From positions 62,001 to 126,000 of the forward strand of contig NZ_FOKA01000010.1 of NCBI RefSeq assembly GCF_900111925.1: 64,000 nt of DNA, in the 5' to 3' direction. Source of the stretch: Cellulomonas marina (GTDB taxonomy: Bacteria; Actinomycetota; Actinomycetes; Actinomycetales; Cellulomonadaceae). This document shows positions 1-64,000 of the stretch, one piece after another (position 1 is the stretch's first letter; each line of letters begins with the position of its first letter). Below the pieces are notes generated by a model, which searched no databases, was not told the DNA's origin, and saw only the letters and a program-made list of their open reading frames with translations. Made by a program: the position numbers and the translations under genes.

Positions 1-73
1 CGTGGCACGCTGCCCCGTCCGCGGGACCACCCCTGAGCGCGCGGCTGCGGCGCGGCTGACGCGCGCGTCCCGC

Positions 74-490
74 CTACGGCAGCACCGCCAGGACGGCGGC
101 GACGACGAGCAGCACCACCGCGGCGGCCACCTCCGCCACCGCCGCCCGCGGGCGGGGGACCCGTGCGTCGCCCTGCACGGCCTCGATCGTCATCCAGGCC
201 GGCTCCTGCGGGTCGTAGCGCACGTCGACCGGCTGCCCGACGAGGTACCGGGACCCGGGCGGCGGCAGGCGCGGCGGCCCCTCCAAGCGCTCGCCGCCGA
301 CGTGGTAGCGGACGGTCGGGACGACGCGGCCCTCGGCGGCGTCGACGGCGACGACCTCGCCCGACGCCGTCCGTGCCCGGGCGACGCGCGCCCTCGTCGC
401 CGACGCACGGCGCACGGCGCGCAGGCCGACGACGAGGAGGACGGCCGCCGCCGCCACGAGCACGAGCTGCAGGACGGCGGTCGTGGTCAC
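74..490 (-). CDS. DUF3592 domain membrane protein
   Basis: A 138-residue protein with an N-terminal membrane segment (residues about 4-24) and a second hydrophobic segment at the extreme C-terminus (about 113-136). The soluble middle carries the pattern typical of DUF3592: a beta-rich stretch with a TVRYHV strand and, near residue 88, the VDVRYDPQEP motif. The function of the family is unknown; members are small membrane proteins with an extracytoplasmic beta domain. It lies downstream of the secreted repeat protein on the same strand, but a strong hairpin separates them, so it is probably transcribed separately. Upstream on the window edge (1-73) no gene is visible. Confidence 0.8.
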   Translation of the reverse strand: MTTTAVLQLVLVAAAAVLLVVGLRAVRRASATRARVARARTASGEVVAVDAAEGRVVPTVRYHVGGERLEGPPRLPPPGSRYLVGQPVDVRYDPQEPAWMTIEAVQGDARVPRPRAAVAEVAAAVVLLVVAAVLAVLP

Positions 491-516
491 GGGTCCATGG
501 TGCTGCCACCGCGGCC

Positions 517-551
517 GCAGGCCCCGTCCGGGCGCGCCGGGCGGGGCCTGC
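517..551 (-). terminator. Rho-independent-type hairpin after the surface protein gene
   Basis: A perfect 10-bp stem (GCAGGCCCCG at 517-526 pairing with CGGGGCCTGC at 542-551) encloses a 15-nt GC-rich loop with its own short stem. It lies just downstream of the stop codon at 611 on the minus strand and before the DUF3592 gene. There is no U-tract, as is common in high-GC actinobacteria. Confidence 0.65.
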
Positions 552-610
552 GGGTGGGGGTCACGGGAAGCCGTGCCCCGGACGTGCTCGGGACGGACGT
601 CGGCGCCGGG

Positions 611-2824
611 TCACCAGCGGACGACGTCCAGGTGGATGCCGTAGAAGGCGGTCGAGGGGACCGTGACGACCACGGGGCTCGTCGTCCGCGTCCACTTGTG
701 GGTGAAGGAGCCCGGCTGCAGGTAGCGCGTCGGCGCCTGGGCCAGCGGCTGGATCTTCACGTCGTCCTTGGCCCCCGAGAGCGCGAAGCCCGGGTGCAGG
801 GTGATCGTGATGGTCGTGGTCCTCCCGTCGGCGGACCGGACCATCGTGATGTCGCCCGCGTCGTGCTTCTGGCCGGCGACGAGGTCGACCGTGCTGGTCG
901 AGAACGCGGTGTACATGAACCAGTTGCTCGTCCCGGGCCAGCGGGTGCCGGCGCCGGTCGCCGTCTCGGCGTACACCGGCGTCGAGCAGTCGACCCGCAC
1001 GGACGCCTGGGCGGTGAGCCGGGTGTCGTACCCGGTCAGCGTCGCGGTGTTGGTCTCCGTGCGGGAGCTGGCGCCGTTGACGTAGTCGGCGCTGTCGCCG
1101 GAGCAGAGGAACGTCTCCGGGACCGACAGCGTGGTGTCGTCTGTGATCGTCGTCGAGGTCCCCAGCCGCGGGTCCGCGAGGGTCACCGACTGGTCACCGG
1201 AGCGGTCAGCGGTGAAGGCCACGGGCGCCGTGGCGGTGACGGGGGCGCTGCCGGCCCCGGTGACCGTCGCCGTGTTGAGCGTGGCGGTGGCCCCGCCCGG
1301 GGAGGCGGTGTAGGTGCACGTGACGCTGTCGTGCGCCGGCACCGTGGTGGCGGGGCAGTCCACCTGACCCGGTGTCCCGTCGTCGAGCAGGTCGGCGACG
1401 GTGAACGGCACGTCGACGCCCGAGGGGTTGGACACCGCGACCTCGCCGGTGACGGACCAGCCGGAGGCCGTGTCGGTGCGGTCGGCGACGACGGTCCACG
1501 TGGAGGTGCCGGCGACCTGGCCGCGGAGCCCCGTGTGGCTGGGGTCGTCGACCTGCTTGGTCAGCGACCAGGACGTGACCAGGTCGTAGCTGCCCGCCGC
1601 GCTCTTCGTCGCCGTCAGCGCTGCCAGCGTGCAGCGGATGACGACGGAGGCGTCGTCCTCCAGCGCCACGCCGTCACCCGTGAGCGTGGCAGTGTTCGTC
1701 TCGGTCCGCTCGTGCACCCCGCCGGTGTAGGCGCCGGGGTCGTCGGGGCAGTCGAACGTCTCGGGCATCGGCACCTCGGCCGATGCCGTCAGCGGGACCT
1801 CGAGGCCGAGCCGCTCGTCGCGGAGCGTCGTGCCCTCGGTGCCGGTCAGGTGCTGCACCCAGTCGAGGCCGACCTGCGCGGTGGCCCCCGGAACGCCGTC
1901 GGTGCCGGAGACGACGACCGCGTTGTTCGTCGCCGCGGCGCGCGAGGTCGGCGAGGCGGTGTAGGTGCACACGAGGGTCCCGTCGACCGTCGTGCGCGCC
2001 GGGACGGCGGCCGCGGGGCACGTGACGTCGGCGACCGTGCCGTCGTCGAGCGTGTCGGTGACGGTCACCGCGACGGGGACCGCGTTGGGGTTGCGGACGG
2101 TGATCGACCCGGTGACCAGGAAGCCGCTCTCCGTCGCGGTCTTCACCACGCCCAGCCCCCAGGTCGCCGTGCCGGCGCTCCCGCCGGCCGCACCCTCGAG
2201 GAGGGTGGGCTCCGCGTCCTTCGTCAGCGACCAGGTGACGTCCCGGTCGTAGGAGGCGACCGCGGTCTTCGTCGCCGTGAGCGCGTCGCGCACGACCGGG
2301 GGCTCGCCCCAGCAGAACGACACGTGGCTGATCTGGTACCGGCCGTCGCCGTAGCCCGTCACGCCCAGCCCGGCGTCCGACGAGCGCCCGTCCGGCCGGT
2401 AGTCGTAGAGCGCGCCGCCGACCGGGCCGCCCTTGACGAAGACCGCGGCGAGCGGCACGGTCGAGGTGAAGCCGAGCAGCGTCTTCGCGGAGTTCACGCC
2501 CGTGATGGTCACGGGGCCGAAGGAGGCCGCGTCGCTGATGGCGGCGGTGGGCTCGACCTTGATCTCGTACGCGTCGGCGTCGCCGAGCAGCGCGCGGCAC
2601 GTGGAGTTGCCCTGGACCACGGTGACCGTGGCACCCGTCGCGCTCGCGGCGACGGCCGGCAGCAGCAGGGACCCGAGCAGGGCGACGAGGCCGAGCAGGG
2701 CGGTGCCGGTGCGGCGCGTGCGCGTGGGCGCGTGGGCTCGTCGTCGGGTGCGGTCGACCCCGTGCGGACGCCGTGGGAGGCGCCCAGCGGGGAGCAGGTG
2801 GCCGGGGAGTCGTCTCGCTGTCAT
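611..2824 (-). CDS. Large secreted beta-repeat surface protein
   Basis: About 737 residues. I chose the ATG at 2824; the frame is open further upstream but that part is arginine-rich and unlike protein. The N-terminus is basic, followed by a hydrophobic signal segment ending near ASATG. The body contains two copies of a roughly 200-residue unit: each starts with a TATK..SYD..SWSLTK-like block, then an Ig-like region with paired cysteines (VTCPA..TLVCTYTAS and VDCPA..VTCTYTAS) and an LDDGT motif, resembling DUF11/prealbumin-like surface repeats. The last 120 residues are a different, tryptophan-rich domain (RWPGTSNWFMYTAF). No LPXTG motif, C-terminal membrane anchor or SLH domain is visible, so it is either released or held by an unknown means. 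A role in cell-surface architecture or adhesion is inference only. The 298-bp divergent gap to the LuxR regulator must hold both promoters, but I see no confident -10/-35 there. Confidence 0.75.
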   Translation of the reverse strand: MTARRLPGHLLPAGRLPRRPHGVDRTRRRAHAPTRTRRTGTALLGLVALLGSLLLPAVAASATGATVTVVQGNSTCRALLGDADAYEIKVEPTAAISDAASFGPVTITGVNSAKTLLGFTSTVPLAAVFVKGGPVGGALYDYRPDGRSSDAGLGVTGYGDGRYQISHVSFCWGEPPVVRDALTATKTAVASYDRDVTWSLTKDAEPTLLEGAAGGSAGTATWGLGVVKTATESGFLVTGSITVRNPNAVPVAVTVTDTLDDGTVADVTCPAAAVPARTTVDGTLVCTYTASPTSRAAATNNAVVVSGTDGVPGATAQVGLDWVQHLTGTEGTTLRDERLGLEVPLTASAEVPMPETFDCPDDPGAYTGGVHERTETNTATLTGDGVALEDDASVVIRCTLAALTATKSAAGSYDLVTSWSLTKQVDDPSHTGLRGQVAGTSTWTVVADRTDTASGWSVTGEVAVSNPSGVDVPFTVADLLDDGTPGQVDCPATTVPAHDSVTCTYTASPGGATATLNTATVTGAGSAPVTATAPVAFTADRSGDQSVTLADPRLGTSTTITDDTTLSVPETFLCSGDSADYVNGASSRTETNTATLTGYDTRLTAQASVRVDCSTPVYAETATGAGTRWPGTSNWFMYTAFSTSTVDLVAGQKHDAGDITMVRSADGRTTTITITLHPGFALSGAKDDVKIQPLAQAPTRYLQPGSFTHKWTRTTSPVVVTVPSTAFYGIHLDVVRW

Positions 2825-3122
2825 GGTGCCTCGCCCTCGGGCAGGCCGCGTCGTCCTCGACGCGGGACCGGTGGTGCTCCGACGGGCAGACGATCGTCCC
2901 CGGTCGTGACCACGACAAGGTCCTCGGATCACCCGTGCGTGGGGATTCCTGCACGCTCACGCCGCGACGCCCCCACGGGCCCGCCCGCGGGCGCTACGGT
3001 GCGCGCACGGCAGGTGCAGGGACCCGTCGTACCGACCCCAGCCCACCGTCGGCCGGGCGACCAGCGGCACCGACGCCGTCCGGACGCCCCTGCGCCGACC
3101 CTCTCGACGAGAGGCGCGCGCC

Positions 3123-3767
3123 ATGCCCACCGCGCCCGGCGTGCTCGTCGCCCACGGCGACGGCGTCCTGCTCGCACGCCTCTGCGCGGCCCTGCCGCCC
3201 GAGGTGCGCCTCGTCGGCAGGGCCCGGTCGGTGGCCGGCCTGCCCCTCGCGGTGCGCCGGACGGGCGCGGCCGTCGTCGTCGTCGGGGACCGGACCCTCG
3301 GGGACGTGACCGCGGCGGTCCGCCTGCTGGTCGACGACGGCTGCCGCGTGCTGGTCGTCGCGGACCGGCCCGAGGACCCCCGGTGCGCCGACCTCCTGCT
3401 CGCCGGCGCGCAGGGGGTGCTCGCACGCGACGCACTGACGGCCCTGCCGCAGCACCTGCGCGCCGTGCTCGACGGGGAGGCGGCCCTCTCGCGCCACCTG
3501 GTGACGGTGCTGCTCGACGAGTACCGCCGTCGCGAGCGCGCCCGCACGGACCGGGCCGGTGCACGGGCGGTGCTGACGAACCGCGAGGCGGAGATCCTCG
3601 AGCTGCTGCGCCGTGGGCACCGCACCGGCGAGATCGCGGAACGGCTCGTCGTCACGCCGGCCACCGTCCGCAGCCACATCGCCTCGGCGGCGCGCAAGCT
3701 CCACGTGCGCACCCGGCAGGAGGCGCTCCTGGCCGTCGACCGCGGGCCTGCCGACCGCGTCGGCTGA
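3123..3767 (+). CDS. LuxR-family response-regulator-like protein
   Basis: 214 residues. The C-terminal 60 residues are a clear LuxR/GerE helix-turn-helix (LTNREAEILELLRRG, then EIAERLVVTPATVRSHI, about residues 141-200). The N-terminal 120 residues have the alternating beta/alpha pattern of a receiver domain, but the acidic pair expected after the first strand is missing (VLVAHGDGV). An aspartate in VVVVGDRTLGD lies near the phospho-acceptor position. It may therefore be an atypical receiver not driven by ordinary phosphotransfer. No histidine kinase lies next to it. The ATG start follows a GAGAGG-like ribosome binding site. Targets are unknown; the neighbours are a divergent surface protein and a downstream cyclic-di-GMP enzyme. 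Confidence 0.8.
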   Translation: MPTAPGVLVAHGDGVLLARLCAALPPEVRLVGRARSVAGLPLAVRRTGAAVVVVGDRTLGDVTAAVRLLVDDGCRVLVVADRPEDPRCADLLLAGAQGVLARDALTALPQHLRAVLDGEAALSRHLVTVLLDEYRRRERARTDRAGARAVLTNREAEILELLRRGHRTGEIAERLVVTPATVRSHIASAARKLHVRTRQEALLAVDRGPADRVG

Positions 3768-3913
3768 CACCGGAGGAGGCGGTTGCGGCACGGCCGCGAC
3801 GACGGTTCCCCCGGTGCCGCCTGCGGGTGACGGCGGGTGACATGCGTGGGCCCGCCAGGTGACCCCGGCGGCGCGTCCTGACGCCGGGCCGGTCGGGGGT
3901 CGATGGACCGGCC

Positions 3914-6196
3914 GTGAGGGGGAACCGAGGGGTCACGGTCGCGGCGCTGGCCGTCGGCGCGGGCTTCGCCGTCCTCGTGCTCCTGCGGCCCCTGCCGGTG
4001 GCGGCGGGCACGCTCACCTCCTACCTCGTGCAGTGCACGACCGTGCTGGTGGCGGCGGTGCTCATGGCGGTGAAGGCGCGCGGGTCGGCCGGCGGGCTGC
4101 GGCGGGCGCGGCTGCTCATCAGCGTGTCGTTGCTGCTCGCGACGGCCGGGGGGGTCGCCGTGCTGGTGCTGCGGGCGACCGGGGCGGCGGTGCCGATCCC
4201 GTCACCGGCCGACGCGCTGCACTTCCTCTTCGTGCCGGTGTGCGTGGCGGGGCTGCTGTCCTACCCCGTGCGCGACGACGTGCCGGGATCGCGCACGCAG
4301 CTCGTGCTCGACGGGCTCGTCGCCACGACGGCGCTGTGGTTCGTCACGTGGACGGCCGCGCTGGCGCCGGCGCACGTGGGCGCCGGTCTGCCGCCCACCA
4401 CGGCCGCCACGATCCTCGCCTACCCCGCCTCGGACGCCTTCCTCGTCGCCGTGGCGGCGGGCGCCCTGCGGCGCGTCGCCGTCGAGGCCCGCCGCGAGGT
4501 CGGCCTGGCCGTCGCCGGCCTGCTGCTCTACGTGACCAGCGACGTCGCCTACACCGTCCTCGCCGCGCAGGGCCGCTACACCGCCTACAGCTGGGTCGGG
4601 GCGCTGGCCGAGGCCGGGCTCCTGCTGCTCGTCGTCGCGTTCGTCGGTAGCTGCTCCGGCGGGCGGTTGTCCCGGACGTGGGTGCGGGCCGCGGCGACGG
4701 TGCCGTGGTGCGGCGTCGCCGGTGCGCTGGTCTTCGCGGCAGCCGCCGCAGTGCTCGGGCACGACCTCGGCGGCATGTCGCTGGGGCTGCTCGTCGCGCT
4801 CATGGTGGCGCTGTGCCTGCGGCAGCTCGTCGCCACGCGGGACCGCGAGCTCGTCGCCCGGCGCCTGCGCGAGAGCCAGGCGCGGCTCGAGCACGACGCC
4901 CGGCACGACCACCTCACCGGGCTCGGCAACCTGGCGCACGCGCGGCGCGCGCTCGAGGTGGCGTGCGCGGCGGCCGACGACGGCACGATCGTGCTCCTGC
5001 TCGACCTCGACGGGTTCAAGCAGGTGAACGACAGCTTCGGGCACTCGACCGGGGACGCGCTGCTCGTCGCCGTGGCGGAGCGCCTGCGCGGAGCGGCACG
5101 GCCGGCGGACACCGTCTGCCGCACGGGCGGCGACGAGTTCCTCGTCGCCCTCACCGCGACCGGCGAGGAGGCCGCCCGGGCGGTGGCCGAGCACCTCCTG
5201 GCCGCGCTCGCCCGCCCGGTGGAGATCGGGGCCAGGACGGTCGTGCTCGGGGCGAGCATCGGTCTCGCCCCCGTCCGGGCCGGCCGGACGCCCGACGACG
5301 TGCTGCGCGACGCCGACCTGGCGATGTACCAGGCCAAGGCCGCCGGACGGGGGTCGGCGGTCGTCTTCCAGCCGTGGATGCACGAGCGGTCGCAGCGCGA
5401 GCTGTCCGTCACCACGGCGCTGCGGCGGGCGCTGCGCGAGGGCGGCCTCGAGCTCGACTACCAGCCGCTGGTGCGGCTGGAGACGGGCGAGGTCACCGGC
5501 GTCGAGGCGCTGCTGCGGTGGCGGCCGGCGGACGGACCGCCGATCCCTCCCGACGAGTTCATCGGCCTCGCCGAGGCGGCCGGCCTCATGCCCGAGGTCG
5601 ACGCGTGGGTGCTCGACCGCGCGTGCGCCGACCTGGCGGCGTGGCGGGCGGCGGGCGTGCCGCTCGCGCGCACGAGCGTCAACGTCTCGCGCCGCAGCCT
5701 GACCCCGGCGCTCCCGACGACCGTGCTGGCGGCCCTGGCGCGGCACGGGCTGCGCGGGGAGGACCTCTGCGTCGAGGTGACCGAGACGTCCGTGGCGCCC
5801 GACCCCGCCGCGGCGGCCACGGTGCTCCTGCAGCTCCGCGCGGTCGGCGTGCGCATCGCGCTCGACGACTTCGGCATCGGGCAGTCCTCCCTGTCGGAGC
5901 TGGCGACGCTGCCCGTCGACGTCGTCAAGCTCGACCGCTCGTTCCTCGCCCACGCCGGCGAGCGCGACGGCGACGCGCTGGTGACGTCCGTCGTCGCGCT
6001 GTGCACCGCGCTGGGGCTGGACGTCGTCGCCGAGGGCATCGAGGACCGCGCGACGGCCGCGCGGCTCGCGGCGGCGGGGTGCGCGTACGGCCAGGGGTTC
6101 GCCCTCGGGCGGCCGCAGCGGCCCGAGCAGGTGGTGGGCGTGATCGTGACCGGGGTCGGCGGCGTGCGCGGCAACGCGCTGACGGTGCCGCGCTGA
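3914..6196 (+). CDS. Membrane-bound GGDEF-EAL cyclic-di-GMP protein
   Basis: 760 residues from a GTG start. The first ~300 residues are strongly hydrophobic and form around eight membrane segments, a likely membrane sensor. A GGDEF domain follows, with the motif intact at residues 405-409 (TGGDEF), the first motif being DHLTGLGN. The EAL domain starts near residue 515 and keeps the signature E531-A532-L533 with LLRW, later NVSRRSL, the VEVTET glutamate and the DDFGIG loop. Both halves look catalytically competent, so the protein could make and/or degrade cyclic di-GMP; which dominates cannot be read from sequence. It stands alone, between a LuxR-like gene and a convergent hydrolase. A second GGDEF-EAL protein lies at 22-24 kb. 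Confidence 0.92.
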   Translation: MRGNRGVTVAALAVGAGFAVLVLLRPLPVAAGTLTSYLVQCTTVLVAAVLMAVKARGSAGGLRRARLLISVSLLLATAGGVAVLVLRATGAAVPIPSPADALHFLFVPVCVAGLLSYPVRDDVPGSRTQLVLDGLVATTALWFVTWTAALAPAHVGAGLPPTTAATILAYPASDAFLVAVAAGALRRVAVEARREVGLAVAGLLLYVTSDVAYTVLAAQGRYTAYSWVGALAEAGLLLLVVAFVGSCSGGRLSRTWVRAAATVPWCGVAGALVFAAAAAVLGHDLGGMSLGLLVALMVALCLRQLVATRDRELVARRLRESQARLEHDARHDHLTGLGNLAHARRALEVACAAADDGTIVLLLDLDGFKQVNDSFGHSTGDALLVAVAERLRGAARPADTVCRTGGDEFLVALTATGEEAARAVAEHLLAALARPVEIGARTVVLGASIGLAPVRAGRTPDDVLRDADLAMYQAKAAGRGSAVVFQPWMHERSQRELSVTTALRRALREGGLELDYQPLVRLETGEVTGVEALLRWRPADGPPIPPDEFIGLAEAAGLMPEVDAWVLDRACADLAAWRAAGVPLARTSVNVSRRSLTPALPTTVLAALARHGLRGEDLCVEVTETSVAPDPAAAATVLLQLRAVGVRIALDDFGIGQSSLSELATLPVDVVKLDRSFLAHAGERDGDALVTSVVALCTALGLDVVAEGIEDRATAARLAAAGCAYGQGFALGRPQRPEQVVGVIVTGVGGVRGNALTVPR

Positions 6197-6232
6197 CGGT
6201 CCCGCGGTGACGGGTGCTGCGAGCGGTCCCCG

Positions 6233-6916
6233 TCAGAGCCCGTCGGCGACGTCCGCGAGCGCCGCGACCAGGACCTGCGGGGCCGACACCATCGGCCAGT
6301 GCCCGGTCGGCAGGTCGACGTACGTGACGTCCCGCGCGCGGGCCAGCTCCGGGACGTCCCCGGACGCCACCCAGGCGCGGGCGTCGTCGGGCGAGAACTC
6401 GGGGCACACCAGGACGACGGGGACGTCGTACCGGCGCTCGTCCGCCAGACGCACGACGCCCTGGGCCACGGCGCCCGGCACGGGGATGGCCCGGGCGGCC
6501 AGCGCGTCCCGCGCCGCCTCGTCGAGGTCGGCGGAGTCGGGGCCCTCGAAGGCAGCCCAACCGGGGAAGGGCATGGCACCCTCGACGAGGGGGAAGAAGT
6601 CGGCGTAGGCGGCGCCGTCGGCGCTCGGGAAGCCGCCGACCAGCACGGTCGCCCGGACGGCGGACGGCCGGGCATCCGCCGCCAGCCACGCCAGGCTCGC
6701 GGCGGCGGAGTGCCCGACGACCACGGGCCGGTCGGCAGCGTCGACGGCGTCGAGCACGGCCTGCCGCTGGTCGTCGAGCGTGGCGTCAGTGCGCCCGTCG
6801 CCCTGCCCGGGCAGCGCGACGGCGATGCCGCGGTGCCCGCGGGCGGCCAGCCCGGCGACCACGTCGTCCCACACGGAGGGGTCCAGCCACAGCCCGGCGA
6901 CGAGGAGGAGGTCCAC
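6233..6916 (-). CDS. Alpha/beta hydrolase
   Basis: 227 residues with the alpha/beta-hydrolase core. The nucleophile elbow is GHSAAAS with Ser70, preceded by an oxyanion strand LLVAGLWLD and the LPGQGDG loop. The catalytic histidine is probably in LPTGHWPM near residue 210, and the acid in LVCPEFSPDD. The fold and length fit small esterase or haloperoxidase-like hydrolases; the substrate is unknown. It is convergent with the GGDEF-EAL gene, with only 36 bp between the stops, and divergent from the subtilase. Confidence 0.85.
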   Translation of the reverse strand: MDLLLVAGLWLDPSVWDDVVAGLAARGHRGIAVALPGQGDGRTDATLDDQRQAVLDAVDAADRPVVVGHSAAASLAWLAADARPSAVRATVLVGGFPSADGAAYADFFPLVEGAMPFPGWAAFEGPDSADLDEAARDALAARAIPVPGAVAQGVVRLADERRYDVPVVLVCPEFSPDDARAWVASGDVPELARARDVTYVDLPTGHWPMVSAPQVLVAALADVADGL

Positions 6917-7113
6917 GCCGTCACGCTAGTCCGCAGGTGCAGCGCCGCGGGAGGCCTCGCGCTCGTGGCCTCGTCGCCCGGACGGCGGAGCCGCCGCCCG
7001 AACGGGATCCGAGGTCGCCCACCTGCCGCGCCCCTCGCGTTCACGCGCGTCGTCCCGGGCGCCGACAACCCTGCTGAGCACCGGGGCAGGCCCGGTCGAG
7101 GAGGGGACGGACG

Positions 7114-10100
7114 ATGGCGGCACGGCGCTGGCGGGCGGTCGCACCGGTGGTGGCAGGAGCTCTGGCGTTCACGGGGCTCGGCACGGCGGTGCGCGTCCTG
7201 CAGGCGCCGCCCGCCCTCGCGGTGTTCGACGGGCACTACGGGCCCGGGGACGGCTCGCACGTGCTCCTCGTGCGGCTCGACGAGGCGCAGGCAGCGGCGG
7301 CCACCTCTGCCGCGGGGTCGGTGGCGGAGACGCCCGTGGATGCCGCGACGACCGCCGCGACCGGCGACCCGATCGCGGCGACGGGAGAGGCCGGTCGATC
7401 GACGGGCGAGCCGTCGGCGCGGCCACCCCTCGACGCGACGTTGCTGGCGGAAGCCCAGCGCGTCCTCGGGCCCGGCGGCGTGCTCGAGATGAACGGCGGC
7501 ACGGGCTTCTACGTCACGGCGGCGGGAGCCATGGCGGTGTCCGTCGGCGGCGACGGGCAGGCGCTCCCCGGCTCGCCCACCCCGTCCCCGACGACGGCCG
7601 CGACACCGACGACGGGCACGACGACCTCCGGCACGTCGGTGCCCGCCACGTCGGCCGAGCTCGTCGAGGCGTTGGAGGCCGTGGACGGCGTCGTCGCCGC
7701 GCAGGACTCCGGGTTCGGCGACGGCTCGCTCCTCGTCACGACCACGCTGACGCCCGACCGGCTGGCCGCCGTGCCGGGCGTCGGCGACGTCGAGACGTCC
7801 TCGACCGCCCACGTCTCGGCGCTGGACCCGCGCGACGACCCGTACTACGCCGCCTACGGCTGGCACCTGGAGAACACGGGCAGCAACGCGTACGGGCAGA
7901 CGGCCAGACCCGACGCGGACGTGGACGCGCCTCCGCTGTGGCCGGCGCTGCGCGGCGCCGGCACGGTCGTCGCCGTCCTCGACACGGGCTACGACACCGA
8001 CCACGAGGACCTGGGCCCCGCCGCGCTGTGGACGAACCCCGACGACCCCTCCTGCGACACCACGCGGGACGCGGATGGCAACGGGCTCGCGGGCGACTGC
8101 CACGGCTGGAACTTCTACGCCGGCTCGGCGGCGATCGACCAGGGACCGGGAGCGGGGGACCACGGCACCCAGGTCGCGAGCGTCGTCGCTGCTCAGGCCA
8201 ACGGCCGCGGGACCGTCGGGATCGCGCCGGAGACGCGCATCATGCCGCTGGTCATCGGTGCGGGCAGCACGGTGGACTTCGGGCTCGCCGCGAAGGCCAT
8301 CCGGTACGCGGTCGACCAGGGCGCCGACGTGGTCAACTGCAGCTTCGGCGGCGTCCCGACCGGCAGCTTCATGACGGCGCTCGTGGACGCCGTCGCCTAC
8401 GCCGAGCGTCGTGGCGTGCTCGTCGTGGCGGCCGCCGGCAACGACCGCGCGGACCGCGAGGTCGCGCCGACGTGGCCCGCCAGCTCGCCGAGCCCGACGG
8501 TCATCACCGTGGGTGCCACCACCGCGACCGACGTGCGGTCCGACTTCTCCGCGTGGGGTGCGGCCACCGTCGACCTGTCGGCCCCGGGCACGCTCCTCGT
8601 CGTCGCGTCCCCGTCCGGCGGGTACGTGGCGGCGTCGGGCACCTCCTTCTCGGCGCCGCTCGTCGCCGGTGCGGTCGCCCTCTACCGTGCCGCGCACCCG
8701 GACTGGACCGCGGCCCGGGTCAAGGAGCAGCTGCTGGCGGACGTCGACCGGGTGCCGGCGCTGGCGGGGCTGTCGGTGACGGGCGGGCGGCTGAGCCTGA
8801 CCGCGCTCGCCGCGTCGCTGCCGACGACCGCCGCACCCTCGACCGCGGTCCGGTTCGGGGCCATGACCGCCACGACGACCGCCGCCGGACAGACCGTCAT
8901 GGCTACGCCGCAGGTCGCCGTGACGACGAACGCCGGTGCCGGCGGCTACGAGGTGACCTTCGGGCTCGGCATGGCCGACGCCGGTGCGGTGTGGGCGGTG
9001 GCGGGGCAGGAGGTCACCCTCGACGGGCGGATGCGCACCACCGACGACGCCGGGACCGTGAGCTTCCCGCTCACGTCCGGTCCGACCGGTCTGGGCGCCG
9101 TGACGCTCGCGCCGCAGCTCCCCCTGTACGACGGGCGCTACGCCCTGACCGTCCAGGTGACCAAGGACGGAACCGCGCTGGCGCGGCCGGTGGCCGCACC
9201 CCTCGTGGTGGCGGTCGCCTCGAGCCCGACGAGCCCGACGAACCCGACCACGCCCCCCACGACCACGCCCCCCACGACCACGCCCGGTACGACCACGCCC
9301 GGTACGACCACGCCCGGTGCGACATCGCCTGGCGCGACGTCGCCCGCGCCGACGACGCCCGGTCCGACGACCCCGCGTACCGCGCCGGCGCCGACGACAC
9401 CCGGTTCCCAGCCGGTACCGGGTGGCACCACACCGCCCGGAGCGGGACCTGTCTCGCCTGGTCCGGGCGTGACGACGCCGGGCGCCACGGCACCTGCGTC
9501 GCCGCCGGCCACCTCGCCGGCGACCCCGCCCGCCACCGCACCGGGCACGCCACCCGTCGCGCCCGGTACCGTGCCGTCGACCCCGCCGGCCGGATCAGCA
9601 CCCGGGCCGGACTCCGTCACCTACCCGTCCGTCGGCGACTTCGCGGTCACCGCGATGACGCCGCGGCACGTGTCGACGGCCGGCGGCCAGACCGTCCAGC
9701 TCACCGGAACGGGCCTGCAGGGCGCGGCGGTGCGCGTGGGCGCGACCGGGAACGCCCGGGTGGTGGCGGCGACGAGCACGACGCTCGTGTTCGTCGCGCC
9801 GGCCCTCGTCGCCGGGACGTACGACGTGACCGTGCACGCGACCGGTCGGACGAGCGTGCTGTCCCCGGGGCTGACCTACGTGGTGCCGGGCACGACGCCC
9901 GGCACGACGCCACCGCCGACCACCGCCCCGGCTGCCCCTGGGACGCCGCCGGCGACGACCCCGGGCACCACGCCCGGCACGTCTCCGGGCACGTCTCCGG
10001 GCACGTCTCCGGGCACATCTCCGGGTACCTCGCCGGGTACCTCGCCGACGACGGCGCCGACCACGCCACCTTCCTCGTCGGCCACCCCGCCCGCGGACCG

Positions 10101-10209
10101 GCGCACCGGGCCGTACGGGCAGCGGCTCGTGCGCTCCAGCACCTTCGCGCCGCTGACCACGCTGTGGGCGACTCCGTGCACCTCGACCTGCACGGGCCGC
10201 CAGCTCTGA
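7114..10209 (+). CDS. Secreted S8 subtilisin-like protease with IPT/TIG domain
   Basis: 1031 residues with an N-terminal signal peptide (MAARRWRAV.. hydrophobic core to about residue 35) and a good ribosome binding site (GAGGAGGGG). A propeptide-like region of about 240 residues includes an Ala/Thr-rich stretch. The catalytic triad is intact: Asp290 in AVLDTGYDTD, His350 in GDHGTQVAS, Ser511 in SGTSFSAPLVAG. A beta domain follows (about 590-705). Thr/Pro linkers built of tandem repeats then flank an IPT/TIG immunoglobulin-like domain (about 842-925). The tail after the second linker is basic and holds two cysteines (PCTSTC) close to the C-terminus. It is probably a wall-associated or secreted protease; the cleaved substrate is unknown. 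Unlike mycosins it lacks an obvious C-terminal membrane segment. Confidence 0.92.
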   Translation: MAARRWRAVAPVVAGALAFTGLGTAVRVLQAPPALAVFDGHYGPGDGSHVLLVRLDEAQAAAATSAAGSVAETPVDAATTAATGDPIAATGEAGRSTGEPSARPPLDATLLAEAQRVLGPGGVLEMNGGTGFYVTAAGAMAVSVGGDGQALPGSPTPSPTTAATPTTGTTTSGTSVPATSAELVEALEAVDGVVAAQDSGFGDGSLLVTTTLTPDRLAAVPGVGDVETSSTAHVSALDPRDDPYYAAYGWHLENTGSNAYGQTARPDADVDAPPLWPALRGAGTVVAVLDTGYDTDHEDLGPAALWTNPDDPSCDTTRDADGNGLAGDCHGWNFYAGSAAIDQGPGAGDHGTQVASVVAAQANGRGTVGIAPETRIMPLVIGAGSTVDFGLAAKAIRYAVDQGADVVNCSFGGVPTGSFMTALVDAVAYAERRGVLVVAAAGNDRADREVAPTWPASSPSPTVITVGATTATDVRSDFSAWGAATVDLSAPGTLLVVASPSGGYVAASGTSFSAPLVAGAVALYRAAHPDWTAARVKEQLLADVDRVPALAGLSVTGGRLSLTALAASLPTTAAPSTAVRFGAMTATTTAAGQTVMATPQVAVTTNAGAGGYEVTFGLGMADAGAVWAVAGQEVTLDGRMRTTDDAGTVSFPLTSGPTGLGAVTLAPQLPLYDGRYALTVQVTKDGTALARPVAAPLVVAVASSPTSPTNPTTPPTTTPPTTTPGTTTPGTTTPGATSPGATSPAPTTPGPTTPRTAPAPTTPGSQPVPGGTTPPGAGPVSPGPGVTTPGATAPASPPATSPATPPATAPGTPPVAPGTVPSTPPAGSAPGPDSVTYPSVGDFAVTAMTPRHVSTAGGQTVQLTGTGLQGAAVRVGATGNARVVAATSTTLVFVAPALVAGTYDVTVHATGRTSVLSPGLTYVVPGTTPGTTPPPTTAPAAPGTPPATTPGTTPGTSPGTSPGTSPGTSPGTSPGTSPTTAPTTPPSSSATPPADRRTGPYGQRLVRSSTFAPLTTLWATPCTSTCTGRQL
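9244..9360 (+). repeat. 15-bp minisatellite coding Thr/Pro linker
   Basis: Near-perfect repeats of a 15-bp unit of the form CCCGGTACGACCACG, encoding TTPGT/TTPPT, in frame within the subtilase between its beta domain and IPT domain. The units diverge towards the 3' end. Confidence 0.8.
9976..10047 (+). repeat. 12-bp minisatellite coding GTSP repeats
   Basis: Six tandem 12-bp units (GGCACGTCTCCG, the last two GGTACCTCGCCG) encode (GTSP)6 in the second linker of the subtilase. The first three units are identical at DNA level, which suggests recent expansion. Confidence 0.9.
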
Positions 10210-10240
10210 CGGCGTAGGAGATGACGAGAGCGCCCTCAAG

Positions 10241-10267
10241 GCGCTCGAGGCGCTCGAGGCGCTCGAG
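10241..10267. repeat. 9-bp tandem repeat (GCGCTCGAG)3
   Basis: Three perfect units of GCGCTCGAG, preceded by one degenerate unit (GCCCTCAAG at 10232-10240). It starts 31 bp after the subtilase stop. Each unit contains a CTCGAG palindrome. Confidence 0.85.
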
Positions 10268-10308
10268 GCCCCGGCCGGGTGCCGGACTCAGCGGTCGGCG
10301 GTGGTCCG

Positions 10309-10393
10309 TCGGTGCGGCGTCCAGCGGTACCAGAGGCCGGAGGGCGGCGTGTCGGCCACGACACGCCGCTCGGTCCGGCGTCTGCCGCAGCGA
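10309..10393. repeat. Structured intergenic repeat, copy A
   Basis: On the plus strand an outer left arm (CGGTGCGGCGT from 10310) pairs imperfectly with CTGCCGCAGCG ending at 10392. A strong hairpin lies inside: GCGGCGTGTCG (10344-10354), loop GCCA, CGACACGCCGC (10359-10369). The stem extends outward by a G.T and a G-C pair. Copy B at 21375-21459 has the same elements at identical offsets: left arm to hairpin 35 nt, left arm to right arm 72 nt. Hairpin pairs 10344/10369 and 10342/10371 are G-C here and C-G in copy B, and outer pair 10309/10393 is T-A here and C-G there. It could be a structured RNA or a small palindromic mobile repeat; strand is not determined. Confidence 0.7.
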
Positions 10394-10763
10394 GCGACCA
10401 CCGTCGGGGCTGTTGCTCCGTGGAAGGCGTCCGTGCGACGGCTCGAGACCGCCGCGTGGCGGGTCGGTGCGGAGCGACGGCACCGGAGCGTCTCCCGGCG
10501 GTGTCTCGCGCTGGACACGTCGTCCACGCCCCGCTCTCCGCACCAGGCCGCCACGGACGACAGCCGGTGCGCAGACCTCACCCACGACGGCCCTCGCGAC
10601 GCGGTACCGATCGATGTGGTCGGGCCAGGCGTCACCACGCCCGGCGGCGTCGAGGATCCGAGGGACGAAAGCGCCGTCGGCGCGGCTCCGAGGTCGTCGG
10701 GCGGCGCCGCGCGTCGCCGTACGGGAGGTGCAGGACATCTGACGACGACGAGGACCTCGCGCG

Positions 10764-11567
10764 TCAGCCGGTGAGGTGGGCGGTGCGCTCGACGACGGTC
10801 CTGGTCGGGAGGTCGGCGCTCGTGGTGGCGGTGCCCTGGACGTCGAGCCACGTGCTGGTGCCGGCGACGCGGTAGCGGCCGGTCCAGGTCGTCGTGCAGC
10901 GGACGGTCGCGGGGCCGGCGGTGGTGAAGGTGTGGGTGACGTCGGCGTGCGGCCAGGTGTGCCCAGGGCTGGTGGTGGTCAGGGGCGCGGTGCCGTCGCC
11001 GAAGGCCCAGGTCCACGAGGTCGGGGTCGCCTGCACCTCGACGGTCCGGCCGAGCAGCGTGGTGGTGAGCGTCGCGGGTGCGGGGTCGACGGTGAGGACC
11101 AGGGGCATGTTGACCAGCACGTCGCCCGTGGCGGGCTGGGTCGCGGCGGTGGGTGCGGGCAGCGGCAGTCGTCGGAAGTCGGCCTCGGTCAGCACGGGCA
11201 CCGCGGCCGCGTCGGCCCGGCAGAGCCAGCCGTTGTCGAGCGTCCACCGCCCGGTGGAGCCGGCGGGGCGGGACCAGGACGGCGGCACGACGGTCTCGTC
11301 GTCCGCGCAGGGCAGTGCCTGCGCCTGACGGCCTGGCGGGCACTGGGTCGGCTGGTCGAGCAGCGTTGCGCCCGCGCCGTAGCAGAGACCGCCGGGGTGC
11401 GTCTCGCGTTCCTGACTAGGGCTGGTCGCGACCGGATGCTGTCCGCCGCGCGCCGCTCGCCCTCCCCACACGTCGATTGACTCGCGTGCGGCTTTGCCGA
11501 AGACGTCCGAATCAACCGACGTCACTAGCAGCATTAGCACAACGCCCGTGAACACAGCACGACTCAC
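10764..11567 (-). CDS. Exported PKD-domain protein
   Basis: About 267 residues starting at a GTG (11567) that overlaps the upstream stop codon as GTGA, so translation is probably coupled to the lipoprotein gene. A single hydrophobic N-terminal segment (FTGVVLMLLVT) acts as signal or anchor. The C-terminal 100 residues contain a PKD-like beta-sandwich with the hallmark WTWAFGDGT and a following HTFTTAGPATV. The middle has several cysteines (GGLCYG, TQCPPG, LPCADD, WLCRAD). Bases around 11420-11580 are noticeably less GC-rich than the neighbourhood. PKD domains usually bind surface partners or carbohydrate; the specific role is unknown. Pairing with a DUF6318 lipoprotein suggests the two act together at the cell surface. 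Confidence 0.8.
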   Translation of the reverse strand: MSRAVFTGVVLMLLVTSVDSDVFGKAARESIDVWGGRAARGGQHPVATSPSQERETHPGGLCYGAGATLLDQPTQCPPGRQAQALPCADDETVVPPSWSRPAGSTGRWTLDNGWLCRADAAAVPVLTEADFRRLPLPAPTAATQPATGDVLVNMPLVLTVDPAPATLTTTLLGRTVEVQATPTSWTWAFGDGTAPLTTTSPGHTWPHADVTHTFTTAGPATVRCTTTWTGRYRVAGTSTWLDVQGTATTSADLPTRTVVERTAHLTG

Positions 11568-12157
11568 GCGCCGCCGTCCTTTGGCGTGTACTCGAGCACG
11601 ATCCACCGCCCGTCGACGACGTGGAGCACCGTGTCGACGCTCCCGACGTTGCTTTCGCCGGTGTCGACCTCGCGACCTTCTCCGTCCAGCGTGCGCCACG
11701 GCTGCTGCTCGATCTCGAGGTGCACGAGCGCCAGGCCGTCCTGGTTGACTCCCACGAGTTCGGCGCTCTCAACGACGAGTTGTGCCCCCTCGGTGGTGGT
11801 GCCGTCCTGCAGCATGGTGTCCATGACGGAGGCGCAGAAGACGCACTCCGGGTCGCTCATGGCGCGCCACTCGGTCAGGTCGCGGGACGCCGCGACGTAG
11901 CCGTACAGCTCGGTGAAGTACACGGCCGCGTCGACGGCGCCCTGCTCGGAGGGATCGGCGGGAGGCGCCGTGGGGGGCGCCGGAACCGCCGGCGGTGCCG
12001 CACCGGTCGGCGCCGCGGACACCTCGGCGGTCGGCGAGCCTGACGGGACCGTCGCGGCGACCGTTGCTGCCGGCGCCGTCGTCGTCGAGCAGCCCACCAG
12101 CACCGGCAGCGCCGCGAGCGCGCACCAGAGCCGCGTGCTGCGGCGGAGGACCCCCAT
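11564..12157 (-). CDS. DUF6318-type lipoprotein
   Basis: About 197 residues from the ATG at 12157, chosen because it places a standard lipoprotein signal directly at the N-terminus: MGVLRRSTRLW, hydrophobic core, lipobox LVGC with Cys23. A Thr/Pro/Ala-rich linker of about 45 residues follows, then a compact domain (AAVYFTELYGYVAAS..WRAMSDPECVFCASV..) matching what I know of DUF6318, with a Cys-x-x-Cys pair near its start. The fold resembles small NTF2/lumazine-like extracellular domains, but the function is not known. It is the first gene of a two-gene operon with the PKD protein (4-bp overlap GTGA at 11564-11567). Confidence 0.8.
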   Translation of the reverse strand: MGVLRRSTRLWCALAALPVLVGCSTTTAPAATVAATVPSGSPTAEVSAAPTGAAPPAVPAPPTAPPADPSEQGAVDAAVYFTELYGYVAASRDLTEWRAMSDPECVFCASVMDTMLQDGTTTEGAQLVVESAELVGVNQDGLALVHLEIEQQPWRTLDGEGREVDTGESNVGSVDTVLHVVDGRWIVLEYTPKDGGA

Positions 12158-12310
12158 ACCGCCGGAGGTTACCGACGCTCCCCGACCCACTCGCTGCGCC
12201 CTGTGGACGAATCACCCGGACGGCCCAGAACGGTCACCGCCACGCACTCCGAGGGGCTGTCACCGAGGTCGTGGCCGCCATCGCCGGAGTTTGCGCCCGC
12301 TCGTCGTGCC

Positions 12311-12487
12311 TCAGGTGCGCCGGCGCGGCGCCGTGCCGCCACCGCGCAGGAGCTCCAGCAGCCCACGCAGCAAGGCCACCCGCAGGACCAGCGTGCCGAC
12401 CGTCAGCAGCAGCGCCAGGGCGGCCCCGCCGAGAGCGATGACGACCAGCACCACCGCGAGGATCAGCACGCCGTCCATGCCGTGCAT
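12311..12487 (-). CDS. Small hydrophobic membrane protein (58 aa)
   Basis: A short frame from ATG at 12487 (alternative ATG at 12478) to TGA. The translation starts MHGMDGVLILAVVLVV and continues as one or two hydrophobic helices over residues 6-47. It ends in a basic tail (GTAPRRRT), giving a likely cytoplasmic C-terminus by the positive-inside rule. Amino-acid composition is far from the Arg/Pro-rich pattern of non-coding frames in this sequence, which is the main support. It stands alone between the lipoprotein gene and a hydrolase gene, about 150 bp from either. No function can be assigned. Confidence 0.6.
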   Translation of the reverse strand: MHGMDGVLILAVVLVVIALGGAALALLLTVGTLVLRVALLRGLLELLRGGGTAPRRRT

Positions 12488-12594
12488 CGTAGGACCGCGG
12501 CCGCGGAGCGGGTGTCCGGGTCACCGCGCCCGGTACGAAGGTTCTCCGACCTGCCGCGAGATACCACGACACGCCGGTGGACGCCCCGCATCCA

Positions 12595-12624
12595 TGGCAT
12601 CTCGGCGGAGGGTGCCGAGAGCCA
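12595..12624 (-). terminator. Hairpin downstream of hydrolase gene
   Basis: CTCGGC (12601-12606) pairs with GCCGAG (12614-12619) across a 7-nt loop, and the stem continues outward with TGGC pairing GCCA around a small bulge. It lies about 30 bp after the minus-strand hydrolase stop at 12657. Confidence 0.6.
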
Positions 12625-12656
12625 CCGGCCGACCGGCTGTCCCCCCCCGCGCGTCG

Positions 12657-13592
12657 TCAGGAGGCGAGGCCGGACGTCCCGCGCCAGAACGCGTCGAGGA
12701 CCGCTGCCGTGGACGGGGCGTCGTCCTCGTTCGGGCAATGGCCCGTGCCCGGCACGACGACGACCGGGGCGCCGAGCCGCGCCGCCATGGCGCGCTGCCA
12801 CTCCTGGGGCCACGCGTCGTCGTGCTCGCCGAAGACGACGGCGGCCGGGACGCCCGTGGCTGCGAGCTCCTCGGTCCGGTCGGTGAGGTCCGCGAGGTGG
12901 TCGATGGCGGCCAGGAGCTGGTCGTGGTGCGTCAGCTCGGCGCGCAGGCGCAGGAAGGCGTCGAACGGCGGCAGGTCGTCGTCGGGCAGGTGCGCACGCT
13001 GCGGGTTCGTCAGCCGCCAGAGGTCGACGTGCGGGTTGGCCAGCAGCATCTCGCGCTCCTCCGCCTTGCGGCCCTCCCAGCCGTGCGGGCCCGAGCACAG
13101 CAGCGTGACCGTGGCGAACAGCTCGGGGTGCGCGACCACCGCGGCTCGCGCGACGAGCCCGCCGAAACTGTGCCCGACGAGGTGCACCTGCGTCGCGCCG
13201 GTGCCCGATGCCGCCAGCACTGCCCGTGCGACCTCCGCGACGTCGTCGGCCAGGAGGTCCATCCCGTACCCGTCCTCGCCGTCCGGGCCGGTGGAGTCGC
13301 CCTGACCGCGCTGGGAGTACGTCCACGCGTCCCAGCCCAGCCGTGCGAGCTCCGGCAGCAGGAGGCGGTGGTCCTCCTTGGTCCCCGTGTAGCCCGGGAC
13401 GACGAGCACGACGCCGGCGGGCGGGCCGTCCGGAGCGTGGTGCAGCGCCGTCAGCGGGCCGACGCCCGCGGCGACGACGACGGCCTGCGTCCTGGGGTCG
13501 AGCGGCAGGTCGCCGAGCGGCATGCCTGGTAGGACGGCGGCAGGTCCGGCGGGGGGTGCGGCGTCGGACGTGGGGGAGAGGGCGTCGGGCAC
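12657..13592 (-). CDS. Alpha/beta hydrolase
   Basis: 311 residues from GTG. The fold signature is complete: oxyanion strand VVLVVPGYTGTKED, nucleophile elbow VGHSFGG with Ser142, a probable acid in VVFGEHDDAWPQ and the histidine in VPGTGHCPNED. The length and the dynamic cap region fit the broad lipase/esterase/peroxidase group; substrate is unknown. It reads in the same direction as the ROK regulator, whose stop lies only about 10 bp upstream of this start, so the two are probably co-transcribed. Confidence 0.85.
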   Translation of the reverse strand: MPDALSPTSDAAPPAGPAAVLPGMPLGDLPLDPRTQAVVVAAGVGPLTALHHAPDGPPAGVVLVVPGYTGTKEDHRLLLPELARLGWDAWTYSQRGQGDSTGPDGEDGYGMDLLADDVAEVARAVLAASGTGATQVHLVGHSFGGLVARAAVVAHPELFATVTLLCSGPHGWEGRKAEEREMLLANPHVDLWRLTNPQRAHLPDDDLPPFDAFLRLRAELTHHDQLLAAIDHLADLTDRTEELAATGVPAAVVFGEHDDAWPQEWQRAMAARLGAPVVVVPGTGHCPNEDDAPSTAAVLDAFWRGTSGLAS

Positions 13593-13601
13593 GTGCCGAC
13601 C

Positions 13602-14786
13602 CTAGATCAGCGCGTCGAGCGTCTCGCCGGCCAGGACGTGCTCGATCGCCATCGTGCTGGCGCCGAGCACGCCGGCGCGGCCACCCGTGCGGCTCGTGAC
13701 GATGCGCAGGTGCTGCGTCGCCAGGGGCAGCGACCGCCGGTAGACCACCTCGCGGATGCCGGCCAGCAGGTGCTCGCCGGCCTCGGCCAGGCTGCCGCCG
13801 ATGACGATGACCGACGGGTTGAGCATGCTCACGCACACGGCGAGCACCGACCCCAGCCGGCGCCCCGCCTCGCGGACGGCAGCGGTGGCCGTGAGGTCGC
13901 CCGCGCGGACCAGGGCGACGGCCTCCGTGCTCGTCGACGCCGCCAGGCCGTGCGCGGCCAGCTCGGCCGCCACGGCGCGGCCGCTGGCGACCGCCTCGAG
14001 GCACCCCGTGTTGCCGCAGCGGCACACGACCGCCGGACCGCCGGGCACGGCGACGTGCCCCAGGTCCCCCGCGGCGCCCTGCGCACCCCGCCGGATGCCG
14101 CCGTCGCTGATGATGCCGGCGCCGATGCCCGTGGCCACCTTGACGAACAGCAGGTGGTCGACGTCGCGGAACTCCGCAGCGTGCTCGCCCAGCGCCATGA
14201 CGTTCACGTCGTTGTCGACGAGCACGGGCACGGGCACGGGTGCCGGACCCAGCAGCTCCTGCAGCCGTCCGGCCACGTCGGCGCCGTCCCACCCCGGCAT
14301 GATCGGCGGGTTCGTCGGACGGCCCGTCTCGTGGTCCACGGGACCGGGCAGGCCGACCCCGACGCCGACGAGCTCGGACGCGGACCGGCCGGTGCGGGCC
14401 AGCAGGTCGTGGGCGACCCGCGCGACCAGGTCCAGCACGACCTCGGGGCCCTCGGCGATGGCGACGACCTCGAGGTGCTCGGCCAGGACCGTCGCGGCCA
14501 GGTCGGTGACGGCGACACGCGCGTGCGTCGCCCCCAGGTCGACCGCGAGGACGACGCGCGCCGCCGGGTTGAACGCGAAGGTGGCCGGCGGCCGCCCGCC
14601 GGTGGAGGCCGCCTCGCCCGTCGGCGCGACGAGACCGGAGGAGAGCAGCTGGTCGACGCGCATCGCGACGGTCGAGCGGGCCTGGCCGGACAGGGTGGCG
14701 AGCTCGGCGCGCGTGCGGGGTCGGCCGTCGCGCAGCAGCTGCAGCGTGGCGCTGAGGTCGCCGGCCCGCGGCGCGCTGGTGGCCAT
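13602..14786 (-). CDS. ROK-family transcriptional repressor
   Basis: 394 residues. I chose the ATG at 14786; the frame is open upstream but would run across the divergent ABC gene. Residues 1-75 form a winged helix (RTRAELATLSGQARSTVAMRV). The sugar-kinase-like ROK domain follows, with DLGATHARVAV, the GVGLPGPV loop, GIGAGIISDG and the zinc motif CRCGNTGCLE. Such proteins (NagC/XylR type) repress sugar operons and are released by sugar or sugar phosphate. Divergence from the sugar ABC transporter, and two palindromes in the 100-bp gap between them, make that operon the obvious target. Inducer unknown. Confidence 0.9.
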   Translation of the reverse strand: MATSAPRAGDLSATLQLLRDGRPRTRAELATLSGQARSTVAMRVDQLLSSGLVAPTGEAASTGGRPPATFAFNPAARVVLAVDLGATHARVAVTDLAATVLAEHLEVVAIAEGPEVVLDLVARVAHDLLARTGRSASELVGVGVGLPGPVDHETGRPTNPPIMPGWDGADVAGRLQELLGPAPVPVPVLVDNDVNVMALGEHAAEFRDVDHLLFVKVATGIGAGIISDGGIRRGAQGAAGDLGHVAVPGGPAVVCRCGNTGCLEAVASGRAVAAELAAHGLAASTSTEAVALVRAGDLTATAAVREAGRRLGSVLAVCVSMLNPSVIVIGGSLAEAGEHLLAGIREVVYRRSLPLATQHLRIVTSRTGGRAGVLGASTMAIEHVLAGETLDALI

Positions 14787-14839
14787 GGGCGCAGTCAAGC
14801 ACATCCGCCGATCGCGGCAGCGCTTCTCGTCGAGCGGGT

Positions 14840-14852
14840 AGCAACTTTTGCT
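14840..14852. promoter_or_regulatory. Candidate ROK operator
   Basis: AGCAACTTTTGCT is a perfect palindrome with 5-bp arms and a CTT centre, A+T-rich in a GC-rich context. It lies midway between the divergent ROK start (14786) and transporter start (14887) and touches the TTGACG at 14852. The location is ideal for a repressor acting on both genes. Confidence 0.6.
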
Positions 14853-14881
14853 TGACGTCTGGCAGAACCTCTGCCACGGTC
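14852..14881 (+). promoter_or_regulatory. Candidate promoter of sugar transport operon
   Basis: TTGACG (14852-14857) resembles a -35 box. A -10 position 17-18 nt downstream (around 14875-14881) would place the transcript start at or next to the ATG at 14887, so the message may be leaderless; no ribosome binding site is visible. A second perfect palindrome, GGCAGA-ACC-TCTGCC (14861-14875), fills the spacer and could be another operator half or a different regulator's site. Confidence 0.45.
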
Positions 14882-14886
14882 CTCGC

Positions 14887-16452
14887 ATGGTCGACGACGA
14901 CGGCCGGGGCGCCGAGGCCCCGGGACGCACCGCGCCCCCCACGACGGGTGAGCCGGTCCTCCTGCGGATGCGGGACATCGCCAAGCACTTCGCCGGCGTG
15001 AAGGCGCTCGACGGGGTGGACCTCGAGGTCCGTGCCGGCGAGGTGCACTGCCTCCTGGGGCAGAACGGCGCCGGCAAGTCCACGCTCATCAAGGTCCTCG
15101 CCGGCGCCCACCGGCCCACGCGCGGCACCGTCGAGTGGCAGGGGCAGGAGGTCACGCTCGCGTCGCCCGTGGCCGCGCTGGCTACCGGTGTCGCCACCAT
15201 GTACCAGGAGCTCGACGTCGTCGACGGCCTGACGGTCGCGGAGAACATCTGGCTCGGCCACGAGCTCGCCCGGGGCGGGATCACCCGGCGCCGGGAGCTG
15301 CACGCCCGGACCCGGGACATCCTGCGGCGGCTCGGTCACGGGGACATCCCGCCGGGCCGCGAGGTCGGGCACCTGTCGGCCGCCGGCAAGCAGGTCGTCA
15401 GCATGGGTCGCGCCCTGTCGCACGAGGCGAAGCTCATCGTCATGGACGAGCCCTCGGCGGTCCTGGACTCCGAGGAGGTCGCCAACCTCTTCCGCGTGGT
15501 CCGCGAGCTGACGGCTGCCGGCGTCGCGGTCGTCTACATCTCCCACCGGCTCGAGGAGATCCGCCAGATCGGTGACCGCATCACGGTCCTCAAGGACGGG
15601 CGGACCGTCGCGACCGGCCTGCCCGTCGCCACGACCCCCACGTCCGAGCTCATCCGGCTCATGACCGGCCGCGCCGTGGAGCAGGTGTTCCCGCCGCGCC
15701 GGAGCGTCGCCCCCGACGTCGCGCCGCTGCTCGAGGTCGAGGGCCTCGGGCTGCGCGGCGTCTTCTCCGACGTCTCCTTCTCCGTCCGGCCGGGGGAGGT
15801 CGTCGGGCTCGCGGGCCTCGTCGGGTCTGGCCGCTCCGAGATCCTCGAGACGGTCTACGGCGCGCGGAGGGCGACCGCCGGACGGGTCCGCGTGGGTGGC
15901 AAGGAGCTCCGTCCGGGCTCGGTCCCCGCGGCGGTCGCGAGCGGCATCGGCCTCGCGCCGGAGGAGCGCAAGAGCCAGGGTCTGCTGCTCGACGAGCCCA
16001 TCTACCGCAACGTCACCCTGTCGACGTTCGGCCGCTTCGCCACGGGTCCGGTGCTCGACGAGCGTGCCGAGCGGCGCACCGCCCGCGAGCAGATCGACGC
16101 CCTCGAGCTGCGTCCGGCCGACCCGGACCGGGTCACCCGGACGCTGTCCGGCGGCAACCAGCAGAAGATCATGCTCGCCCGCTGGCTCGTGCACGGCTGC
16201 GAGGTCCTGCTGCTCGACGAGCCCACCCGCGGCGTCGACGTCGGCGCGCGCGCCGAGATCTACGCCCTCGTCGACGCCCTCGCCGCCCGCGGCGCCGCGG
16301 TCGTCGTCGTGTCCAGCGAGATCGACGAGGTGCTCGGCCTGGCCGACCGCGTCCTCGTCGTGGCGGAGGGCCGCGTCCTGCACAGCGGCCCCGCCGACCA
16401 GATCGACGAGCACCGCGTGCTCGACCTCGTCATGGAAGGAAGTGCCGCGTGA
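14887..16452 (+). CDS. Sugar ABC transporter ATP-binding protein (CUT2 type)
   Basis: 521 residues with two fused ABC ATPase domains as in RbsA/XylG/MglA. The first domain has Walker A GQNGAGKST, a degenerate signature (HLSAAGKQ) and Walker B LIVMDEPSAVLD. The second has a degenerate P-loop (GLVGSGRSE), a full signature LSGGNQQK and LLLDEPTRGVDVG. This asymmetry is normal for the family. It energises uptake of a monosaccharide or small polyol through the downstream permease and binding protein. The ATG at 14887 is preferred over an in-frame TTG further upstream that lies in the operator. Its stop overlaps the permease start by 4 bp. Confidence 0.93.
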   Translation: MVDDDGRGAEAPGRTAPPTTGEPVLLRMRDIAKHFAGVKALDGVDLEVRAGEVHCLLGQNGAGKSTLIKVLAGAHRPTRGTVEWQGQEVTLASPVAALATGVATMYQELDVVDGLTVAENIWLGHELARGGITRRRELHARTRDILRRLGHGDIPPGREVGHLSAAGKQVVSMGRALSHEAKLIVMDEPSAVLDSEEVANLFRVVRELTAAGVAVVYISHRLEEIRQIGDRITVLKDGRTVATGLPVATTPTSELIRLMTGRAVEQVFPPRRSVAPDVAPLLEVEGLGLRGVFSDVSFSVRPGEVVGLAGLVGSGRSEILETVYGARRATAGRVRVGGKELRPGSVPAAVASGIGLAPEERKSQGLLLDEPIYRNVTLSTFGRFATGPVLDERAERRTAREQIDALELRPADPDRVTRTLSGGNQQKIMLARWLVHGCEVLLLDEPTRGVDVGARAEIYALVDALAARGAAVVVVSSEIDEVLGLADRVLVVAEGRVLHSGPADQIDEHRVLDLVMEGSAA

Positions 16453-17537
16453 GCGAGTCCTCGTCCCTGCCGCCCTCGCTGGCGACGGCCGGCAGCGTCC
16501 CGCCCGACCCCGACCGCCCGACCCCGCTGCAGCGCGGCGGGGCGACGACCGGCGCTGCGCCCGCCACGCGCTCGCGCAACCCGCTCGCCGGTGGCGCCGG
16601 CCGCATGGTCGGGCTGGTCATCGCCCTGGTCGTGCTCTGCGCCGTCGGCGCGCTCACCGGGGGCGAGCGGTTCGCCAGCCTCGACAACGCGATGACGATC
16701 CTGCGGCAGGCCGCGATCTACGGCGTGCTGGCCGTCGGGATGACCTTCGTCATCACCGGTGGCGGGATCGACCTGTCGGTCGGGTCCGTGCTGGGCCTGG
16801 CCTCGATCTGGGCGAGCACCGTCGCGACCCAGACGATGGCGGAGAGCAGCGGCTGGTTCGTCATGGTCTTCACGGCCCTGGCCGTCGGGGCCGTGTGCGG
16901 GCTGGTCAACGGCGTCCTCATCGCCTACGGCCGGGTCGTGGCGTTCATCGCGACGCTCGCGATGCTCGTCGGTGCCCGCGGGCTGGCGGAGATCATCGCG
17001 AACCGGCAGACGCAGATCGTCGAGGTGGACGGCTTCCTCGACGTGTTCCGGTCCAGCATCCTCGGCATCTCGGTGTCCATCTGGATCTTCGCCGCCGTGG
17101 CGGTCGCGGGCTGGTTCCTGCTCAACCGCACGACGTTCGGTCGCCGAACCCTGGCCGTCGGCGGCAACCCCGAGGCCGCCCGGCTCGCGGGCATCCGGGT
17201 CAAGCGGCACACGATGTACCTCTACGTCCTGGCCGGCGTCACCGCGGGCATCGCGGCCGTGCTCATGCTCGCCCGGACGACGTCGGGCTCCTCGACGCAC
17301 GGCTCGCTCTACGAGCTGGACGCCATCGCGGCCGTCGTCGTCGGCGGGACCCTGCTGGCCGGGGGCCGCGGCACGATCGTCGGGACCGTCCTGGGCGTCC
17401 TCATCTTCACGACCCTCACGAACGTGTTCGTCATCAACAACCTCTCGACGTCGGCACAGTCCGTCGCGAAGGGCCTGATCATCGTCGTCGCCGTGCTGCT
17501 GCAGCAGCAGTTCGCGGCCCGCGCCCGGCGCACCTGA
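16449..17537 (+). CDS. Sugar ABC transporter permease (RbsC family)
   Basis: 362 residues, GTG start overlapping the ATPase stop (GTGA). After a hydrophilic N-terminal tail of about 45 residues there are eight to ten membrane segments, with the family motifs GMTFVITGGGIDLSVGSVLG and, near the C-terminus, VVVGGTLLAGGRG. These match branched-chain/monosaccharide CUT2 permeases. It should form a homodimeric channel with the double ATPase encoded upstream. Confidence 0.93.
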   Translation: MSESSSLPPSLATAGSVPPDPDRPTPLQRGGATTGAAPATRSRNPLAGGAGRMVGLVIALVVLCAVGALTGGERFASLDNAMTILRQAAIYGVLAVGMTFVITGGGIDLSVGSVLGLASIWASTVATQTMAESSGWFVMVFTALAVGAVCGLVNGVLIAYGRVVAFIATLAMLVGARGLAEIIANRQTQIVEVDGFLDVFRSSILGISVSIWIFAAVAVAGWFLLNRTTFGRRTLAVGGNPEAARLAGIRVKRHTMYLYVLAGVTAGIAAVLMLARTTSGSSTHGSLYELDAIAAVVVGGTLLAGGRGTIVGTVLGVLIFTTLTNVFVINNLSTSAQSVAKGLIIVVAVLLQQQFAARARRT

Positions 17538-17647
17538 CGCTCCGCCGCCGCGCCCTCCGCCGGCGTCCCCTGCTCGTCGTCCTCGGACGTCGACCCGCCC
17601 GTCGCACCCGCTCGTCGTACCCGCACACCCTGTCAAGGAGGACACTC

Positions 17648-18712
17648 ATGTCTGCTCGCACCCCGCTCCGCCGCCGCTGGTTCACCACGGCCGGCGCCCT
17701 CGCCGCCGGCGCGCTGCTCGTCGCCGGCTGCACGTCCAACACGCCGGTCGAGGAGGACGAGGGCTCGGCCGCCGCCGCGCCCGCCCCCGTCGCCGCGACG
17801 GGCAACGACGAGACCGGCGACACGGTCGTCATCGGGTTCTCGGCCCCCGCCGCCGACCACGGCTGGATGGGCGCCATCACGGCCGCCGCCCGCGCCGAGG
17901 CCGAGCGCTACGAGGACGTCGAGCTCCGCGTCGCCGAGGGCACCAACGACGTCAACCTCCAGATCAGCCAGGTCGAGCAGTTCATCAACGACGGCGTCGA
18001 CGCGATCGTGCTCCTGCCCTTCGACGGCGCCGCGCTCACCGAGGTCGCGACGCAGGCGATGGAGGCCGGCATCACGGTCATCAACGTCGACCGCGAGTTC
18101 TCCAGCCCGTTCGCGGCCCGCGCCACCGTGCTGGGCGACAACTACGGCATGGGCGTCTCCGCCGGCACGTACATCTGCGAGCAGCTCGGCGACCAGCCCG
18201 ACGCCGTCGTCGCCGAGATCGCGGGCATCGACTCGCTGCCGCTGACGCAGGACCGCAGCCAGGGCTTCGCCGACGCGCTGGAGGACTGCGGGCTCGAGGT
18301 GAGCAACCGCGTCGCCGCCGACTTCACCGTCCAGGGCGGCCAGGCCGCCGCGGCGAACCTGCTGCAGGCGGCGCCGCAGATCGACGCCCTCTGGAACCAC
18401 GACGACGACCAGGGCGTGGGCGTGATGGCCGCCATCGAGGAGGCGGGCCGCGACGAGTTCATCATGGTCGGCGGCGCCGGCTCGCAGCAGGTGATGGAGG
18501 CCATCCAGGCGGGCGACTCCGTCCTCAAGGCGACGGTCGTGTACCCCTCGACGCAGGCCGCCGACGGCATCCGGCTGGCCCGCCTCGCGGTCCAGGGCAA
18601 GGCTCTGGGTGACCTCGTCGAGGTCGAGATCCCGCGGACGATCCAGCTCTACGCGCCCGTCGTGACGGCGGAGAACGTCGACAAGTACCTGCCGACCGCG
18701 TTCGAGTCCTGA
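17648..18712 (+). CDS. Sugar-binding lipoprotein of CUT2 ABC transporter
   Basis: 354 residues. The ATG at 17648 has a strong ribosome binding site (AAGGAGG, 7 nt upstream) and starts a lipoprotein signal ending in LVAGC with Cys28. The mature part has the periplasmic-binding-protein type I fold of RbsB/XylF: IGFSAPAADHGWMGAI at the first strand, FINDGVDAIVLLPF, and a C-terminal lobe with LWNHDDDQGVGVMAAIEEAG. The ligand is probably a monosaccharide or polyol. It completes a full importer with the two genes before it. Confidence 0.92.
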   Translation: MSARTPLRRRWFTTAGALAAGALLVAGCTSNTPVEEDEGSAAAAPAPVAATGNDETGDTVVIGFSAPAADHGWMGAITAAARAEAERYEDVELRVAEGTNDVNLQISQVEQFINDGVDAIVLLPFDGAALTEVATQAMEAGITVINVDREFSSPFAARATVLGDNYGMGVSAGTYICEQLGDQPDAVVAEIAGIDSLPLTQDRSQGFADALEDCGLEVSNRVAADFTVQGGQAAAANLLQAAPQIDALWNHDDDQGVGVMAAIEEAGRDEFIMVGGAGSQQVMEAIQAGDSVLKATVVYPSTQAADGIRLARLAVQGKALGDLVEVEIPRTIQLYAPVVTAENVDKYLPTAFES

Positions 18713-18751
18713 CGTGCCGCAGGAGCGGCCGCACGCACGAGGGGAGCAGGG

Positions 18752-19975
18752 ATGAGCGAGACCGGGCCGGGGACGACCCTCGGCGTCGGGATGGTGGGCC
18801 ACGCCTTCATGGGGGCCGCCCACTCCCAGGCGTGGCGCGTGGCGCCGCGGTTCTTCGACCTGCCGCTGACGCCGCGGATGGTCGTCGTCGCGGGGCGGCG
18901 GGCCGAGGCCACGCGCGCCGCGGCCGAGCGGCTGGGCTGGGACGGGTGGGAGACGGACTGGCGCAAGCTGCTCGTCCGCGACGACGTGCAGCTCGTCGAC
19001 GTCTGCACGCCGGGCGACACCCACGCCGAGATCGCCATCGCGGCGCTCGAGGCAGGCAAGCACGTCCTGTGCGAGAAGCCGCTGGCCAACACGGTGGCGG
19101 AGGCCGAGCAGATGGCGGCCGCCGCCCGACGGGCCGCCGAGCACGGGGTCCTGGCGATGGTCGGGTTCACCTACCGCCGCGTGCCGGCGGTGGCCCTGGC
19201 ACGGCAGCTCGTCGCCGAAGGGCGGATCGGGGCCGTGCGGCAGGTGCGTGCGCAGTACCTGCAGGACTGGCTGGCCGACCCGTCGTCGCCGCTGTCGTGG
19301 CGGCTCGACAAGCAGAAGGCCGGATCGGGCGCGCTGGGCGACATCGGCGCGCACGCCGTCGACCTCGCGCAGTTCATCACGGGCGAGCGGCTCACCGGCG
19401 TCAGCGCCCTGCTGGAGACGTTCGTCCACGAGCGGCCGGTGGCGGCCGAGGGCGGGTCGGCGCTGCACGGGGTCGGCGGCCAGGGCACGGGGCCGGTGAC
19501 CGTCGACGACGCCGCCGTGTTCCTCGCCCGGCTCGACGGCGGCGGCATCGCCACCTTCGAAGCCACGCGCATGGCGTGGGGCCGCAAGAACGCGATCCGG
19601 CTGGAGATCAACGGCACCGCGGGTTCGATCGCCTTCGACTTCGAGGACATGAACGTGCTGCACCTGTACGAGGCGTCCGACGAGGGCCGCACGGCCGGGT
19701 TCCGGCGCATCTACGTCACCGAGCCCGACCACCCGTACGTCGGCGCGTGGTGGCCGGCGGGGCACGGGCTCGGGTACGAGCACGGGTTCGTGCACCAGGC
19801 GGTCGACCTCGTGCGGGCGCTCGCGGACGGGACGCAGCCGGAGCCGTCGTTCGACGACGGCCTGCAGGTGCAGCGGGTGCTGGACGCCGTGGAGCGCAGC
19901 GCGGCGGCCGGCAGCACGTGGACCGCCATCGAGGACGACGCGTCGGGCACGCCCGACGGGGACAGGAGCGAGTGA
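18752..19975 (+). CDS. Gfo/Idh/MocA family oxidoreductase
   Basis: 407 residues. The Rossmann nucleotide-binding motif at the N-terminus is slightly altered ([14 protein letters not shown]), followed by [14 protein letters not shown] and the diagnostic [11 protein letters not shown]. The C-terminal alpha/beta domain contains [15 protein letters not shown], which supplies the usual catalytic histidine. These enzymes oxidise or reduce a hydroxyl on a sugar or cyclitol with NAD(P). Located after the sugar importer and one base before the isomerase, it likely performs the first step of catabolism of the imported compound (for example a C3-oxidised sugar or inositol); the substrate is not deducible. 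Confidence 0.9.
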
Positions 19976-19976
19976 C

Positions 19977-20981
19977 GTGGCACGACCGGTGACGCTGTTC
20001 ACGGGGCAGTGGGCGGACCTGCCGTTCGAGGAGGTCTGCCGGCTGGCCTCGGGGTGGGGCTACGACGGGCTCGAGGTGGCCTGCTGGGGGGACCACCTCG
20101 ACGTCTGGCGGGGGGCTGAGGACGACGCGTACATCCAGGGCAAGCTCGACGTCCTGGAGAAGCACGGCCTGCAGCTCTTCGCGATCTCCAACCACCTCAA
20201 AGGTCAGGCGGTCTGCGACGACCCCATCGACCAGCGGCACCGGGACATGCTCCCGGACGTCGTGTGGGGCGACGGTGACCCCGAGGGCGTCCGGCAGCGG
20301 GCGGCCGAGGAGATGAAGCTGACCGCCCGCACGGCGGCGCGGCTCGGCGTGAAGACGGTCGTCGGCTTCACGGGCTCGTCGATCTGGAAGTACGTGGCGA
20401 TGTTCCCGCCTGCCTCGGAGGAGCTCGTCGCCGCGGGGTACCGGGACTTCGCCGACCGCTGGAACCCCATCCTCGACGTGTTCGACGAGGTCGGGGTCCG
20501 GTTCGCCCACGAGGTCCACCCGAGCGAGATCGCCTACGACTACTGGACGACCGTCGCCGCGCTGGAGGCCATCGGGCACCGGGAGGCGTTCGGCCTCAAC
20601 TGGGACCCCAGCCACTTCGTGTGGCAGGACCTCGACCCGGTCGGGTTCCTCTGGGACTTCAAGGACCGGATCTACCACGTGGACTGCAAGGACGCGAAGC
20701 GCCGGGTTGGCAACGGCCGCAACGGCCGGATGGGCTCGCACCTGCCCTGGGCGGACCCGCGGCGCGGCTGGGACTTCGTCTCCACCGGCCACGGCGACGT
20801 GCCGTGGGAGGACTGCTTCCGGATGCTCAACACCATCGGGTACGACGGCCCCATCTCCGTGGAGTGGGAGGACGCCGGCATGGACCGGCTCGTCGGGGCA
20901 CCGGAGGCCCTGGCCTTCGTCCGGCGGCTGGCCTTCGACCCGCCCACCGCGTCCTTCGACGCGGCGTTCAGCACCCGCTGA
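19977..20981 (+). CDS. Sugar phosphate isomerase/epimerase (TIM barrel)
   Basis: 334 residues, GTG start one base after the upstream stop. The xylose-isomerase-like/AP-endonuclease-2 barrel is evident: [62 protein letters not shown] and [11 protein letters not shown]. These contribute the Glu/Asp/His/Glu metal ligands of the family. Together with the Gfo/Idh/MocA protein it forms a common catabolic pair for oxidised sugars. A terminator hairpin follows directly. Confidence 0.9.
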
Positions 20982-20991
20982 CCGTCCCGGT

Positions 20992-21023
20992 CCGGCCGGC
21001 CGTGCCCCGCACGCGCCGGCCGG
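20992..21023 (+). terminator. Hairpin ending the sugar operon
   Basis: CCGGCCGGC (20992-21000) pairs perfectly with GCCGGCCGG (21015-21023). The loop can extend the stem with CGTG/CACG around a CCCCG tip. It lies 10 bp after the isomerase stop and just before the isomerase remnant. Confidence 0.75.
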
Positions 21024-21062
21024 CCCGGGCTGCACGACCGCACCATCGCACGACGCACCACC

Positions 21063-21335
21063 GTGTTCTGGGCCGCCGACGCCGGCGTCGACGTCGCGGC
21101 GCTGATCGAGGAGCACGGCGACCGCATCGAGCTGCTGCACATCAAGGACGGCGACCTCAACGGTGACGCCCGCGGCATCCCGTCCGACGTCGGCGAGGGC
21201 GAGATCGACTGGGCGCCGATCCTGCAGGCGGCTCAAGGCAAGGTGAAGCTGTACGTGGTCGAGCGCGACGGGGCCCCGGCCGACGCCGAGTTCGCCCGCG
21301 ACAGCCTCGAGTTCCTCACCTGCTTCACCTACTGA
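21063..21335 (+). pseudogene. C-terminal remnant of a second sugar isomerase/epimerase
   Basis: Only about 90 residues: FWAADAGVDVAALIEEHGDR, then ELLHIKDGDLNGDARG and a terminal VERDGAPADAEF..DSLEFL. This is recognisably the last third of a TIM-barrel sugar-phosphate isomerase/epimerase (family length about 270-330). The upstream part of the barrel is absent; the 80 bp before it hold only the neighbour's terminator. The reading frame to the stop is intact, so decay may be recent, or a short product could be made from the GTG at 21063. It is not homologous in detail to the intact isomerase upstream, so it is not a simple tandem duplicate. Confidence 0.75.
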
Positions 21336-21374
21336 TGGCCGTGACGCCGCACCGGCCCGCACGTGAGTGGCGGG

Positions 21375-21459
21375 CCGGTGCGGCGTACGGAGGACCGGAG
21401 GTCCGGGCACCGGCGTGTCGGCGAGGACACGCCGGTGCGGGGTGAGCACGCCGCACCGG
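21375..21459. repeat. Structured intergenic repeat, copy B
   Basis: The outer arms CCGGTGCGGCGT (21375-21386) and ACGCCGCACCGG (21448-21459) are perfectly complementary. Inside are a small hairpin GGACC-gga-GGTCC (21392-21404) and a 13-bp hairpin GCACCGGCGTGTC (21407-21419), loop GGCGAG, GACACGCCGGTGC (21426-21438). The whole could fold as a three-way junction. Spacing of every conserved block equals that of copy A near 10.3 kb. It lies between the isomerase remnant and the SemiSWEET gene. Confidence 0.75.
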
Positions 21460-21574
21460 CGGACCACTTGATCGGGTGACGCCGGGAGCCGATGGGACGT
21501 GGTGGGTCCGACCGGCCCACGCACCACCCGAATCCCGGGCACCACCGTGCCCCGTCCAGGAACGAGCTCGTCCC

Positions 21575-22021
21575 GTGCACGACGTCATCGCCACCGCCGG
21601 CCTCCTCGCCTCGATCACCGGTCTGGTGGGCGGGCTCCCGCACGCCCGGCACGTCTGGCGTCACCGGCGGGAGCCGTCCGCGCTCCAGGGCATCTCCCTG
21701 GCCTCGTTCGCCGTCGCGCTCGTCGGCAACGTCATGTGGACCGTGTACGGGGTCGGCATCGGCTCCTTCTGGGTCGCGGCGCCCTGTGCCGTCAACGGGC
21801 CGATCGCGGTGCTGACGCTCGTCGTCGTGGGCCGGTCGAAGCGCAGGGTGCGGCCGATGGAGGGGGTCGAGGGCGCGTCGGCCTCTACCACCGCAGCCCC
21901 GGCGACCCTGCCGCAGGCACGGGTGGTGGCGCTGGCGCACCGGTCGACCGGACGCCTGGTCGCGCAGCGGCCGGCTGCGGACGTCCACGGGCTCCCCGCC
22001 CACGTGCGCGCGGCCGGCTGA
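21575..22021 (+). CDS. SemiSWEET / PQ-loop sugar transporter
   Basis: 148 residues from GTG at 21575. Three membrane helices occupy the first ~90 residues, with the PQ-loop-like signature LVGGLPHARHVWRHR in helix 1 and ISLASFAVALVGNVMWTVYG in helix 2-3. SemiSWEETs are three-helix proteins that dimerise to passively transport sugars. This one carries a further ~55-residue hydrophilic tail, longer than the usual 85-100 residues of the family. The position after a sugar catabolic operon fits a sugar role, though the gene has its own intergenic gap. Confidence 0.8.
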   Translation: MHDVIATAGLLASITGLVGGLPHARHVWRHRREPSALQGISLASFAVALVGNVMWTVYGVGIGSFWVAAPCAVNGPIAVLTLVVVGRSKRRVRPMEGVEGASASTTAAPATLPQARVVALAHRSTGRLVAQRPAADVHGLPAHVRAAG

Positions 22022-22051
22022 GGCAGCCGCACCAGGACTGCGCAGCCGACG

Positions 22052-24055
22052 TCAGCCACCGGCGGCTCCCCGCAGGACGCGGGCGGACAGCGCGTCGGCC
22101 GGGCCGGGGCGGCCGAGCAGGTAGCCCTGCACGTGCCGGGCGCCGAGGCGGCGCGCGGCGGCGAGCGTCGCCTCGTCCTCCACCCCCTCCAGCACCACCG
22201 GGCTGCCGAGGCTGCGCCCGAGCAGGAGCACCGCGGACACCACGGCCGACGCCTCCGGCCGCTCGACGAGCGCCGCGGTGATGGACCGGTCGACCTTGAG
22301 CGTCGCGCGCGGCAGGTCCATGACGCGGCCCAGCGACGACCAGCCGGCACCGAGGTCGTCGATGGCCAGCCCGCACCCGAGCGCCTCGAGCCCCCGCAGG
22401 GTCGCGCGCGCGTGCTCCTGGAGCAGGCCCGACTCGGTGACCTCCACGGTGAGCCGCGCGGGGTCGAGGTCCCGGCGGCCGAGGGCGCCGGCGACCGCCT
22501 CGAGGAGGCCGGGGTCCGCCAGTTCGCCGGCGGAGGCGTTGACGAACACCCGCGGCACGGTCCCGGGACCGAGCTCGGCGTCCCAGGCGGCGAGCTGGCG
22601 GCACGCCTCGTCGAGCACCCACCGCCCGATCCCGACGAGGAGCCCGTGCTGCTCGGCGAGGTCGACGAACCGTGCCGCCGCCAGCAGCCCGGCGCTCGGG
22701 TGGTGCCAGCGCAGGAGGGCCTCCACGGCCCAGACCGCCGCCTCGCCGTCGCCCGTCGACCACGCGCCGCCGCGTCGTCCGGCCACGCCGTCGGTCACTC
22801 CGTCCGATCGACTGTCCGGGGCGAGCACGAGGACGGGCTGGTAGTGCAGCTCCAGCCGGCCGTCGGTCAGGGCGGCCCGCAGGTCGGCGGCGGAGACGAC
22901 CACCGGGTCGGGCGGTGCCGACGCGGTCGGTGCCGACGTGGTCGGGGAGGCGGCAGCGGTGGGCCCGACGGCCGCCGGGGCGGTCGCGACCGCCAGGCCC
23001 GAGGGCGGCGTCGCGGCCGGGGCGGCGGAGTCGTCGACCTCGACGAGGCCGCGGCCGCCACGCTTGGCGGCGTACATGGCGGAGTCGGCCCGCGCGAGCA
23101 GCACCTTGGCGGGCGTCGCCCCGGCGACGGACAGCGCGACCCCGGTGCTGACGCTCGGGTCGAGCCGGCGTCCGGCGACCTGCACGGGCTCGCCCAGCCG
23201 CGTGCTGATCCGCCGTGCCGCCTCCGCGGCGCCCGCGACCCCGTCGACGTCCTCGAGCAGGACGACGAACTCGTCGCCGCCGACGCGGGCCACCGTGTCC
23301 GTGGTGCGCAGCAGCGCGGAAACCCGTGCGGCGACGGCCCGCAGGAGCTCGTCACCCGCGGCGTGCCCCCACGTGTCGTTCACCGGCTTGAGGTCGTCCA
23401 CGTCGAGGAAGAGCACGGCGACCGTCGCCCGGGTGCGCTCGGCCCGCGCCAGCGCTGCGGCGAGCCGCTCCTCGAGCACCCACCGCAGCGGCAGGTCCGT
23501 CAGCGGGTCGTGCATGGCCCGGTGCGCCAGCTCCTCGCGCGCGCGCCGGGCGTCGTCCCGGTCCGCGGCGACGACGAGGTACGAGGTCGCCAGACGCGCG
23601 AGCCGGGTGACCCGCAGCAGCTCGGGCTCCGTCAGGGCCCGGGCCTCGTGCCGGTACAGGTCCAGCACGCCCCAGCACCGGCCGCGGCCGAGCAGCGGCA
23701 CGCTGGTGACCGCCTGCACGCCGAGCTGCTCCGCCCGGTGCTGCCACCGCGGCCACCGGCCCTGCGTCGTCAGGTGCGCGACGTCGACCGTGCGGCGGGT
23801 CAGCTCGGCCTCGAGGCACGGCCCCTCCTGGAGCTCCTCCTGCAGCCGCGCGAGCGCGTCCGCGTCGCCCGCATGGGCGAAGACGAGCCGGACCAGCCCG
23901 TCGGCGCCGGGCACCATCACACCTGCGGCGTCGACCCCGACGAGCACGCGCGCGGCGTCGGCGAGGCGCTCGAGCACCTGCCGGGTGTCGAGGTCGTCGA
24001 CGACGGCCGTGCTGAACTCGTCGAGCACGCGGACCAGGTCGTCCTGCTCCGCCAT
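22052..24055 (-). CDS. GAF-GGDEF-EAL cyclic-di-GMP protein
   Basis: 667 residues, soluble. A GAF sensor domain covers about 15-165 (VGVDAAGVMVPG.., SVPLLGRGRCWGVLDLY). The GGDEF domain runs from about 180 (DPLTDLPLR) with an intact G259-G260-D261-E262-F263 motif. A Pro/Ala linker follows at about 340-385. The EAL domain contains E445-A446-L447, VEVTESGL and IDDLGAGWSS. Both catalytic signatures look intact. The GAF domain likely tunes activity to a small ligand or redox cue. Convergent with the SemiSWEET gene. Confidence 0.92.
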   Translation of the reverse strand: MAEQDDLVRVLDEFSTAVVDDLDTRQVLERLADAARVLVGVDAAGVMVPGADGLVRLVFAHAGDADALARLQEELQEGPCLEAELTRRTVDVAHLTTQGRWPRWQHRAEQLGVQAVTSVPLLGRGRCWGVLDLYRHEARALTEPELLRVTRLARLATSYLVVAADRDDARRAREELAHRAMHDPLTDLPLRWVLEERLAAALARAERTRATVAVLFLDVDDLKPVNDTWGHAAGDELLRAVAARVSALLRTTDTVARVGGDEFVVLLEDVDGVAGAAEAARRISTRLGEPVQVAGRRLDPSVSTGVALSVAGATPAKVLLARADSAMYAAKRGGRGLVEVDDSAAPAATPPSGLAVATAPAAVGPTAAASPTTSAPTASAPPDPVVVSAADLRAALTDGRLELHYQPVLVLAPDSRSDGVTDGVAGRRGGAWSTGDGEAAVWAVEALLRWHHPSAGLLAAARFVDLAEQHGLLVGIGRWVLDEACRQLAAWDAELGPGTVPRVFVNASAGELADPGLLEAVAGALGRRDLDPARLTVEVTESGLLQEHARATLRGLEALGCGLAIDDLGAGWSSLGRVMDLPRATLKVDRSITAALVERPEASAVVSAVLLLGRSLGSPVVLEGVEDEATLAAARRLGARHVQGYLLGRPGPADALSARVLRGAAGG

Positions 24056-24124
24056 CGTGGCTCCTCGCGCCGCGCGTCGGACCGGGTGCTCGGCCGACGG
24101 CGCCCCAGCATCTCGCGGGTGCGG

Positions 24125-27019
24125 TCAGCGCACCACCTCGACGCGCGCGACGCGGGCGGCGCCCACGAGCTCGAGCCTCAGGTCGACCGGACCGGCCGGC
24201 AGTGCCTCGTCGGGCACCGGGACCTCGACCCACCGCCACGCGTACGCCGCCTCGCGCCGGTCGGCGGGGGTGGCGCCGTCCCCGGCCTCCGGTACCGCCA
24301 CCGGGGGGCCGAGCGGCCGCCACGCACCGGTCCCCGTGGGCCGGAGGGCGAGGGCCACCGTCGGCGCGGACCAGCCCGGCAGCGCCCGCGGTGCGACCTC
24401 CAGCCGCAGCGCGCGGGCCCCCGCCAGGTCGAGCCGGTCGTGGCGGACCCACCCCCGGTGGGCGGAGGGCAGCACCTCGACGCACGACCCTGCCGCCCGG
24501 CTGCGGTCGGACGTGACGGCGCCGGCGTACGCGTGGAAGGCGTGCGCCTCCAGCACGTCCGGCCTGCGGACGGGGGCCGGCGGCCCGGTGACGACGAGGT
24601 CCGCGTTCGCCGCGTCGTCGTGCGCGGACCGGCCGACGGTCAGGCGGTAGGTGCCCGGCTGCACGCGGAACGCACCCGGCGTGCCGACGACCGGGCTGCC
24701 CGGGGCCGGCGTCGCGCCCACGTCCCACACCGCCAGCGTGCCGAGCGGCACCCCGAGGTCGACCGTCCGCGTCTCGCCCGGCGCGAGCGCCACCCGCGTC
24801 CACGCGGCGAGGCGCCGGAGGGGGGCGGGCACGGGCAGCGCGGGCGCCTGCACGTGGACGGCGACGAGCTCGTCGACGGGACGCCCGCCGGCGTTGTGCA
24901 GCGTCACCGAGGCGACGACCGCCGCCTCCGGCCGCGGGGTTTCCGGCCGGGCGGCAGGGGTGTGCACGGTGGTGGGCTCGGGGGCCTCGACCGTCGGCGC
25001 CGACAACGTCAGCCCGACGTGCTCGACCCGGGTGTACGACAGCCCGTGCCCGAAGGCGTACAGCGGCTCGGCGGCCCCCCACCGGTAGGTCTGCCCGTTC
25101 CCGACGACGTCGTGGTCGAGCAGGTCGCCGGCGTCCTCCGCCCGCCGCCACCAGGTCTGCGCCAGGCGCCCGGTGGGCTCGCGGTCCCCGGACAGCACGT
25201 CGACGAGCCCGTGGCCCAGCTCCTGCCCGGCGTGGCAGGTCCAGACGACCGCGTCGGCGGCGGCGGCCTCGTCGCCCACCGCGTACGGGTAGCTCGACAC
25301 GACGGCCAGCACGGCCGCGCGGGCGTGCGCCCTCGCCGTCCGCCACAGCTCGCGCGACGCCGGCGGCAGCTCCAGGCCGGGCCGGTCCTCCGTCTCCCGG
25401 CCGGCCACGTGCGGGTCGTTGCCGACCGCGACGACGACGACGTCGGCGCCCGCGCAGACCTCGGCGACGTGCGCCGTGCCCGCGCGCACCACGTGCCGCG
25501 CGAACCGCTCGGCGGTCCGCTCCGACGCCTCGGCGACGAGCAGCCCCGACCCGTGCTGGACGCGCAGCCACCGCCCGCTGCCCACGTGCTGCAGCGAGAC
25601 CGTGCCGTCGTCGTGGGTGCGCACCCGGAACGTCTCCTGCGCCACCCACCCGCCGACCCGGTCCGCGTCCGCCCGCAGGGTCCACGAGGCCCCGGAGACC
25701 AGCCGGCCCGAGGCGGCGCTGCGCAGCGTGACGACGTCGTCGCCCCAGTCGGTGACGTCCAGCCACGTGGCCTCGTCGGGCGCCACGGCGGAGGCGACGA
25801 GGGCTGTGTCGCGCGGGTCGAGCGCGAGGTAGCGGTCGTGCACCAGCGAGCGCAGGGCGACGCGGTCGGCCCCGTCCGCGATCCGCACGTCGGCGTCGGG
25901 GTACCGCTCGGCCAGCGCGCCCGCGACCGTCGACAGGTACGGCGGCGTGCCCGAGTACCAGTCGTGGACGACGTGGTCCGCGAACGGCCCGACGACCGCG
26001 ACGACGGCCGGGGCGCGCAGCGGCAGCACACCGCCGTCGTCGGCGAGCACGACGACCCCCCGCCCCGCCGCCTCCCGGGCGAGCACCCGGTGCTCGGGCG
26101 TGTCGATCGCGTCCGCGCCGACGCCGTACGGGTCGGCGCCCGCCAGCTCGCCGGTCCGCTCCCGCAGGAGCAGGACGCGGAGCACGGCGCGGTCGACGTC
26201 GGCCTCGGTGACGAGCCCGGCCGCCAGCGCCGCCGTGATCCGCTCGACCGTCGGCGCGCTGTCCGCGCTGTTGTCGGTGAAGGAGTCGACGCCGGCGCGC
26301 AGGGCGGCGGCGTGCGAGGTGACGTGGTCGTCGTGGTACCGCTCGCCGTCGACGAGGTTCGACGGCGCCTGCGCGTCGGAGACCACCGCGACCTCGTGCG
26401 GCGCCCACGTGCGCAGCTCGTCGAGCAGCTCGCGCGCGACGTGGTTCGGCCGGCCGTTGACGAGGTTGTACGAGGGCATGACGGCGCCGACGACCCCGGC
26501 GGCCAGCGGGCCGGTGAAGGACGGCAGCTCGTGCTCGCGCAGGGCCTGCGGCGGCAGGTGCGAGCTCGTCACCGCGCGGTCGGTCTCGTTGCTGTAGGCG
26601 AGGTAGTGCTTGAGCGTCGGCACCGTGGCCCAGACCGTCGGGTCGGTGCCGCGCAGCCCCCGGCAGTACCCGGTGGCCAGCACGGCGGTGAGGTCCGCGT
26701 CCTCGGAGTACCCCTCCTCGCCGCGCCCCCACAGCGGGTGCCGCAGCGTGTTGACCACCGGCGCCCACACGTTGAGGCTCACCGTCGGGTCCTGCGCGCG
26801 CTTGGCGCGGACCTCCGTGGCCACGGCGGCGCCGACCCGCTCGAGCAGGTCCGGGTCCCACGTGGCGGCCAGCCCGACCGGCTGCGGGAACACCGTCGCG
26901 GTGCCGAGCCAGGACACGCCGTGCAAGGCCTCGGTGCCGGTGCGGAACGCGGCGAGCCCGAGCCGGGGGACGGCGGGCGCGTGCTGGTGGAGGAACGTCA
27001 CCTTCTCGGCGAGGGTCAT
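24125..27019 (-). CDS. GH3 glycosidase with fascin-like insert and CBM-like C-terminus
   Basis: About 964 residues from the ATG at 27019 (MTLAEKV), the only convincing start outside the divergent gene. The frame is open further upstream without ATG/GTG, so a few N-terminal residues could be missing. N-terminal GH3 barrel: TEALHGVSW, KHYLAYSNETDR, nucleophile Asp215 in VVSDAQAPS. The (alpha/beta)6 C-domain is split by a beta-trefoil (fascin/actin-crosslinking-like) insert at about 388-495. A fibronectin III-like domain follows, then a 140-residue beta domain resembling CBM6 (about 820-964). No signal peptide is seen, so it probably acts inside the cell on imported oligosaccharides, as beta-xylosidase or beta-glucosidase. 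It is divergent from the hemicellulose operon. Confidence 0.88.
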   Translation of the reverse strand: MTLAEKVTFLHQHAPAVPRLGLAAFRTGTEALHGVSWLGTATVFPQPVGLAATWDPDLLERVGAAVATEVRAKRAQDPTVSLNVWAPVVNTLRHPLWGRGEEGYSEDADLTAVLATGYCRGLRGTDPTVWATVPTLKHYLAYSNETDRAVTSSHLPPQALREHELPSFTGPLAAGVVGAVMPSYNLVNGRPNHVARELLDELRTWAPHEVAVVSDAQAPSNLVDGERYHDDHVTSHAAALRAGVDSFTDNSADSAPTVERITAALAAGLVTEADVDRAVLRVLLLRERTGELAGADPYGVGADAIDTPEHRVLAREAAGRGVVVLADDGGVLPLRAPAVVAVVGPFADHVVHDWYSGTPPYLSTVAGALAERYPDADVRIADGADRVALRSLVHDRYLALDPRDTALVASAVAPDEATWLDVTDWGDDVVTLRSAASGRLVSGASWTLRADADRVGGWVAQETFRVRTHDDGTVSLQHVGSGRWLRVQHGSGLLVAEASERTAERFARHVVRAGTAHVAEVCAGADVVVVAVGNDPHVAGRETEDRPGLELPPASRELWRTARAHARAAVLAVVSSYPYAVGDEAAAADAVVWTCHAGQELGHGLVDVLSGDREPTGRLAQTWWRRAEDAGDLLDHDVVGNGQTYRWGAAEPLYAFGHGLSYTRVEHVGLTLSAPTVEAPEPTTVHTPAARPETPRPEAAVVASVTLHNAGGRPVDELVAVHVQAPALPVPAPLRRLAAWTRVALAPGETRTVDLGVPLGTLAVWDVGATPAPGSPVVGTPGAFRVQPGTYRLTVGRSAHDDAANADLVVTGPPAPVRRPDVLEAHAFHAYAGAVTSDRSRAAGSCVEVLPSAHRGWVRHDRLDLAGARALRLEVAPRALPGWSAPTVALALRPTGTGAWRPLGPPVAVPEAGDGATPADRREAAYAWRWVEVPVPDEALPAGPVDLRLELVGAARVARVEVVR

Positions 27020-27174
27020 CGCGGCCAGGGCGCCGGCGGCGTCCGTGGGGCGCGCCTCGGCGGTGGCGGAGCCGGTGACGGACCCGGTGGTGGAGTCGTG
27101 GGCGGGTGGGGGGGACGCAGCGGGTGCTGCGAGGAGGGCGCGGCTGGCCGGGGCGGGACGGGGGCACCGAGGCC

Positions 27175-27188
27175 CCCTCGACCGAGGG
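27175..27188. promoter_or_regulatory. Palindrome overlapping the operon's ribosome binding site
   Basis: CCCTCG-AC-CGAGGG is a perfect inverted repeat whose right arm contains the ribosome binding site (GAGGGAG) of the binding protein gene starting at 27198. It could be an operator for an unlinked repressor, or an RNA hairpin that hides the ribosome binding site. Confidence 0.4.
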
Positions 27189-27197
27189 AGACGCGCG

Positions 27198-28958
27198 ATG
27201 ACGACGTCCGGGACCACCCAGCACCTCCGGGGCCGCGTGCGGCGCCGGCGCACGGCGACGGCCCTCCTCGCGGCGGGCGCCACGGCGGCGCTGGCCGCGT
27301 GCGGGGGCGGCGGCCCGGCCCCCGCCGCGCAGGACGCCAGCAGCGCGGGCCTCGTGGCCGGCGACCAGCTGCCGACCTACACGGCGATCGACCTCGTCGA
27401 GCCGGACTTCCCGGGCGTCGACGGCTCCACGCCGGGCTTCCTGTCCGTCCCGGACCCGCTGGTCCAGGCCTTCGACGAGCCGCCGGGTGCGGGCGGCAGC
27501 TACACGGCCATGACGCCGCTGTGGGGGACCATCCCGCCCACGGAGGGCAACGCGTACTTCGACGCGGTCAACGCGGCCATGGGCACGGACATCACGTTCC
27601 AGATCAGCGACGGCAACACCTACGGCGACAAGCTGGCGGCCGTCCTCGCCTCGCCCGACGACCTGGCCGACTGGGTGACCATCCCGAGCTGGAACGTGCC
27701 GCCGCGGTTCGGCCAGGCGGTGGAGACGATCTTCCAGGACCTCGCGCCGTACCTCGCGGGGGACGCCGTCGAGGACTACCCGTACCTCGCCAACATCCCC
27801 ACGGAGGCCTGGCAGGCCTGCGCCTGGAACGGCCGGCTCTACGGCCTGCCGTTCCCGCAGGAGCTCGGCGTCACGGACTACGCGTTCTACCGCTCCGACC
27901 TGCTGCCGGACGCGCAGATGCCGACGACGGCCGACGAGATGATCGACTTCGTCGAGGAGAACACGAAGGACGGCCACTGGGGCACCAACGACCTGTGGAC
28001 CACGGCCACCGTGATGTTCGGCGTCCCGCCGGAGTGGGTCGTCGGCGACGACGGGACGCTCGTGCACCGGGTGGAGACGCCGCAGTACCGCGCCGCCCTG
28101 GAGTGGATGGCCGAGCTCTACGCGTCCGGCGCCGTGCACCCCGACGCCGTGGCGGACAACCAGGGCGACGCCGCGCAGCGGTTCGAGAGCGGCCAGGTCC
28201 TCGTCAACTCCGGCGGCGTCGGCTGGTGGCACGAGGCGCTGACCCGCAACCGCGCCGTCGACCCCTCCTTCGACATGCGCCCGTTCCCGGTCATCGCCGC
28301 GGACGGCGGCACGCCGACGGTCTACAAGTCCCGCGGCGCCGCGATGTGCTCCTACCTGAAGAAGGCCGACGACGCGACGATCACCGAGCTGCTCGGGGCG
28401 GCCAACTTCCTCGCCTCGCCGTTCGGCACCGCCGAGTACCAGCTCATCAACTACGGGGTGGAGGGCACGCACTACACGCTCGACGAGGCCGGCCTGCCCG
28501 TGCCGACCGCGCAGGCCCAGACCGAGGTGCAGCCCTCCTACATCTTCCTCGTCGACCCGCCGGTGGTGAACGCCAAGGTCTCGCTGCCCGACTACGTCGA
28601 GGCGTTCAGCGAGTGGACGGCCACCAACGCGGCGTACGTCGTCGAGCCGCCGTTCTACGGCATGAACATCACCGAGCCCGCGCAGTTCGCCTCGCTCGAC
28701 ACGCCCTTCGTCGACCTCGAGAAGAGCATCGCCCGCGGCCGCGCCGACCTGTCCGACCTGGACGCCGCCGTCGAGACGTGGCGCTCGTCGGGCGGCGAGG
28801 AGCTGCGGGCGTTCTACCAGGAGATCTACGACGCCCAGCAGGAGGGCGGCGCCTCCGGCACCGACGCAGGCACCGACTCCGGCACCGACGCAGGCACCGA
28901 CTCCGGCACCGACTCCGGCACCGACTCCGGCACCGACTCCGGGACCGACGAGTCGTGA
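27198..28958 (+). CDS. Oligosaccharide-binding lipoprotein (CUT1, LplA-like)
   Basis: 586 residues. ATG after GAGGGAG; lipoprotein signal with lipobox LAAC, Cys35. The mature part has the large cluster D solute-binding fold of LplA-type proteins: ITFQISDGNTYGDKLAAVLAS, GRLYGLPFPQELGV, GVTDYAFYRSDLLP and a C-terminal hinge region. These bind oligosaccharides for LplB/YtcP-type importers. The C-terminus is extended by an acidic tail of eight GTDS/GTDA units coded by a 12-bp minisatellite, which is not typical for the family. First gene of the six-gene operon; its stop overlaps the next start (GTGA). Confidence 0.9.
   Translation: MTTSGTTQHLRGRVRRRRTATALLAAGATAALAACGGGGPAPAAQDASSAGLVAGDQLPTYTAIDLVEPDFPGVDGSTPGFLSVPDPLVQAFDEPPGAGGSYTAMTPLWGTIPPTEGNAYFDAVNAAMGTDITFQISDGNTYGDKLAAVLASPDDLADWVTIPSWNVPPRFGQAVETIFQDLAPYLAGDAVEDYPYLANIPTEAWQACAWNGRLYGLPFPQELGVTDYAFYRSDLLPDAQMPTTADEMIDFVEENTKDGHWGTNDLWTTATVMFGVPPEWVVGDDGTLVHRVETPQYRAALEWMAELYASGAVHPDAVADNQGDAAQRFESGQVLVNSGGVGWWHEALTRNRAVDPSFDMRPFPVIAADGGTPTVYKSRGAAMCSYLKKADDATITELLGAANFLASPFGTAEYQLINYGVEGTHYTLDEAGLPVPTAQAQTEVQPSYIFLVDPPVVNAKVSLPDYVEAFSEWTATNAAYVVEPPFYGMNITEPAQFASLDTPFVDLEKSIARGRADLSDLDAAVETWRSSGGEELRAFYQEIYDAQQEGGASGTDAGTDSGTDAGTDSGTDSGTDSGTDSGTDES
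28857..28952 (+). repeat. 12-bp minisatellite coding (GTDS/A)8
   Basis: Eight consecutive 12-bp units of GGCACCGACTCC or GGCACCGACGCA. Units 4-7 are identical and the last is degenerate (GGGACCGACGAG). It encodes the extreme C-terminal tail of the binding protein. Copy number is likely variable between strains. Confidence 0.92.
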
Positions 28959-30013
28959 CCGCCACGTCCACGTCCCCCGTCCCCGGCCCGACGGCCTCGC
29001 CGTCGGGCCGGGGGCTCCGGCGGGCACCGCTCGCCGGCGGCCGGCAGGTCCGCCGGCGCGGCGGGGCCACGGCAGCCCTGCCCGAGGGCGTCCCGGTCAA
29101 CCGCGTGTCGCTGCGGGCCCGCCTGCGCCGGGACCGCGCGCTGCTGCTCATGACCCTGCCGGCGGTGCTGCTGCTGGCGGTCTTCGCCTACGTCCCGATG
29201 CTCGGCAACGTCATCGCCTGGCAGGACTACTCGCCGTACGTGGGGATCGGCAGCAGCCCCTTCGTCGGCTGGGCCAACTTCGAGCGGGTCATGACGAACC
29301 CCGCCTTCCTCGAGGCCGTGGGCAACACCCTGGCCATCACGGCCTTCCAGCTCGTCTTCTACTTCCCGGTGCCGATCGTGCTGGCGCTCCTGCTCAACAG
29401 CGTGGTCACGCCCGCCCTGCGCACGACGATCCAGTCCGTCGTCTACCTGCCGCACTTCTTCTCGTGGGTGCTGGTCGTGACGATCTTCCAGCAGATCCTC
29501 GGCGGCGCCGGCCTGCTCAACCGGGTGCTGGCGGACCGGGGCTTCACCGGGTTCGACCTCATGACGAGCCCCGACGCGTTCCTCGTCCTCATCACCGCGC
29601 AGGCGGTCTGGAAGGACGCCGGCTGGGGGATCATCATCTTCCTCGCGGCGCTGTCGACGGTGAACCCCGAGCAGTACGAGGCGGCGGCGATGGACGGCGC
29701 CGGCCCGTGGCGGCGCATCTGGCACGTCACGCTGCCGGCCATCCGGCCCACGATCATCCTGCTGCTCATCCTGCGCCTGGGCGACGCCCTCACCGTCGGG
29801 TTCGAGCAGCTCATCCTCCAGCGCGGTGCCGTCGGCCCCGGCGTCTCGGAGGTCATCGACACGTTCGTCTACTACCAGGGCGTCATCAACGGCGACTGGG
29901 CGTTCGCCGCGGCCGCCGGCCTGGTGAAGGGCGTCGTGTCCCTCCTTCTCGTGCTCGGGGCCAACAAGCTCGCGCACGTCTTCGGCGAGGACGGGGTGTA
30001 CCGGAAGTCATGA
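28955..30013 (+). CDS. ABC transporter permease (LplB family)
   Basis: 352 residues, GTG start overlapping the upstream stop by 4 bp. After a basic N-terminal tail of about 60 residues there are six membrane segments. The binding-protein-dependent permease loop is present: EQYEAAAMDGAGPWRRIWHVTLPAIRPT, the EAA motif that docks the ATPase. LplB-like motifs include VVYLPHFFSWV. It forms the importer channel with the next gene. Confidence 0.93.
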   Translation: MTATSTSPVPGPTASPSGRGLRRAPLAGGRQVRRRGGATAALPEGVPVNRVSLRARLRRDRALLLMTLPAVLLLAVFAYVPMLGNVIAWQDYSPYVGIGSSPFVGWANFERVMTNPAFLEAVGNTLAITAFQLVFYFPVPIVLALLLNSVVTPALRTTIQSVVYLPHFFSWVLVVTIFQQILGGAGLLNRVLADRGFTGFDLMTSPDAFLVLITAQAVWKDAGWGIIIFLAALSTVNPEQYEAAAMDGAGPWRRIWHVTLPAIRPTIILLLILRLGDALTVGFEQLILQRGAVGPGVSEVIDTFVYYQGVINGDWAFAAAAGLVKGVVSLLLVLGANKLAHVFGEDGVYRKS

Positions 30014-31011
30014 GCATCCAGCAGGACGCGACCCGAGCCCCCCTGGGGCTGCCGGGCGCCGCCGCCACCCCCGTCCCCGACCCCCGCCCGGCGCCGCGGC
30101 GCCGCCCCCGGCGGTCCCGCCACCGCAACGCCTGGGAGGGCCGCCCGACGGTCCTCGGTCAGGGCCTCAAGGGCGCCGTGCTGGCGGGCGTCGTGCTGGC
30201 CGTGCTCTTCCCGCTCTACACGGTGGTGCTGACGTCGCTCTCGACGACGGCCGACGTCAACCGCTCCGGCGGCATGGTGACGGTCCCCGGGCAGCTCACC
30301 CTGGCCGCCTACCAGCAGATCCTCTCCGGCGGCATCGTCACGCGGGCGGCCCTGGTGAGCATCGGCGTCACCACCGTCGGCACCGTGCTCTCGACGACGG
30401 TGTCGGTGCTCGCCGCCTACGGCCTCTCGCGCCCCGGCTCGGTGCTGCACCGGCCGATCCTGTTCGTCTTCCTCATCACGATGTTCTTCGGCGCGGGGAT
30501 GATCCCGACGTACCTGCTCGTCAGCGAGCTGGGCCTCATCAACTCGTACTGGTCGCTGATCCTCCCCGGGGCCGTGTCGGCCTTCAACGTGCTCATCCTG
30601 CGGTCGTTCTTCATGAGCATCGACCCCGCCATCACGGAGGCCGCCCGCATCGACGGCGCCGGCGACTGGCGCATCCTCGGCCGGATCGTCATGCCGATGT
30701 CCCGGGCCGTGACCGCCGTCGTCGCCCTGTTCTACGGCGTGGGGTACTTCAACGCGTTCTTCAACGCGATGCTCTACATCAACGACAACGTGAAGTGGCC
30801 CCTGCAGCTCGTCCTGCGCTCCTACGTCCTGCAGGGCGTCACGCTGCCCGGCAGCGGCACCGGCCAGGTCGACGTCGCCACGGGCGCCGTGACGGGCCTG
30901 CCGGTGAAGATGGCCATCATGGTGCTGGCGATCGTGCCGATCCTCCTGGTCTACCCGCTCATCCAGCGCCACTTCACCAAGGGCGTCATCTTCGGCGCGG
31001 TCAAGGGGTGA
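30010..31011 (+). CDS. ABC transporter permease (YtcP/CUT1 family)
   Basis: 333 residues, ATG overlapping the upstream stop (ATGA). Six membrane segments follow a basic tail rich in Pro/Arg. The EAA loop is EAARIDGAGDWRILGRIVMPMSRA. Features of the YtcP subgroup include MFFGAGMIPTYLLV and the C-terminal FTKGVIFGAVKG. It is the second half of the oligosaccharide channel. No ATPase gene is in this operon; such importers commonly borrow a shared MsmK-type ATPase encoded elsewhere. Confidence 0.93.
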   Translation: MSIQQDATRAPLGLPGAAATPVPDPRPAPRRRPRRSRHRNAWEGRPTVLGQGLKGAVLAGVVLAVLFPLYTVVLTSLSTTADVNRSGGMVTVPGQLTLAAYQQILSGGIVTRAALVSIGVTTVGTVLSTTVSVLAAYGLSRPGSVLHRPILFVFLITMFFGAGMIPTYLLVSELGLINSYWSLILPGAVSAFNVLILRSFFMSIDPAITEAARIDGAGDWRILGRIVMPMSRAVTAVVALFYGVGYFNAFFNAMLYINDNVKWPLQLVLRSYVLQGVTLPGSGTGQVDVATGAVTGLPVKMAIMVLAIVPILLVYPLIQRHFTKGVIFGAVKG

Positions 31012-33092
31012 GCCGGCAGCGCGGCGGCCCCGCGGTCCTGCTCGGGGCGTCGGCGCCGCTCTTCGGCGGGGACTGGAACCCCGAGCAGTGGGACCGGGCC
31101 ACGTGGGACGAGGACGTCGCGCTCATGCGCCGCGCCGGCGTCACCCTGGTCACGGTGGGGGTGTTCTCCTGGTCGCGCCTCGAGCCCCGGCCGGGCGAGT
31201 ACGACCTGGACTGGCTCGTGGAGGTCCTCGACCTCCTGCACGGTGCCGGCATCCGCGCGGACCTGGCCACCCCGACGGCCTCGCCGCCGCCGTGGCTCGG
31301 GCACCGCTGGCCCGAGACGCTGCCGGTCACGGCCGAGGGCGTGCGGCTGACGTACGGGTCCCGCAACCAGTTCGCCCCCTCCTCGCCGGTCTACCGGGAG
31401 CACGCGCTCGCGGTGACGCGGGCCGTCGTCGAGCGGTGCGCCGGCCACCCCGCCGTCGCGATGTGGCACGTCGGCAACGAGCTGGGGCAGGTCGACCACT
31501 CCGACGTCGCCGCCGTCGCCTTCCGCCGCTGGCTGGCGGACCGGTACGGGTCCGTCGACGCGCTGAACGCGGCGTGGGCGACGAGCGTGTGGTCCCAGGG
31601 CTACACCTCCTTCGACGAGGTGCTGCCGCCGCGCGCCGCGCCGTACCACCGCAACCCCAGCCAGGAGCTCGACTTCCGCCGCTTCACCTCCGACGAGCTG
31701 CGCGACCTGCTGCGCCTGCAGACGGCCGTCATCCGCGAGCACGACGCCCACCGGCCCGTCACGACGAACCTCATGGGCTTCTTCCCGGGGGCGGACTACG
31801 CCACCTGGGCCGACGACGTCGACGTCGTGTCCGACGACGCCTACCCCGACCCGGCCGACCCCCGCGCGCCGGCCGACGCGGCGCTCACGCAGCACCTCGT
31901 CCGGTCCCTGGCCGGCGGGGACCCGTGGCTGCTCATGGAGTCGGCCGTCTCGGCGGTGAGCTGGCGCCCGCACAACCTCACGAGGTCCCCGGCCCGCAGC
32001 CGGCTCGGGTCGCTGCAGGCGGTGGCGCACGGCGCCGACGGGGTGCTGTTCTTCCAGTGGCGGCAGGCCCGGTCGGGACCCGAGCGGTTCCACTCCGCGC
32101 TGCTGCCCGTGGCCGGGCCGGACACCGCCGTGCACGCGGGGGCCCGGCGGCTCGGCGCCGACCTGGCCCGGCTCGGTCCCGTGGTCGGGACGCGGACGGA
32201 CGCGCCCGTCGCGCTGCTGTGGGACTGGCCGTCCTGGTGGGCGGGCACCGCGCAGGCCCTGCCGACGGACCGCCTCGACCCGCTCGCGACGCTGCGCGCC
32301 TGGCACCGGGTGCTGTGGGACGCGCGCGTGACGGTGGACGTCGTGCCGCCCGGCGCGGACCTCACGGGCTACCGCGCGGTGCTGGCCCCCTCGCTGCACG
32401 TGCTGGCGCCGGGGCCCGCGGAGGCGCTCGACGCGTACGTCCGCGGCGGCGGCGTGCTCGCGGTGGGGCCCTTCAGCGGGGTCGCCGACGAGCACGGCCA
32501 CCTGCACGTCGGGCGGGCGCCCGTGCTGCTGCGCGACGTGCTCGGCGCCTCGTCGGAGGAGTGGGTGCCGCTGCCTGACGAGGGGCTGCCCGCGCGGTGG
32601 ACGGACGCCATCGCCGGCGCCGCCCGCGTGCACACCTTCGTCGAGCACGCCCGGGCGGAGGGCGCCAACCCCGTCCTCGTCCTCGACGGCGGGCCGGGTC
32701 TCGAGCACCTGGCCGGCGCACTGGCGGTCGGCCGGCACGCCGGCACCCCCGCGACCGGCGACGGCACCGCCTGGTACGTCGGCGCCGTCCTCGGCGAGGG
32801 CGACCTGCGCCGCGTGCTCACCGCGGTCCTCGCGGACGCGGGGGTCGCCGACCCCCTGCCCGGCGTCCCGGCCGGTCTCGAGGTCGCCCGTCGTGGCGAC
32901 GTGCTCGTCGCCCTCAACCACACCGGTGCGCCGGTGCCCCTGCCCGGCGCCGGCCTGGCCGCCGCCCTCGACCTGCCCCCCGGCACCCCGCTCGTGGACC
33001 TGCTCTCCGCGCGGCGGCTCCCGACCACCCCCGACGACGCCCCGACCGTCCTGGCGGAGCACGACGTCCTCGTCCTGATGGAGGCACGATGA
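31008..33092 (+). CDS. GH42 beta-galactosidase
   Basis: 694 residues, GTG start overlapping the upstream stop. The N-terminal barrel begins GGDWNPEQWD, the hallmark of GH42. The acid/base is Glu158 in HVGNELGQ and the nucleophile is probably Glu311 in LLMESAVSAVSW. The trimerisation (flavodoxin-like) domain and a small C-terminal beta domain follow, giving the normal family length. No signal peptide, so it acts in the cytoplasm on imported galactosides. In this operon, removal of galactosyl caps from xyloglucan-type side chains is plausible; GH42 members also include alpha-L-arabinopyranosidases. Confidence 0.9.
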   Translation: MSRQRGGPAVLLGASAPLFGGDWNPEQWDRATWDEDVALMRRAGVTLVTVGVFSWSRLEPRPGEYDLDWLVEVLDLLHGAGIRADLATPTASPPPWLGHRWPETLPVTAEGVRLTYGSRNQFAPSSPVYREHALAVTRAVVERCAGHPAVAMWHVGNELGQVDHSDVAAVAFRRWLADRYGSVDALNAAWATSVWSQGYTSFDEVLPPRAAPYHRNPSQELDFRRFTSDELRDLLRLQTAVIREHDAHRPVTTNLMGFFPGADYATWADDVDVVSDDAYPDPADPRAPADAALTQHLVRSLAGGDPWLLMESAVSAVSWRPHNLTRSPARSRLGSLQAVAHGADGVLFFQWRQARSGPERFHSALLPVAGPDTAVHAGARRLGADLARLGPVVGTRTDAPVALLWDWPSWWAGTAQALPTDRLDPLATLRAWHRVLWDARVTVDVVPPGADLTGYRAVLAPSLHVLAPGPAEALDAYVRGGGVLAVGPFSGVADEHGHLHVGRAPVLLRDVLGASSEEWVPLPDEGLPARWTDAIAGAARVHTFVEHARAEGANPVLVLDGGPGLEHLAGALAVGRHAGTPATGDGTAWYVGAVLGEGDLRRVLTAVLADAGVADPLPGVPAGLEVARRGDVLVALNHTGAPVPLPGAGLAAALDLPPGTPLVDLLSARRLPTTPDDAPTVLAEHDVLVLMEAR

Positions 33093-35386
33093 AGTTCACC
33101 GACGGCTACTGGCAGCTGCGGCCGGGGGTCGAGCTGCTGCGCCCCCTGGACGTCGACGAGGTGCTCCGCGACGGCGACGACCTCGTCGTGCACGCGCCCA
33201 CGGCGCGGATCGGCACCCGCGGCGACACGCTCAACCGCCCGTCGATCACGGTGCGGTTCTCCTCGCCCATGCCCGACGTCGTCGGCGTGCGGATCTCCCA
33301 CCACCTCGGCGGGGTGGACCGGGAGCCGCGGGTCGCCCTGGCCACCGAGCCGCAGACGGTCGGGATCGAGCTGCCGGAGGCCCTCGGCAAGGGCCCGGCG
33401 ACGCTGACCGCCGGGCGCCTGACGGCCCGCGTCGCCACCGACGGGCCGTGGGGCGTGGAGTTCCTCGACGAGCACGGCCGGCTCCTGACGTCCTCCACCG
33501 ACCGCAGCGTCGGCGTGCTCACCACGCCGGAGGGCCGGTTCGTCCGCGAGCAGCTGACCATGGGCGTCGCCGAGACGATCTACGGCCTGGGGGAGCGCTT
33601 CGGCACCTTCGCCAAGAACGGCCAGAGCGTCGACGTGTGGAACGAGGACGGCGGCACGGCCTCCGAGCAGGCCTACAAGAACGTCCCCTTCTACCTCTCC
33701 GACGCCGGCTACGGGCTGTTCGTCGCCCACCAGACCCGCGTCTCCTACGAGATCGGCACGGAGGTCGTCTCCCGCGCGCAGGTCAGCGTGCCGGGCGAGG
33801 AGCTGCAGTACTACGTCGTGCACGGCGCGACGCCGAAGGAGATCCTCGAGCGCTACACCGCGCTGACCGGTCGGCCCGCGCGGCTGCCCGCGTGGAGCTA
33901 CGGCCTGTGGCTGTCGACGTCCTTCACGACGAGCTACGACGAGGCGACGGTGACGTCCTTCGTCGACGGCATGGCCGAGCGGGACCTGCCGCTGTCGGTC
34001 TTCCACTTCGACTGCTTCTGGATGCGGCAGTTCCACTGGACCGACTTCGTGTGGGACCCGGCGATGTTCCCGGACCCGGCCGGGATGCTCGCGCGCCTCA
34101 AGGCCAAGGGCCTGCGGATCTGCGTGTGGATCAACCCGTACGTCGCCCAGCGCTCGCGGCTGTTCGAGGAGGGGCGCCGGCTCGGGCACCTCGTGCTGCG
34201 GCCCGACGGGTCCGTCTGGCAGTGGGACATGTGGCAGGCCGGCATGGCCCTGGTCGACTTCACGAAGCCGGAGGCGGTGGCCTGGTACCAGGGCTACCTG
34301 CGGGACCTGCTGGCGGACGGCGTCGACTGCTTCAAGACGGACTTCGGCGAGCGGATCCCCACCGACGTCGTCTGGCACGACGGCAGCGACCCGCAGGCCA
34401 TGCACAACCACTACGCGCTGCTCTACAACGAGGCGGTCTTCGACCTGCTGCGGCGCGAGCGCGGCGAGGGCGAGGCGGTGCTGTTCGCCCGCTCCGCCAC
34501 GGCCGGGTCGCAGCGGCTGCCCGTGCACTGGGGTGGGGACTGCGAGTCGACCTTCGTCGCCATGGCGGAGTCGCTGCGCGGCGGGCTCTCGCTCGGGATG
34601 AGCGGCTTCGGGTTCTGGTCGCACGACATCGGCGGGTTCGAGGGCACGCCCGACGCGGCGGTGTTCAAGCGGTGGGTCGCCTTCGGGCTGCTGTCGTCGC
34701 ACTCGCGGCTGCACGGGTCCAGCTCGTACCGCGTCCCGTGGGCGTTCGACGACGAGGCCGTCGACGTGACGCGGGCCTTCACACGGCTCAAGCTGCGCCT
34801 GCTGCCCTACCTCGGCGGCGCCGCGGAGGAGGCGACGACCACGGGCGTGCCGGTCATGCGCGCGATGGCGCTGGAGTTCCCCCGCGACCGGGCGGTGGCG
34901 GGGCTGGGGACGCAGTACGTGCTGGGCGGCTCGCTCGTCGTCGCCCCCGTGTTCTCGGCGTCCGGCGACGTCGACGTGTACCTGCCGGGGCCGGCCGCGG
35001 GCGAGGTCGGCCCGTGGACGCACCTGCTCTCGGGGGAGCGCGTGCCGGGCGGGTCGTGGCGGCACGAGCGGCACGGGTTCGACTCGCTGCCGCTGTACGT
35101 GCGGCCGGGGACCGTCCTGCCGCTCGGCGCCGTGGAGGACACGCCGGAGTACGCGTGGGCCGAGGGCGTCACGCTGCGCCTGTTCGCCCTGCCCGACGGG
35201 TACGACGCCGTCACGGCGGTGCCCGGCGGGACGGGGGCGCCCGCGCGGTTCCACGTGCGCCGCACCGGGGGCCGCGTCGTCGTGCGGTCCGACGACGCGC
35301 CGGGTGCCTGGCACGTCGAGGCCGACGGGGCGACCGTCTCCGTCGACGGGCCGGACGAGGTCGTCCTCACGCTGCCCGACGCGTGA
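33089..35386 (+). CDS. yicI: GH31 alpha-xylosidase
   Basis: 765 residues, ATG overlapping the upstream stop (ATGA). The catalytic nucleophile is Asp418 in KTDFGERIPTDV and the acid/base Asp484 in HWGGDCEST. Both positions and flanking residues closely match the well-studied alpha-xylosidase YicI. The substrate pocket residues FCFWM-like (DCFWMRQFHW) also fit alpha-xylosidase rather than alpha-glucosidase. It has an N-terminal beta-sandwich, the barrel, and proximal and distal C-terminal beta domains. No signal peptide. It would remove alpha-1,6-xylosyl residues from xyloglucan oligosaccharides. This is the most specific functional clue in the operon. Confidence 0.92.
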   Translation: MKFTDGYWQLRPGVELLRPLDVDEVLRDGDDLVVHAPTARIGTRGDTLNRPSITVRFSSPMPDVVGVRISHHLGGVDREPRVALATEPQTVGIELPEALGKGPATLTAGRLTARVATDGPWGVEFLDEHGRLLTSSTDRSVGVLTTPEGRFVREQLTMGVAETIYGLGERFGTFAKNGQSVDVWNEDGGTASEQAYKNVPFYLSDAGYGLFVAHQTRVSYEIGTEVVSRAQVSVPGEELQYYVVHGATPKEILERYTALTGRPARLPAWSYGLWLSTSFTTSYDEATVTSFVDGMAERDLPLSVFHFDCFWMRQFHWTDFVWDPAMFPDPAGMLARLKAKGLRICVWINPYVAQRSRLFEEGRRLGHLVLRPDGSVWQWDMWQAGMALVDFTKPEAVAWYQGYLRDLLADGVDCFKTDFGERIPTDVVWHDGSDPQAMHNHYALLYNEAVFDLLRRERGEGEAVLFARSATAGSQRLPVHWGGDCESTFVAMAESLRGGLSLGMSGFGFWSHDIGGFEGTPDAAVFKRWVAFGLLSSHSRLHGSSSYRVPWAFDDEAVDVTRAFTRLKLRLLPYLGGAAEEATTTGVPVMRAMALEFPRDRAVAGLGTQYVLGGSLVVAPVFSASGDVDVYLPGPAAGEVGPWTHLLSGERVPGGSWRHERHGFDSLPLYVRPGTVLPLGAVEDTPEYAWAEGVTLRLFALPDGYDAVTAVPGGTGAPARFHVRRTGGRVVVRSDDAPGAWHVEADGATVSVDGPDEVVLTLPDA

Positions 35387-37059
35387 CGGCGGCTCCGGAG
35401 GGCGCGGCCGTCAGCGGCGCGACGGCGGTCGGCGGCGCGGGGGTCGTCGCCGACCCCGAGGCCTGGCGGTCGGCGACGAACCCCGTGCTGCCCGGGATGC
35501 ACCCGGACCCGTCCGTGTGCCGGGTCGACGGTCCGGACGGCACCTGGTTCTACGTCGTGACCTCCACCTTCGAGCTCGTGCCGGGGTTGCCGGTGCACCG
35601 CTCGCGGGACCTGGTGCACTGGGAGCCCGTGGGGCACGTGCTCACCGGCGCCCTGTCCTACGACGGGGTGGGGGACTCGGGCGGGCTGTACGCGCCGACG
35701 ATCCGCCACGACGGCGCGCGGTTCCTCGTCGTGTGCACGCACCTGGGCGGGCCGGACGGCGGCAGCGGCACCTTCGTGACCACGGCGGTCGACCCGGCCG
35801 GGCCGTGGACGCCCCCCGTGTGGTGGGAGGGTGTCGACGGCGTCGACCCCTCGCTGCTGCTCGACGACGACGGCCGGGTCTGGGCGCACGGCGCCCGCGG
35901 CGCCCGCAGGCCCGCCTGGCCGGACCAGGGCGAGGTCTGGGTGCGCGAGGTGGACCCGGCGACCCTGCGGCTGCACGGGCCGGAGCACGTCGTCTGGCGC
36001 GGCGCCGCGGTCGGCGCCACCTGGACGGAGGGGCCCCACCTGTACCGGCACGGGGAGCACGTCGTGCTGCTGGCGGCGGAGGGCGGCACCGAGCGGCACC
36101 ACGCCGTCGTCGCGGCGCGGGCGTCCTCGCCGCTCGGACCCTACGAGGCGTGCCCCGACAACCCGGTGCTCACGCACCGGGCGTTGGGGCCGGGTGCCGC
36201 GGTGGTGAACGTCGGGCACGCCGACCTCGTCGAGGCCCCCGACGGGTCCTGGTGGGCCCTCGTGCTGGCCTCGCGCCTCGTGGGCGGCGCTGACCTCCTC
36301 GGGCGCGAGACGTTCCTCGTACCCGTGACGTGGCACGACGGGTGGCCGGTGCTCGCGCCCGGCGTCGGGACGCTCGTGCCCGAGCCCGGCGGACCGGGGG
36401 GCGTGCGGCGGCAGGACGACGGGCAGGAGGACGGGCAGGACGAGGCATGGGTGGCGGTCCGGCGGCTGCCGGGCGCCGTCGCCGACCTCGGGGGAGGGCA
36501 CCGCGGCGGCACCGTGCGGCTGCGCGCGGGCGCGGGGCTCGAGGCGGCCCTGCCGGCGTTCGTCGGACGCCGGCTCACCTCGCCGTGGGCGCGGCTCACG
36601 CTCGGGCTGCCGGAGCGCGACGCGGGCGTCCCGGCGGACGACGAGGTCGGGCTCGCGCTGCGGCTCTCGTCGCGGCAGTGGGTGACGGCGGGGGTGCGCG
36701 ACGGGCGGCTGGTGGTGACCTCGTGCCGGGACGGCGTGCCGGAGGCGGTGGCGGACGTCGTGGCGGGGGTGGCGGTCGGCGGCGGCGGCACGGTCGTGGT
36801 CGCGCTCGAGGGCGCGCGGGCGGAGGTCGCCTGGTCGCCGGGCGGGCGGGGGGCCGGGACCGAGGGGGACGGGCCCGCCGGCGCCGGTGCCACCCTCGTG
36901 CCCGTCGCCGCGCTCGACGTGCGGCACCTGTCCCCTTCGCACGCCGGGGGGTTCGTCGGGGTGGTGTACGGCCCCTACGCCACCGGCACCGGGACGCACC
37001 TCGTCGGGCCGCTGCACGAGCGCACGCCTCACCCGGCCGCCGGGAGATCCGCGGGGTAG
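35383..37059 (+). CDS. GH43 beta-xylosidase / arabinofuranosidase
   Basis: 558 residues, GTG start overlapping the GH31 stop. The five-bladed propeller carries the three catalytic acids: Asp42 (PGMHPDPSVC, base), Asp155 (GVDPSLLLDD, pKa modulator) and Glu216 (WTEGPHLYR, acid). A C-terminal beta-sandwich (about 360-545) is typical of the subfamilies acting on xylo-oligosaccharides or arabinosyl side chains. Intracellular by absence of signal peptide. Last gene of the operon; convergent with the LLM oxidoreductase gene 32 bp away. Confidence 0.9.
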   Translation: MTAAPEGAAVSGATAVGGAGVVADPEAWRSATNPVLPGMHPDPSVCRVDGPDGTWFYVVTSTFELVPGLPVHRSRDLVHWEPVGHVLTGALSYDGVGDSGGLYAPTIRHDGARFLVVCTHLGGPDGGSGTFVTTAVDPAGPWTPPVWWEGVDGVDPSLLLDDDGRVWAHGARGARRPAWPDQGEVWVREVDPATLRLHGPEHVVWRGAAVGATWTEGPHLYRHGEHVVLLAAEGGTERHHAVVAARASSPLGPYEACPDNPVLTHRALGPGAAVVNVGHADLVEAPDGSWWALVLASRLVGGADLLGRETFLVPVTWHDGWPVLAPGVGTLVPEPGGPGGVRRQDDGQEDGQDEAWVAVRRLPGAVADLGGGHRGGTVRLRAGAGLEAALPAFVGRRLTSPWARLTLGLPERDAGVPADDEVGLALRLSSRQWVTAGVRDGRLVVTSCRDGVPEAVADVVAGVAVGGGGTVVVALEGARAEVAWSPGGRGAGTEGDGPAGAGATLVPVAALDVRHLSPSHAGGFVGVVYGPYATGTGTHLVGPLHERTPHPAAGRSAG

Positions 37060-37090
37060 CAGCCGCGCCCGGCCGTCGGCCGGGCCCTGC

Positions 37091-38113
37091 TCAGCGCCAG
37101 CCCAGGGCCGGCGCCACGTGCACGAGCAGGCTCTCCAGCAGGTGGGCGTTGTACTCCACGCCGAGCTGGTTGGGCACGGTGACGAGGAGGGTGTCCGCCG
37201 CGGCGACCGCCTCGTCCTCCGCCAGCTCCCGCGCGAGCACGTCCGGCTCGGCGGCGTAGCTGCGACCGAAGATCGCCGGGTTCGGCCCGTCGATGTACCC
37301 GACCTGGTCGCGGTCCTGACCGCCGCGCCCGAAGAGGGCGCGGTCCCGGTCGTCGGTGATCGCCACGATGCTGCGGCTGACGGACACCCGCGGGGTGCGC
37401 TCGTGGCCCGCCTCGGCCCAGGCCTTGCGGAACGCCTCGATCTGGTGTGCCTGCTGGACGTGGAACGGCTCGTCCGACTCGGCGTCCTTGAGCGTCGAGC
37501 TCATGAGGTTCATGCCCTGCTGCGCCGCCCACACCGCGGTGGCGTCGGAGCCGGCGCCCCACCAGATCCGCTCGCGCAGCCCCTCCGCGTAGGGCTCGAG
37601 CCGCAGGAGCCCGGGCGGGTTGGGGAACATCGGCCGCGGGGCCGGCTGCGCGAAGCCCTCGCCCTCGAGCACCCGCAGCAGGACCTCGGTGCGCTCGCGG
37701 GCCATGTCGGCGGAGGTCTGCCCCTCGCGTGGCGCGTAGCCGAAGTAGCGGAAGCCGTCGACGACCTGCTCGGGCGACCCCCGGCTCACGCCGAGCTGCA
37801 GCCGCCCGCCCGCGATGAGGTCCGCCGCACCGGCGTCCTCCGCCATGTACAGCGGGTTCTCGTACCGCATGTCGATGACGCCGGTGCCGAGCTCGATCCG
37901 GCTCGTCCGCGCGCCGGCGGCCGCGAGCAGCGGGAAGGGCGAGGCGAGCTGGCGCGCGAAGTGGTGGACGCGGAAGTACGCGCCGTCGGCGCCCAGCTCC
38001 TCCGCTGCCTCGGCGAGCTCGATGGACTGCAGCAGCACGTCGGCGGCCGACCGGGTCTGCGAGGACGGGGACGGCGTCCAGTGGCCGAAGGAGAGGAACC
38101 CGATGCTCTTCAC
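37091..38113 (-). CDS. LLM-class flavin-dependent oxidoreductase
   Basis: About 340 residues from GTG at 38113 (VKSIGFLSFGHW), chosen because the luciferase-like barrel begins there; longer in-frame starts upstream are Arg/Pro-rich. Motifs include ELGADGAYFRVHHFA, the strand SRIELGTGVIDMRYENP, and GGRLQLGVSRGSPEQVVDGF for flavin binding. These are F420- or FMN-dependent monooxygenases/reductases; the LGTG..MRYENP pattern fits FMN alkanal-type members. Substrate unknown. The adjacent divergent gene encodes a small unknown protein. Confidence 0.85.
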   Translation of the reverse strand: MKSIGFLSFGHWTPSPSSQTRSAADVLLQSIELAEAAEELGADGAYFRVHHFARQLASPFPLLAAAGARTSRIELGTGVIDMRYENPLYMAEDAGAADLIAGGRLQLGVSRGSPEQVVDGFRYFGYAPREGQTSADMARERTEVLLRVLEGEGFAQPAPRPMFPNPPGLLRLEPYAEGLRERIWWGAGSDATAVWAAQQGMNLMSSTLKDAESDEPFHVQQAHQIEAFRKAWAEAGHERTPRVSVSRSIVAITDDRDRALFGRGGQDRDQVGYIDGPNPAIFGRSYAAEPDVLARELAEDEAVAAADTLLVTVPNQLGVEYNAHLLESLLVHVAPALGWR

Positions 38114-38210
38114 ACCGTGCCGAACGCGGGGGCGGGCGGGTGGCATTCCGTCGCCGCTCCGCGCCCCCCGGACGGATGGCGTGTCGGACCCGGCGGGCAG
38201 GATGCGCGGC

Positions 38211-38459
38211 ATGCCCGACTACCTGGCCCACGTGACGGTCCCCGACGTGCCCGACTCCGACACCCGCGACGGGATGCGTGACGCGCTCGGCGCGCTGCGT
38301 GACGACGCCCCGCCGGCGTTCGACGTCCCGCGCGCGGTGGTGTTCGAGGTGCGGGGCGAGGCGACGGACCTCGGGAGCGCGGTGCGCGAGGCGCGCGCCC
38401 ATGCGCTCGAGGTCCTCGACGAGCTGCCGCACGAGGTCGAGGTGGTGCCGCTGGGCTGA
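38211..38459 (+). CDS. Small conserved-looking hypothetical protein
   Basis: 82 residues starting MPDYLAHVTVPDV. Balanced composition, acidic (many D/E), with alternating strand/helix pattern (HVTVPDV, RAVVFEVRG, AREARAHALEVL..EVEVVPLG). I do not recognise a family. It may be a small ferredoxin-like alpha/beta domain. It is transcribed divergently from the LLM oxidoreductase and lies directly before the phoX promoter region. Confidence 0.6.
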   Translation: MPDYLAHVTVPDVPDSDTRDGMRDALGALRDDAPPAFDVPRAVVFEVRGEATDLGSAVREARAHALEVLDELPHEVEVVPLG

Positions 38460-38484
38460 CCTCGTCTCCCGGCCGCCACGGCAC

Positions 38485-38539
38485 GTTCACCCGCAGGTGT
38501 CATCACGGTCACCCGGCGGTCCCACGGCATTCCTAGCGT
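38485..38539 (+). promoter_or_regulatory. Candidate Pho box and -10 of phoX
   Basis: Two near-identical 11-bp repeats, GTTCACCCGCA (38485-38495) and GGTCACCCGGC (38507-38517), lie exactly 22 bp apart with an imperfect unit between them. They match the actinobacterial PhoP direct-repeat consensus G(G/T)TCAYYYR(G/C)G. A TAGCGT at 38534-38539, 16 bp further on, suits the -10 box. The phoX start codon follows at 38580. Confidence 0.65.
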
Positions 38540-38579
38540 GGCGGCGTCACCCGGAACCCCCACCCGACCTGGAGCGACG

Positions 38580-40616
38580 ATGACGCTGACCTCACCCGGA
38601 CTGCGCCGGATGCTGCCGATGACCGGCCACACCATGGGCAGCCGGTCCGCGGCGACCTGCCACTACAAGTGCGGTGACGCCTGCCTGCGTGACGTCTCGA
38701 GCACCTCGACCGCGCCGCACTTCCAGGCGGTGGCGGAGACGGCGCTGTCCCGCCGTGCCGTGCTCGCGGGCATGGGGCTCGTGGCGGCCGTGGCCTCGGT
38801 GGGCTCGGCGGTGCTGCGCCCCGAGCGGGCGGCCGCTGCGGCGCGCACCGCCGCGTGGGCGCAGGTGTCGGACACCTTCGGCTTCGCGCCCGTGGCGCCG
38901 GTCGAGCGGACCGTCGACGCCTTCACCGTGCCCGACGGCTTCGACTGGCACCCGATCATCCGCTGGGGCGACCCCGTGGTCGCCGGCGCGCCGGCGTTCG
39001 ACCTCGACGACCAGAGCGCCGAGGCCCAGGAGCAGCAGTTCGGCTACAACAACGACTACCTGGCGATCCTCCCGCAGGGCGACGGCACGGCCCTGCTCGT
39101 GGCCAACCACGAGTACACGAACGAGAACCTCATGGTCCCCGGCTTCGTTGACGAGGAGTCGCTCACGGTCGAGCAGCTGCGGACCTCCATCGCCGCGCAC
39201 GGCATGTCCGTGGTGCAGGTGGAGCGCCGTGGCGACGACCCGCGCTGGTACCCCGTCGCGTCCCCGTTCGGCCGCAGGTTCAGCGCGCTGAGCACGCGGT
39301 TCCGTCTCACCGGTCCGGTCGTCGGCCACGAGCTCGTGCGCACGAGCACCAACCCGCGTGGCACGTCCGTCATCGGCACGCTGAACAACTGCGCCGGCGG
39401 CCACACCCCGTGGGGCACGGTCCTGTCGGGCGAGGAGAACGTCGACCAGTACTTCCGGGGGGACCCGGCCGCCGCCGACCCGCGCAACAACGAGATGTAC
39501 GGCCTCGTCGGAGACGACGGCGAGGCGGGCACCGGCCGCTACTGGTGGAAGGTCGACCCGCGCTTCGACATGGCGCAGGAGCCGAACGAGTTCAACCGGT
39601 TCGGCTGGGTCGTCGAGATCGACCCGACGGACCCGTCCTCGGTCCCGCTCAAGCACACGGCCCTCGGCCGGTTCAAGCACGAGGGCGCGACGGTCGCCGT
39701 CGCGGCCGACCGCCGCCTCGTCGTCTACATGGGCGACGACCAGGCCAACCAGCACCTCTACAAGTTCGTCTCGAAGGGCAAGCTCGGCGGCAGCCTGCGC
39801 AACGGCTCCTTCCTGCTGCAGCAGGGGGACCTGTACGTCGCGCGGTTCTCGGCCGAGGGCGACCCGGCGGCCGACTACGACGGCACCGGCGAGTGGATCC
39901 CGCTGACCAAGGGCGGCCGCTCGATGGTCCCGGGGATGTCCCTCGAGGAGGTGCTGGTGTTCACGCGCCTCGCCGCGGCGGCGGTCGGCGCCACGCCGAT
40001 GGACCGGCCCGAGGACGTGGAGCGCAGCCCCGTCAACGGCAAGGTGTACATGGCCTGCACCAACAGCTCCTCGCGGCAGGCTCCGGGCGTGGCGAACCCG
40101 CGCTCGAAGAACCGCTGGGGCCACGTCGTCGAGATCACCGAGGCCGGGGACGACGCCGGCGCGACGACCTTCACCTGGGCCCTGCCGCTGGTCTGCGGCG
40201 ACCCCACGGACCCGTCGACGTACTTCGCCGGCTACCCGGCCGACCAGGTCTCGCCGATCTCCTGCCCGGACAACGTCACCTTCGACTCCGCCGGCGGCCT
40301 GTGGATCTCCACGGACGGCCAGCCGGGCTCGATCGGCCTCAACGACGCGCTGCACTACGTGCCCGTGGACGGCCCCGAGCGCGGGCACGTCCAGCAGTTC
40401 CTCGCCGTCCCGACCGGTGCCGAGACCTGCGGCCCCTGGGTCGACGTCGAGGACGGCTCGGTGTTCGTCGCCGTGCAGCACCCCGGGGAGACGGAGGGCG
40501 CCGCGGTCGACGTGCCGACCTCGACGTTCCCCTACGACGGGTCGTCGAGCCGCACGCCGCGCCCCAGCGTCGTGCAGGTGTACCGCACCACCGCCGGGGC
40601 GATGCCGCAGGGCTGA
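38580..40616 (+). CDS. phoX: PhoX-family alkaline phosphatase
   Basis: 678 residues; ATG preceded by GGAG. A long N-terminal region with SAATCHYKCGDACL is followed by a twin-arginine signal (ALSRRAVLAGMGLVAAV, about residues 55-72), so the enzyme is exported folded via Tat. The mature DUF839/PhoX beta-propeller has NNDYLAILP, LLVANHEYTNENLM, NNCAGGHTPWGTVLSGEEN, GRFKHEGATV, YMGDDQANQHLYKF and CPDNVTFDSAGGLWISTDG. These are the usual calcium/iron ligand segments of the family. It releases phosphate from extracellular organic phosphates. A Pho box upstream supports control by phosphate limitation. Confidence 0.93.
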   Translation: MTLTSPGLRRMLPMTGHTMGSRSAATCHYKCGDACLRDVSSTSTAPHFQAVAETALSRRAVLAGMGLVAAVASVGSAVLRPERAAAAARTAAWAQVSDTFGFAPVAPVERTVDAFTVPDGFDWHPIIRWGDPVVAGAPAFDLDDQSAEAQEQQFGYNNDYLAILPQGDGTALLVANHEYTNENLMVPGFVDEESLTVEQLRTSIAAHGMSVVQVERRGDDPRWYPVASPFGRRFSALSTRFRLTGPVVGHELVRTSTNPRGTSVIGTLNNCAGGHTPWGTVLSGEENVDQYFRGDPAAADPRNNEMYGLVGDDGEAGTGRYWWKVDPRFDMAQEPNEFNRFGWVVEIDPTDPSSVPLKHTALGRFKHEGATVAVAADRRLVVYMGDDQANQHLYKFVSKGKLGGSLRNGSFLLQQGDLYVARFSAEGDPAADYDGTGEWIPLTKGGRSMVPGMSLEEVLVFTRLAAAAVGATPMDRPEDVERSPVNGKVYMACTNSSSRQAPGVANPRSKNRWGHVVEITEAGDDAGATTFTWALPLVCGDPTDPSTYFAGYPADQVSPISCPDNVTFDSAGGLWISTDGQPGSIGLNDALHYVPVDGPERGHVQQFLAVPTGAETCGPWVDVEDGSVFVAVQHPGETEGAAVDVPTSTFPYDGSSSRTPRPSVVQVYRTTAGAMPQG

Positions 40617-40632
40617 CCCCCGCTCCCACGCG

Positions 40633-40668
40633 CCGGCCGGTGCCGTCCTCACGGGCGGCACCGGCCGG
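40633..40668 (+). terminator. Terminator hairpin after phoX
   Basis: CCGGCCGGTGCCG (40633-40645) pairs perfectly with CGGCACCGGCCGG (40656-40668). Two C-G pairs and a T.G wobble extend it to a TCAC loop. It starts 16 bp after the phoX stop and ends 3 bp before the truncated racemase sequence. Confidence 0.85.
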
Positions 40669-40671
40669 TGC

Positions 40672-41343
40672 GGCGGGCTGCACTCCGCCCGCCTGCTGCT
40701 CGCGTCCGTCGACTTCGCCGAGATCGAGGCGCTGCAGGTCGCGGGGGAGTGGGACCGGGCCGGTGACGTGCTCGCGGACGTCGCCCGAGGGCTGGTCGCG
40801 GGCGGCGCGGAGCTCCTGCTGCTGTGCACGAACACGATGCACCTCGTCGCCGACCAGGTGCAGGCCGCGGTCCCGGTGCCGCTGCTGCACGTCGCGGACG
40901 TCACCGCGGCGGCGGTGCGCCGTGAGGGCGTGGCGACCGTCGGGCTGCTGGGCACGGCCTTCACGATGGAGCAGGCCTTCTACCGGGACCGGCTCGAGGG
41001 GCACGGCCTGCGCGTGCTGGTGCCGGATGCCGAGGACCGCGCCGAGGTGCACCGCGTCATCTACGACGAGCTGTGCCGCGGCGTGGTCCGCGAGGAGTCG
41101 CGGCAGGCCTACCGGGAGGTCATCGCCCGTCTGGTCGCCGCAGGTGCGCAGGGTGTCGTCCTGGGCTGCACGGAGATCGAGCTCCTCGTCGGCGCGACCG
41201 ACAGCCCGGTCCCGGTCTTCCCGACGACGCGCCTGCACGTCGAGGCGGCCCTCGACGTAGCGCTCGATCGAGCGCTCGACGGGACGCCCGAGACGGCGCC
41301 GGCCGCCGACGTGGCGCCCGCCCCGGAGGCGCCGCCCTCCTGA
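40672..41343 (+). pseudogene. 5'-truncated aspartate/glutamate racemase (YgeA-like)
   Basis: About 223 codons starting abruptly at GGLHSARLLLASVDFAEIEAL. The rest of an amino-acid racemase is present, with both catalytic cysteines (LLLLCTNTMH and LGCTEIELL). Related enzymes begin with about 31 further residues (the IGLIGGMSWEST strand and loop) that are absent: the preceding bases are the phoX terminator. No in-frame ATG/GTG exists near the expected start. The first plausible GTG is inside the domain. The frame is otherwise open, with an Ala/Pro-rich extension at the C-terminus. It is most likely a decapitated, non-functional gene. Confidence 0.75.
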
Positions 41344-41369
41344 GGTCCTCGGCGAGGTGACGGGCCGCG

Positions 41370-42050
41370 CTACGCCGAGGTACCGCTGCGGCCCCCGGAG
41401 CCACGGCGTGTCGTGGCGCCTCGACGCGCCCGCAGCACCACGTCCTCGGTGTGGTGGCTGCCGGCTCCCGTGGAGAGGTCCCGGGGGCGGCGCTCGTCGA
41501 CCTCGACCTCCCAGCCGTCGCCGAGCAGCCGGGCGACGTCTGCGGGCAGGACGTACTCGGCCAGGTCGAAGCCGGCCGTGCGGGCGGCGTCGTCGTCGAC
41601 CGCGTGGTGGACGACGAGGAGCATGCCGCCGGGGGCGACTGCCGCGAGCAGCGCGCGCTCGGCGGCGTCGTCGTCGGGGGACGTGCGCCGCAGCGCGGGG
41701 TACTGCGCCGAGACGAGGTCGAAGGCCCCGGACGGGAAGCGCGCGTCGAGGAGCCCGGCGTGGAGCCAGGTGACCGCGACGCCCGCCTGCTCCGCGTGCC
41801 GCGCGGCGCGGTCGAGCGCCACACGGGACACGTCGAGGGCGGTCACGTCCCACCCGCGCCCGGCCAGCCACACCGCGTCGGCCCCCTCCCCGCACCCGAC
41901 ATCCAGGGCGCGGCCCGGCGTCAGGTCGGCGACCTCGGCGACGAGGGCGCCGTTGGGCGTGCCGCTCCAGAGCTTCTCCGCCTCCGCGTAGCGCCCGTCC
42001 CACTCGGCCGCCGTCGCGGGATCCAGCTCTGCAGGGGGGAGGTGCGCCAT
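41370..42050 (-). CDS. Class I SAM-dependent methyltransferase
   Basis: About 226 residues from ATG at 42050 (MAHLPPAEL); a GTG five codons upstream is the alternative. SAM-binding motif I is ALDVGCGEGADAVWLA near residue 50, with motif II VTALDVSRVALDRA and post-motifs FDLVSAQYP. The sequence LWSGTPNGALVAEVADL is typical of small TehB/UbiG-like methyltransferases in actinobacteria. Substrate unknown. It is convergent with the racemase remnant and divergent from the alcohol dehydrogenase. Confidence 0.85.
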   Translation of the reverse strand: MAHLPPAELDPATAAEWDGRYAEAEKLWSGTPNGALVAEVADLTPGRALDVGCGEGADAVWLAGRGWDVTALDVSRVALDRAARHAEQAGVAVTWLHAGLLDARFPSGAFDLVSAQYPALRRTSPDDDAAERALLAAVAPGGMLLVVHHAVDDDAARTAGFDLAEYVLPADVARLLGDGWEVEVDERRPRDLSTGAGSHHTEDVVLRARRGATTRRGSGGRSGTSA

Positions 42051-42250
42051 GGGCAGCAGGATCACGGTCGCCGGCCGTCGGTGTCACGGGCCCTTGCCGA
42101 CCGGGCAAGAACGCGGGTGGCCGTCGTCGCGCTGACGGGGCCGTCCACCGGAGCCCGCCCGGTTGCGGCGGCGGGCGCGCGTGCGAGGGTGGGCGGACGC
42201 CGCCGCCCTGCAGCCCCCGGGGCCGGGTCGGCGCCGGCGAGGGGACCCGC

Positions 42251-43402
42251 ATGCGCGCGATGACCTACCGCGGTCCGTACAAGATCCGGGTCGAGGAGAA
42301 GGACCGCCCACGGATCGAGCACCCGCGCGACGCGATCGTCCGCGTCACGCTGGCGACGATCTGCGGCTCCGACCTGCACCTGTACCACGGCCTCATGCCC
42401 GACACGCGGATCGGCCACACGTTCGGCCACGAGTTCGTCGGGATCGTCGACGAGGTCGGGCCCGCGGTCGAGAACCTGCAGGTCGGCGACCGGGTGCTCG
42501 TGCCGTTCAACGTGTACTGCGGCACCTGCTTCTTCTGCGCGCGCGGCCTGTACTCCAACTGCCACAACGTGAACCCCAACGCGACGGCCGTCGGCGGCAT
42601 CTACGGCTACTCGCACACGACGGGCGGGTACGACGGCGGCCAGGCCGAGTACGTGCGCGTGCCCTTCGCGGACGTCGGCCCGACGCTCATCCCCGAGTGG
42701 ATGTCCGACCGGGACGCCGTGCCGCTGACCGACGCCGTGTCCACGGGGTACTTCGGCGCGCAGCTCGCGGACGTCGTGGAGGGCGACGTCGTCGTCGTGC
42801 TGGGGGCGGGGCCCGTCGGGCTGACGGCGGCGCGGTCCTCCTGGCTCATGGGCGCGGGGCGCGTGATCGTCGTCGACCACCTCGACTACCGGCTGGAGAA
42901 GGCGCGCACCTGGGCCTACGCCGAGACGGTGAACTTCTCGCAGGTCAAGGACGTCGTGCTGACGCTCAAGCGCATGACGGACGGCCTCGGGGCGGACGCG
43001 GTGATCGACGCCGTCGGGGCCGAGGCCGACGGCAACCTGCTGCAGCACGTCACGGCCGCGAAGCTCAAGCTGCAGGGCGGCTCCCCGATCGCGCTCAACT
43101 GGGCCATCGACGCGGTGCGCAAGGGCGGCACGGTGTCGGTCATGGGTGCCTACGGGCCGATGTTCAGCGCCGTGAAGTTCGGCGACGCCATGAACAAGGG
43201 CCTCACGCTGCGGATGAACCAGACGCCGGTCAAGCGCCAGCTGCCGCGCCTGTTCGAGCACGTGCGCAACGGCTTCATCACGCCGAGCGACCTGCTCACC
43301 CACACCTTCCCGCTCGACGACATCGCCGAGGCGTACCACGTGTTCGCCACGAAGCTCGACGGCTGCGTGAAGCCGGCGATCGTGCCCGGCGGCGGGCAGT
43401 GA
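42251..43402 (+). CDS. Zinc-dependent alcohol dehydrogenase (FdhA-like)
   Basis: 383 residues. Catalytic zinc ligands are in TICGSDLHLY and FGHEFVG. The structural zinc site is CGTCFFCARGLYSNC (Cys-x2-Cys-x2-Cys-x7-Cys). The Rossmann fold shows VVVVLGAGPVGLTAA. The lack of the extra glutathione loop and the length suggest the glutathione-independent formaldehyde/alcohol dehydrogenase branch. NAD-dependent oxidation of a small alcohol or aldehyde is the likely reaction. It probably forms an operon with the next two genes. Confidence 0.88.
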   Translation: MRAMTYRGPYKIRVEEKDRPRIEHPRDAIVRVTLATICGSDLHLYHGLMPDTRIGHTFGHEFVGIVDEVGPAVENLQVGDRVLVPFNVYCGTCFFCARGLYSNCHNVNPNATAVGGIYGYSHTTGGYDGGQAEYVRVPFADVGPTLIPEWMSDRDAVPLTDAVSTGYFGAQLADVVEGDVVVVLGAGPVGLTAARSSWLMGAGRVIVVDHLDYRLEKARTWAYAETVNFSQVKDVVLTLKRMTDGLGADAVIDAVGAEADGNLLQHVTAAKLKLQGGSPIALNWAIDAVRKGGTVSVMGAYGPMFSAVKFGDAMNKGLTLRMNQTPVKRQLPRLFEHVRNGFITPSDLLTHTFPLDDIAEAYHVFATKLDGCVKPAIVPGGGQ

Positions 43403-43483
43403 CGCCCGCAGTGACGCCCGTCGGTCACCGCGAGGTGCCACCCCGCGACGACGCGCCGACGACGAGCTGACGAGGAGACGACC

Positions 43484-44056
43484 ATGCCCTACACCGCCCG
43501 CAAGCCCCCGCTGCCCGAGACCCCTGAGCAGCTCCGCGCCCGCATCCCCGGCTGGGGCGTGGACCTGGACCCGCGCGACCGGCCCGCGTTCCCCCGCGAG
43601 GTGCCCGACGAGGCCGTCATCGCGGCCGACGCCCTCCCCGAGGCGCAGCCGGAGGACCGGCCACGCGAGCGCTCGATCGAGCACATGCGTCTGACGCCCG
43701 TGTTCGGGACGGCTCAGCCGCTGCACGGCGTGTCGGGGGCGGTGCGCCGGCTCGCCTACGCGCGGTTCTCCGAGGCCCGGGCCGCGCACTGGCTGCTGCT
43801 CCTGGCCGGGGACCGCATCGAGTCGGCCGGGGCGCACGTCACCGCCCTGCTGCAGGGGAAGCCCGACGACCTCCTGCGTGAGACGGGCGTGCTCGGCGAG
43901 GTGGGGGCGCACCCCGTGCGGTCGCGGACCGGTGAGCACCGCGCGGACCTGGCGCACGCGCCGCTCGACCCGCTCGTCGTGGTGGGGCCGTGGCTGGTCC
44001 CCGCGGCGCTCGCCGTCCTGGGGGTGCGGGCGGTCCTGCGGCGCGCACGGCGGTGA
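43484..44056 (+). CDS. Conserved protein of unknown function with C-terminal membrane anchor
   Basis: 190 residues with a GAGGAG ribosome binding site. The sequence has a distinctive acidic/proline N-terminus (PETPEQLRARIPGWGVDLDP..RP), a middle PRERSIEHMRLTPVFGTAQPLHGVSG and YARFSEARAAHWLLLLAGDRI. It ends with one C-terminal membrane helix (DPLVVVGPWLVPAALAVLGV). It looks well conserved rather than random, and I have the impression that this type commonly accompanies a zinc alcohol dehydrogenase, but I cannot name the family. It overlaps the following gene by 4 bp (GTGA). Confidence 0.75.
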   Translation: MPYTARKPPLPETPEQLRARIPGWGVDLDPRDRPAFPREVPDEAVIAADALPEAQPEDRPRERSIEHMRLTPVFGTAQPLHGVSGAVRRLAYARFSEARAAHWLLLLAGDRIESAGAHVTALLQGKPDDLLRETGVLGEVGAHPVRSRTGEHRADLAHAPLDPLVVVGPWLVPAALAVLGVRAVLRRARR

Positions 44057-44586
44057 CCGGCGGCGCGCCCGACTCCGACGCGACCGACGTCGTGGCCGAC
44101 GCCGAGGCGACCGACGTCGCGCCCGACACCGACGTGACCGCCGACGACGTCATCGCCGACCTGACCGCCGACGAGGTCGTCGCCGACGTGCTCGTGGTCG
44201 ACGCGGCGAACGTCGTCGGTGCCCGGGCCGACGGCTGGTGGCGCGACCGGGCGGGCGCTGCCGCGCGGCTCGTCGCGGCGCTCGCCGTGCTGCCGGAGCG
44301 GCCCGCGCGGGTCGTCGTGGTGCTCGAGGGACGGGCGCGGGACGCGGTGACCGAGGCCGCCGAGGCCGCCGGCGTCGAGGTGGTCCGTGCCGCGCGCGAC
44401 GGCGACGACGCCGTGGTCGACGCCGTGCGGTCACGGGTGCGACCGGGCGTCGACGTGCTCGTCGTGACGTCGGACCGCGAGCTGCGGGCACGGGTGGAGG
44501 CGGAGGGCGCGCGGGCACGGGGCGCGGGGTGGCTCCAGGGGCAAATCGACGCGGTGCACCGCCCCGGCCGGACACCGCGCGTTTGA
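44053..44586 (+). CDS. NYN/PIN-like nuclease-fold protein
   Basis: 177 residues, GTG start overlapping the upstream stop. The first 50 residues form an acidic, repetitive stretch (DATDVVADAEATDVAPDTDV..). The domain starts at VADVLVVDAANVVG, the first strand and conserved Asp-x-x-Asn of YacP/NYN RNase domains. WWRDRAGAAARLVAAL, ARVVVVLEGRA and VDVLVVTSDRELR follow; the last supplies a conserved acidic residue. NYN/PIN-like proteins are metal-dependent RNases acting on structured or ribosome-associated RNA. Catalysis here is inferred. Confidence 0.75.
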   Translation: MTGGAPDSDATDVVADAEATDVAPDTDVTADDVIADLTADEVVADVLVVDAANVVGARADGWWRDRAGAAARLVAALAVLPERPARVVVVLEGRARDAVTEAAEAAGVEVVRAARDGDDAVVDAVRSRVRPGVDVLVVTSDRELRARVEAEGARARGAGWLQGQIDAVHRPGRTPRV

Positions 44587-44602
44587 TCGACATTCACGCA
44601 TA

Positions 44603-44623
44603 ACCTATTGACGTTCGATAGGT
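44603..44623. promoter_or_regulatory. AT-rich operator-like palindrome upstream of dedA
   Basis: ACCTAT (44603-44608) and ATAGGT (44618-44623) are perfect inverted arms around TGACGTTCG, with further symmetry at inner GA/TC. The site lies in an unusually AT-rich island (44583-44623) directly after the NYN gene stop. It is probably a repressor or activator site in the promoter of the dedA gene; the cognate regulator is unknown. Confidence 0.5.
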
Positions 44624-44643
44624 GTCTGCGCCAGGGTCGGTGC

Positions 44644-44787
44644 ATGACCGTCGCTCCGAGCGGCCCCACCGGGCGTCTCGCGCCGCCGATGCGCGCCACG
44701 TCCGGCCCCACGCACGACCTCATGCACGGCCTCACGCATGGCTTCACGACCGGGCTGACGACCGGGCCGGTCTCGTGCCCGCGCTGA
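44644..44787 (+). CDS. Possible 47-residue leader ORF before dedA
   Basis: ATG at 44644 starts MTVAPSGPTGRLAPPM and ends ..TTGLTTGPVSCPR with a TGA 13 bp inside the proposed dedA start. It spans the 12-bp repeats, which encode HGLTHGFTTGLTTG. It might couple translation to dedA or be meaningless; only the position and the lack of Arg-rich composition support it. Confidence 0.3.
   Translation: MTVAPSGPTGRLAPPMRATSGPTHDLMHGLTHGFTTGLTTGPVSCPR
44711..44770. repeat. Degenerate 12-bp tandem repeats upstream of dedA
   Basis: Five 12-bp units: CGCACGACCTCA, TGCACGGCCTCA, CGCATGGCTTCA, CGACCGGGCTGA, CGACCGGGCCGG. The first three share a CGCA..CTCA core. They end 5 bp before the proposed dedA start codon. 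Confidence 0.65.
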
Positions 44788-45602
44788 CCGACGCGGTCAC
44801 CGCGCTCGCGGGCACGCCGTGGGCCCTCCTGGTGCTCTACGTGCTCACGGTCGTCGACGGGGTGCTGCCGCCGCTGCCGAGCGAGGCCGCGGTGCTGGCC
44901 CTCGCGGCGCTCGCCGCGGGCGGGCCGGCGCTCGACGTGCTCCTCGTCGGCGGCGTGGCCGCGCTGGGCGCCTTCACCGGGGACCAGGTGGCCTACACGA
45001 TCGGCGCGCGGCTGCCCGTGCGGCGGTCCCGGCTGCTGCGGTCCTGGCTGCGGCGTTCCCCGCGGCTGCGGCGCTCGCTGCGCCGCGCGGGCGTGGCGCT
45101 GCGGCAGCGAGGGGCGGCGGTGGTGCTCCCGGCGCGGTTCGTGCCCGGCGCGCGGGTCGCGGTGGCGCTCGCGGCCGGCGCGACGGGCATGTCCCGGCGG
45201 CGGTTCTGCGCGATCACCGCGGTCGGTGCGGTGGCCTGGGCGACGCTCATGGTGAGCATCGGAGCGGGGGCGGGTCACCTGCTCGACGACCGGCACCCGT
45301 TCCTCGTCGTCGCGGCCGGGGTGGTCGGTGGGCTGCTCGTCGGCGCGGTGCTCGACCGGGTGCTCCAGGCGGCGTCCCGCCTCGCGGGACGGCTCGCGGC
45401 GCGGCGGGCGGGGCGACGAGGTGCGTCAGCCGGGCCGCGGCGCGGTGCCGACGGAGGACGGGAGCGGCTCGCGCAGGCCGCTGGCGCGCCGGACGGGCTG
45501 CTCGACGGCGCGACGCACCGCCTCCTCGCCGCCGATGACGCGCACGTGCTCGCGCGCGCGGGTGATGGCGGTGTAGAGCAGCTCGCGGGTCAGCAGCGGT
45601 GA
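44775..45602 (+). CDS. DedA-family membrane protein
   Basis: About 275 residues from GTG at 44775; upstream in-frame codons are His/Arg/Pro-rich and unlike protein. Four to five membrane segments with the VTT/SNARE-associated domain: VVDGVLPPLPSEAAVLALAAL, GAFTGDQVAYTIGAR, ARFVPGARVAVALAAGATGMSRRRF. DedA proteins help recycle or flip undecaprenyl phosphate or phospholipids and maintain proton motive force. The last ~60 residues (from ASAGPRRG..) are encoded antisense to the recD 3' end, overlapping it by 177 bp. That tail is probably not functionally constrained by the DedA fold. Confidence 0.85.
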   Translation: MPALTDAVTALAGTPWALLVLYVLTVVDGVLPPLPSEAAVLALAALAAGGPALDVLLVGGVAALGAFTGDQVAYTIGARLPVRRSRLLRSWLRRSPRLRRSLRRAGVALRQRGAAVVLPARFVPGARVAVALAAGATGMSRRRFCAITAVGAVAWATLMVSIGAGAGHLLDDRHPFLVVAAGVVGGLLVGAVLDRVLQAASRLAGRLAARRAGRRGASAGPRRGADGGRERLAQAAGAPDGLLDGATHRLLAADDAHVLARAGDGGVEQLAGQQR

Positions 45603-47381
45603 GGCCGCCGGCGGCAGCAGCACGGTGACGCGGGCGAACTGGCTGCCCTGGCCGCGGTGCACGGTCATGGCGTGCACGGGCTGCACGGCCGGGAGCCGGT
45701 AGGGCCGCACGAGGACGGGGGCGGCCGGGTCCCCGAACGCGACGACGGTCCCGCCGGACCCGTCGTCGAGGACGACGCCCGTATCGCCGTTGGACAGCGC
45801 CGCGACCGGGTCGTTCTCCGTCACGAGCAGCGGCGTGCCGGGGGGCCACGCACACGGTGCCCGCCCACGCCACGACGGCTCGGCCTCCGCCAACCAGTGC
45901 TCGACCACCGCCGCCCACCAGGCGACGCCCGCCGGCCCCTGCCGGTGGGCCAGCAGGAGCCGGTGCCGTGCCAGCGCCGTCAGCGCGCCGGCCGCGTCGG
46001 CCGTCCGGGCGGCCTCCGTCAGCGCCCGGCCGGCCGCGAGCACGTCGGCCCGCAGCCCGCCGAGGTCCTCGGCGGCCGGCCGCGGACCCGCCGGCTCGAC
46101 GAGCTCTCGCGACGCACCACCGGCGCGGAGCAGGGCCACCGCGGTGTCGGCGTCCCCGCGGCGGACCGCCTCCGCGAGCTCGGCCAGCTCCGTCCCGAAC
46201 CGGTGCACGCGCTCGAGGCGCACCACGCCGGCCGGCAGCGCCGCGACGAGGTCCGCCAGCACCGCGCCGGCCTCGACGCTGCTGAGCTGGTCCGGGTCCC
46301 CGACGAGCACGACGTGTGCGCCGGGCCGGACCGCCGCCAGGAGCCGCGCCATCAGCGTGAGCGACACCATCGAGGACTCGTCCACGACGACGAGGTCGTG
46401 CGGGAGCCGGCGGCCGGCGTCGTGCCGGAACCGCGTGGTCGTCCCCGGCAGGGGTCCGAGCAGCCGGTGCAGGGTCGTGGCGCGCACCGGCCCGACCGCC
46501 GCGCGGTCGGCGGGGTCCAGGCCGCGCAGCTCTGCCTCGACGGACTCCTGCAGGCGGGCGGCCGCCTTGCCGGTCGGGGCGGCGAGCGCCACGCGCAGGG
46601 GGCCGCCCGTGCGGGTCGAGGCCAGGGCCGCGACGAGGCGTGCCACCGTCGTGGTCTTGCCCGTGCCGGGACCGCCCGTCAGCACCGTCAGGGGCAGGCG
46701 GGCCGCCGTGCGAACGGCGTCGCGCTGGCGCTCGTCGTCGGCCCGGGGGAAGAGCCGGAGGACGGCGCCCTCGACGGCGGCCCCGTCGTGGGCGGACGCG
46801 GACGGGGAGGCGGCCACGACGCGGCCGGCCGTGAGCGTGCGGACGGTCAGCTCGTCGCGCCAGTAGCGGTCGAGGTAGACGCGGCCGTCGACCCACCGCA
46901 CCGGACGGTCGGCGGGTCCCTCCGGACCGTCGGCGACGAGGCGGCTGCGGCGCACGGCGGCGTGCCAGCCGTCGGGCCCGGCGAGATCGGGCCACGGCAG
47001 CGGGACGGCACCCCCCGACGCGGCACTCCCCGACGCGGCACTCCCCGACGCGGCACTCCCCGACGCGGCACCCTCCGTCGCGATGTCCTCGTCGACCGGC
47101 AGGGCGGCGACCTCGTCGAGCCGGACGCAGACCGAGCCGCCCCGCACGGCGCGCACCGCCAGGGCCACCGCGAGCAGCACACGCTCGTCGGCCTCCGCGA
47201 CGACGGCGGCGAGCCGCCGCGCGACGTGGACGTCCGCGGCGACGAGCAGCCCGGCGGCGACGAAGGGGGCGAGCAGCCCCTCGGCCCGCCACGGCACCGA
47301 CCCGGGGAGCGCGAGGCCGGACGTGCCGTTCTCGGCAGCCATCGGGGTCAGCGGCGTCCCGTGCGCGGTGGTGCCCGTCAT
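45426..47381 (-). CDS. recD: Exodeoxyribonuclease V subunit alpha, RecD
   Basis: 651 residues from ATG at 47381, overlapping the recB stop by 4 bp (ATGA). Superfamily 1B helicase motifs: Walker A TGGPGTGKTTT (about 235-245), motif Ia LAAPTGKAAARLQES, Walker B LVVVDESSMV, motif III GDPDQLSSVEAGAVLADL, and the C-terminal TVHRGQGSQF and LYTAITRAREHV. The N-terminal domain contains an Ala/Ser/Gly minisatellite (residues about 105-124). RecD is the fast 5'-3' motor of RecBCD. The last gene of the recC-recB-recD operon, it runs tail-to-tail into dedA. Confidence 0.93.
   Translation of the reverse strand: MTGTTAHGTPLTPMAAENGTSGLALPGSVPWRAEGLLAPFVAAGLLVAADVHVARRLAAVVAEADERVLLAVALAVRAVRGGSVCVRLDEVAALPVDEDIATEGAASGSAASGSAASGSAASGGAVPLPWPDLAGPDGWHAAVRRSRLVADGPEGPADRPVRWVDGRVYLDRYWRDELTVRTLTAGRVVAASPSASAHDGAAVEGAVLRLFPRADDERQRDAVRTAARLPLTVLTGGPGTGKTTTVARLVAALASTRTGGPLRVALAAPTGKAAARLQESVEAELRGLDPADRAAVGPVRATTLHRLLGPLPGTTTRFRHDAGRRLPHDLVVVDESSMVSLTLMARLLAAVRPGAHVVLVGDPDQLSSVEAGAVLADLVAALPAGVVRLERVHRFGTELAELAEAVRRGDADTAVALLRAGGASRELVEPAGPRPAAEDLGGLRADVLAAGRALTEAARTADAAGALTALARHRLLLAHRQGPAGVAWWAAVVEHWLAEAEPSWRGRAPCAWPPGTPLLVTENDPVAALSNGDTGVVLDDGSGGTVVAFGDPAAPVLVRPYRLPAVQPVHAMTVHRGQGSQFARVTVLLPPAASPLLTRELLYTAITRAREHVRVIGGEEAVRRAVEQPVRRASGLREPLPSSVGTAPRPG
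47016..47075 (-). repeat. 15-bp minisatellite within recD
   Basis: Three perfect and one degenerate 15-bp units (plus-strand CGACGCGGCACTCCC) encode (GSAAS)n in the RecD N-terminal domain linker, absent from typical RecD. Confidence 0.9.
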
Positions 47382-50300
47382 GGCTGCCGTCCGTCGAGGA
47401 GGTCGGACAGGGCGACCACGAGCGCTGCGGGCGGTCGCCACGCCATCACGCCGCACGGCGCACCGCCGAGGACGGGGGTGGCGGGACCCGCCATGCCGCG
47501 CACGAAGAGGTAGAGCCCCCCGCCGAGGTGCTGCTCGGGGTCGTAGCCGCGCAGCCGCCACCGCAGGTACCGGTGCAGCGCCGCCGAGTAGAGCAGCAGC
47601 TGCAGCGGGTAGTGCGCGTCGAGCATGGCCGCCACCATCGCCTCCGGGCGGTAGTGCCACGTCGTCAGCGACTCCCCGGCGGTCCCCAGCCGGTTCGTCT
47701 TGTAGTCGACCACCAGGTACCGGTGCCCACCCGGCACCGACCGTCCGCCCTCGTGGTCGTCGACCGGCACGCGCAGTACCGCGTCGATGCTCCCCGTCAG
47801 GTATCCGGACAGGCGGCCGGCGGCCAGTGCGCGGTCCTCGAGCCGCTCGGCGTACCCGGCGAAGGGGTCGTCGGGGGGCAGGTGCGTCCGCAGCAGCGCC
47901 GCGAGGTCGCCGACCCGGGCGGGCGTGCGCACGGCCCCGTGGCCACCGACGGCGACGTCGCCGCCCGCCAGGGGCAGCTCGAAGTCCAGCTCGGCCAGGC
48001 GGTCGCCCGGCGCGACATCGGCCAGGGTGCGACCGTCCGCGAGCGCTCCGAGCGGGGTGCGCAGCACCGGCAGCAGCGCGGCAGCGAGCACCTCGGGCGT
48101 GACGCCGGCCGCCGCCGCGGTGCCCGCCTCGGTGCAGCGGGTCGTCAGCTCCGCGTCCAGGTCCGCCGCTGCGGTGTCGACCGTCTCGAGGACCTCGTGC
48201 ACGAGGGTGCCGAAGCCGGTCCCGCCGGGCAGGTCCGCGAGCGGGGACGGCAGGGCTCCGGCGGCCGCGGCCGCGGTCGCGTCCGCGAGGTCCGCGAAGG
48301 GGTCGAGGGGCAGCGCCGGGGCGTCCTCCGGCTCGTCGATCACGACGCTCGTCTCGGGCTCGGAGGTGACCCCCGCGCCGCCCGGCCGTCCCACGAGGCC
48401 TGCGCCGCCATCTACGCCCGTGCCCGCTGCCGTCCCCGCTCCCGTGCCCGACCTGGAGCCGACCGCGCCACCGGGGCCCGGCGGGTGGGCCGCGTCGTGG
48501 GCGGCGGCCGTGAGCGCCGAGTAGGACGTGCGGCGCCAGCCCGTGTCCGGCACGCGGTCGAGCACGGCGACGTCGAGGTCCGCACGGACCACGGGCGGCG
48601 GCTCCCAGCGCTCGACCTCCGGCGGTCCCGCGACGAGCTCCAGGGCCAGGGCCGCGCCGGCGGCGACCACGTGCTCGCGTAGCCGCACGGTGGCGACGTC
48701 GTCGGTCATGGCGCGCACCAGGTCCGCGGGCCGGCCGTCGGCGTCCCGCCCGCCGAGCAGCAGCCGGGTCAGCGGCGCCCGGCCGGAGTTCCGGCTGGGC
48801 GCCCACCAGAGCACGAGCTGGCTGGCGGCCCGCGTCATGGCGACGTACGCCAGGCGCAGCCCCTCGCCCGACTCGTCCTCGGCGGCGGCCGCGCGGGCCT
48901 CGTCGTAGCCCGGGCTGCCCTTGCCGCCGACGTGCAGCACGCGGGCGTCGTCCCGGTGCAGGGTGAGGGTCTCCGGGTTGTCGGGCGTCCACCGGTCCCA
49001 GAGGTAGGGCACCAGGACCACCGGGAACTGCAGCCCCTTGGCGGCGTGCACGGTGATGACCTGCACCGCCGCGGCATCGGTCTCCAGGCGTCGGCTGCGC
49101 TCCTCCGCGTAGTCCGTCGCCGCCTCGGCGATGCGTTCGCGCAGCCACTCCAGGAGCGACGAGGGGCCCATGCCCTGCCCGGTCGCCGCCGCGTGCAGGG
49201 CCTCGCCGACGTGCCGCAGGTCCGTCAGGCGCCGCTCGCCGTCCGGCAGCGCGACGAGGCGCTCGCGCACGCCGGCGGCCGCGGTGGCCTCGACCAGCGC
49301 GGCGACGCCGTGGTCGGCGAGCAGCCGCGCCCAGCCGCGCACGCGGTCGTCGAGCCGGTCCCGGGCGGTGCCGTCGGCCCCGGCCAGATCGGTCGCGGAC
49401 CAGCCGACGAAGGGACCGAGCGCCACCGCCGCCGTCAGGCCGCGGACCCCGGGACGGGCCAGCGCGGACAGCAGCACGAGCCAGTCCTGCGCGGCCGGCG
49501 TCCCGAAGACGCTGGTCAGCATGGAGGTGACCGCCGGCACGCCGGCCTCGACGAGCGCCGCCTGCGCGGACAGCGCGTCGGCGTTGCGGCGCGCGAGCAC
49601 GGCGACGTCGCCGGGGCGCAGCGGGCGTCGGGTCCCGTCGGCCCCGACGACCGTCGTGGTCCGCAGCCGCCGCACCACCTCCGCCGCGACGTCCGCGTGC
49701 ACGAGCGCACGCACCGCGCCGACGGCCGCGTCCTTGACCCCGGTGGTCCCCAGCGCGGCGCGGGTGACCTGCCGGACGACGACGGCAGGCCCGCCCTCGA
49801 GCCGCCGGCCGGTCCGTCCTGCCTCGACGGGGTGCACGACGATCCGCGGGTCGCCCAGCGCCGTGCCGCGCAGCAGCGGCGCGAGCCCGGCGAGCACGTC
49901 GGGGTCAGCGCGCCAGTTGCGGCCCAGGGTCGACGTCGACGCCTCCGCCCGCGCCCGGAGGTAGGTCACGACGTCGGCGCCCCGGAAGGCGTAGATGGCC
50001 TGCTTGGGGTCGCCGATGAGCACGAGCGTGCGCGAGCCGTGGAACGCGGTGCGCAGGATCTCCCACTGGACGGGGTCCGTGTCCTGGAACTCGTCCACCA
50101 TGACGACGCGGTAGCGCGCGCGCACCCGCTCGGCGGCGGCGGGCCCGGTGGCCGGGTCGGCCAGCGCGTCACGGAGCAGGACGAGCAGGTCGTCGTAGTC
50201 GAGGACCCGGGCGCCGCGCTTGCGCCGCGTCATCTCGCGCCGCGCCGCGAGCGCCAGACGCACGGCGTCCCCGGCGCGCGTGCCGGGGTCGGCGTCGGCG

Positions 50301-50950
50301 GGCTCGACGGTCGCGCCGTGGTCGCTGACGGCCTCGTGCGCGACGCTCCGGGCCAGCGTGACCGTCAGCGTCGGGTCGGAGGTGCCGACGTACTTGCGCA
50401 GGTAGAGGTCGTCCACCACCTCCGCCTCGAGCGCGGCGACGTCCGGCAGCAGCGTCGCGTCCCGATCCACGTCGCCGACCGTGCCCAGCGTCGCGAGCAT
50501 CTCCTGGCAGAAGCCGTGTGTCGTGGTGATCGTGGCGGCGTCGAACGCCGACAGCGCGTCCGCCAGGCGCTCGCCGCGGCGGTGCCGCTCGTCGTCGTCG
50601 ACCGCGGCCAGGTGCCGCACCACGTCGTCCGACGAGGTGCGGGCGTCGGAGCCGCGCAGCGCGGCCTCCACCTCCAGCAGCCGGTCCCGGACGCGCTCGC
50701 GCAGCTCGGACGTGGCCAGCCGTCCGAAGGTCACCAGCAGCAGCTCCGGCAGGGTCGCCACACCCTCCGCGACGTAGCGCGCCGCGAGGGAGGCGATGGT
50801 GGTGGTCTTGCCCGTGCCGGCGCTCGCCTCGAGCACGACCGTGCCCGTGGGCAGCGGTCCGCAGACGTCGAAGACCGGCGGGGCGACGGCCGTCGTCGCA
50901 CCGGTCGCCGGAGGTACGGGTGACGCCGCCTCGGGGGCCACCCCGCTCAC
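47378..50950 (-). CDS. recB: Exodeoxyribonuclease V subunit beta, RecB
   Basis: 1190 residues, GTG start at 50950 overlapping the recC stop (GTGA). UvrD-like helicase motifs: Walker A EASAGTGKTT (41-50), ITTTHGFCQEML, Walker B VVMVDEFQDTDPVQWEI, GDPKQAIYAFRGAD, VITVHAAKGLQFPVV and YVAMTRAASQLVLWW. The C-terminal nuclease domain keeps its His (GTLVHEVLE) and the Asp/Lys active site VVDYKTNRL. The enzyme should therefore be a full helicase-nuclease. A Gly/Thr-rich linker (SGTGAGTAAGTG) precedes the nuclease domain, as in the tether of RecB. Confidence 0.95.
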   Translation of the reverse strand: MSGVAPEAASPVPPATGATTAVAPPVFDVCGPLPTGTVVLEASAGTGKTTTIASLAARYVAEGVATLPELLLVTFGRLATSELRERVRDRLLEVEAALRGSDARTSSDDVVRHLAAVDDDERHRRGERLADALSAFDAATITTTHGFCQEMLATLGTVGDVDRDATLLPDVAALEAEVVDDLYLRKYVGTSDPTLTVTLARSVAHEAVSDHGATVEPADADPGTRAGDAVRLALAARREMTRRKRGARVLDYDDLLVLLRDALADPATGPAAAERVRARYRVVMVDEFQDTDPVQWEILRTAFHGSRTLVLIGDPKQAIYAFRGADVVTYLRARAEASTSTLGRNWRADPDVLAGLAPLLRGTALGDPRIVVHPVEAGRTGRRLEGGPAVVVRQVTRAALGTTGVKDAAVGAVRALVHADVAAEVVRRLRTTTVVGADGTRRPLRPGDVAVLARRNADALSAQAALVEAGVPAVTSMLTSVFGTPAAQDWLVLLSALARPGVRGLTAAVALGPFVGWSATDLAGADGTARDRLDDRVRGWARLLADHGVAALVEATAAAGVRERLVALPDGERRLTDLRHVGEALHAAATGQGMGPSSLLEWLRERIAEAATDYAEERSRRLETDAAAVQVITVHAAKGLQFPVVLVPYLWDRWTPDNPETLTLHRDDARVLHVGGKGSPGYDEARAAAAEDESGEGLRLAYVAMTRAASQLVLWWAPSRNSGRAPLTRLLLGGRDADGRPADLVRAMTDDVATVRLREHVVAAGAALALELVAGPPEVERWEPPPVVRADLDVAVLDRVPDTGWRRTSYSALTAAAHDAAHPPGPGGAVGSRSGTGAGTAAGTGVDGGAGLVGRPGGAGVTSEPETSVVIDEPEDAPALPLDPFADLADATAAAAAGALPSPLADLPGGTGFGTLVHEVLETVDTAAADLDAELTTRCTEAGTAAAAGVTPEVLAAALLPVLRTPLGALADGRTLADVAPGDRLAELDFELPLAGGDVAVGGHGAVRTPARVGDLAALLRTHLPPDDPFAGYAERLEDRALAAGRLSGYLTGSIDAVLRVPVDDHEGGRSVPGGHRYLVVDYKTNRLGTAGESLTTWHYRPEAMVAAMLDAHYPLQLLLYSAALHRYLRWRLRGYDPEQHLGGGLYLFVRGMAGPATPVLGGAPCGVMAWRPPAALVVALSDLLDGRQP

Positions 50951-53900
50951 CGCGGCACCACCTGCTCGTGCGCCAGGAGGTCCTCCCACAGCGCGACGGA
51001 CAGGGCGCCGAACCGCGTGGGGTGCCCCGGGGCGCGCGCGGCCTCGGCAGGCGTCGGACGCGGGGCGAGGACGTCGTCGGCCGACATGCCGGCGCCCCAC
51101 ACCTGCACGTGGTAGCCGTCGGTCAGGTCGAAGCCGCCGGCGCCGCGGGCGGCGTCCTCGGGCGTGCCCAGCTCGGCACGCGCCGCAGCCTCCGCGTCGT
51201 CGGCGGTGGCCGCCGGACCGGTGAGGGCGCGGGCGTAGGCGCAGGACGCGGCGAGCGGGAGCGGCAGCACCTCGCGGCGGGCCGCGTCGTGCAGCACGAC
51301 GAGGTCGGCCAGCAGCCGGGCGGCCCGGTCCGGTGCCGGCGCGGCGAGGAGGGCCGCGCGGTTCGCCGACCCGCTACCGGGGCCGCGGCCGATGGTCGTG
51401 GCGCTGAAGGTCCGGCCGGGCAGCGCCGCTGTCAGTGCGAGCAGGCCCAGCCACGCGCGCAGGCGGTGCTTGGCGGCGAGCCGCGACAGCACGACCCGGA
51501 CCAGCACGTCCCCGCGGACGCCGTCGACCGTCCCCGTCAGCCGGCGACCGGTGACCACCTGGCCGTCAGGTCCGGGGTGCGGCGGCAGGGTGAGGGCCAC
51601 GTCGAGGGCCACGGGGTCCGCCGCCAGCGCGTCGCCGGCGGCGTCGAGCACGCCCTGGACCCGCTGCCGAACCGTCCCCATGACCGTGCCGCCCAGCTCG
51701 CCGGGCGGCACGTGCCCCCGCCGGCGCTCGGCTGCGACCGCGGCGTCGAGCCCGGTCCCGGCCAGCACGGTCGCCAGCACGCGGTTCCCCACGTCCCACA
51801 TCGCGAGGCCGTCCAGCTCGAGGGGCAGCCGGTCCTCCAGCGGCGGCTCGTCGCGCGGCGGCACGACGCCCAGCCGCCCGCGCACCAGGGCGCGGACCGG
51901 GTGCTCGAGCACGACGACGAGGTCGTCGAGGTCGACGTCGGGCACCCCGCTGCTGACCGTGGCGGTGGTGGCGGTGGTGGCGGTGGTGGCGGTGCCGGAC
52001 GTCGGGGCGGCGTCCGCGCCGGCCGGGCCGAGGGGGGCCGGGAGGAACGGGGCGGCGGCCGTGCGCGGCTCCCGGGCCCGGCGGGCCGCGGCCAGGTCGA
52101 CCGCATCGAAGCTGAAGGGGCCTGGCCGCCCCAGCGCGCCGTCGACGAAGTTGCGCTCGTCGACGGTCTGCAGCGGGTGCCGGACCACCCGCGCCCGGGC
52201 GTCGCGCCCGTCCGTGGACGCCACCGCGTCGTCGAGCGCGTCCAGGAGCTCGCCCACCGGGACGGCCGGCGGACGGCGGGCACCCGTGCGCTCGTCCGCA
52301 CCGGCGTGGACCACGACGAGGTGGTCGGTGGCGCTGAGCACGGCGTCGAGGAAGAGCTGGCGGTCCTCCTGGCGCCGGTCCCGCTCGCCCACCAGGGGTC
52401 GCCGCGCCAGCACGTCGTCGCCGTCGGGGCCGCCGCCGCGGGGGAACGCGCCGTCGTCCATGCCGAGCAGCGCGACCACGCGGTGGGGGACGGCGCGCAT
52501 GGGCGCGAGGCTGCACACGGTCAGCGCCCCGGTCCGGAAGCCGGAGCGGGTGGGCCGGGCGCGCAGGCGTGGCTCGAGGGCGGCGGCGACGTCCGGCAGG
52601 CGCAGCTCGGGGTCGCCACCGTCGGCGGACGTGCGGCGCAGGTCCGCCAGGACGCGCTCCGCCTCGACCGACTGCCACCGGTCGGCCGGCGCCACGTCGG
52701 TGAGGAGCGCGAGCGCGTCCGTCAACGCGTCGCACCACGCCGTCGCGGGACGCGTGCCGTCGAGGGACGCGAGCACGGCCGACAGGCGGTCGACGAGCTC
52801 CGTCAGCCGGCCCACGAGGTCCACGTCCGTGCTGCCCACGTCGTCGACGGGCAGGGCGTGCTCCACGTACCGGCCGTCCTCCTCCGCCATCGCCACGCCC
52901 AGCGCCAGCCGGTCCAGCGCGGCGGACCAGGTGCCCTGGGCGACGCGGCCGAGGCCGTAGCGCGCGCGCCGACCCGTGTCCTCCCCCCACCGCACCCCGG
53001 TCTCGACCGCCCACGCCCGCACCCGGTCGAGGTCGGCGTCGTCGAGGTCGAAGCGGCGCCGGACCGGTGGCTGCCCCGCCAGGTCGACGACCGCCGACGC
53101 GGTGACGCGGGACGCGGCGAGCTCCAGGAGGGTCGCGAGCACGACGAGCACGGGGTTGGCACGGGCGGGTGCACGGTCCGCGATCCGCACCCGCAGCGTG
53201 CGCCCGGGGTGGTCCGCTGCGACAGCGGACGAGCCGCCCGGACCGTCCACCGCGGCCTCGCCCGTCGCGACCGGGCCCAGCACGGCCTCGACGAGCGGCG
53301 CGAACGCCTCGACGTCCGGGCACAGCACGACGACGTCGCGCGGCTCGAGCGTGGGGTCGTCCGCCAGCAGTCCCACGAGGACCTCGCGCAGCACCTCGAC
53401 CTGGCGCGCGCGGCCGTGGCACGCATGGACCTGGACGGTCCGGTCCTCGGCCGCAGCCACGTGCACGGGCCCGCCCCGACGGTCCTCCGCCAGGCGGGTC
53501 TGCAGCGCGCCGAGGACGGTCGTGGGCCGCGGCCGTGCGGGCAGGAGCTCCACGTGGTCCGGCCCGGCTGCCAGGACCCGGGCGCCGAGCTCGACCGCGT
53601 CGCCGGCCGTGGCGGTCAGCAGCCGGTGCCGGGCGACCCGTGGCAGCGCGGCCCGGGCCAACGGCGGCCGCAGGTCCAGGTCCGCCAGCCGCTGCCACAG
53701 CGCCAGGGACGGCTGCGGCAGCCACAGGTGCACCTCCCGGTGGGCGGCGAGCGCCCCGAGCACCCGCAGCCCCTGCGCGGGCAGCGCGGTGGCGCCGAGC
53801 ACGGACACGCGGGCCGGCAGGTCCACCAGGCCCGGGTCGGCGACCAGCGCCGCGACGGCGTCGTCGAGCCGCTCCGCCGGGGCCGGGACCCCCAGGCGCT

Positions 53901-54528
53901 CGCGGACCGCGCGCCAGAGGCGGGCCTGCCAGGCGAGGTCGGGTGCGAGCGGCGCGCCCGTGCCGTCCTCGTCGTCGCCCGCCGCCCACGCGACGACCAT
54001 GGCCGGGCGTTCCTCGTCGTACCGGACGAGGAGGCGCGCCAGGTGCTGCGCGAGCGGGAGCCGCCGGCCGCGACGGACGTCGTCGTCGGGCGTGCCGAGG
54101 TGGCGCACCACGGGGGCGAGCCACGGCTCCTCGGCCCTCTCGTCCAGCACGGCCAGCACCGTCCACGCCAGCGCGGACCGGGACCACGGGTCGCGCTCGC
54201 CGTCCGGGTGGCCCACGACCGCGGCGAGGGCGTCCGCCACGAGCCGCCGCGGGGGGTCGAAGCGCACGTTGGCGCAGATCCCGTCGCCACCTCCCTCGCC
54301 GTCGGACCCGAGGCGCCGCGCCAGGCGCTGCGCCACCCACCGTTCCACGCCCCGCGTCGGCACGGCCACGACGTCGGGGACGAACGGGTCCGCGGGCACG
54401 TCCGCCAGCACGGCACCCAGCGCGTCGACCAGCACGTCGAACCGCTCGGCCACGTGCACCCGCAGAGCACCCCTGCGGACGCCGACGCCTGCGCCCCCAC
54501 CTGCGGCGTCGCCGGCTGCCCCTGTCAT
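50947..54528 (-). CDS. recC: Exodeoxyribonuclease V subunit gamma, RecC
   Basis: About 1193 residues from ATG at 54528. A typical RecC architecture: inactive helicase-like domains with PTRGVERWVAQRLA near the N-terminus, WLPQPSLALWQRL, and the hallmark LAPMRAVPHRVVALLGMDDGAFPR in the middle. The C-terminal nuclease-like domain lacks catalytic residues, as expected. RecC recognises Chi and guides the strands in RecBCD. A short (TAT)n linker (ATTATTATTAT) is encoded by a 9-bp GGTGGTGGC-like repeat near 51.96-51.99 kb. First gene of the recCBD operon. Confidence 0.93.
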   Translation of the reverse strand: MTGAAGDAAGGGAGVGVRRGALRVHVAERFDVLVDALGAVLADVPADPFVPDVVAVPTRGVERWVAQRLARRLGSDGEGGGDGICANVRFDPPRRLVADALAAVVGHPDGERDPWSRSALAWTVLAVLDERAEEPWLAPVVRHLGTPDDDVRRGRRLPLAQHLARLLVRYDEERPAMVVAWAAGDDEDGTGAPLAPDLAWQARLWRAVRERLGVPAPAERLDDAVAALVADPGLVDLPARVSVLGATALPAQGLRVLGALAAHREVHLWLPQPSLALWQRLADLDLRPPLARAALPRVARHRLLTATAGDAVELGARVLAAGPDHVELLPARPRPTTVLGALQTRLAEDRRGGPVHVAAAEDRTVQVHACHGRARQVEVLREVLVGLLADDPTLEPRDVVVLCPDVEAFAPLVEAVLGPVATGEAAVDGPGGSSAVAADHPGRTLRVRIADRAPARANPVLVVLATLLELAASRVTASAVVDLAGQPPVRRRFDLDDADLDRVRAWAVETGVRWGEDTGRRARYGLGRVAQGTWSAALDRLALGVAMAEEDGRYVEHALPVDDVGSTDVDLVGRLTELVDRLSAVLASLDGTRPATAWCDALTDALALLTDVAPADRWQSVEAERVLADLRRTSADGGDPELRLPDVAAALEPRLRARPTRSGFRTGALTVCSLAPMRAVPHRVVALLGMDDGAFPRGGGPDGDDVLARRPLVGERDRRQEDRQLFLDAVLSATDHLVVVHAGADERTGARRPPAVPVGELLDALDDAVASTDGRDARARVVRHPLQTVDERNFVDGALGRPGPFSFDAVDLAAARRAREPRTAAAPFLPAPLGPAGADAAPTSGTATTATTATTATVSSGVPDVDLDDLVVVLEHPVRALVRGRLGVVPPRDEPPLEDRLPLELDGLAMWDVGNRVLATVLAGTGLDAAVAAERRRGHVPPGELGGTVMGTVRQRVQGVLDAAGDALAADPVALDVALTLPPHPGPDGQVVTGRRLTGTVDGVRGDVLVRVVLSRLAAKHRLRAWLGLLALTAALPGRTFSATTIGRGPGSGSANRAALLAAPAPDRAARLLADLVVLHDAARREVLPLPLAASCAYARALTGPAATADDAEAAARAELGTPEDAARGAGGFDLTDGYHVQVWGAGMSADDVLAPRPTPAEAARAPGHPTRFGALSVALWEDLLAHEQVVPR

Positions 54529-54535
54529 GCCGGCG

Positions 54536-54541
54536 ATGCTA
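54536..54541 (-). promoter_or_regulatory. Candidate -10 box of recC (leaderless)
   Basis: On the minus strand TAGCAT ends 7 nt before the recC ATG, the spacing expected if transcription starts at the A of the start codon. No ribosome binding site is visible. No clear -35 box. Confidence 0.45.
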
Positions 54542-54624
54542 GGCCAGGGGTCCGACACGACCGCCGGTCGCGCCGTCCCCTGTGGACGCCCGCGGTCAGG
54601 ACCGGACCAGCGGCAGGCCCGGCG

Positions 54625-55560
54625 TCACGGGACGATGTGCCCCGCCGTCCGGAACAGCTCGTACCACTCCGCCCGCGTCAGCGGCAGGTCCGACCCCAGC
54701 GCCGCGTCCGTCACGCGCTGCGGCGTCGTCGTCCCGAGCACCACCTGCATCTGCGCGGGGTGCCGGGTGATCCAGGCCGTCGCGACGGCGATGGGCGGCA
54801 CGTCGTACCGCGCCGCCAGCCGGTCGATGACCGCGTTGAGCTCGGCGTAGTCGGGGTTGCCGAGCAGCACGCCGGTGAAGAACCCGGCCTGGAACGGGGA
54901 CCACGCCTGCACCGTGATGTCGTGCAGGCGGCAGTAGTCGACGATCCCGCCGCCGTCGCGGACCACGGACTGGTCCTCGGCCAGCATGTTCGCGGCCACG
55001 CCCTGCGCGACGAGCGGCGCGTGCGTGATGGACAGCTGGAGCTGGTTGGCGACGATCGGCTGCGTCACGTGCTTCTTCAGCAGGTCGATCTGCCGCGGCG
55101 TGTGGTTGGAGACGCCGAACGCGCGCACCTTCCCGGCGGCGTGCAGCTCGTCGAACGCGCGCGCCACCTCCTCCGGCTCGACGAGGGCGTCGGGCCGGTG
55201 CAGCAGCAGGATGTCGATCCGGTCGGTCCGCAGGGCGCGCAGCGACCCCTCGACCGAGGACGTGATGTGCTCGTAGGAGAAGTCGAAGTAGCCCTCGTCC
55301 TTCACGATGCCGCACTTGGTCTGGATGGTCAGCGCGTCGCGCTCCGACGGCGTCAGCGCCATGGCCTCCGCGAACCGCTCCTCGCAGCCGTGCAGCGTGC
55401 TGCCGTAGATGTCGGCGTGGTCCACGAAGTCGATGCCCGCGTCGCGGGCGGCGTGCACGAGGGCGCGCACCTCGTCGTCGGTCTTGTCCTGGATGCGCAT
55501 GAGCCCGAGGACGACGTTCGGGGCGCTGATGTCGGTACCGGGCAGGGTGAGGGTCTTCAC
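54625..55560 (-). CDS. Aldo/keto reductase (YdhF-like)
   Basis: 311 residues from GTG at 55560. The barrel shows the catalytic tetrad segments: FVDHADIYGSTLHGCEE (Asp, Tyr), IQTKCGIVKDEG (Lys) and DILLLHRPDAL (His). The NADPH-binding end has VLGTTTPQRVTDAAL. The overall pattern fits the YdhF/AKR11-like group of NADPH oxidoreductases with unknown physiological substrate. It is divergent from the ABC-F gene with only about 18 bp between start codons. Confidence 0.9.
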   Translation of the reverse strand: MKTLTLPGTDISAPNVVLGLMRIQDKTDDEVRALVHAARDAGIDFVDHADIYGSTLHGCEERFAEAMALTPSERDALTIQTKCGIVKDEGYFDFSYEHITSSVEGSLRALRTDRIDILLLHRPDALVEPEEVARAFDELHAAGKVRAFGVSNHTPRQIDLLKKHVTQPIVANQLQLSITHAPLVAQGVAANMLAEDQSVVRDGGGIVDYCRLHDITVQAWSPFQAGFFTGVLLGNPDYAELNAVIDRLAARYDVPPIAVATAWITRHPAQMQVVLGTTTPQRVTDAALGSDLPLTRAEWYELFRTAGHIVP

Positions 55561-55578
55561 ACCGACGAGGATGGACCC

Positions 55579-57225
55579 ATGACGGCGACCGTGCAGGCGA
55601 AGGGTGTGGGGGCGGGCTTCGGGGACCGGGAGCTGTTCACGGGGGTCGAGCTCGTCGTCGCGCCCGGGGACGTGGTGGGTCTCGTCGGGCCGAACGGGGC
55701 CGGCAAGAGCACGCTGCTGCAGGTCCTGGCCGGCCGTCGCGCGCCGGACGCGGGGACCGTGAGCGTCTCCCCGCCCGACGCGCGGCTGGGGTACCTCGCG
55801 CAGGAGGTGGAACGGCTGCCCGACGAGACCGTGCGCGCCCACCTCGAGCGGCGCACCGGCGTGGCCGCCGCGCAGGCGGCGATGGACGCGGCGGCCGACG
55901 CGCTGGGCGCCGGCGAGGCCGGCGCCGACGACCGCTACGCCACCGCCCTCGAGGACTGGCTGGCCCTCGGCGGCGCGGACCTCGACACGCGGCTGGGGCA
56001 GGTCGCGGAGGAGATCGGGCTGGGCGTCGACCTCGACGCGGCGATGACGTCCCTGTCCGGCGGGCAGGCGGCGCGCGTGGGCCTGGCCGCGCTCCTGCTG
56101 TCCCGCTACGACCTCTACCTGCTCGACGAGCCGACGAACGACCTCGACGCCGCCGGGCTGGACCTGCTCGAGGACTTCGTCGCCAGGTCCGAGGCGCCCG
56201 TCGTCGTCGTCAGCCACGACCGCGAGTTCCTCAGCCGGACCGTGACGAGCGTCGTCGAGATCGACCGCAGCCTCCAGCGCGTCCTCGTCTACGGCGGCAG
56301 CTACGACGCCTACCTCGAGGAGCGCTCGACGGCCCGACGCCGCGCCCGCGAGGCGTACGAGGAGTACGCCGGCCGACGCGACGCCCTGGCTGCCCGCGCC
56401 CGCATGCAGCGCGCGTGGATGGAGAAGGGCGTGCGCAACGCCCGCCGCAAGGCCACCGACAACGACAAGCACGTGAAGGCGTTCCGCGGGCAGACCTCGG
56501 AGAAGCAGGCGGCGAAGGCCCGGCAGAGCGACCGCGCGCTGGAGCGCCTGGAGGTGGTGGAGGAGCCGCGCAAGGAGTGGCAGCTGCAGATGTCGATCGC
56601 CGCGGCGCCGCGGGCCGGTGCCGTCGTGGCCACCGCGCGGGCGGCGGTCGTCGAGCGCGGCGGCTTCCGGCTCGGGCCGGTGGACCTGCAGCTCGACTGG
56701 CAGGACCGCGTCGCGGTGACCGGTCCCAACGGTGCCGGCAAGTCCACCCTGCTCGGCCTGCTGCTGGGCCGCGTGCGTCCGACGAGCGGGGACGCCGGCC
56801 TCGGCCCGGCGGTGCTCGTCGGGGAGGTGGACCAGGCGCGCGCGCTGTTCGAGGGCGACGAGCCGCTCGCCGACGCCTTCGCCCGCCAGGTGCCGGACTG
56901 GACGGGCGCGGACGTGCGCACGCTGCTGGCGAAGTTCGGGCTCGGGCGCCACCACGTGCCGCGGCCCGCGTCGTCGCTGTCGCCGGGGGAGCGCACACGG
57001 GCGGCGCTGGCGCTGCTGCAGGCCCGGGGCGTGAACCTCCTCGTGCTCGACGAGCCCACGAACCACCTGGACCTGCCCGCGATCGAGCAGCTCGAGGCCG
57101 CCCTGGAGGCCTTCGACGGCACGCTGCTGCTCGTCACGCACGACCGGCGGATGCTCGAGACGGTGCGGCTGACGCGGCGGCTGCACGTGGAGGACGGGGT
57201 GGTCGAGGAGGTCGCCGCGGGGTGA
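55579..57225 (+). CDS. ABC-F family ATPase
   Basis: 548 residues with two ABC domains and no membrane segment. Both Walker A motifs are GPNGAGKSTLL. Signatures are LSGGQAARVGLAALLLS and LSPGERTRAALALL. Walker B segments are LYLLDEPTNDLD and LLVLDEPTNHLD, each with catalytic Glu. A charged interdomain linker (about 260-330: ARARMQRAWMEKGVRNARRKATDNDKH) fits the P-site tRNA interaction motif of ABC-F translation factors. It likely acts on ribosomes; a role in antibiotic resistance versus housekeeping translation is undecided. The start codon sits 18 bp from that of the divergent aldo/keto reductase. Confidence 0.9.
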   Translation: MTATVQAKGVGAGFGDRELFTGVELVVAPGDVVGLVGPNGAGKSTLLQVLAGRRAPDAGTVSVSPPDARLGYLAQEVERLPDETVRAHLERRTGVAAAQAAMDAAADALGAGEAGADDRYATALEDWLALGGADLDTRLGQVAEEIGLGVDLDAAMTSLSGGQAARVGLAALLLSRYDLYLLDEPTNDLDAAGLDLLEDFVARSEAPVVVVSHDREFLSRTVTSVVEIDRSLQRVLVYGGSYDAYLEERSTARRRAREAYEEYAGRRDALAARARMQRAWMEKGVRNARRKATDNDKHVKAFRGQTSEKQAAKARQSDRALERLEVVEEPRKEWQLQMSIAAAPRAGAVVATARAAVVERGGFRLGPVDLQLDWQDRVAVTGPNGAGKSTLLGLLLGRVRPTSGDAGLGPAVLVGEVDQARALFEGDEPLADAFARQVPDWTGADVRTLLAKFGLGRHHVPRPASSLSPGERTRAALALLQARGVNLLVLDEPTNHLDLPAIEQLEAALEAFDGTLLLVTHDRRMLETVRLTRRLHVEDGVVEEVAAG

Positions 57226-57259
57226 AGGGGTGACGCCGGGGCGTGCGACGCTGTCGTCC

Positions 57260-57694
57260 ATGGCCTTCTTCCGCCGCCGCGACCGCGTCCGGGCCGACCT
57301 CGTCGAGGGCTTCGCCGTCACCGAAGCGGTCGCGCTGCAGACGGCGCTGGTCGGCGCGCTGCGGCCGGCGGAACGGGCGTCCGGCGCGGCCGTCCCCGCC
57401 GAGCTCGTGCTCGAGGCCGGGCTGGACGGGCGGGTCGTCGTCGTGTGGCGCAACGCCGTCGTGGGCTTCGTCCCGCCGGCGCGCGAGCGGGAGCTGGCCG
57501 TGCGGGTGGCGGGGGCGGGCCGCGCCCTGCTGACGGTCGCCGGGGCGGTGCACCGGGACGGCCCCTCCGGTCCGTGGCGGGTGTGGGCGGGGCCGGTCCC
57601 GCCGGCGGGCTTCCCGCGGCCCGCGCCCGACGAGGACCGCCTCGCCCCGCCGCCCCGGCGCGTGCTCGGCATCCCGCTCACCGACGGGCCGTAG
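57260..57694 (+). CDS. Hypothetical protein with HIRAN-like domain
   Basis: 144 residues from ATG at 57260. Basic N-terminus MAFFRRRDRVRADL, then beta-rich region with VPAELVLEAGLDGRVVVVWRNAVVGFVPPARERELAVRV. The spacing of a VxVxxxxxxVGFVPP strand-turn followed by a helix resembles HIRAN-type domains. This is a weak resemblance. Located between ABC-F and dinB on the same strand, with a 35-bp gap to the former. No function assigned. Confidence 0.55.
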   Translation: MAFFRRRDRVRADLVEGFAVTEAVALQTALVGALRPAERASGAAVPAELVLEAGLDGRVVVVWRNAVVGFVPPARERELAVRVAGAGRALLTVAGAVHRDGPSGPWRVWAGPVPPAGFPRPAPDEDRLAPPPRRVLGIPLTDGP

Positions 57695-57758
57695 GGCCAC
57701 CGCGGCCGACCGGCGGCAGCAGCGCCGCGGCGGGGCTGGTGCGATGTCGGTGGCCGGG

Positions 57759-57774
57759 TAGAACATGTGTTCGT
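57759..57774 (+). promoter_or_regulatory. LexA (SOS) box at the dinB start
   Basis: TAGAACATGTGTTCGT contains GAAC-N4-GTTC, the core of the Gram-positive/actinobacterial LexA operator (consensus CGAACATATGTTCG-like). It overlaps a TAGAAC -10-like hexamer and runs into the proposed GTG start at 57773, so LexA binding would block transcription initiation directly. Confidence 0.8.
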
Positions 57775-59155
57775 GAGGACGACGAGAGGCGACCGGCCGG
57801 CAGGCGGAGCAGCGCCGCCCGCGACCGGCGACACCGCGGGCGACACCGGGGAGGTGCGCCGGCGCGCGGCGATCCTGCACGCCGACCTCGACGCCTTCTA
57901 CGCCTCCGTCGAGCAGCGGGACGACCGGCACCTGCGCGGGCTGCCCGTGGCCGTCGGCGGCGCGGCCGGTGGCGGCGTCGTGCTCGCCGCGTCCTACGAG
58001 GCGAAGCGACGCGGCGTGCGGACGGCGATGGGTGGGCGGCAGGCGCTCGCCATGTGCCCGGACCTCGTCTTCGTCCGGCCGCGCTTCGACGCCTACGTCG
58101 AGGCGAGCCGGGCGGTCTTCGCGGTGTTCCGGGACACGACGCCGCAGGTGCAGGCCGTGTCCATCGACGAGGCGTTCCTGGACGTCGCGGGTCTGCACCG
58201 GATCGACGTGCCGCCCGTGGACATCGCCGCGCGCGTGCGCCGGCGGGTGGCGCAGGAGGTGGGGCTGCCCATCACGGTCGGGGTGGCCCGCACGCCGTTC
58301 CTGGCGAAGGTCGCCAGCCGGGTGGCCAAGCCCGACGGGCTGCTGCTGGTCGACCCCGACGGGGAGGACGCGTTCCTGCACCCGCTCCCGGTCGAGGTGC
58401 TGTGGGGGGTGGGCGAGGTGACGGCGGCGAAGCTGCACGCCCACGGGCTGCGCACCGCGGGGGAGGTGGCCGCCCTGCCGGTGGGCGTGCTCGTCGGGCT
58501 GCTCGGGCCCGCAGCGGGTGCGCACCTCCATGCCGTCGTGCACGGCCGCACGCCGGTCCGGGTCGTCACGGACCGGGCGCGCGGGTCGATCGGCGCCCAG
58601 CGGGCGATCGGCCGCGGCCCGCACGAGGACGCCTTCGTCCGGGCGGCGCTGCAGGGCCTCGTGGACCGCGTCTGCCGGCGGCTGCGGGCGGCGCGGTCGA
58701 CGGCGCGCACCGTCGTGCTGCGGCTGCGGTTCGGCGACTACACGAAGGCGACGCGCTCCCGATCGCTGCCGCAGGCCACGGCGTCGACGGCCGACGTGGC
58801 GGCGGCCGCGCTGCGCCTGCTCGACGAGGCCGGGCCGCTGGTCCGCGAGCGCGGGATCACGCTCGTCGGGGTCGCGCTGACCGGCCTCGGCTCCGACGCG
58901 TACCTGCAGCCGGCGCTGGCGCTCGACGGGCCGGACCGGACGGGCGTCGACGCGGCCCTGGACGCCGTGGCCGAGCGGTTCGGGTCCGGGACGGTCCTGC
59001 GCGGCAGCCTGCTGCGGCGGGGGGAGGGCTTCGAGGCCCCCCTGCCCGACGAGGGGCCGCCACGCGCGAGCCCGCCACGCGCGAGCCCGCCACGCGTGGC
59101 CCCGCCGGACGCGACCCCGCCGCGCGGGACCCCGCGACACCGTCCCGAGATGTGA
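57773..59155 (+). CDS. dinB: DNA polymerase IV (Y-family)
   Basis: About 460 residues. I choose the GTG at 57773; a GTG two codons earlier lies in the LexA box and a leaderless transcript would begin near 57773. Catalytic acids are Asp38 in LHADLDAFYASVEQ and Asp132/Glu133 in VSIDEAFLDV. The steric-gate region, KVASRVAKPDG and helix-hairpin-helix LWGVGEVTAAKL follow, with a little-finger domain ending near residue 410. The C-terminus is a Pro/Arg/Ala repeat tail with no clear beta-clamp motif visible. Translesion synthesis under SOS control is expected. Confidence 0.93.
   Translation: MRTTRGDRPAGGAAPPATGDTAGDTGEVRRRAAILHADLDAFYASVEQRDDRHLRGLPVAVGGAAGGGVVLAASYEAKRRGVRTAMGGRQALAMCPDLVFVRPRFDAYVEASRAVFAVFRDTTPQVQAVSIDEAFLDVAGLHRIDVPPVDIAARVRRRVAQEVGLPITVGVARTPFLAKVASRVAKPDGLLLVDPDGEDAFLHPLPVEVLWGVGEVTAAKLHAHGLRTAGEVAALPVGVLVGLLGPAAGAHLHAVVHGRTPVRVVTDRARGSIGAQRAIGRGPHEDAFVRAALQGLVDRVCRRLRAARSTARTVVLRLRFGDYTKATRSRSLPQATASTADVAAAALRLLDEAGPLVRERGITLVGVALTGLGSDAYLQPALALDGPDRTGVDAALDAVAERFGSGTVLRGSLLRRGEGFEAPLPDEGPPRASPPRASPPRVAPPDATPPRGTPRHRPEM
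59057..59131 (+). repeat. 15-bp minisatellite at the dinB 3' end
   Basis: Five 15-bp units based on CCGCCACGCGCGAGC; the first two are identical and the rest diverge. They encode (PPRAS)n-like residues in the polymerase tail. Confidence 0.85.
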
Positions 59156-59216
59156 CCGTGACCGCGCCGCCTTACTGTCGAAGGCGATCCCCGTCCCCAA
59201 CGCCCGAGGCGTCCCC

Positions 59217-60506
59217 GTGAACCCCCTGCGTCGTCGCGCCACAGGTGCACAGCCCACCACCCCTCGACCCGACGGCGGGACCGGTGAGACCGGAGGCCGC
59301 ACGGTCACGGACCGGTCGCTCGCGGCACCGACGGGGGCCGCGACCGCGCCCTCGTCGGGGACCGGCGGCCGCGGCTCGACCGCGATCGGGCGTCCGTCGC
59401 CGTGGCAGGACACCCTCGGACGGGCCGGGGTCCGGTCGCTGCAGCTCCTCGCCGTCCTGGCGCTCGTCGTCGTCGTCGCCTTCGCGATCAGCCGGTTGAC
59501 GCTCGTCGTCATCCCCGTGCTGCTGGCCCTGGTGCTCGCGGCGGCGATCCACCCGCTCGTCGCGCGCTTCGAGAAGGTGATGCCCGACATCGTGGCCACC
59601 TGGCTGGCGCTGCTGCTGCTCGCGGCGCTGCTGACGGGGATCATGGGCGCGGTCGTCGTGGCCGTGCTGCGCCAGTGGGACGAGCTGTCGGACTCGGCGG
59701 TCGAGGGTGCGCAGCAGCTCGTCGACTCCCTGTCCGGGCTGCCGTTCGACATCAGCAGCCAGCAGATCGAGGACCTGCGCGACTCCGCGACGGCGTTCCT
59801 CACCTCGAGCGCGTTCGGCACGGGCGCGATCGCGGGGGTCTCGGCCACCGCGAACTTCGTCACCGGCCTGGTCTTCATGCTCGTCGTGCTGTTCTTCTTC
59901 CTCAAGGACGGGCCGCGCATCTGGTCGTTCTTGCTGCGGCCCTTCGAGGGCGAGCCGTACCTGCGGGCCCGCCGCGTGGGCACGCGGACCGTGCACACGC
60001 TGGGCGGGTACATCCGCGGAACGGCGATCGTCGCGGCGGTCGACGCGGTCGGCATCGGTGTCGGCCTGCTCATCCTCGGGGTGCCGCTGGCGATCCCGCT
60101 GGCCGTGCTGGTGTTCCTGCTCGCGTTCATCCCGCTCGTCGGCGCGACCCTGGCGGGCGTGCTCGCCGCGCTCGTCGCACTGGTCACCAACGGCCCGACG
60201 GACGCGCTCATCGTCATCGCGATCGTCGTCGGGGTGAACCAGATCGAGGGCAACTTCCTCCAGCCCGTGGTCATGGCGCGCTCGCTGGCGCTGCACCCGC
60301 TGGTCATCCTCATCGCGCTGACCGTGGGCACGGTGCTCGTCGGGATCACCGGGGCGGTGCTGGCGGTGCCGATCGCGGCCTCCGTCTGGGGCGCGCTGCA
60401 GGTGTGGAACGGCCCGCACGAGCCGGCCCATCCCGTGGCGCGCAAGGAGCGGCCGCCCGTGGAGGGGCAGGTCGCGGAGGGGCAGGTCGAGGCCTCGAAG
60501 CCCTGA
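59217..60506 (+). CDS. AI-2E family transporter (PerM/TqsA-like)
   Basis: 429 residues, GTG start. A 65-residue hydrophilic N-terminus is followed by seven or eight membrane helices arranged as in AI-2E/PerM exporters. Features include VVIPVLLALVLAAAIHPLV, the amphipathic extracytoplasmic loop (about 155-205), VLFFFLKDGPRIW, and the C-terminal GVNQIEGNFLQPVVMARSLALHPLVI signature. The family includes TqsA (autoinducer-2 export) and Na+/H+ antiporters, so the name does not fix the substrate. A TACTGT at 59173-59178 may be its -10 box. Confidence 0.88.
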   Translation: MNPLRRRATGAQPTTPRPDGGTGETGGRTVTDRSLAAPTGAATAPSSGTGGRGSTAIGRPSPWQDTLGRAGVRSLQLLAVLALVVVVAFAISRLTLVVIPVLLALVLAAAIHPLVARFEKVMPDIVATWLALLLLAALLTGIMGAVVVAVLRQWDELSDSAVEGAQQLVDSLSGLPFDISSQQIEDLRDSATAFLTSSAFGTGAIAGVSATANFVTGLVFMLVVLFFFLKDGPRIWSFLLRPFEGEPYLRARRVGTRTVHTLGGYIRGTAIVAAVDAVGIGVGLLILGVPLAIPLAVLVFLLAFIPLVGATLAGVLAALVALVTNGPTDALIVIAIVVGVNQIEGNFLQPVVMARSLALHPLVILIALTVGTVLVGITGAVLAVPIAASVWGALQVWNGPHEPAHPVARKERPPVEGQVAEGQVEASKP

Positions 60507-60508
60507 CG

Positions 60509-61117
60509 TCAGGGGCCGCGCCGGCCGGCGCGCAGGAGCACGACCGCCACGAGCGGCCACAGCGCCTGCGCGCCGGCCACCGCGCGTTCGGACAGCCCGA
60601 CGAGGTCGCCGGCGCCGGGGACGAGCGCCTGCAGCTCGACGACGAACCACACCAACAGCCCGACGAGCACCACGGCGGCGACCGCTCCCACCCGCGGCGC
60701 CAGCGGACCGCGGCCGCCAGGCCGGACCGCCGCCGCCGGCCACACCGCCAGCGCGACGAAGGCGACGCCGGCCGCGAGGCCGTGGGGCCGGGGCGCGGCG
60801 TCCACGGGCAGGGCCCCCACCACGGCGGTCGCCACGCCGCCCAGTGCGTGCAGGGCCCGGGCGGCCCGCGGCAGGGGGCGCAGCGCCAGCGCGGTGGCGA
60901 CGTGCGCGACGCCCGTCACCACGAGACCGGTCGTCATGACCCAGGGTGCCGTGGCGGTCGTGGCGGCCAGCGCGCTGATCGTCTCGCGCACGGGGTCGAA
61001 CGAGGGTTGGAGGGCCGCCGCCGCGAGCCACCCGCCGACCATCGCGACGGGCGCGAGCACGGCCGGCACGGGTGCCCAGCGCGGCAGGGCAGGGGTGTCG
61101 TCGGGCGAGGCGCTCAC
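60509..61117 (-). CDS. DUF998 membrane protein
   Basis: About 202 residues, GTG start at 61117. Six membrane helices with the DUF998 pattern: an N-terminal segment, then SFDPVRETISALAATTATAPWVM, a periplasmic loop with LPVDAAPRPHGLAAGVAFVALAV, and a C-terminal pair of helices. Function unknown. It is convergent with the AI-2E gene (2 bp between stops) and divergent from the NRPS. Confidence 0.85.
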   Translation of the reverse strand: MSASPDDTPALPRWAPVPAVLAPVAMVGGWLAAAALQPSFDPVRETISALAATTATAPWVMTTGLVVTGVAHVATALALRPLPRAARALHALGGVATAVVGALPVDAAPRPHGLAAGVAFVALAVWPAAAVRPGGRGPLAPRVGAVAAVVLVGLLVWFVVELQALVPGAGDLVGLSERAVAGAQALWPLVAVVLLRAGRRGP

Positions 61118-61123
61118 CGCGCG

Positions 61124-61129
61124 ACCGTA
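61124..61129 (-). promoter_or_regulatory. Candidate -10 box of DUF998 gene (leaderless)
   Basis: On the minus strand TACGGT ends 6 nt before the GTG start; the spacing suits leaderless transcription. No ribosome binding site or -35 box is evident. Confidence 0.4.
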
Positions 61130-61247
61130 CCGGCGCGTCGCCGCCCGTCCCGTCGCGCCGCAGCGGGTCGAACGGCAGCGACTCGCGGACCGGCCGAGCC
61201 GGGGCCGCGCCGACGCCCGCACCGGCGCGCCGGAGGCCCACCATGCG

Positions 61248-61280
61248 TCACGGTGACGTCGAGGTGAACAGCGGGTGACG
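61248..61280 (-). promoter_or_regulatory. Candidate Pho-box-like direct repeats
   Basis: On the minus strand three consecutive 11-bp units, CGTCACCCGCT, GTTCACCTCGA and CGTCACCGTGA, share TCACC in exact 11-bp phase, as in actinobacterial PhoP boxes. A perfect palindrome CGTCAC-G-GTGACG (61246-61258) overlaps the last unit. The site is between the divergent DUF998 and NRPS starts, about 120-150 bp from each. Confidence 0.5.
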
Positions 61281-61402
61281 GGTGCGGAGGACGTCGCCCC
61301 CCGGTGCCACACTCTCCCGGGCGGCGCACCGCCCGAGGACCTGCGGGACGGGTCCGGCACCACCGGGCGGCCCGCCGCCCCGCCAGAGGGAGCACGACCA
61401 CC

Positions 61403-64000
61403 ATGGCCGGCCAGGGCACCACGACGACGACCGACCCCCTGCGCAGGGCCGACGACGCGCCGCCGCCGCGCACCCTCGTCGACGTCCTCGTCGCCACGGC
61501 CGAGCGCCACCCGGACGTCGTCGCGGTCGACGACGGCGACGAGACGCTCACCTACGCCGCGCTGCTGCGCGCGGTCCGCGCCCAGGCGGCCCGCCTGGCC
61601 GCCGCCGGGGTGCGCCCCGGGGACCGGGTCGGCGTGCGCGCGCCGTCCGGCACCGTCGGGCTGTACGTCGCCGTGCTCGCGGTCCTCGCGGCCGGCGCCG
61701 CCTACGTCCCCGTCGACGCCGACGACCCCGAGGAGCGCGCGCGGCTCGTCTTCGACGAGGCCGGCGTCGTGCTCGTCGTCGGGGACGCCGGGGCGCTGAC
61801 CCGCGCGGACGGGACGCCGGTGCCGACCGGGGACGCCACCGCCGCGGCCCCGGCAGCCGGTCGCCCCGCGCTCGACGACGACGCCTGGATCATCTTCACC
61901 TCCGGCTCGACGGGGCGGCCGAAGGGCGTGGCCGTCACCCACCGCAGCGCCGCCGCGTTCGTCGACGCCGAGGCGCGGCTGTTCCTCCAGGACGCCCCGC
62001 TGGGGCCAGGCGACCGCGTCCTGGCCGGGCTGTCCGTGGCCTTCGACGCCTCCTGCGAGGAGATGTGGCTGGCGTGGCGGCACGGCGCGACGCTGGTGCC
62101 GGCGCCCCGGGCGCTCGTGCGGGCGGGGCTCGAGCTGGGGCCGTGGCTGGCCGAGCGCGAGATCACCGCCGTCTCCACCGTGCCGACGCTGGCGGGGCTC
62201 TGGCCGGCCGAGGCACTGACCGGTGTGCGGCTGCTGATCTTCGGCGGGGAGGCCGTGCCGCCGGAGCTGGCGGCCCGGCTGACCGCCCCCGGGCGCGAGG
62301 TCTGGAACACCTACGGCCCCACGGAGGCCACGGTCGTCGCGTGCGCGGCGCTGCTCGAGCCCGACGAGCCCGTGCGCATCGGGCGGCCGCTGGACGGGTG
62401 GGACCTCGCGGTCGTCGGCCCCGACGGCGCGGAGGTGGCGCCGGGCACGACCGGGGAGCTCGTCATCGGCGGCGTCGGCGTCGCGCGGTACCTCGACCCG
62501 GCGCTCGACGCCGTCCGCTTCGCGCCGCACCCCGTGCTCGGCACGGGCCGGGCCTACCGCACGGGCGACCTCGTGCGCGACGACGGGATCGGCCTGCTCT
62601 TCGTCGGGCGCGCCGACGACCAGGTCAAGGTCAACGGCCACCGCATCGAGCTGGCCGAGGTCGACACCGCCCTGCAGGCGCTGCCGGGCGTGGCCGGCGG
62701 TGCCGCGGCGGTGCGCCGCTCGTCGGCCGGTGCCGCGGTGCTGGTCGGCTACCTCGTCGCCGCGCCCGGGGTGCGGCTGGACACCACGGCGCTGCTGCCG
62801 CTGCTGCGCGCGGTGCTGCCGGGGTCGATGGTGCCGCTGCTCGCCGTGGTCGACGACCTGCCCACGCGCACCTCCGGCAAGGTCGACCGCGACGCCCTGC
62901 CCTGGCCCCTGCCCGGGACGGCCACGGGCGGCGCTGACGGCGCGGCCGACCTGGTCGGCACGGCGGCCTTCGTCGCGGACGGCTGGGAGGGTGTCATCGG
63001 GGTGCGCCCGGCCAGCGCCGACGACGACTTCTTCGCGGTCGGCGGCAGCTCCCTGACCGCCGCGCAGCTCGTCTCCGCGCTGCGCGCCCGCTACCCGATG
63101 GTGACCGTCGCCGAGGTCTACGACCACCCGACGGTCGGGGAGCTGGCCGACCACCTCGACCGGCGCTGGCCCGCAGCGGCCGGCGGCGGGGAGGGAGCCG
63201 ACGCCGCCGGTGCCCGCCTGCGCCGCGTCACGCCCGTGCCCGCCGCCGCGCAGGGGCTGCAGCTCCTGGCGCTGCTGCCGCTGCGCACGCTCGTCGGGCT
63301 GCGGTGGCTGACGGCGCTCGCGGCGGTGTGCCTGGTGCTCGGCGGGCCGCTGGACGTGGCGTGGGCACCCGACGTGGCGTGGTGGTGGGTGGCGCTCGGG
63401 TGGCTGCTGACCGTGAGCCCGCTCGGGCGGCTCGGGGTGTCGGCGCTCGGCGCGCGGGCGCTGCTCGTCGGCGTCGGGCCGGGGACCTACCCGCGCGGGG
63501 GGTCGGTGCACCTGCGGCTGTGGGCCGCCGAGCGTCTCGTCGAGGGCTTCGGCGCGGTCACGCCCTCGAGCGCGGCGTTCGTCGGGCTGTACGCGCGGGC
63601 GCTGGGCGCGCGGGTCGGGCCGGACGTGGACCTGCACTCCCTGCCGCCCGTCACGGGGCTGCTCACGCTCGGGCGCGGGTGCGCCGTCGAGCCGGAGGTG
63701 GACCTGTCCGGGCACTGGGTGGACGGGGACGTCCTGCACGTCGGGCGCGTCGTCGTCGGGCCGGGCGCGACCGTCGGGGCGCGGACCGTGCTGCTGCCCG
63801 GCGCGCACGTGGGCGCGGGCACCGACGTCGCGGCGGGCTCGGCGGTGCACGGCCGCACCGGCGACGACGCCTACTGGATGGGCTCGCCCGCGCGGCGCGT
63901 GCGCGAGGCCCGCCACCCCTGGCCCGACGAGCGCCCCGACGGGCTGGCCCGCCTGCGTTGGACGGCCGCCTACGCCGTGACGGGGACGCTCGTCGCCGGG
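61403..64000 (+). CDS. Pls/PosA-type non-ribosomal peptide synthetase (partial)
   Basis: 866 codons, open to the window end. ATG after GAGGGAG. Adenylation domain about 25-510: core A3 IIFTSGSTGRPKGV, A4 region FDASCEEMW, A5 NTYGPTEATV, A7 YRTGDLV, A8 GRADDQVKVNGHRIE, A10 RTSGKVDRDALPWP. Thiolation domain about 515-590 with VGGSSLTAAQL, Ser550 being the phosphopantetheine site. After residue ~615 a membrane region begins (LLALLPLRTLVGLRWL.., VAWWWVALGWLL), then a hexapeptide-repeat left-handed helix (VGPDVDLHS..VVVGPGATVGARTVLLPGAHVGAGTDVAAG) and a further membrane segment at the edge. This A-T-membrane-LbH order matches Pls/PosA family synthetases, some of which polymerise epsilon-poly-L-lysine. 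The product here is unknown. The 285-bp upstream gap holds Pho-like repeats. Confidence 0.88.
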   Translation, partial: MAGQGTTTTTDPLRRADDAPPPRTLVDVLVATAERHPDVVAVDDGDETLTYAALLRAVRAQAARLAAAGVRPGDRVGVRAPSGTVGLYVAVLAVLAAGAAYVPVDADDPEERARLVFDEAGVVLVVGDAGALTRADGTPVPTGDATAAAPAAGRPALDDDAWIIFTSGSTGRPKGVAVTHRSAAAFVDAEARLFLQDAPLGPGDRVLAGLSVAFDASCEEMWLAWRHGATLVPAPRALVRAGLELGPWLAEREITAVSTVPTLAGLWPAEALTGVRLLIFGGEAVPPELAARLTAPGREVWNTYGPTEATVVACAALLEPDEPVRIGRPLDGWDLAVVGPDGAEVAPGTTGELVIGGVGVARYLDPALDAVRFAPHPVLGTGRAYRTGDLVRDDGIGLLFVGRADDQVKVNGHRIELAEVDTALQALPGVAGGAAAVRRSSAGAAVLVGYLVAAPGVRLDTTALLPLLRAVLPGSMVPLLAVVDDLPTRTSGKVDRDALPWPLPGTATGGADGAADLVGTAAFVADGWEGVIGVRPASADDDFFAVGGSSLTAAQLVSALRARYPMVTVAEVYDHPTVGELADHLDRRWPAAAGGGEGADAAGARLRRVTPVPAAAQGLQLLALLPLRTLVGLRWLTALAAVCLVLGGPLDVAWAPDVAWWWVALGWLLTVSPLGRLGVSALGARALLVGVGPGTYPRGGSVHLRLWAAERLVEGFGAVTPSSAAFVGLYARALGARVGPDVDLHSLPPVTGLLTLGRGCAVEPEVDLSGHWVDGDVLHVGRVVVGPGATVGARTVLLPGAHVGAGTDVAAGSAVHGRTGDDAYWMGSPARRVREARHPWPDERPDGLARLRWTAAYAVTGTLVAG

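Follow-up and report, generated by a model that had tools for sequence, protein, structure and literature searches.

Dispersed two-stem palindromes in Cellulomonas marina and a nuclease gene bracketed by their copies

Background

In REPtrons (REP/REPIN with RAYT, TnpA_REP), as characterized in the portions of the literature cited here, palindromes are dispersed outside genes over the genome with some copies inside genes, a mostly single-copy, non-mobile nuclease gene lies beside copies of the repeat, and the enzyme and the repeats coevolve (PMC8266576, PMC3116915, PMC3733652). The enzyme-linked REP systems in those portions depend on HUH-type (RAYT) enzymes, some REP families are described there as having no known enzyme (PMC3733652), and the spread of REP-like palindromes is still called an open question (PMC8266576).

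The window analysed here (the whole stretch of 64,000 nucleotides from Cellulomonas marina) contains copies of a palindromic element that we call family 1. The family has a defined two-stem structure and is confined to this genome among those searched, and a parallel family is present in relatives. The similarity to REPtrons lies in the dispersed palindromes, the lineage-specific sequence and the nuclease gene between two copies. However, the protein in question is a DUF559 protein with a predicted Vsr/homing-endonuclease fold and not an HUH/Y1 transposase, the elements, about 100 bp long, have two nested stems and lack a conserved GTAG, and 10-16 copies, not hundreds, were found in each of three genomes. 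Alignments with flanks of 25 nt (A1) or 20 nt (A6) had no columns with a conserved GTAG beside the palindrome. The Y1/HUH transposase family (PF01797) had no match in this genome (G000), with the control positive in 5 of 14 genomes, and a Y1 transposase was therefore dropped as the mover. Given the unrelated enzyme and the absent GTAG mark, we do not assign the elements to the REPtrons; by analogy, the system would work like one if the nuclease acts as proposed below.

Results

Elements in the window

Copy A (10300..10402, plus strand; C31:72300-72402, 74.7 bits) and copy B (21366..21468, plus strand; C31:83366-83468, 72.6 bits) are matches of the covariance model R1 and belong to its training alignment (A2). 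Copy A consists of outer arms, a left arm CGGTGCGGCG, a spacer of about 24 nt, a hairpin, a spacer of about 15 nt and a right arm. The central hairpins are GGCGTGTC-GGCCAC-GACACGCC in copy A (10346..10367, plus strand) and GGCGTGTC-GGCGAG-GACACGCC in copy B (21412..21433, plus strand). An earlier note on this DNA had described both copies with this layout in gene-free sites; the layout was recovered, with the arms starting one base further on than stated there (10310 and 21376), and both copies are intergenic by gene calls. The hairpin described in that note, searched as GGCGTGTC-N{4,8}-GACACGCC, occurs twice in the window and in none of 100 shuffles.

Three features had escaped that note. A third copy (10455..10555, plus strand; C31:72455-72555, 66.8 bits; also a training member) stands in tandem with copy A and has a degenerate hairpin. 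On the window elements the arms extend further outward (GGTGGCG... and its complement), and in copy B the outermost arms are mismatched to each other at alignment pairs 7/101 and 8/100. A separate perfect hairpin with a 17-bp stem, read directly from the sequence (21344..21386, plus strand), includes the left arm of copy B in its 3' arm, and looks like the leftover right arm of a lost neighbouring element.

No Rfam 15 family matched in the window at its gathering score, and around copies A and B there were just matches far below gathering scores. A generic inverted-repeat scan of the window did not rise above shuffles, because the arms of family 1 contain mismatches. Two short imperfect tandem repeats were also seen, one with a unit of about 12 nt near the 3' end of a subtilase gene (10000-10060) and one with a 10-nt GGCGCTCGAG-like unit directly before copy A (10240-10275).

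Family 1 across the genome

Family 1 is a dispersed repeat of about 102 bp. In the genome (3.96 Mb, 33 contigs), R1, which was built from the 13 oriented copies of A2, matched 16 sites at E<=0.02, of which those 13 were found by construction and three did not enter the model (C14:164860, 48 bits; C27:142243, 35 bits; C13:83154, 31 bits). The site C27:142243 had been seen before the model search and was kept out of the alignment as short. A match at E 0.4 inside a called gene of locus L085 was treated as chance. Further tandem copies are at C12:94810/94914 and C28:54387/54556. The absence of further copies, by which the earlier note would have been refuted, does not hold in this genome; related genomes gave other families and not family 1.

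With gaps of 3-9 allowed, the exact GGCGTGTC/GACACGCC hairpin occurs six times in the whole genome, always with a 6-nt loop (reversed control pattern, 0), and all six lie within the arms CGGTGCGG[AC]G...C[TG]CCGCACCG, the right arm of copy A being altered. Each copy can fold on a single strand, with an outer stem (consensus GGTGGCGnnTCGGTGCGGMG and its complement) around a central hairpin of 9-11 bp at a fixed asymmetric position. In most copies the hairpin begins about 34 nt from the start of one arm and 24 from that of the other, so the copies can be oriented. Identity among the 13 copies is 90.5% in the inner arms, 87.4% in the hairpin stem and 64% in the outer arm, and the fixed-length spacers (36% and 39%) are near the values expected from composition (32% and 34%). 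In columns 7-9, the outer arm reads TCC in three copies and mostly CG[GC] in the others, and these changes are matched on the opposite side except in copy B and a few others.

The central GGCGTGTC of C18:80322 and C14:164860 is an exact direct repeat instead of an inverted one, and C13:83154 has an inexact direct repeat; direct repeats of the motif were also seen in elements of loci L193 and L207. A tandem 16-nt unit, GGTCAGGACGGCCGCC, lies near the element behind a recQ-type gene (L037, ~4190-4240).

Genomic positions and distribution of family 1

Most copies are found between ordinary genes and may point either way with respect to these neighbours, which by Pfam include a RecQ-type helicase, a member of the UDG family, an amino-acid permease and a HAD hydrolase, among others. 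One copy falls inside the open reading frame of a DUF3418-containing helicase gene, in a linker that is different in relatives.

At E<=0.01, R1 had no match in 79 of the 80 other genomes of the genus, the set without G096 (best E, 0.0102), nor in 57 relatives chosen under stricter filters, 35 of which were shared with the first search. The exact family-1 pattern gave no match in a collection of genome contigs, a set from which the genome itself may be missing. The gap between the UDG and GDSL genes is about 245 nt here, with the element; in G081 it is element-free and spans about 30 nt, and in G086 it measures about 80 nt. This is the one clear orthologous gap compared, and in relatives it lacks the element. 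The remainder of the gap differs too, and therefore it provides no clean empty site. The earlier note had left the choice between a structured RNA and a palindromic mobile repeat, and the latter fits better because the many copies are dispersed in either orientation, one is intragenic, one of 80 genomes has them, and the UDG-GDSL gap of relatives has none.

In a genome without family 1, a lone palindrome at L132 (G082:C1:1994150-1994253) has family-1-like arms (CGTCGGTGCGGAG/CTCCGCACCGACG) and no GGCGTGTC hairpin. Isolated GGCGTGTC-N6-GACACGCC-like palindromes without arms were seen in other members of the genus (L060, L061, L092, L097, L098 and L075), seemingly in the same gene neighbourhoods in several of them, with 6 the commonest gap among exact matches; these may represent an operator or some conserved hairpin. 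At L087 (G010:C11), several copies of GACACGCC follow a GGCGTGTC hairpin in close series, possibly a local repeat array.

Folding and covariation

In A2, 91.5% of the cells at paired positions are paired (87.6 in shuffles), 19 cells are changed on both sides (9.6 in shuffles) and the covariation score is 0.196 (0.127 in shuffles; 0.02-0.08 in slid controls); none of 500 shuffles reached any of these values. The number of pairs with a double-sided change (6 against 4.5, matched by 68 of 500 shuffles) and the number of further pair types (16 against 15.1, matched by 182 of 500) were not above shuffles. The compensatory changes proposed in the earlier note are thus supported by the score and the changed cells, and not by the counts of pairs and pair types. 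Two of the three extra hairpin pairs that it had proposed (columns 46/73 and 47/72) hold beyond copies A and B: across the 11 other copies, 16 of 22 cells are paired (shuffle P = 0.003), and with them included the hairpin score is 0.277 against 0.166.

Leaving out C18, where the central repeat is direct, the inner stems of the remaining 12 copies have eight G.T, no A.C and four other cells that are not Watson-Crick pairs (with C18 included, 12, 0 and 7). The outermost stem, with five G.T, nine A.C and 11 others, is free of this bias. Because the mismatches are G.T and not A.C, the alignment suggests that the inner stems fold as one strand, as RNA or single-stranded DNA; the outermost stem carries no such sign.

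A second family in relatives

The gap upstream of a gene that we take, from its sequence, to be metG contains a family-1 element here and palindromes with other arms in G031, G002 and G023. The pattern of this second family (family 2), CTTGTGAC-N{24,54}-GTCACAAG, was found at 14 places in G023, 10 in G031, two in G079 and one in G002; the remaining 77 of the 81 genomes had none, and the reversed control matched 0-1 times in each genome. Dropping a duplicate in G023 reduced the 27 places to 26 distinct copies, all with 45-47 nt between the 8-mers. Since the copies were picked by exact 8-mers, just the sequence outside the 8-mers is informative. In alignment A6, the species have different outer arms, with the changes on one side matched on the other; at column 17/87, the pair is G-C in 12 and T-A in one of the 13 copies of G023, and the 13 copies from the other three genomes uniformly have C-G.

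Most copies of family 2 (22 of 26) lie within about 120 nt past the 3' end of a gene, 10 of the 26 at 19-35 nt, and four are behind no called gene within 400 nt. Some are at matching places in two species, namely before a presumably nrdG-like gene (L144/L147) and in the metG gap (L178/L179). The A6 profile found five copies at E<=1e-8 in 0.8 Mb of G002, four of them outside the profile and one overlapping a called gene end, and none in about 155 kb of the C. marina genome.

The bracketed nuclease gene

Between metG and an isochorismatase-family gene of this genome, a nuclease gene (L083:3817-4722, minus strand) lies between two family-1 elements. In Pfam searches of its protein, AbiEi_4 and DUF559 were just above their cut-offs and MTES_1575 was below its own. 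The predicted fold is that of an AbiEi-like N-terminal part, similar to an AbiEi antitoxin (PDB 6y8q), fused to a DUF559 nuclease domain similar to the Vsr-type nucleases I-Bth0305I (3r3p) and Vsr (1cw0), where structural families missing from the aligner listing are not counted as excluded. The predicted fold and the conserved acidic/His set are those of the Vsr/homing-endonuclease-type nucleases.

A related gene likewise lies between two elements of its own family and dialect in G023 (L178) and G031 (L104/L179), so that a resident nuclease gene bracketed by family copies, as in REPtrons and with a different enzyme, was found in three genomes of the genus. The proteins of G031, G002, G023 and G074 are 37-41% identical to that of C. 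marina, and in those of G023 and G031 DUF559 is above its cut-off and AbiEi_4 is not. The metG locus was matched in 80 of 81 genomes, and 5 of the 30 loci examined have the nuclease gene. The idea that the DUF559 gene is a recently inserted cassette is weakened, because related genes occupy the same position in relatives.

A homologue search of named genomes with the protein alignment gave at least 594 stretches, from which 22 loci (L189-L210) were taken. Homologues among the matches listed come from Cellulomonas, Pengzhenrongella, Georgenia, Oceanitalea, Kineococcus, Herbiconiux, Demequina, Microbacterium, Yonghaparkia, Williamsia, Acidimicrobiales and others, plus one Rhodopseudomonas. The 406 pattern stretches from viral contigs included no relative of the nuclease, phages had none and plasmids had one; a Microbacterium arm pattern was absent from viral contigs, and an element searched for in plasmids had no match there.

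Paired palindromes around the homologues

The 5' and 3' palindromes of several homologues share arms that vary by genome, for example CTGCGCACAGGT in Oceanitalea, CGCCACCGG in Demequina lignilytica, CTCCTGCA in Microbacterium testaceum and TCTGGAGGACAT in an Acidimicrobiales MAG. After a first look at these palindromes we designed a test of bracketing, in which the score k is the longest word forming an inverted repeat in both flanks with spacing equal within 2, and applied it to 27 loci (5 of the genus and the 22 named loci from among the matches listed). Among these, k>=8 was reached in 10 and k>=7 in 13, compared with 3 and 10 of 702 cross-paired flanks, 0 and 5 of 1080 shuffles, and 0 and 7 of 217 other genes of the examined loci, mostly from the genus. 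The named loci alone, again among the matches listed, reached k>=8 in 8 cases and k>=7 in 9 (Fisher P = 1.4e-9 and 6.5e-7 against the control genes), leaving 14 of the 22 without paired palindromes at k>=8. Nine of the 27 loci score nothing, and five more have just k=6, which is the chance level. Without the spacing rule, k>=8 was found in 9 of 27 loci, compared with 6 of 702 cross-pairs and 4 of 540 shuffles. Note that between the tests without and with the rule the starts of L189-L210 were reset (ORF length nearest 870 nt), by which L206 became positive, and the flank sizes were changed. Same-family elements thus bracket the nuclease gene in three genomes of the genus, and some of the homologues from other genera are bracketed by matching palindromes. 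As an inner motif across genera, GGCGTGTC was seen inside the elements of L193, L194 and L207, and was set aside since it is not clearly enriched in the nuclease flanks (11 in 14.7 kb, including seven from other genomes; control flanks, 37 in 100.7 kb).

Discussion

Our preferred interpretation, to which we give a probability of roughly 0.55, is that these are REP- or REPtron-like mobile palindromes in which an unrelated nuclease takes the place of the HUH transposase. The nuclease would recognise elements of its own family by their arms or by the folded hairpin, would nick or cut at the recognised element, and may thereby move or copy elements in trans; arms and enzyme would coevolve, resulting in lineage-specific arm dialects. 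We infer the movement of the elements by the nuclease, as well as the strand on which it would act and the mode of copying.

The elements might instead be structured RNAs or terminators, that is, terminators or 3'-end stabilisers whose arms are alike by copying or selection, with the nuclease gene merely flanked by two insulating terminators. In line with this, family-2 copies often follow stop codons (for 22 of 26 a 3' end is no more than about 120 nt away), and RNA folding agrees with the covariation score and with inner-stem mismatches of the G.T and not the A.C kind. However, the orientation of the elements to neighbouring genes is mixed in this genome, one family-1 copy is within a coding frame, for four of the 26 family-2 copies no called gene ends within the preceding 400 nt, and terminator function does not call for an arm sequence common to a whole species. 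We regard this explanation as unlikely. The elements might also be double-stranded sites of a chromosome-structuring or regulatory protein with a specificity drifting between species: the stems are conserved more than the loops, the GGCGTGTC repeat can be direct (exact at C18:80322 and C14:164860, inexact at C13:83154) and GGCGTGTC-N6-GACACGCC stands alone in other genus members too, but G.T without A.C mismatches in the inner stems indicates single-strand folding and relatives are without the element in the one clear gap compared. Such a role seems to us improbable.

Another enzyme, such as an undetected transposase or recombinase, might mobilise the palindromes, with the DUF559 gene often carried along or serving as an insertion target. 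Among the matches listed, about half of the homologues are without paired palindromes, cutting by the nuclease is itself presumed, and the transposase search covered a single family. Yet the bracketing recurs with differing arms in several genera, and none of 217 other genes has it at k>=8; we consider a separate mover rather unlikely, a little more so than the terminators.

Integron attC sites have core boxes (GTTRRRY / RYYYAAC) and stand in a cassette array. Since these boxes are missing (by eye) from the conserved arms of A2 and A6, this identification was dropped; the copies are scattered between ordinary genes. For a comparison with MITEs of DDE transposons, no clear target-site duplication was seen in the family-1 flanks by eye. 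Rickettsia palindromic elements (RPE) are palindromes of about this size, some of them in frame in coding genes, to which the family-1 copy in the helicase gene is similar; we know of no bracketed nuclease gene for RPE. RPE are named, and CGTC-tagged REPs and TIR repeats described, in the portions of PMC3733652 cited here; the latter are likewise palindromic or terminal-repeat families, but the present alignments have no CGTC tag (by eye) and a candidate enzyme is present. For the bracketed protein, the predicted likeness of its halves to AbiEi antitoxins (6y8q) and Vsr-type nucleases (3r3p, 1cw0) remains the nearest comparison; in the open-access literature, a scope outside of which subscription papers and preprints lie, no paper was found that links an AbiEi-like/DUF559 fusion to palindromic repeats.

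With less confidence, at somewhat under even odds, we extend the preferred interpretation to a previously unrecognised mobile or domesticated repeat system throughout the Actinobacteria, in which an AbiEi-like/Vsr-fold nuclease would disperse the palindromes of ~45-110 bp that bracket it, with a private, coevolving dialect in each lineage. If true, REP-like repeats would have arisen a second time, independently of HUH enzymes. Such a system would provide a new and directly testable enzyme-repeat pair, a different nuclease being tied to dispersed palindromes in the Actinobacteria, and would suggest a role for those DUF559/AbiEi-type proteins that lack an assigned function. Nuclease-linked palindromes may also explain many of the GC-rich intergenic hairpins in actinobacterial genomes.
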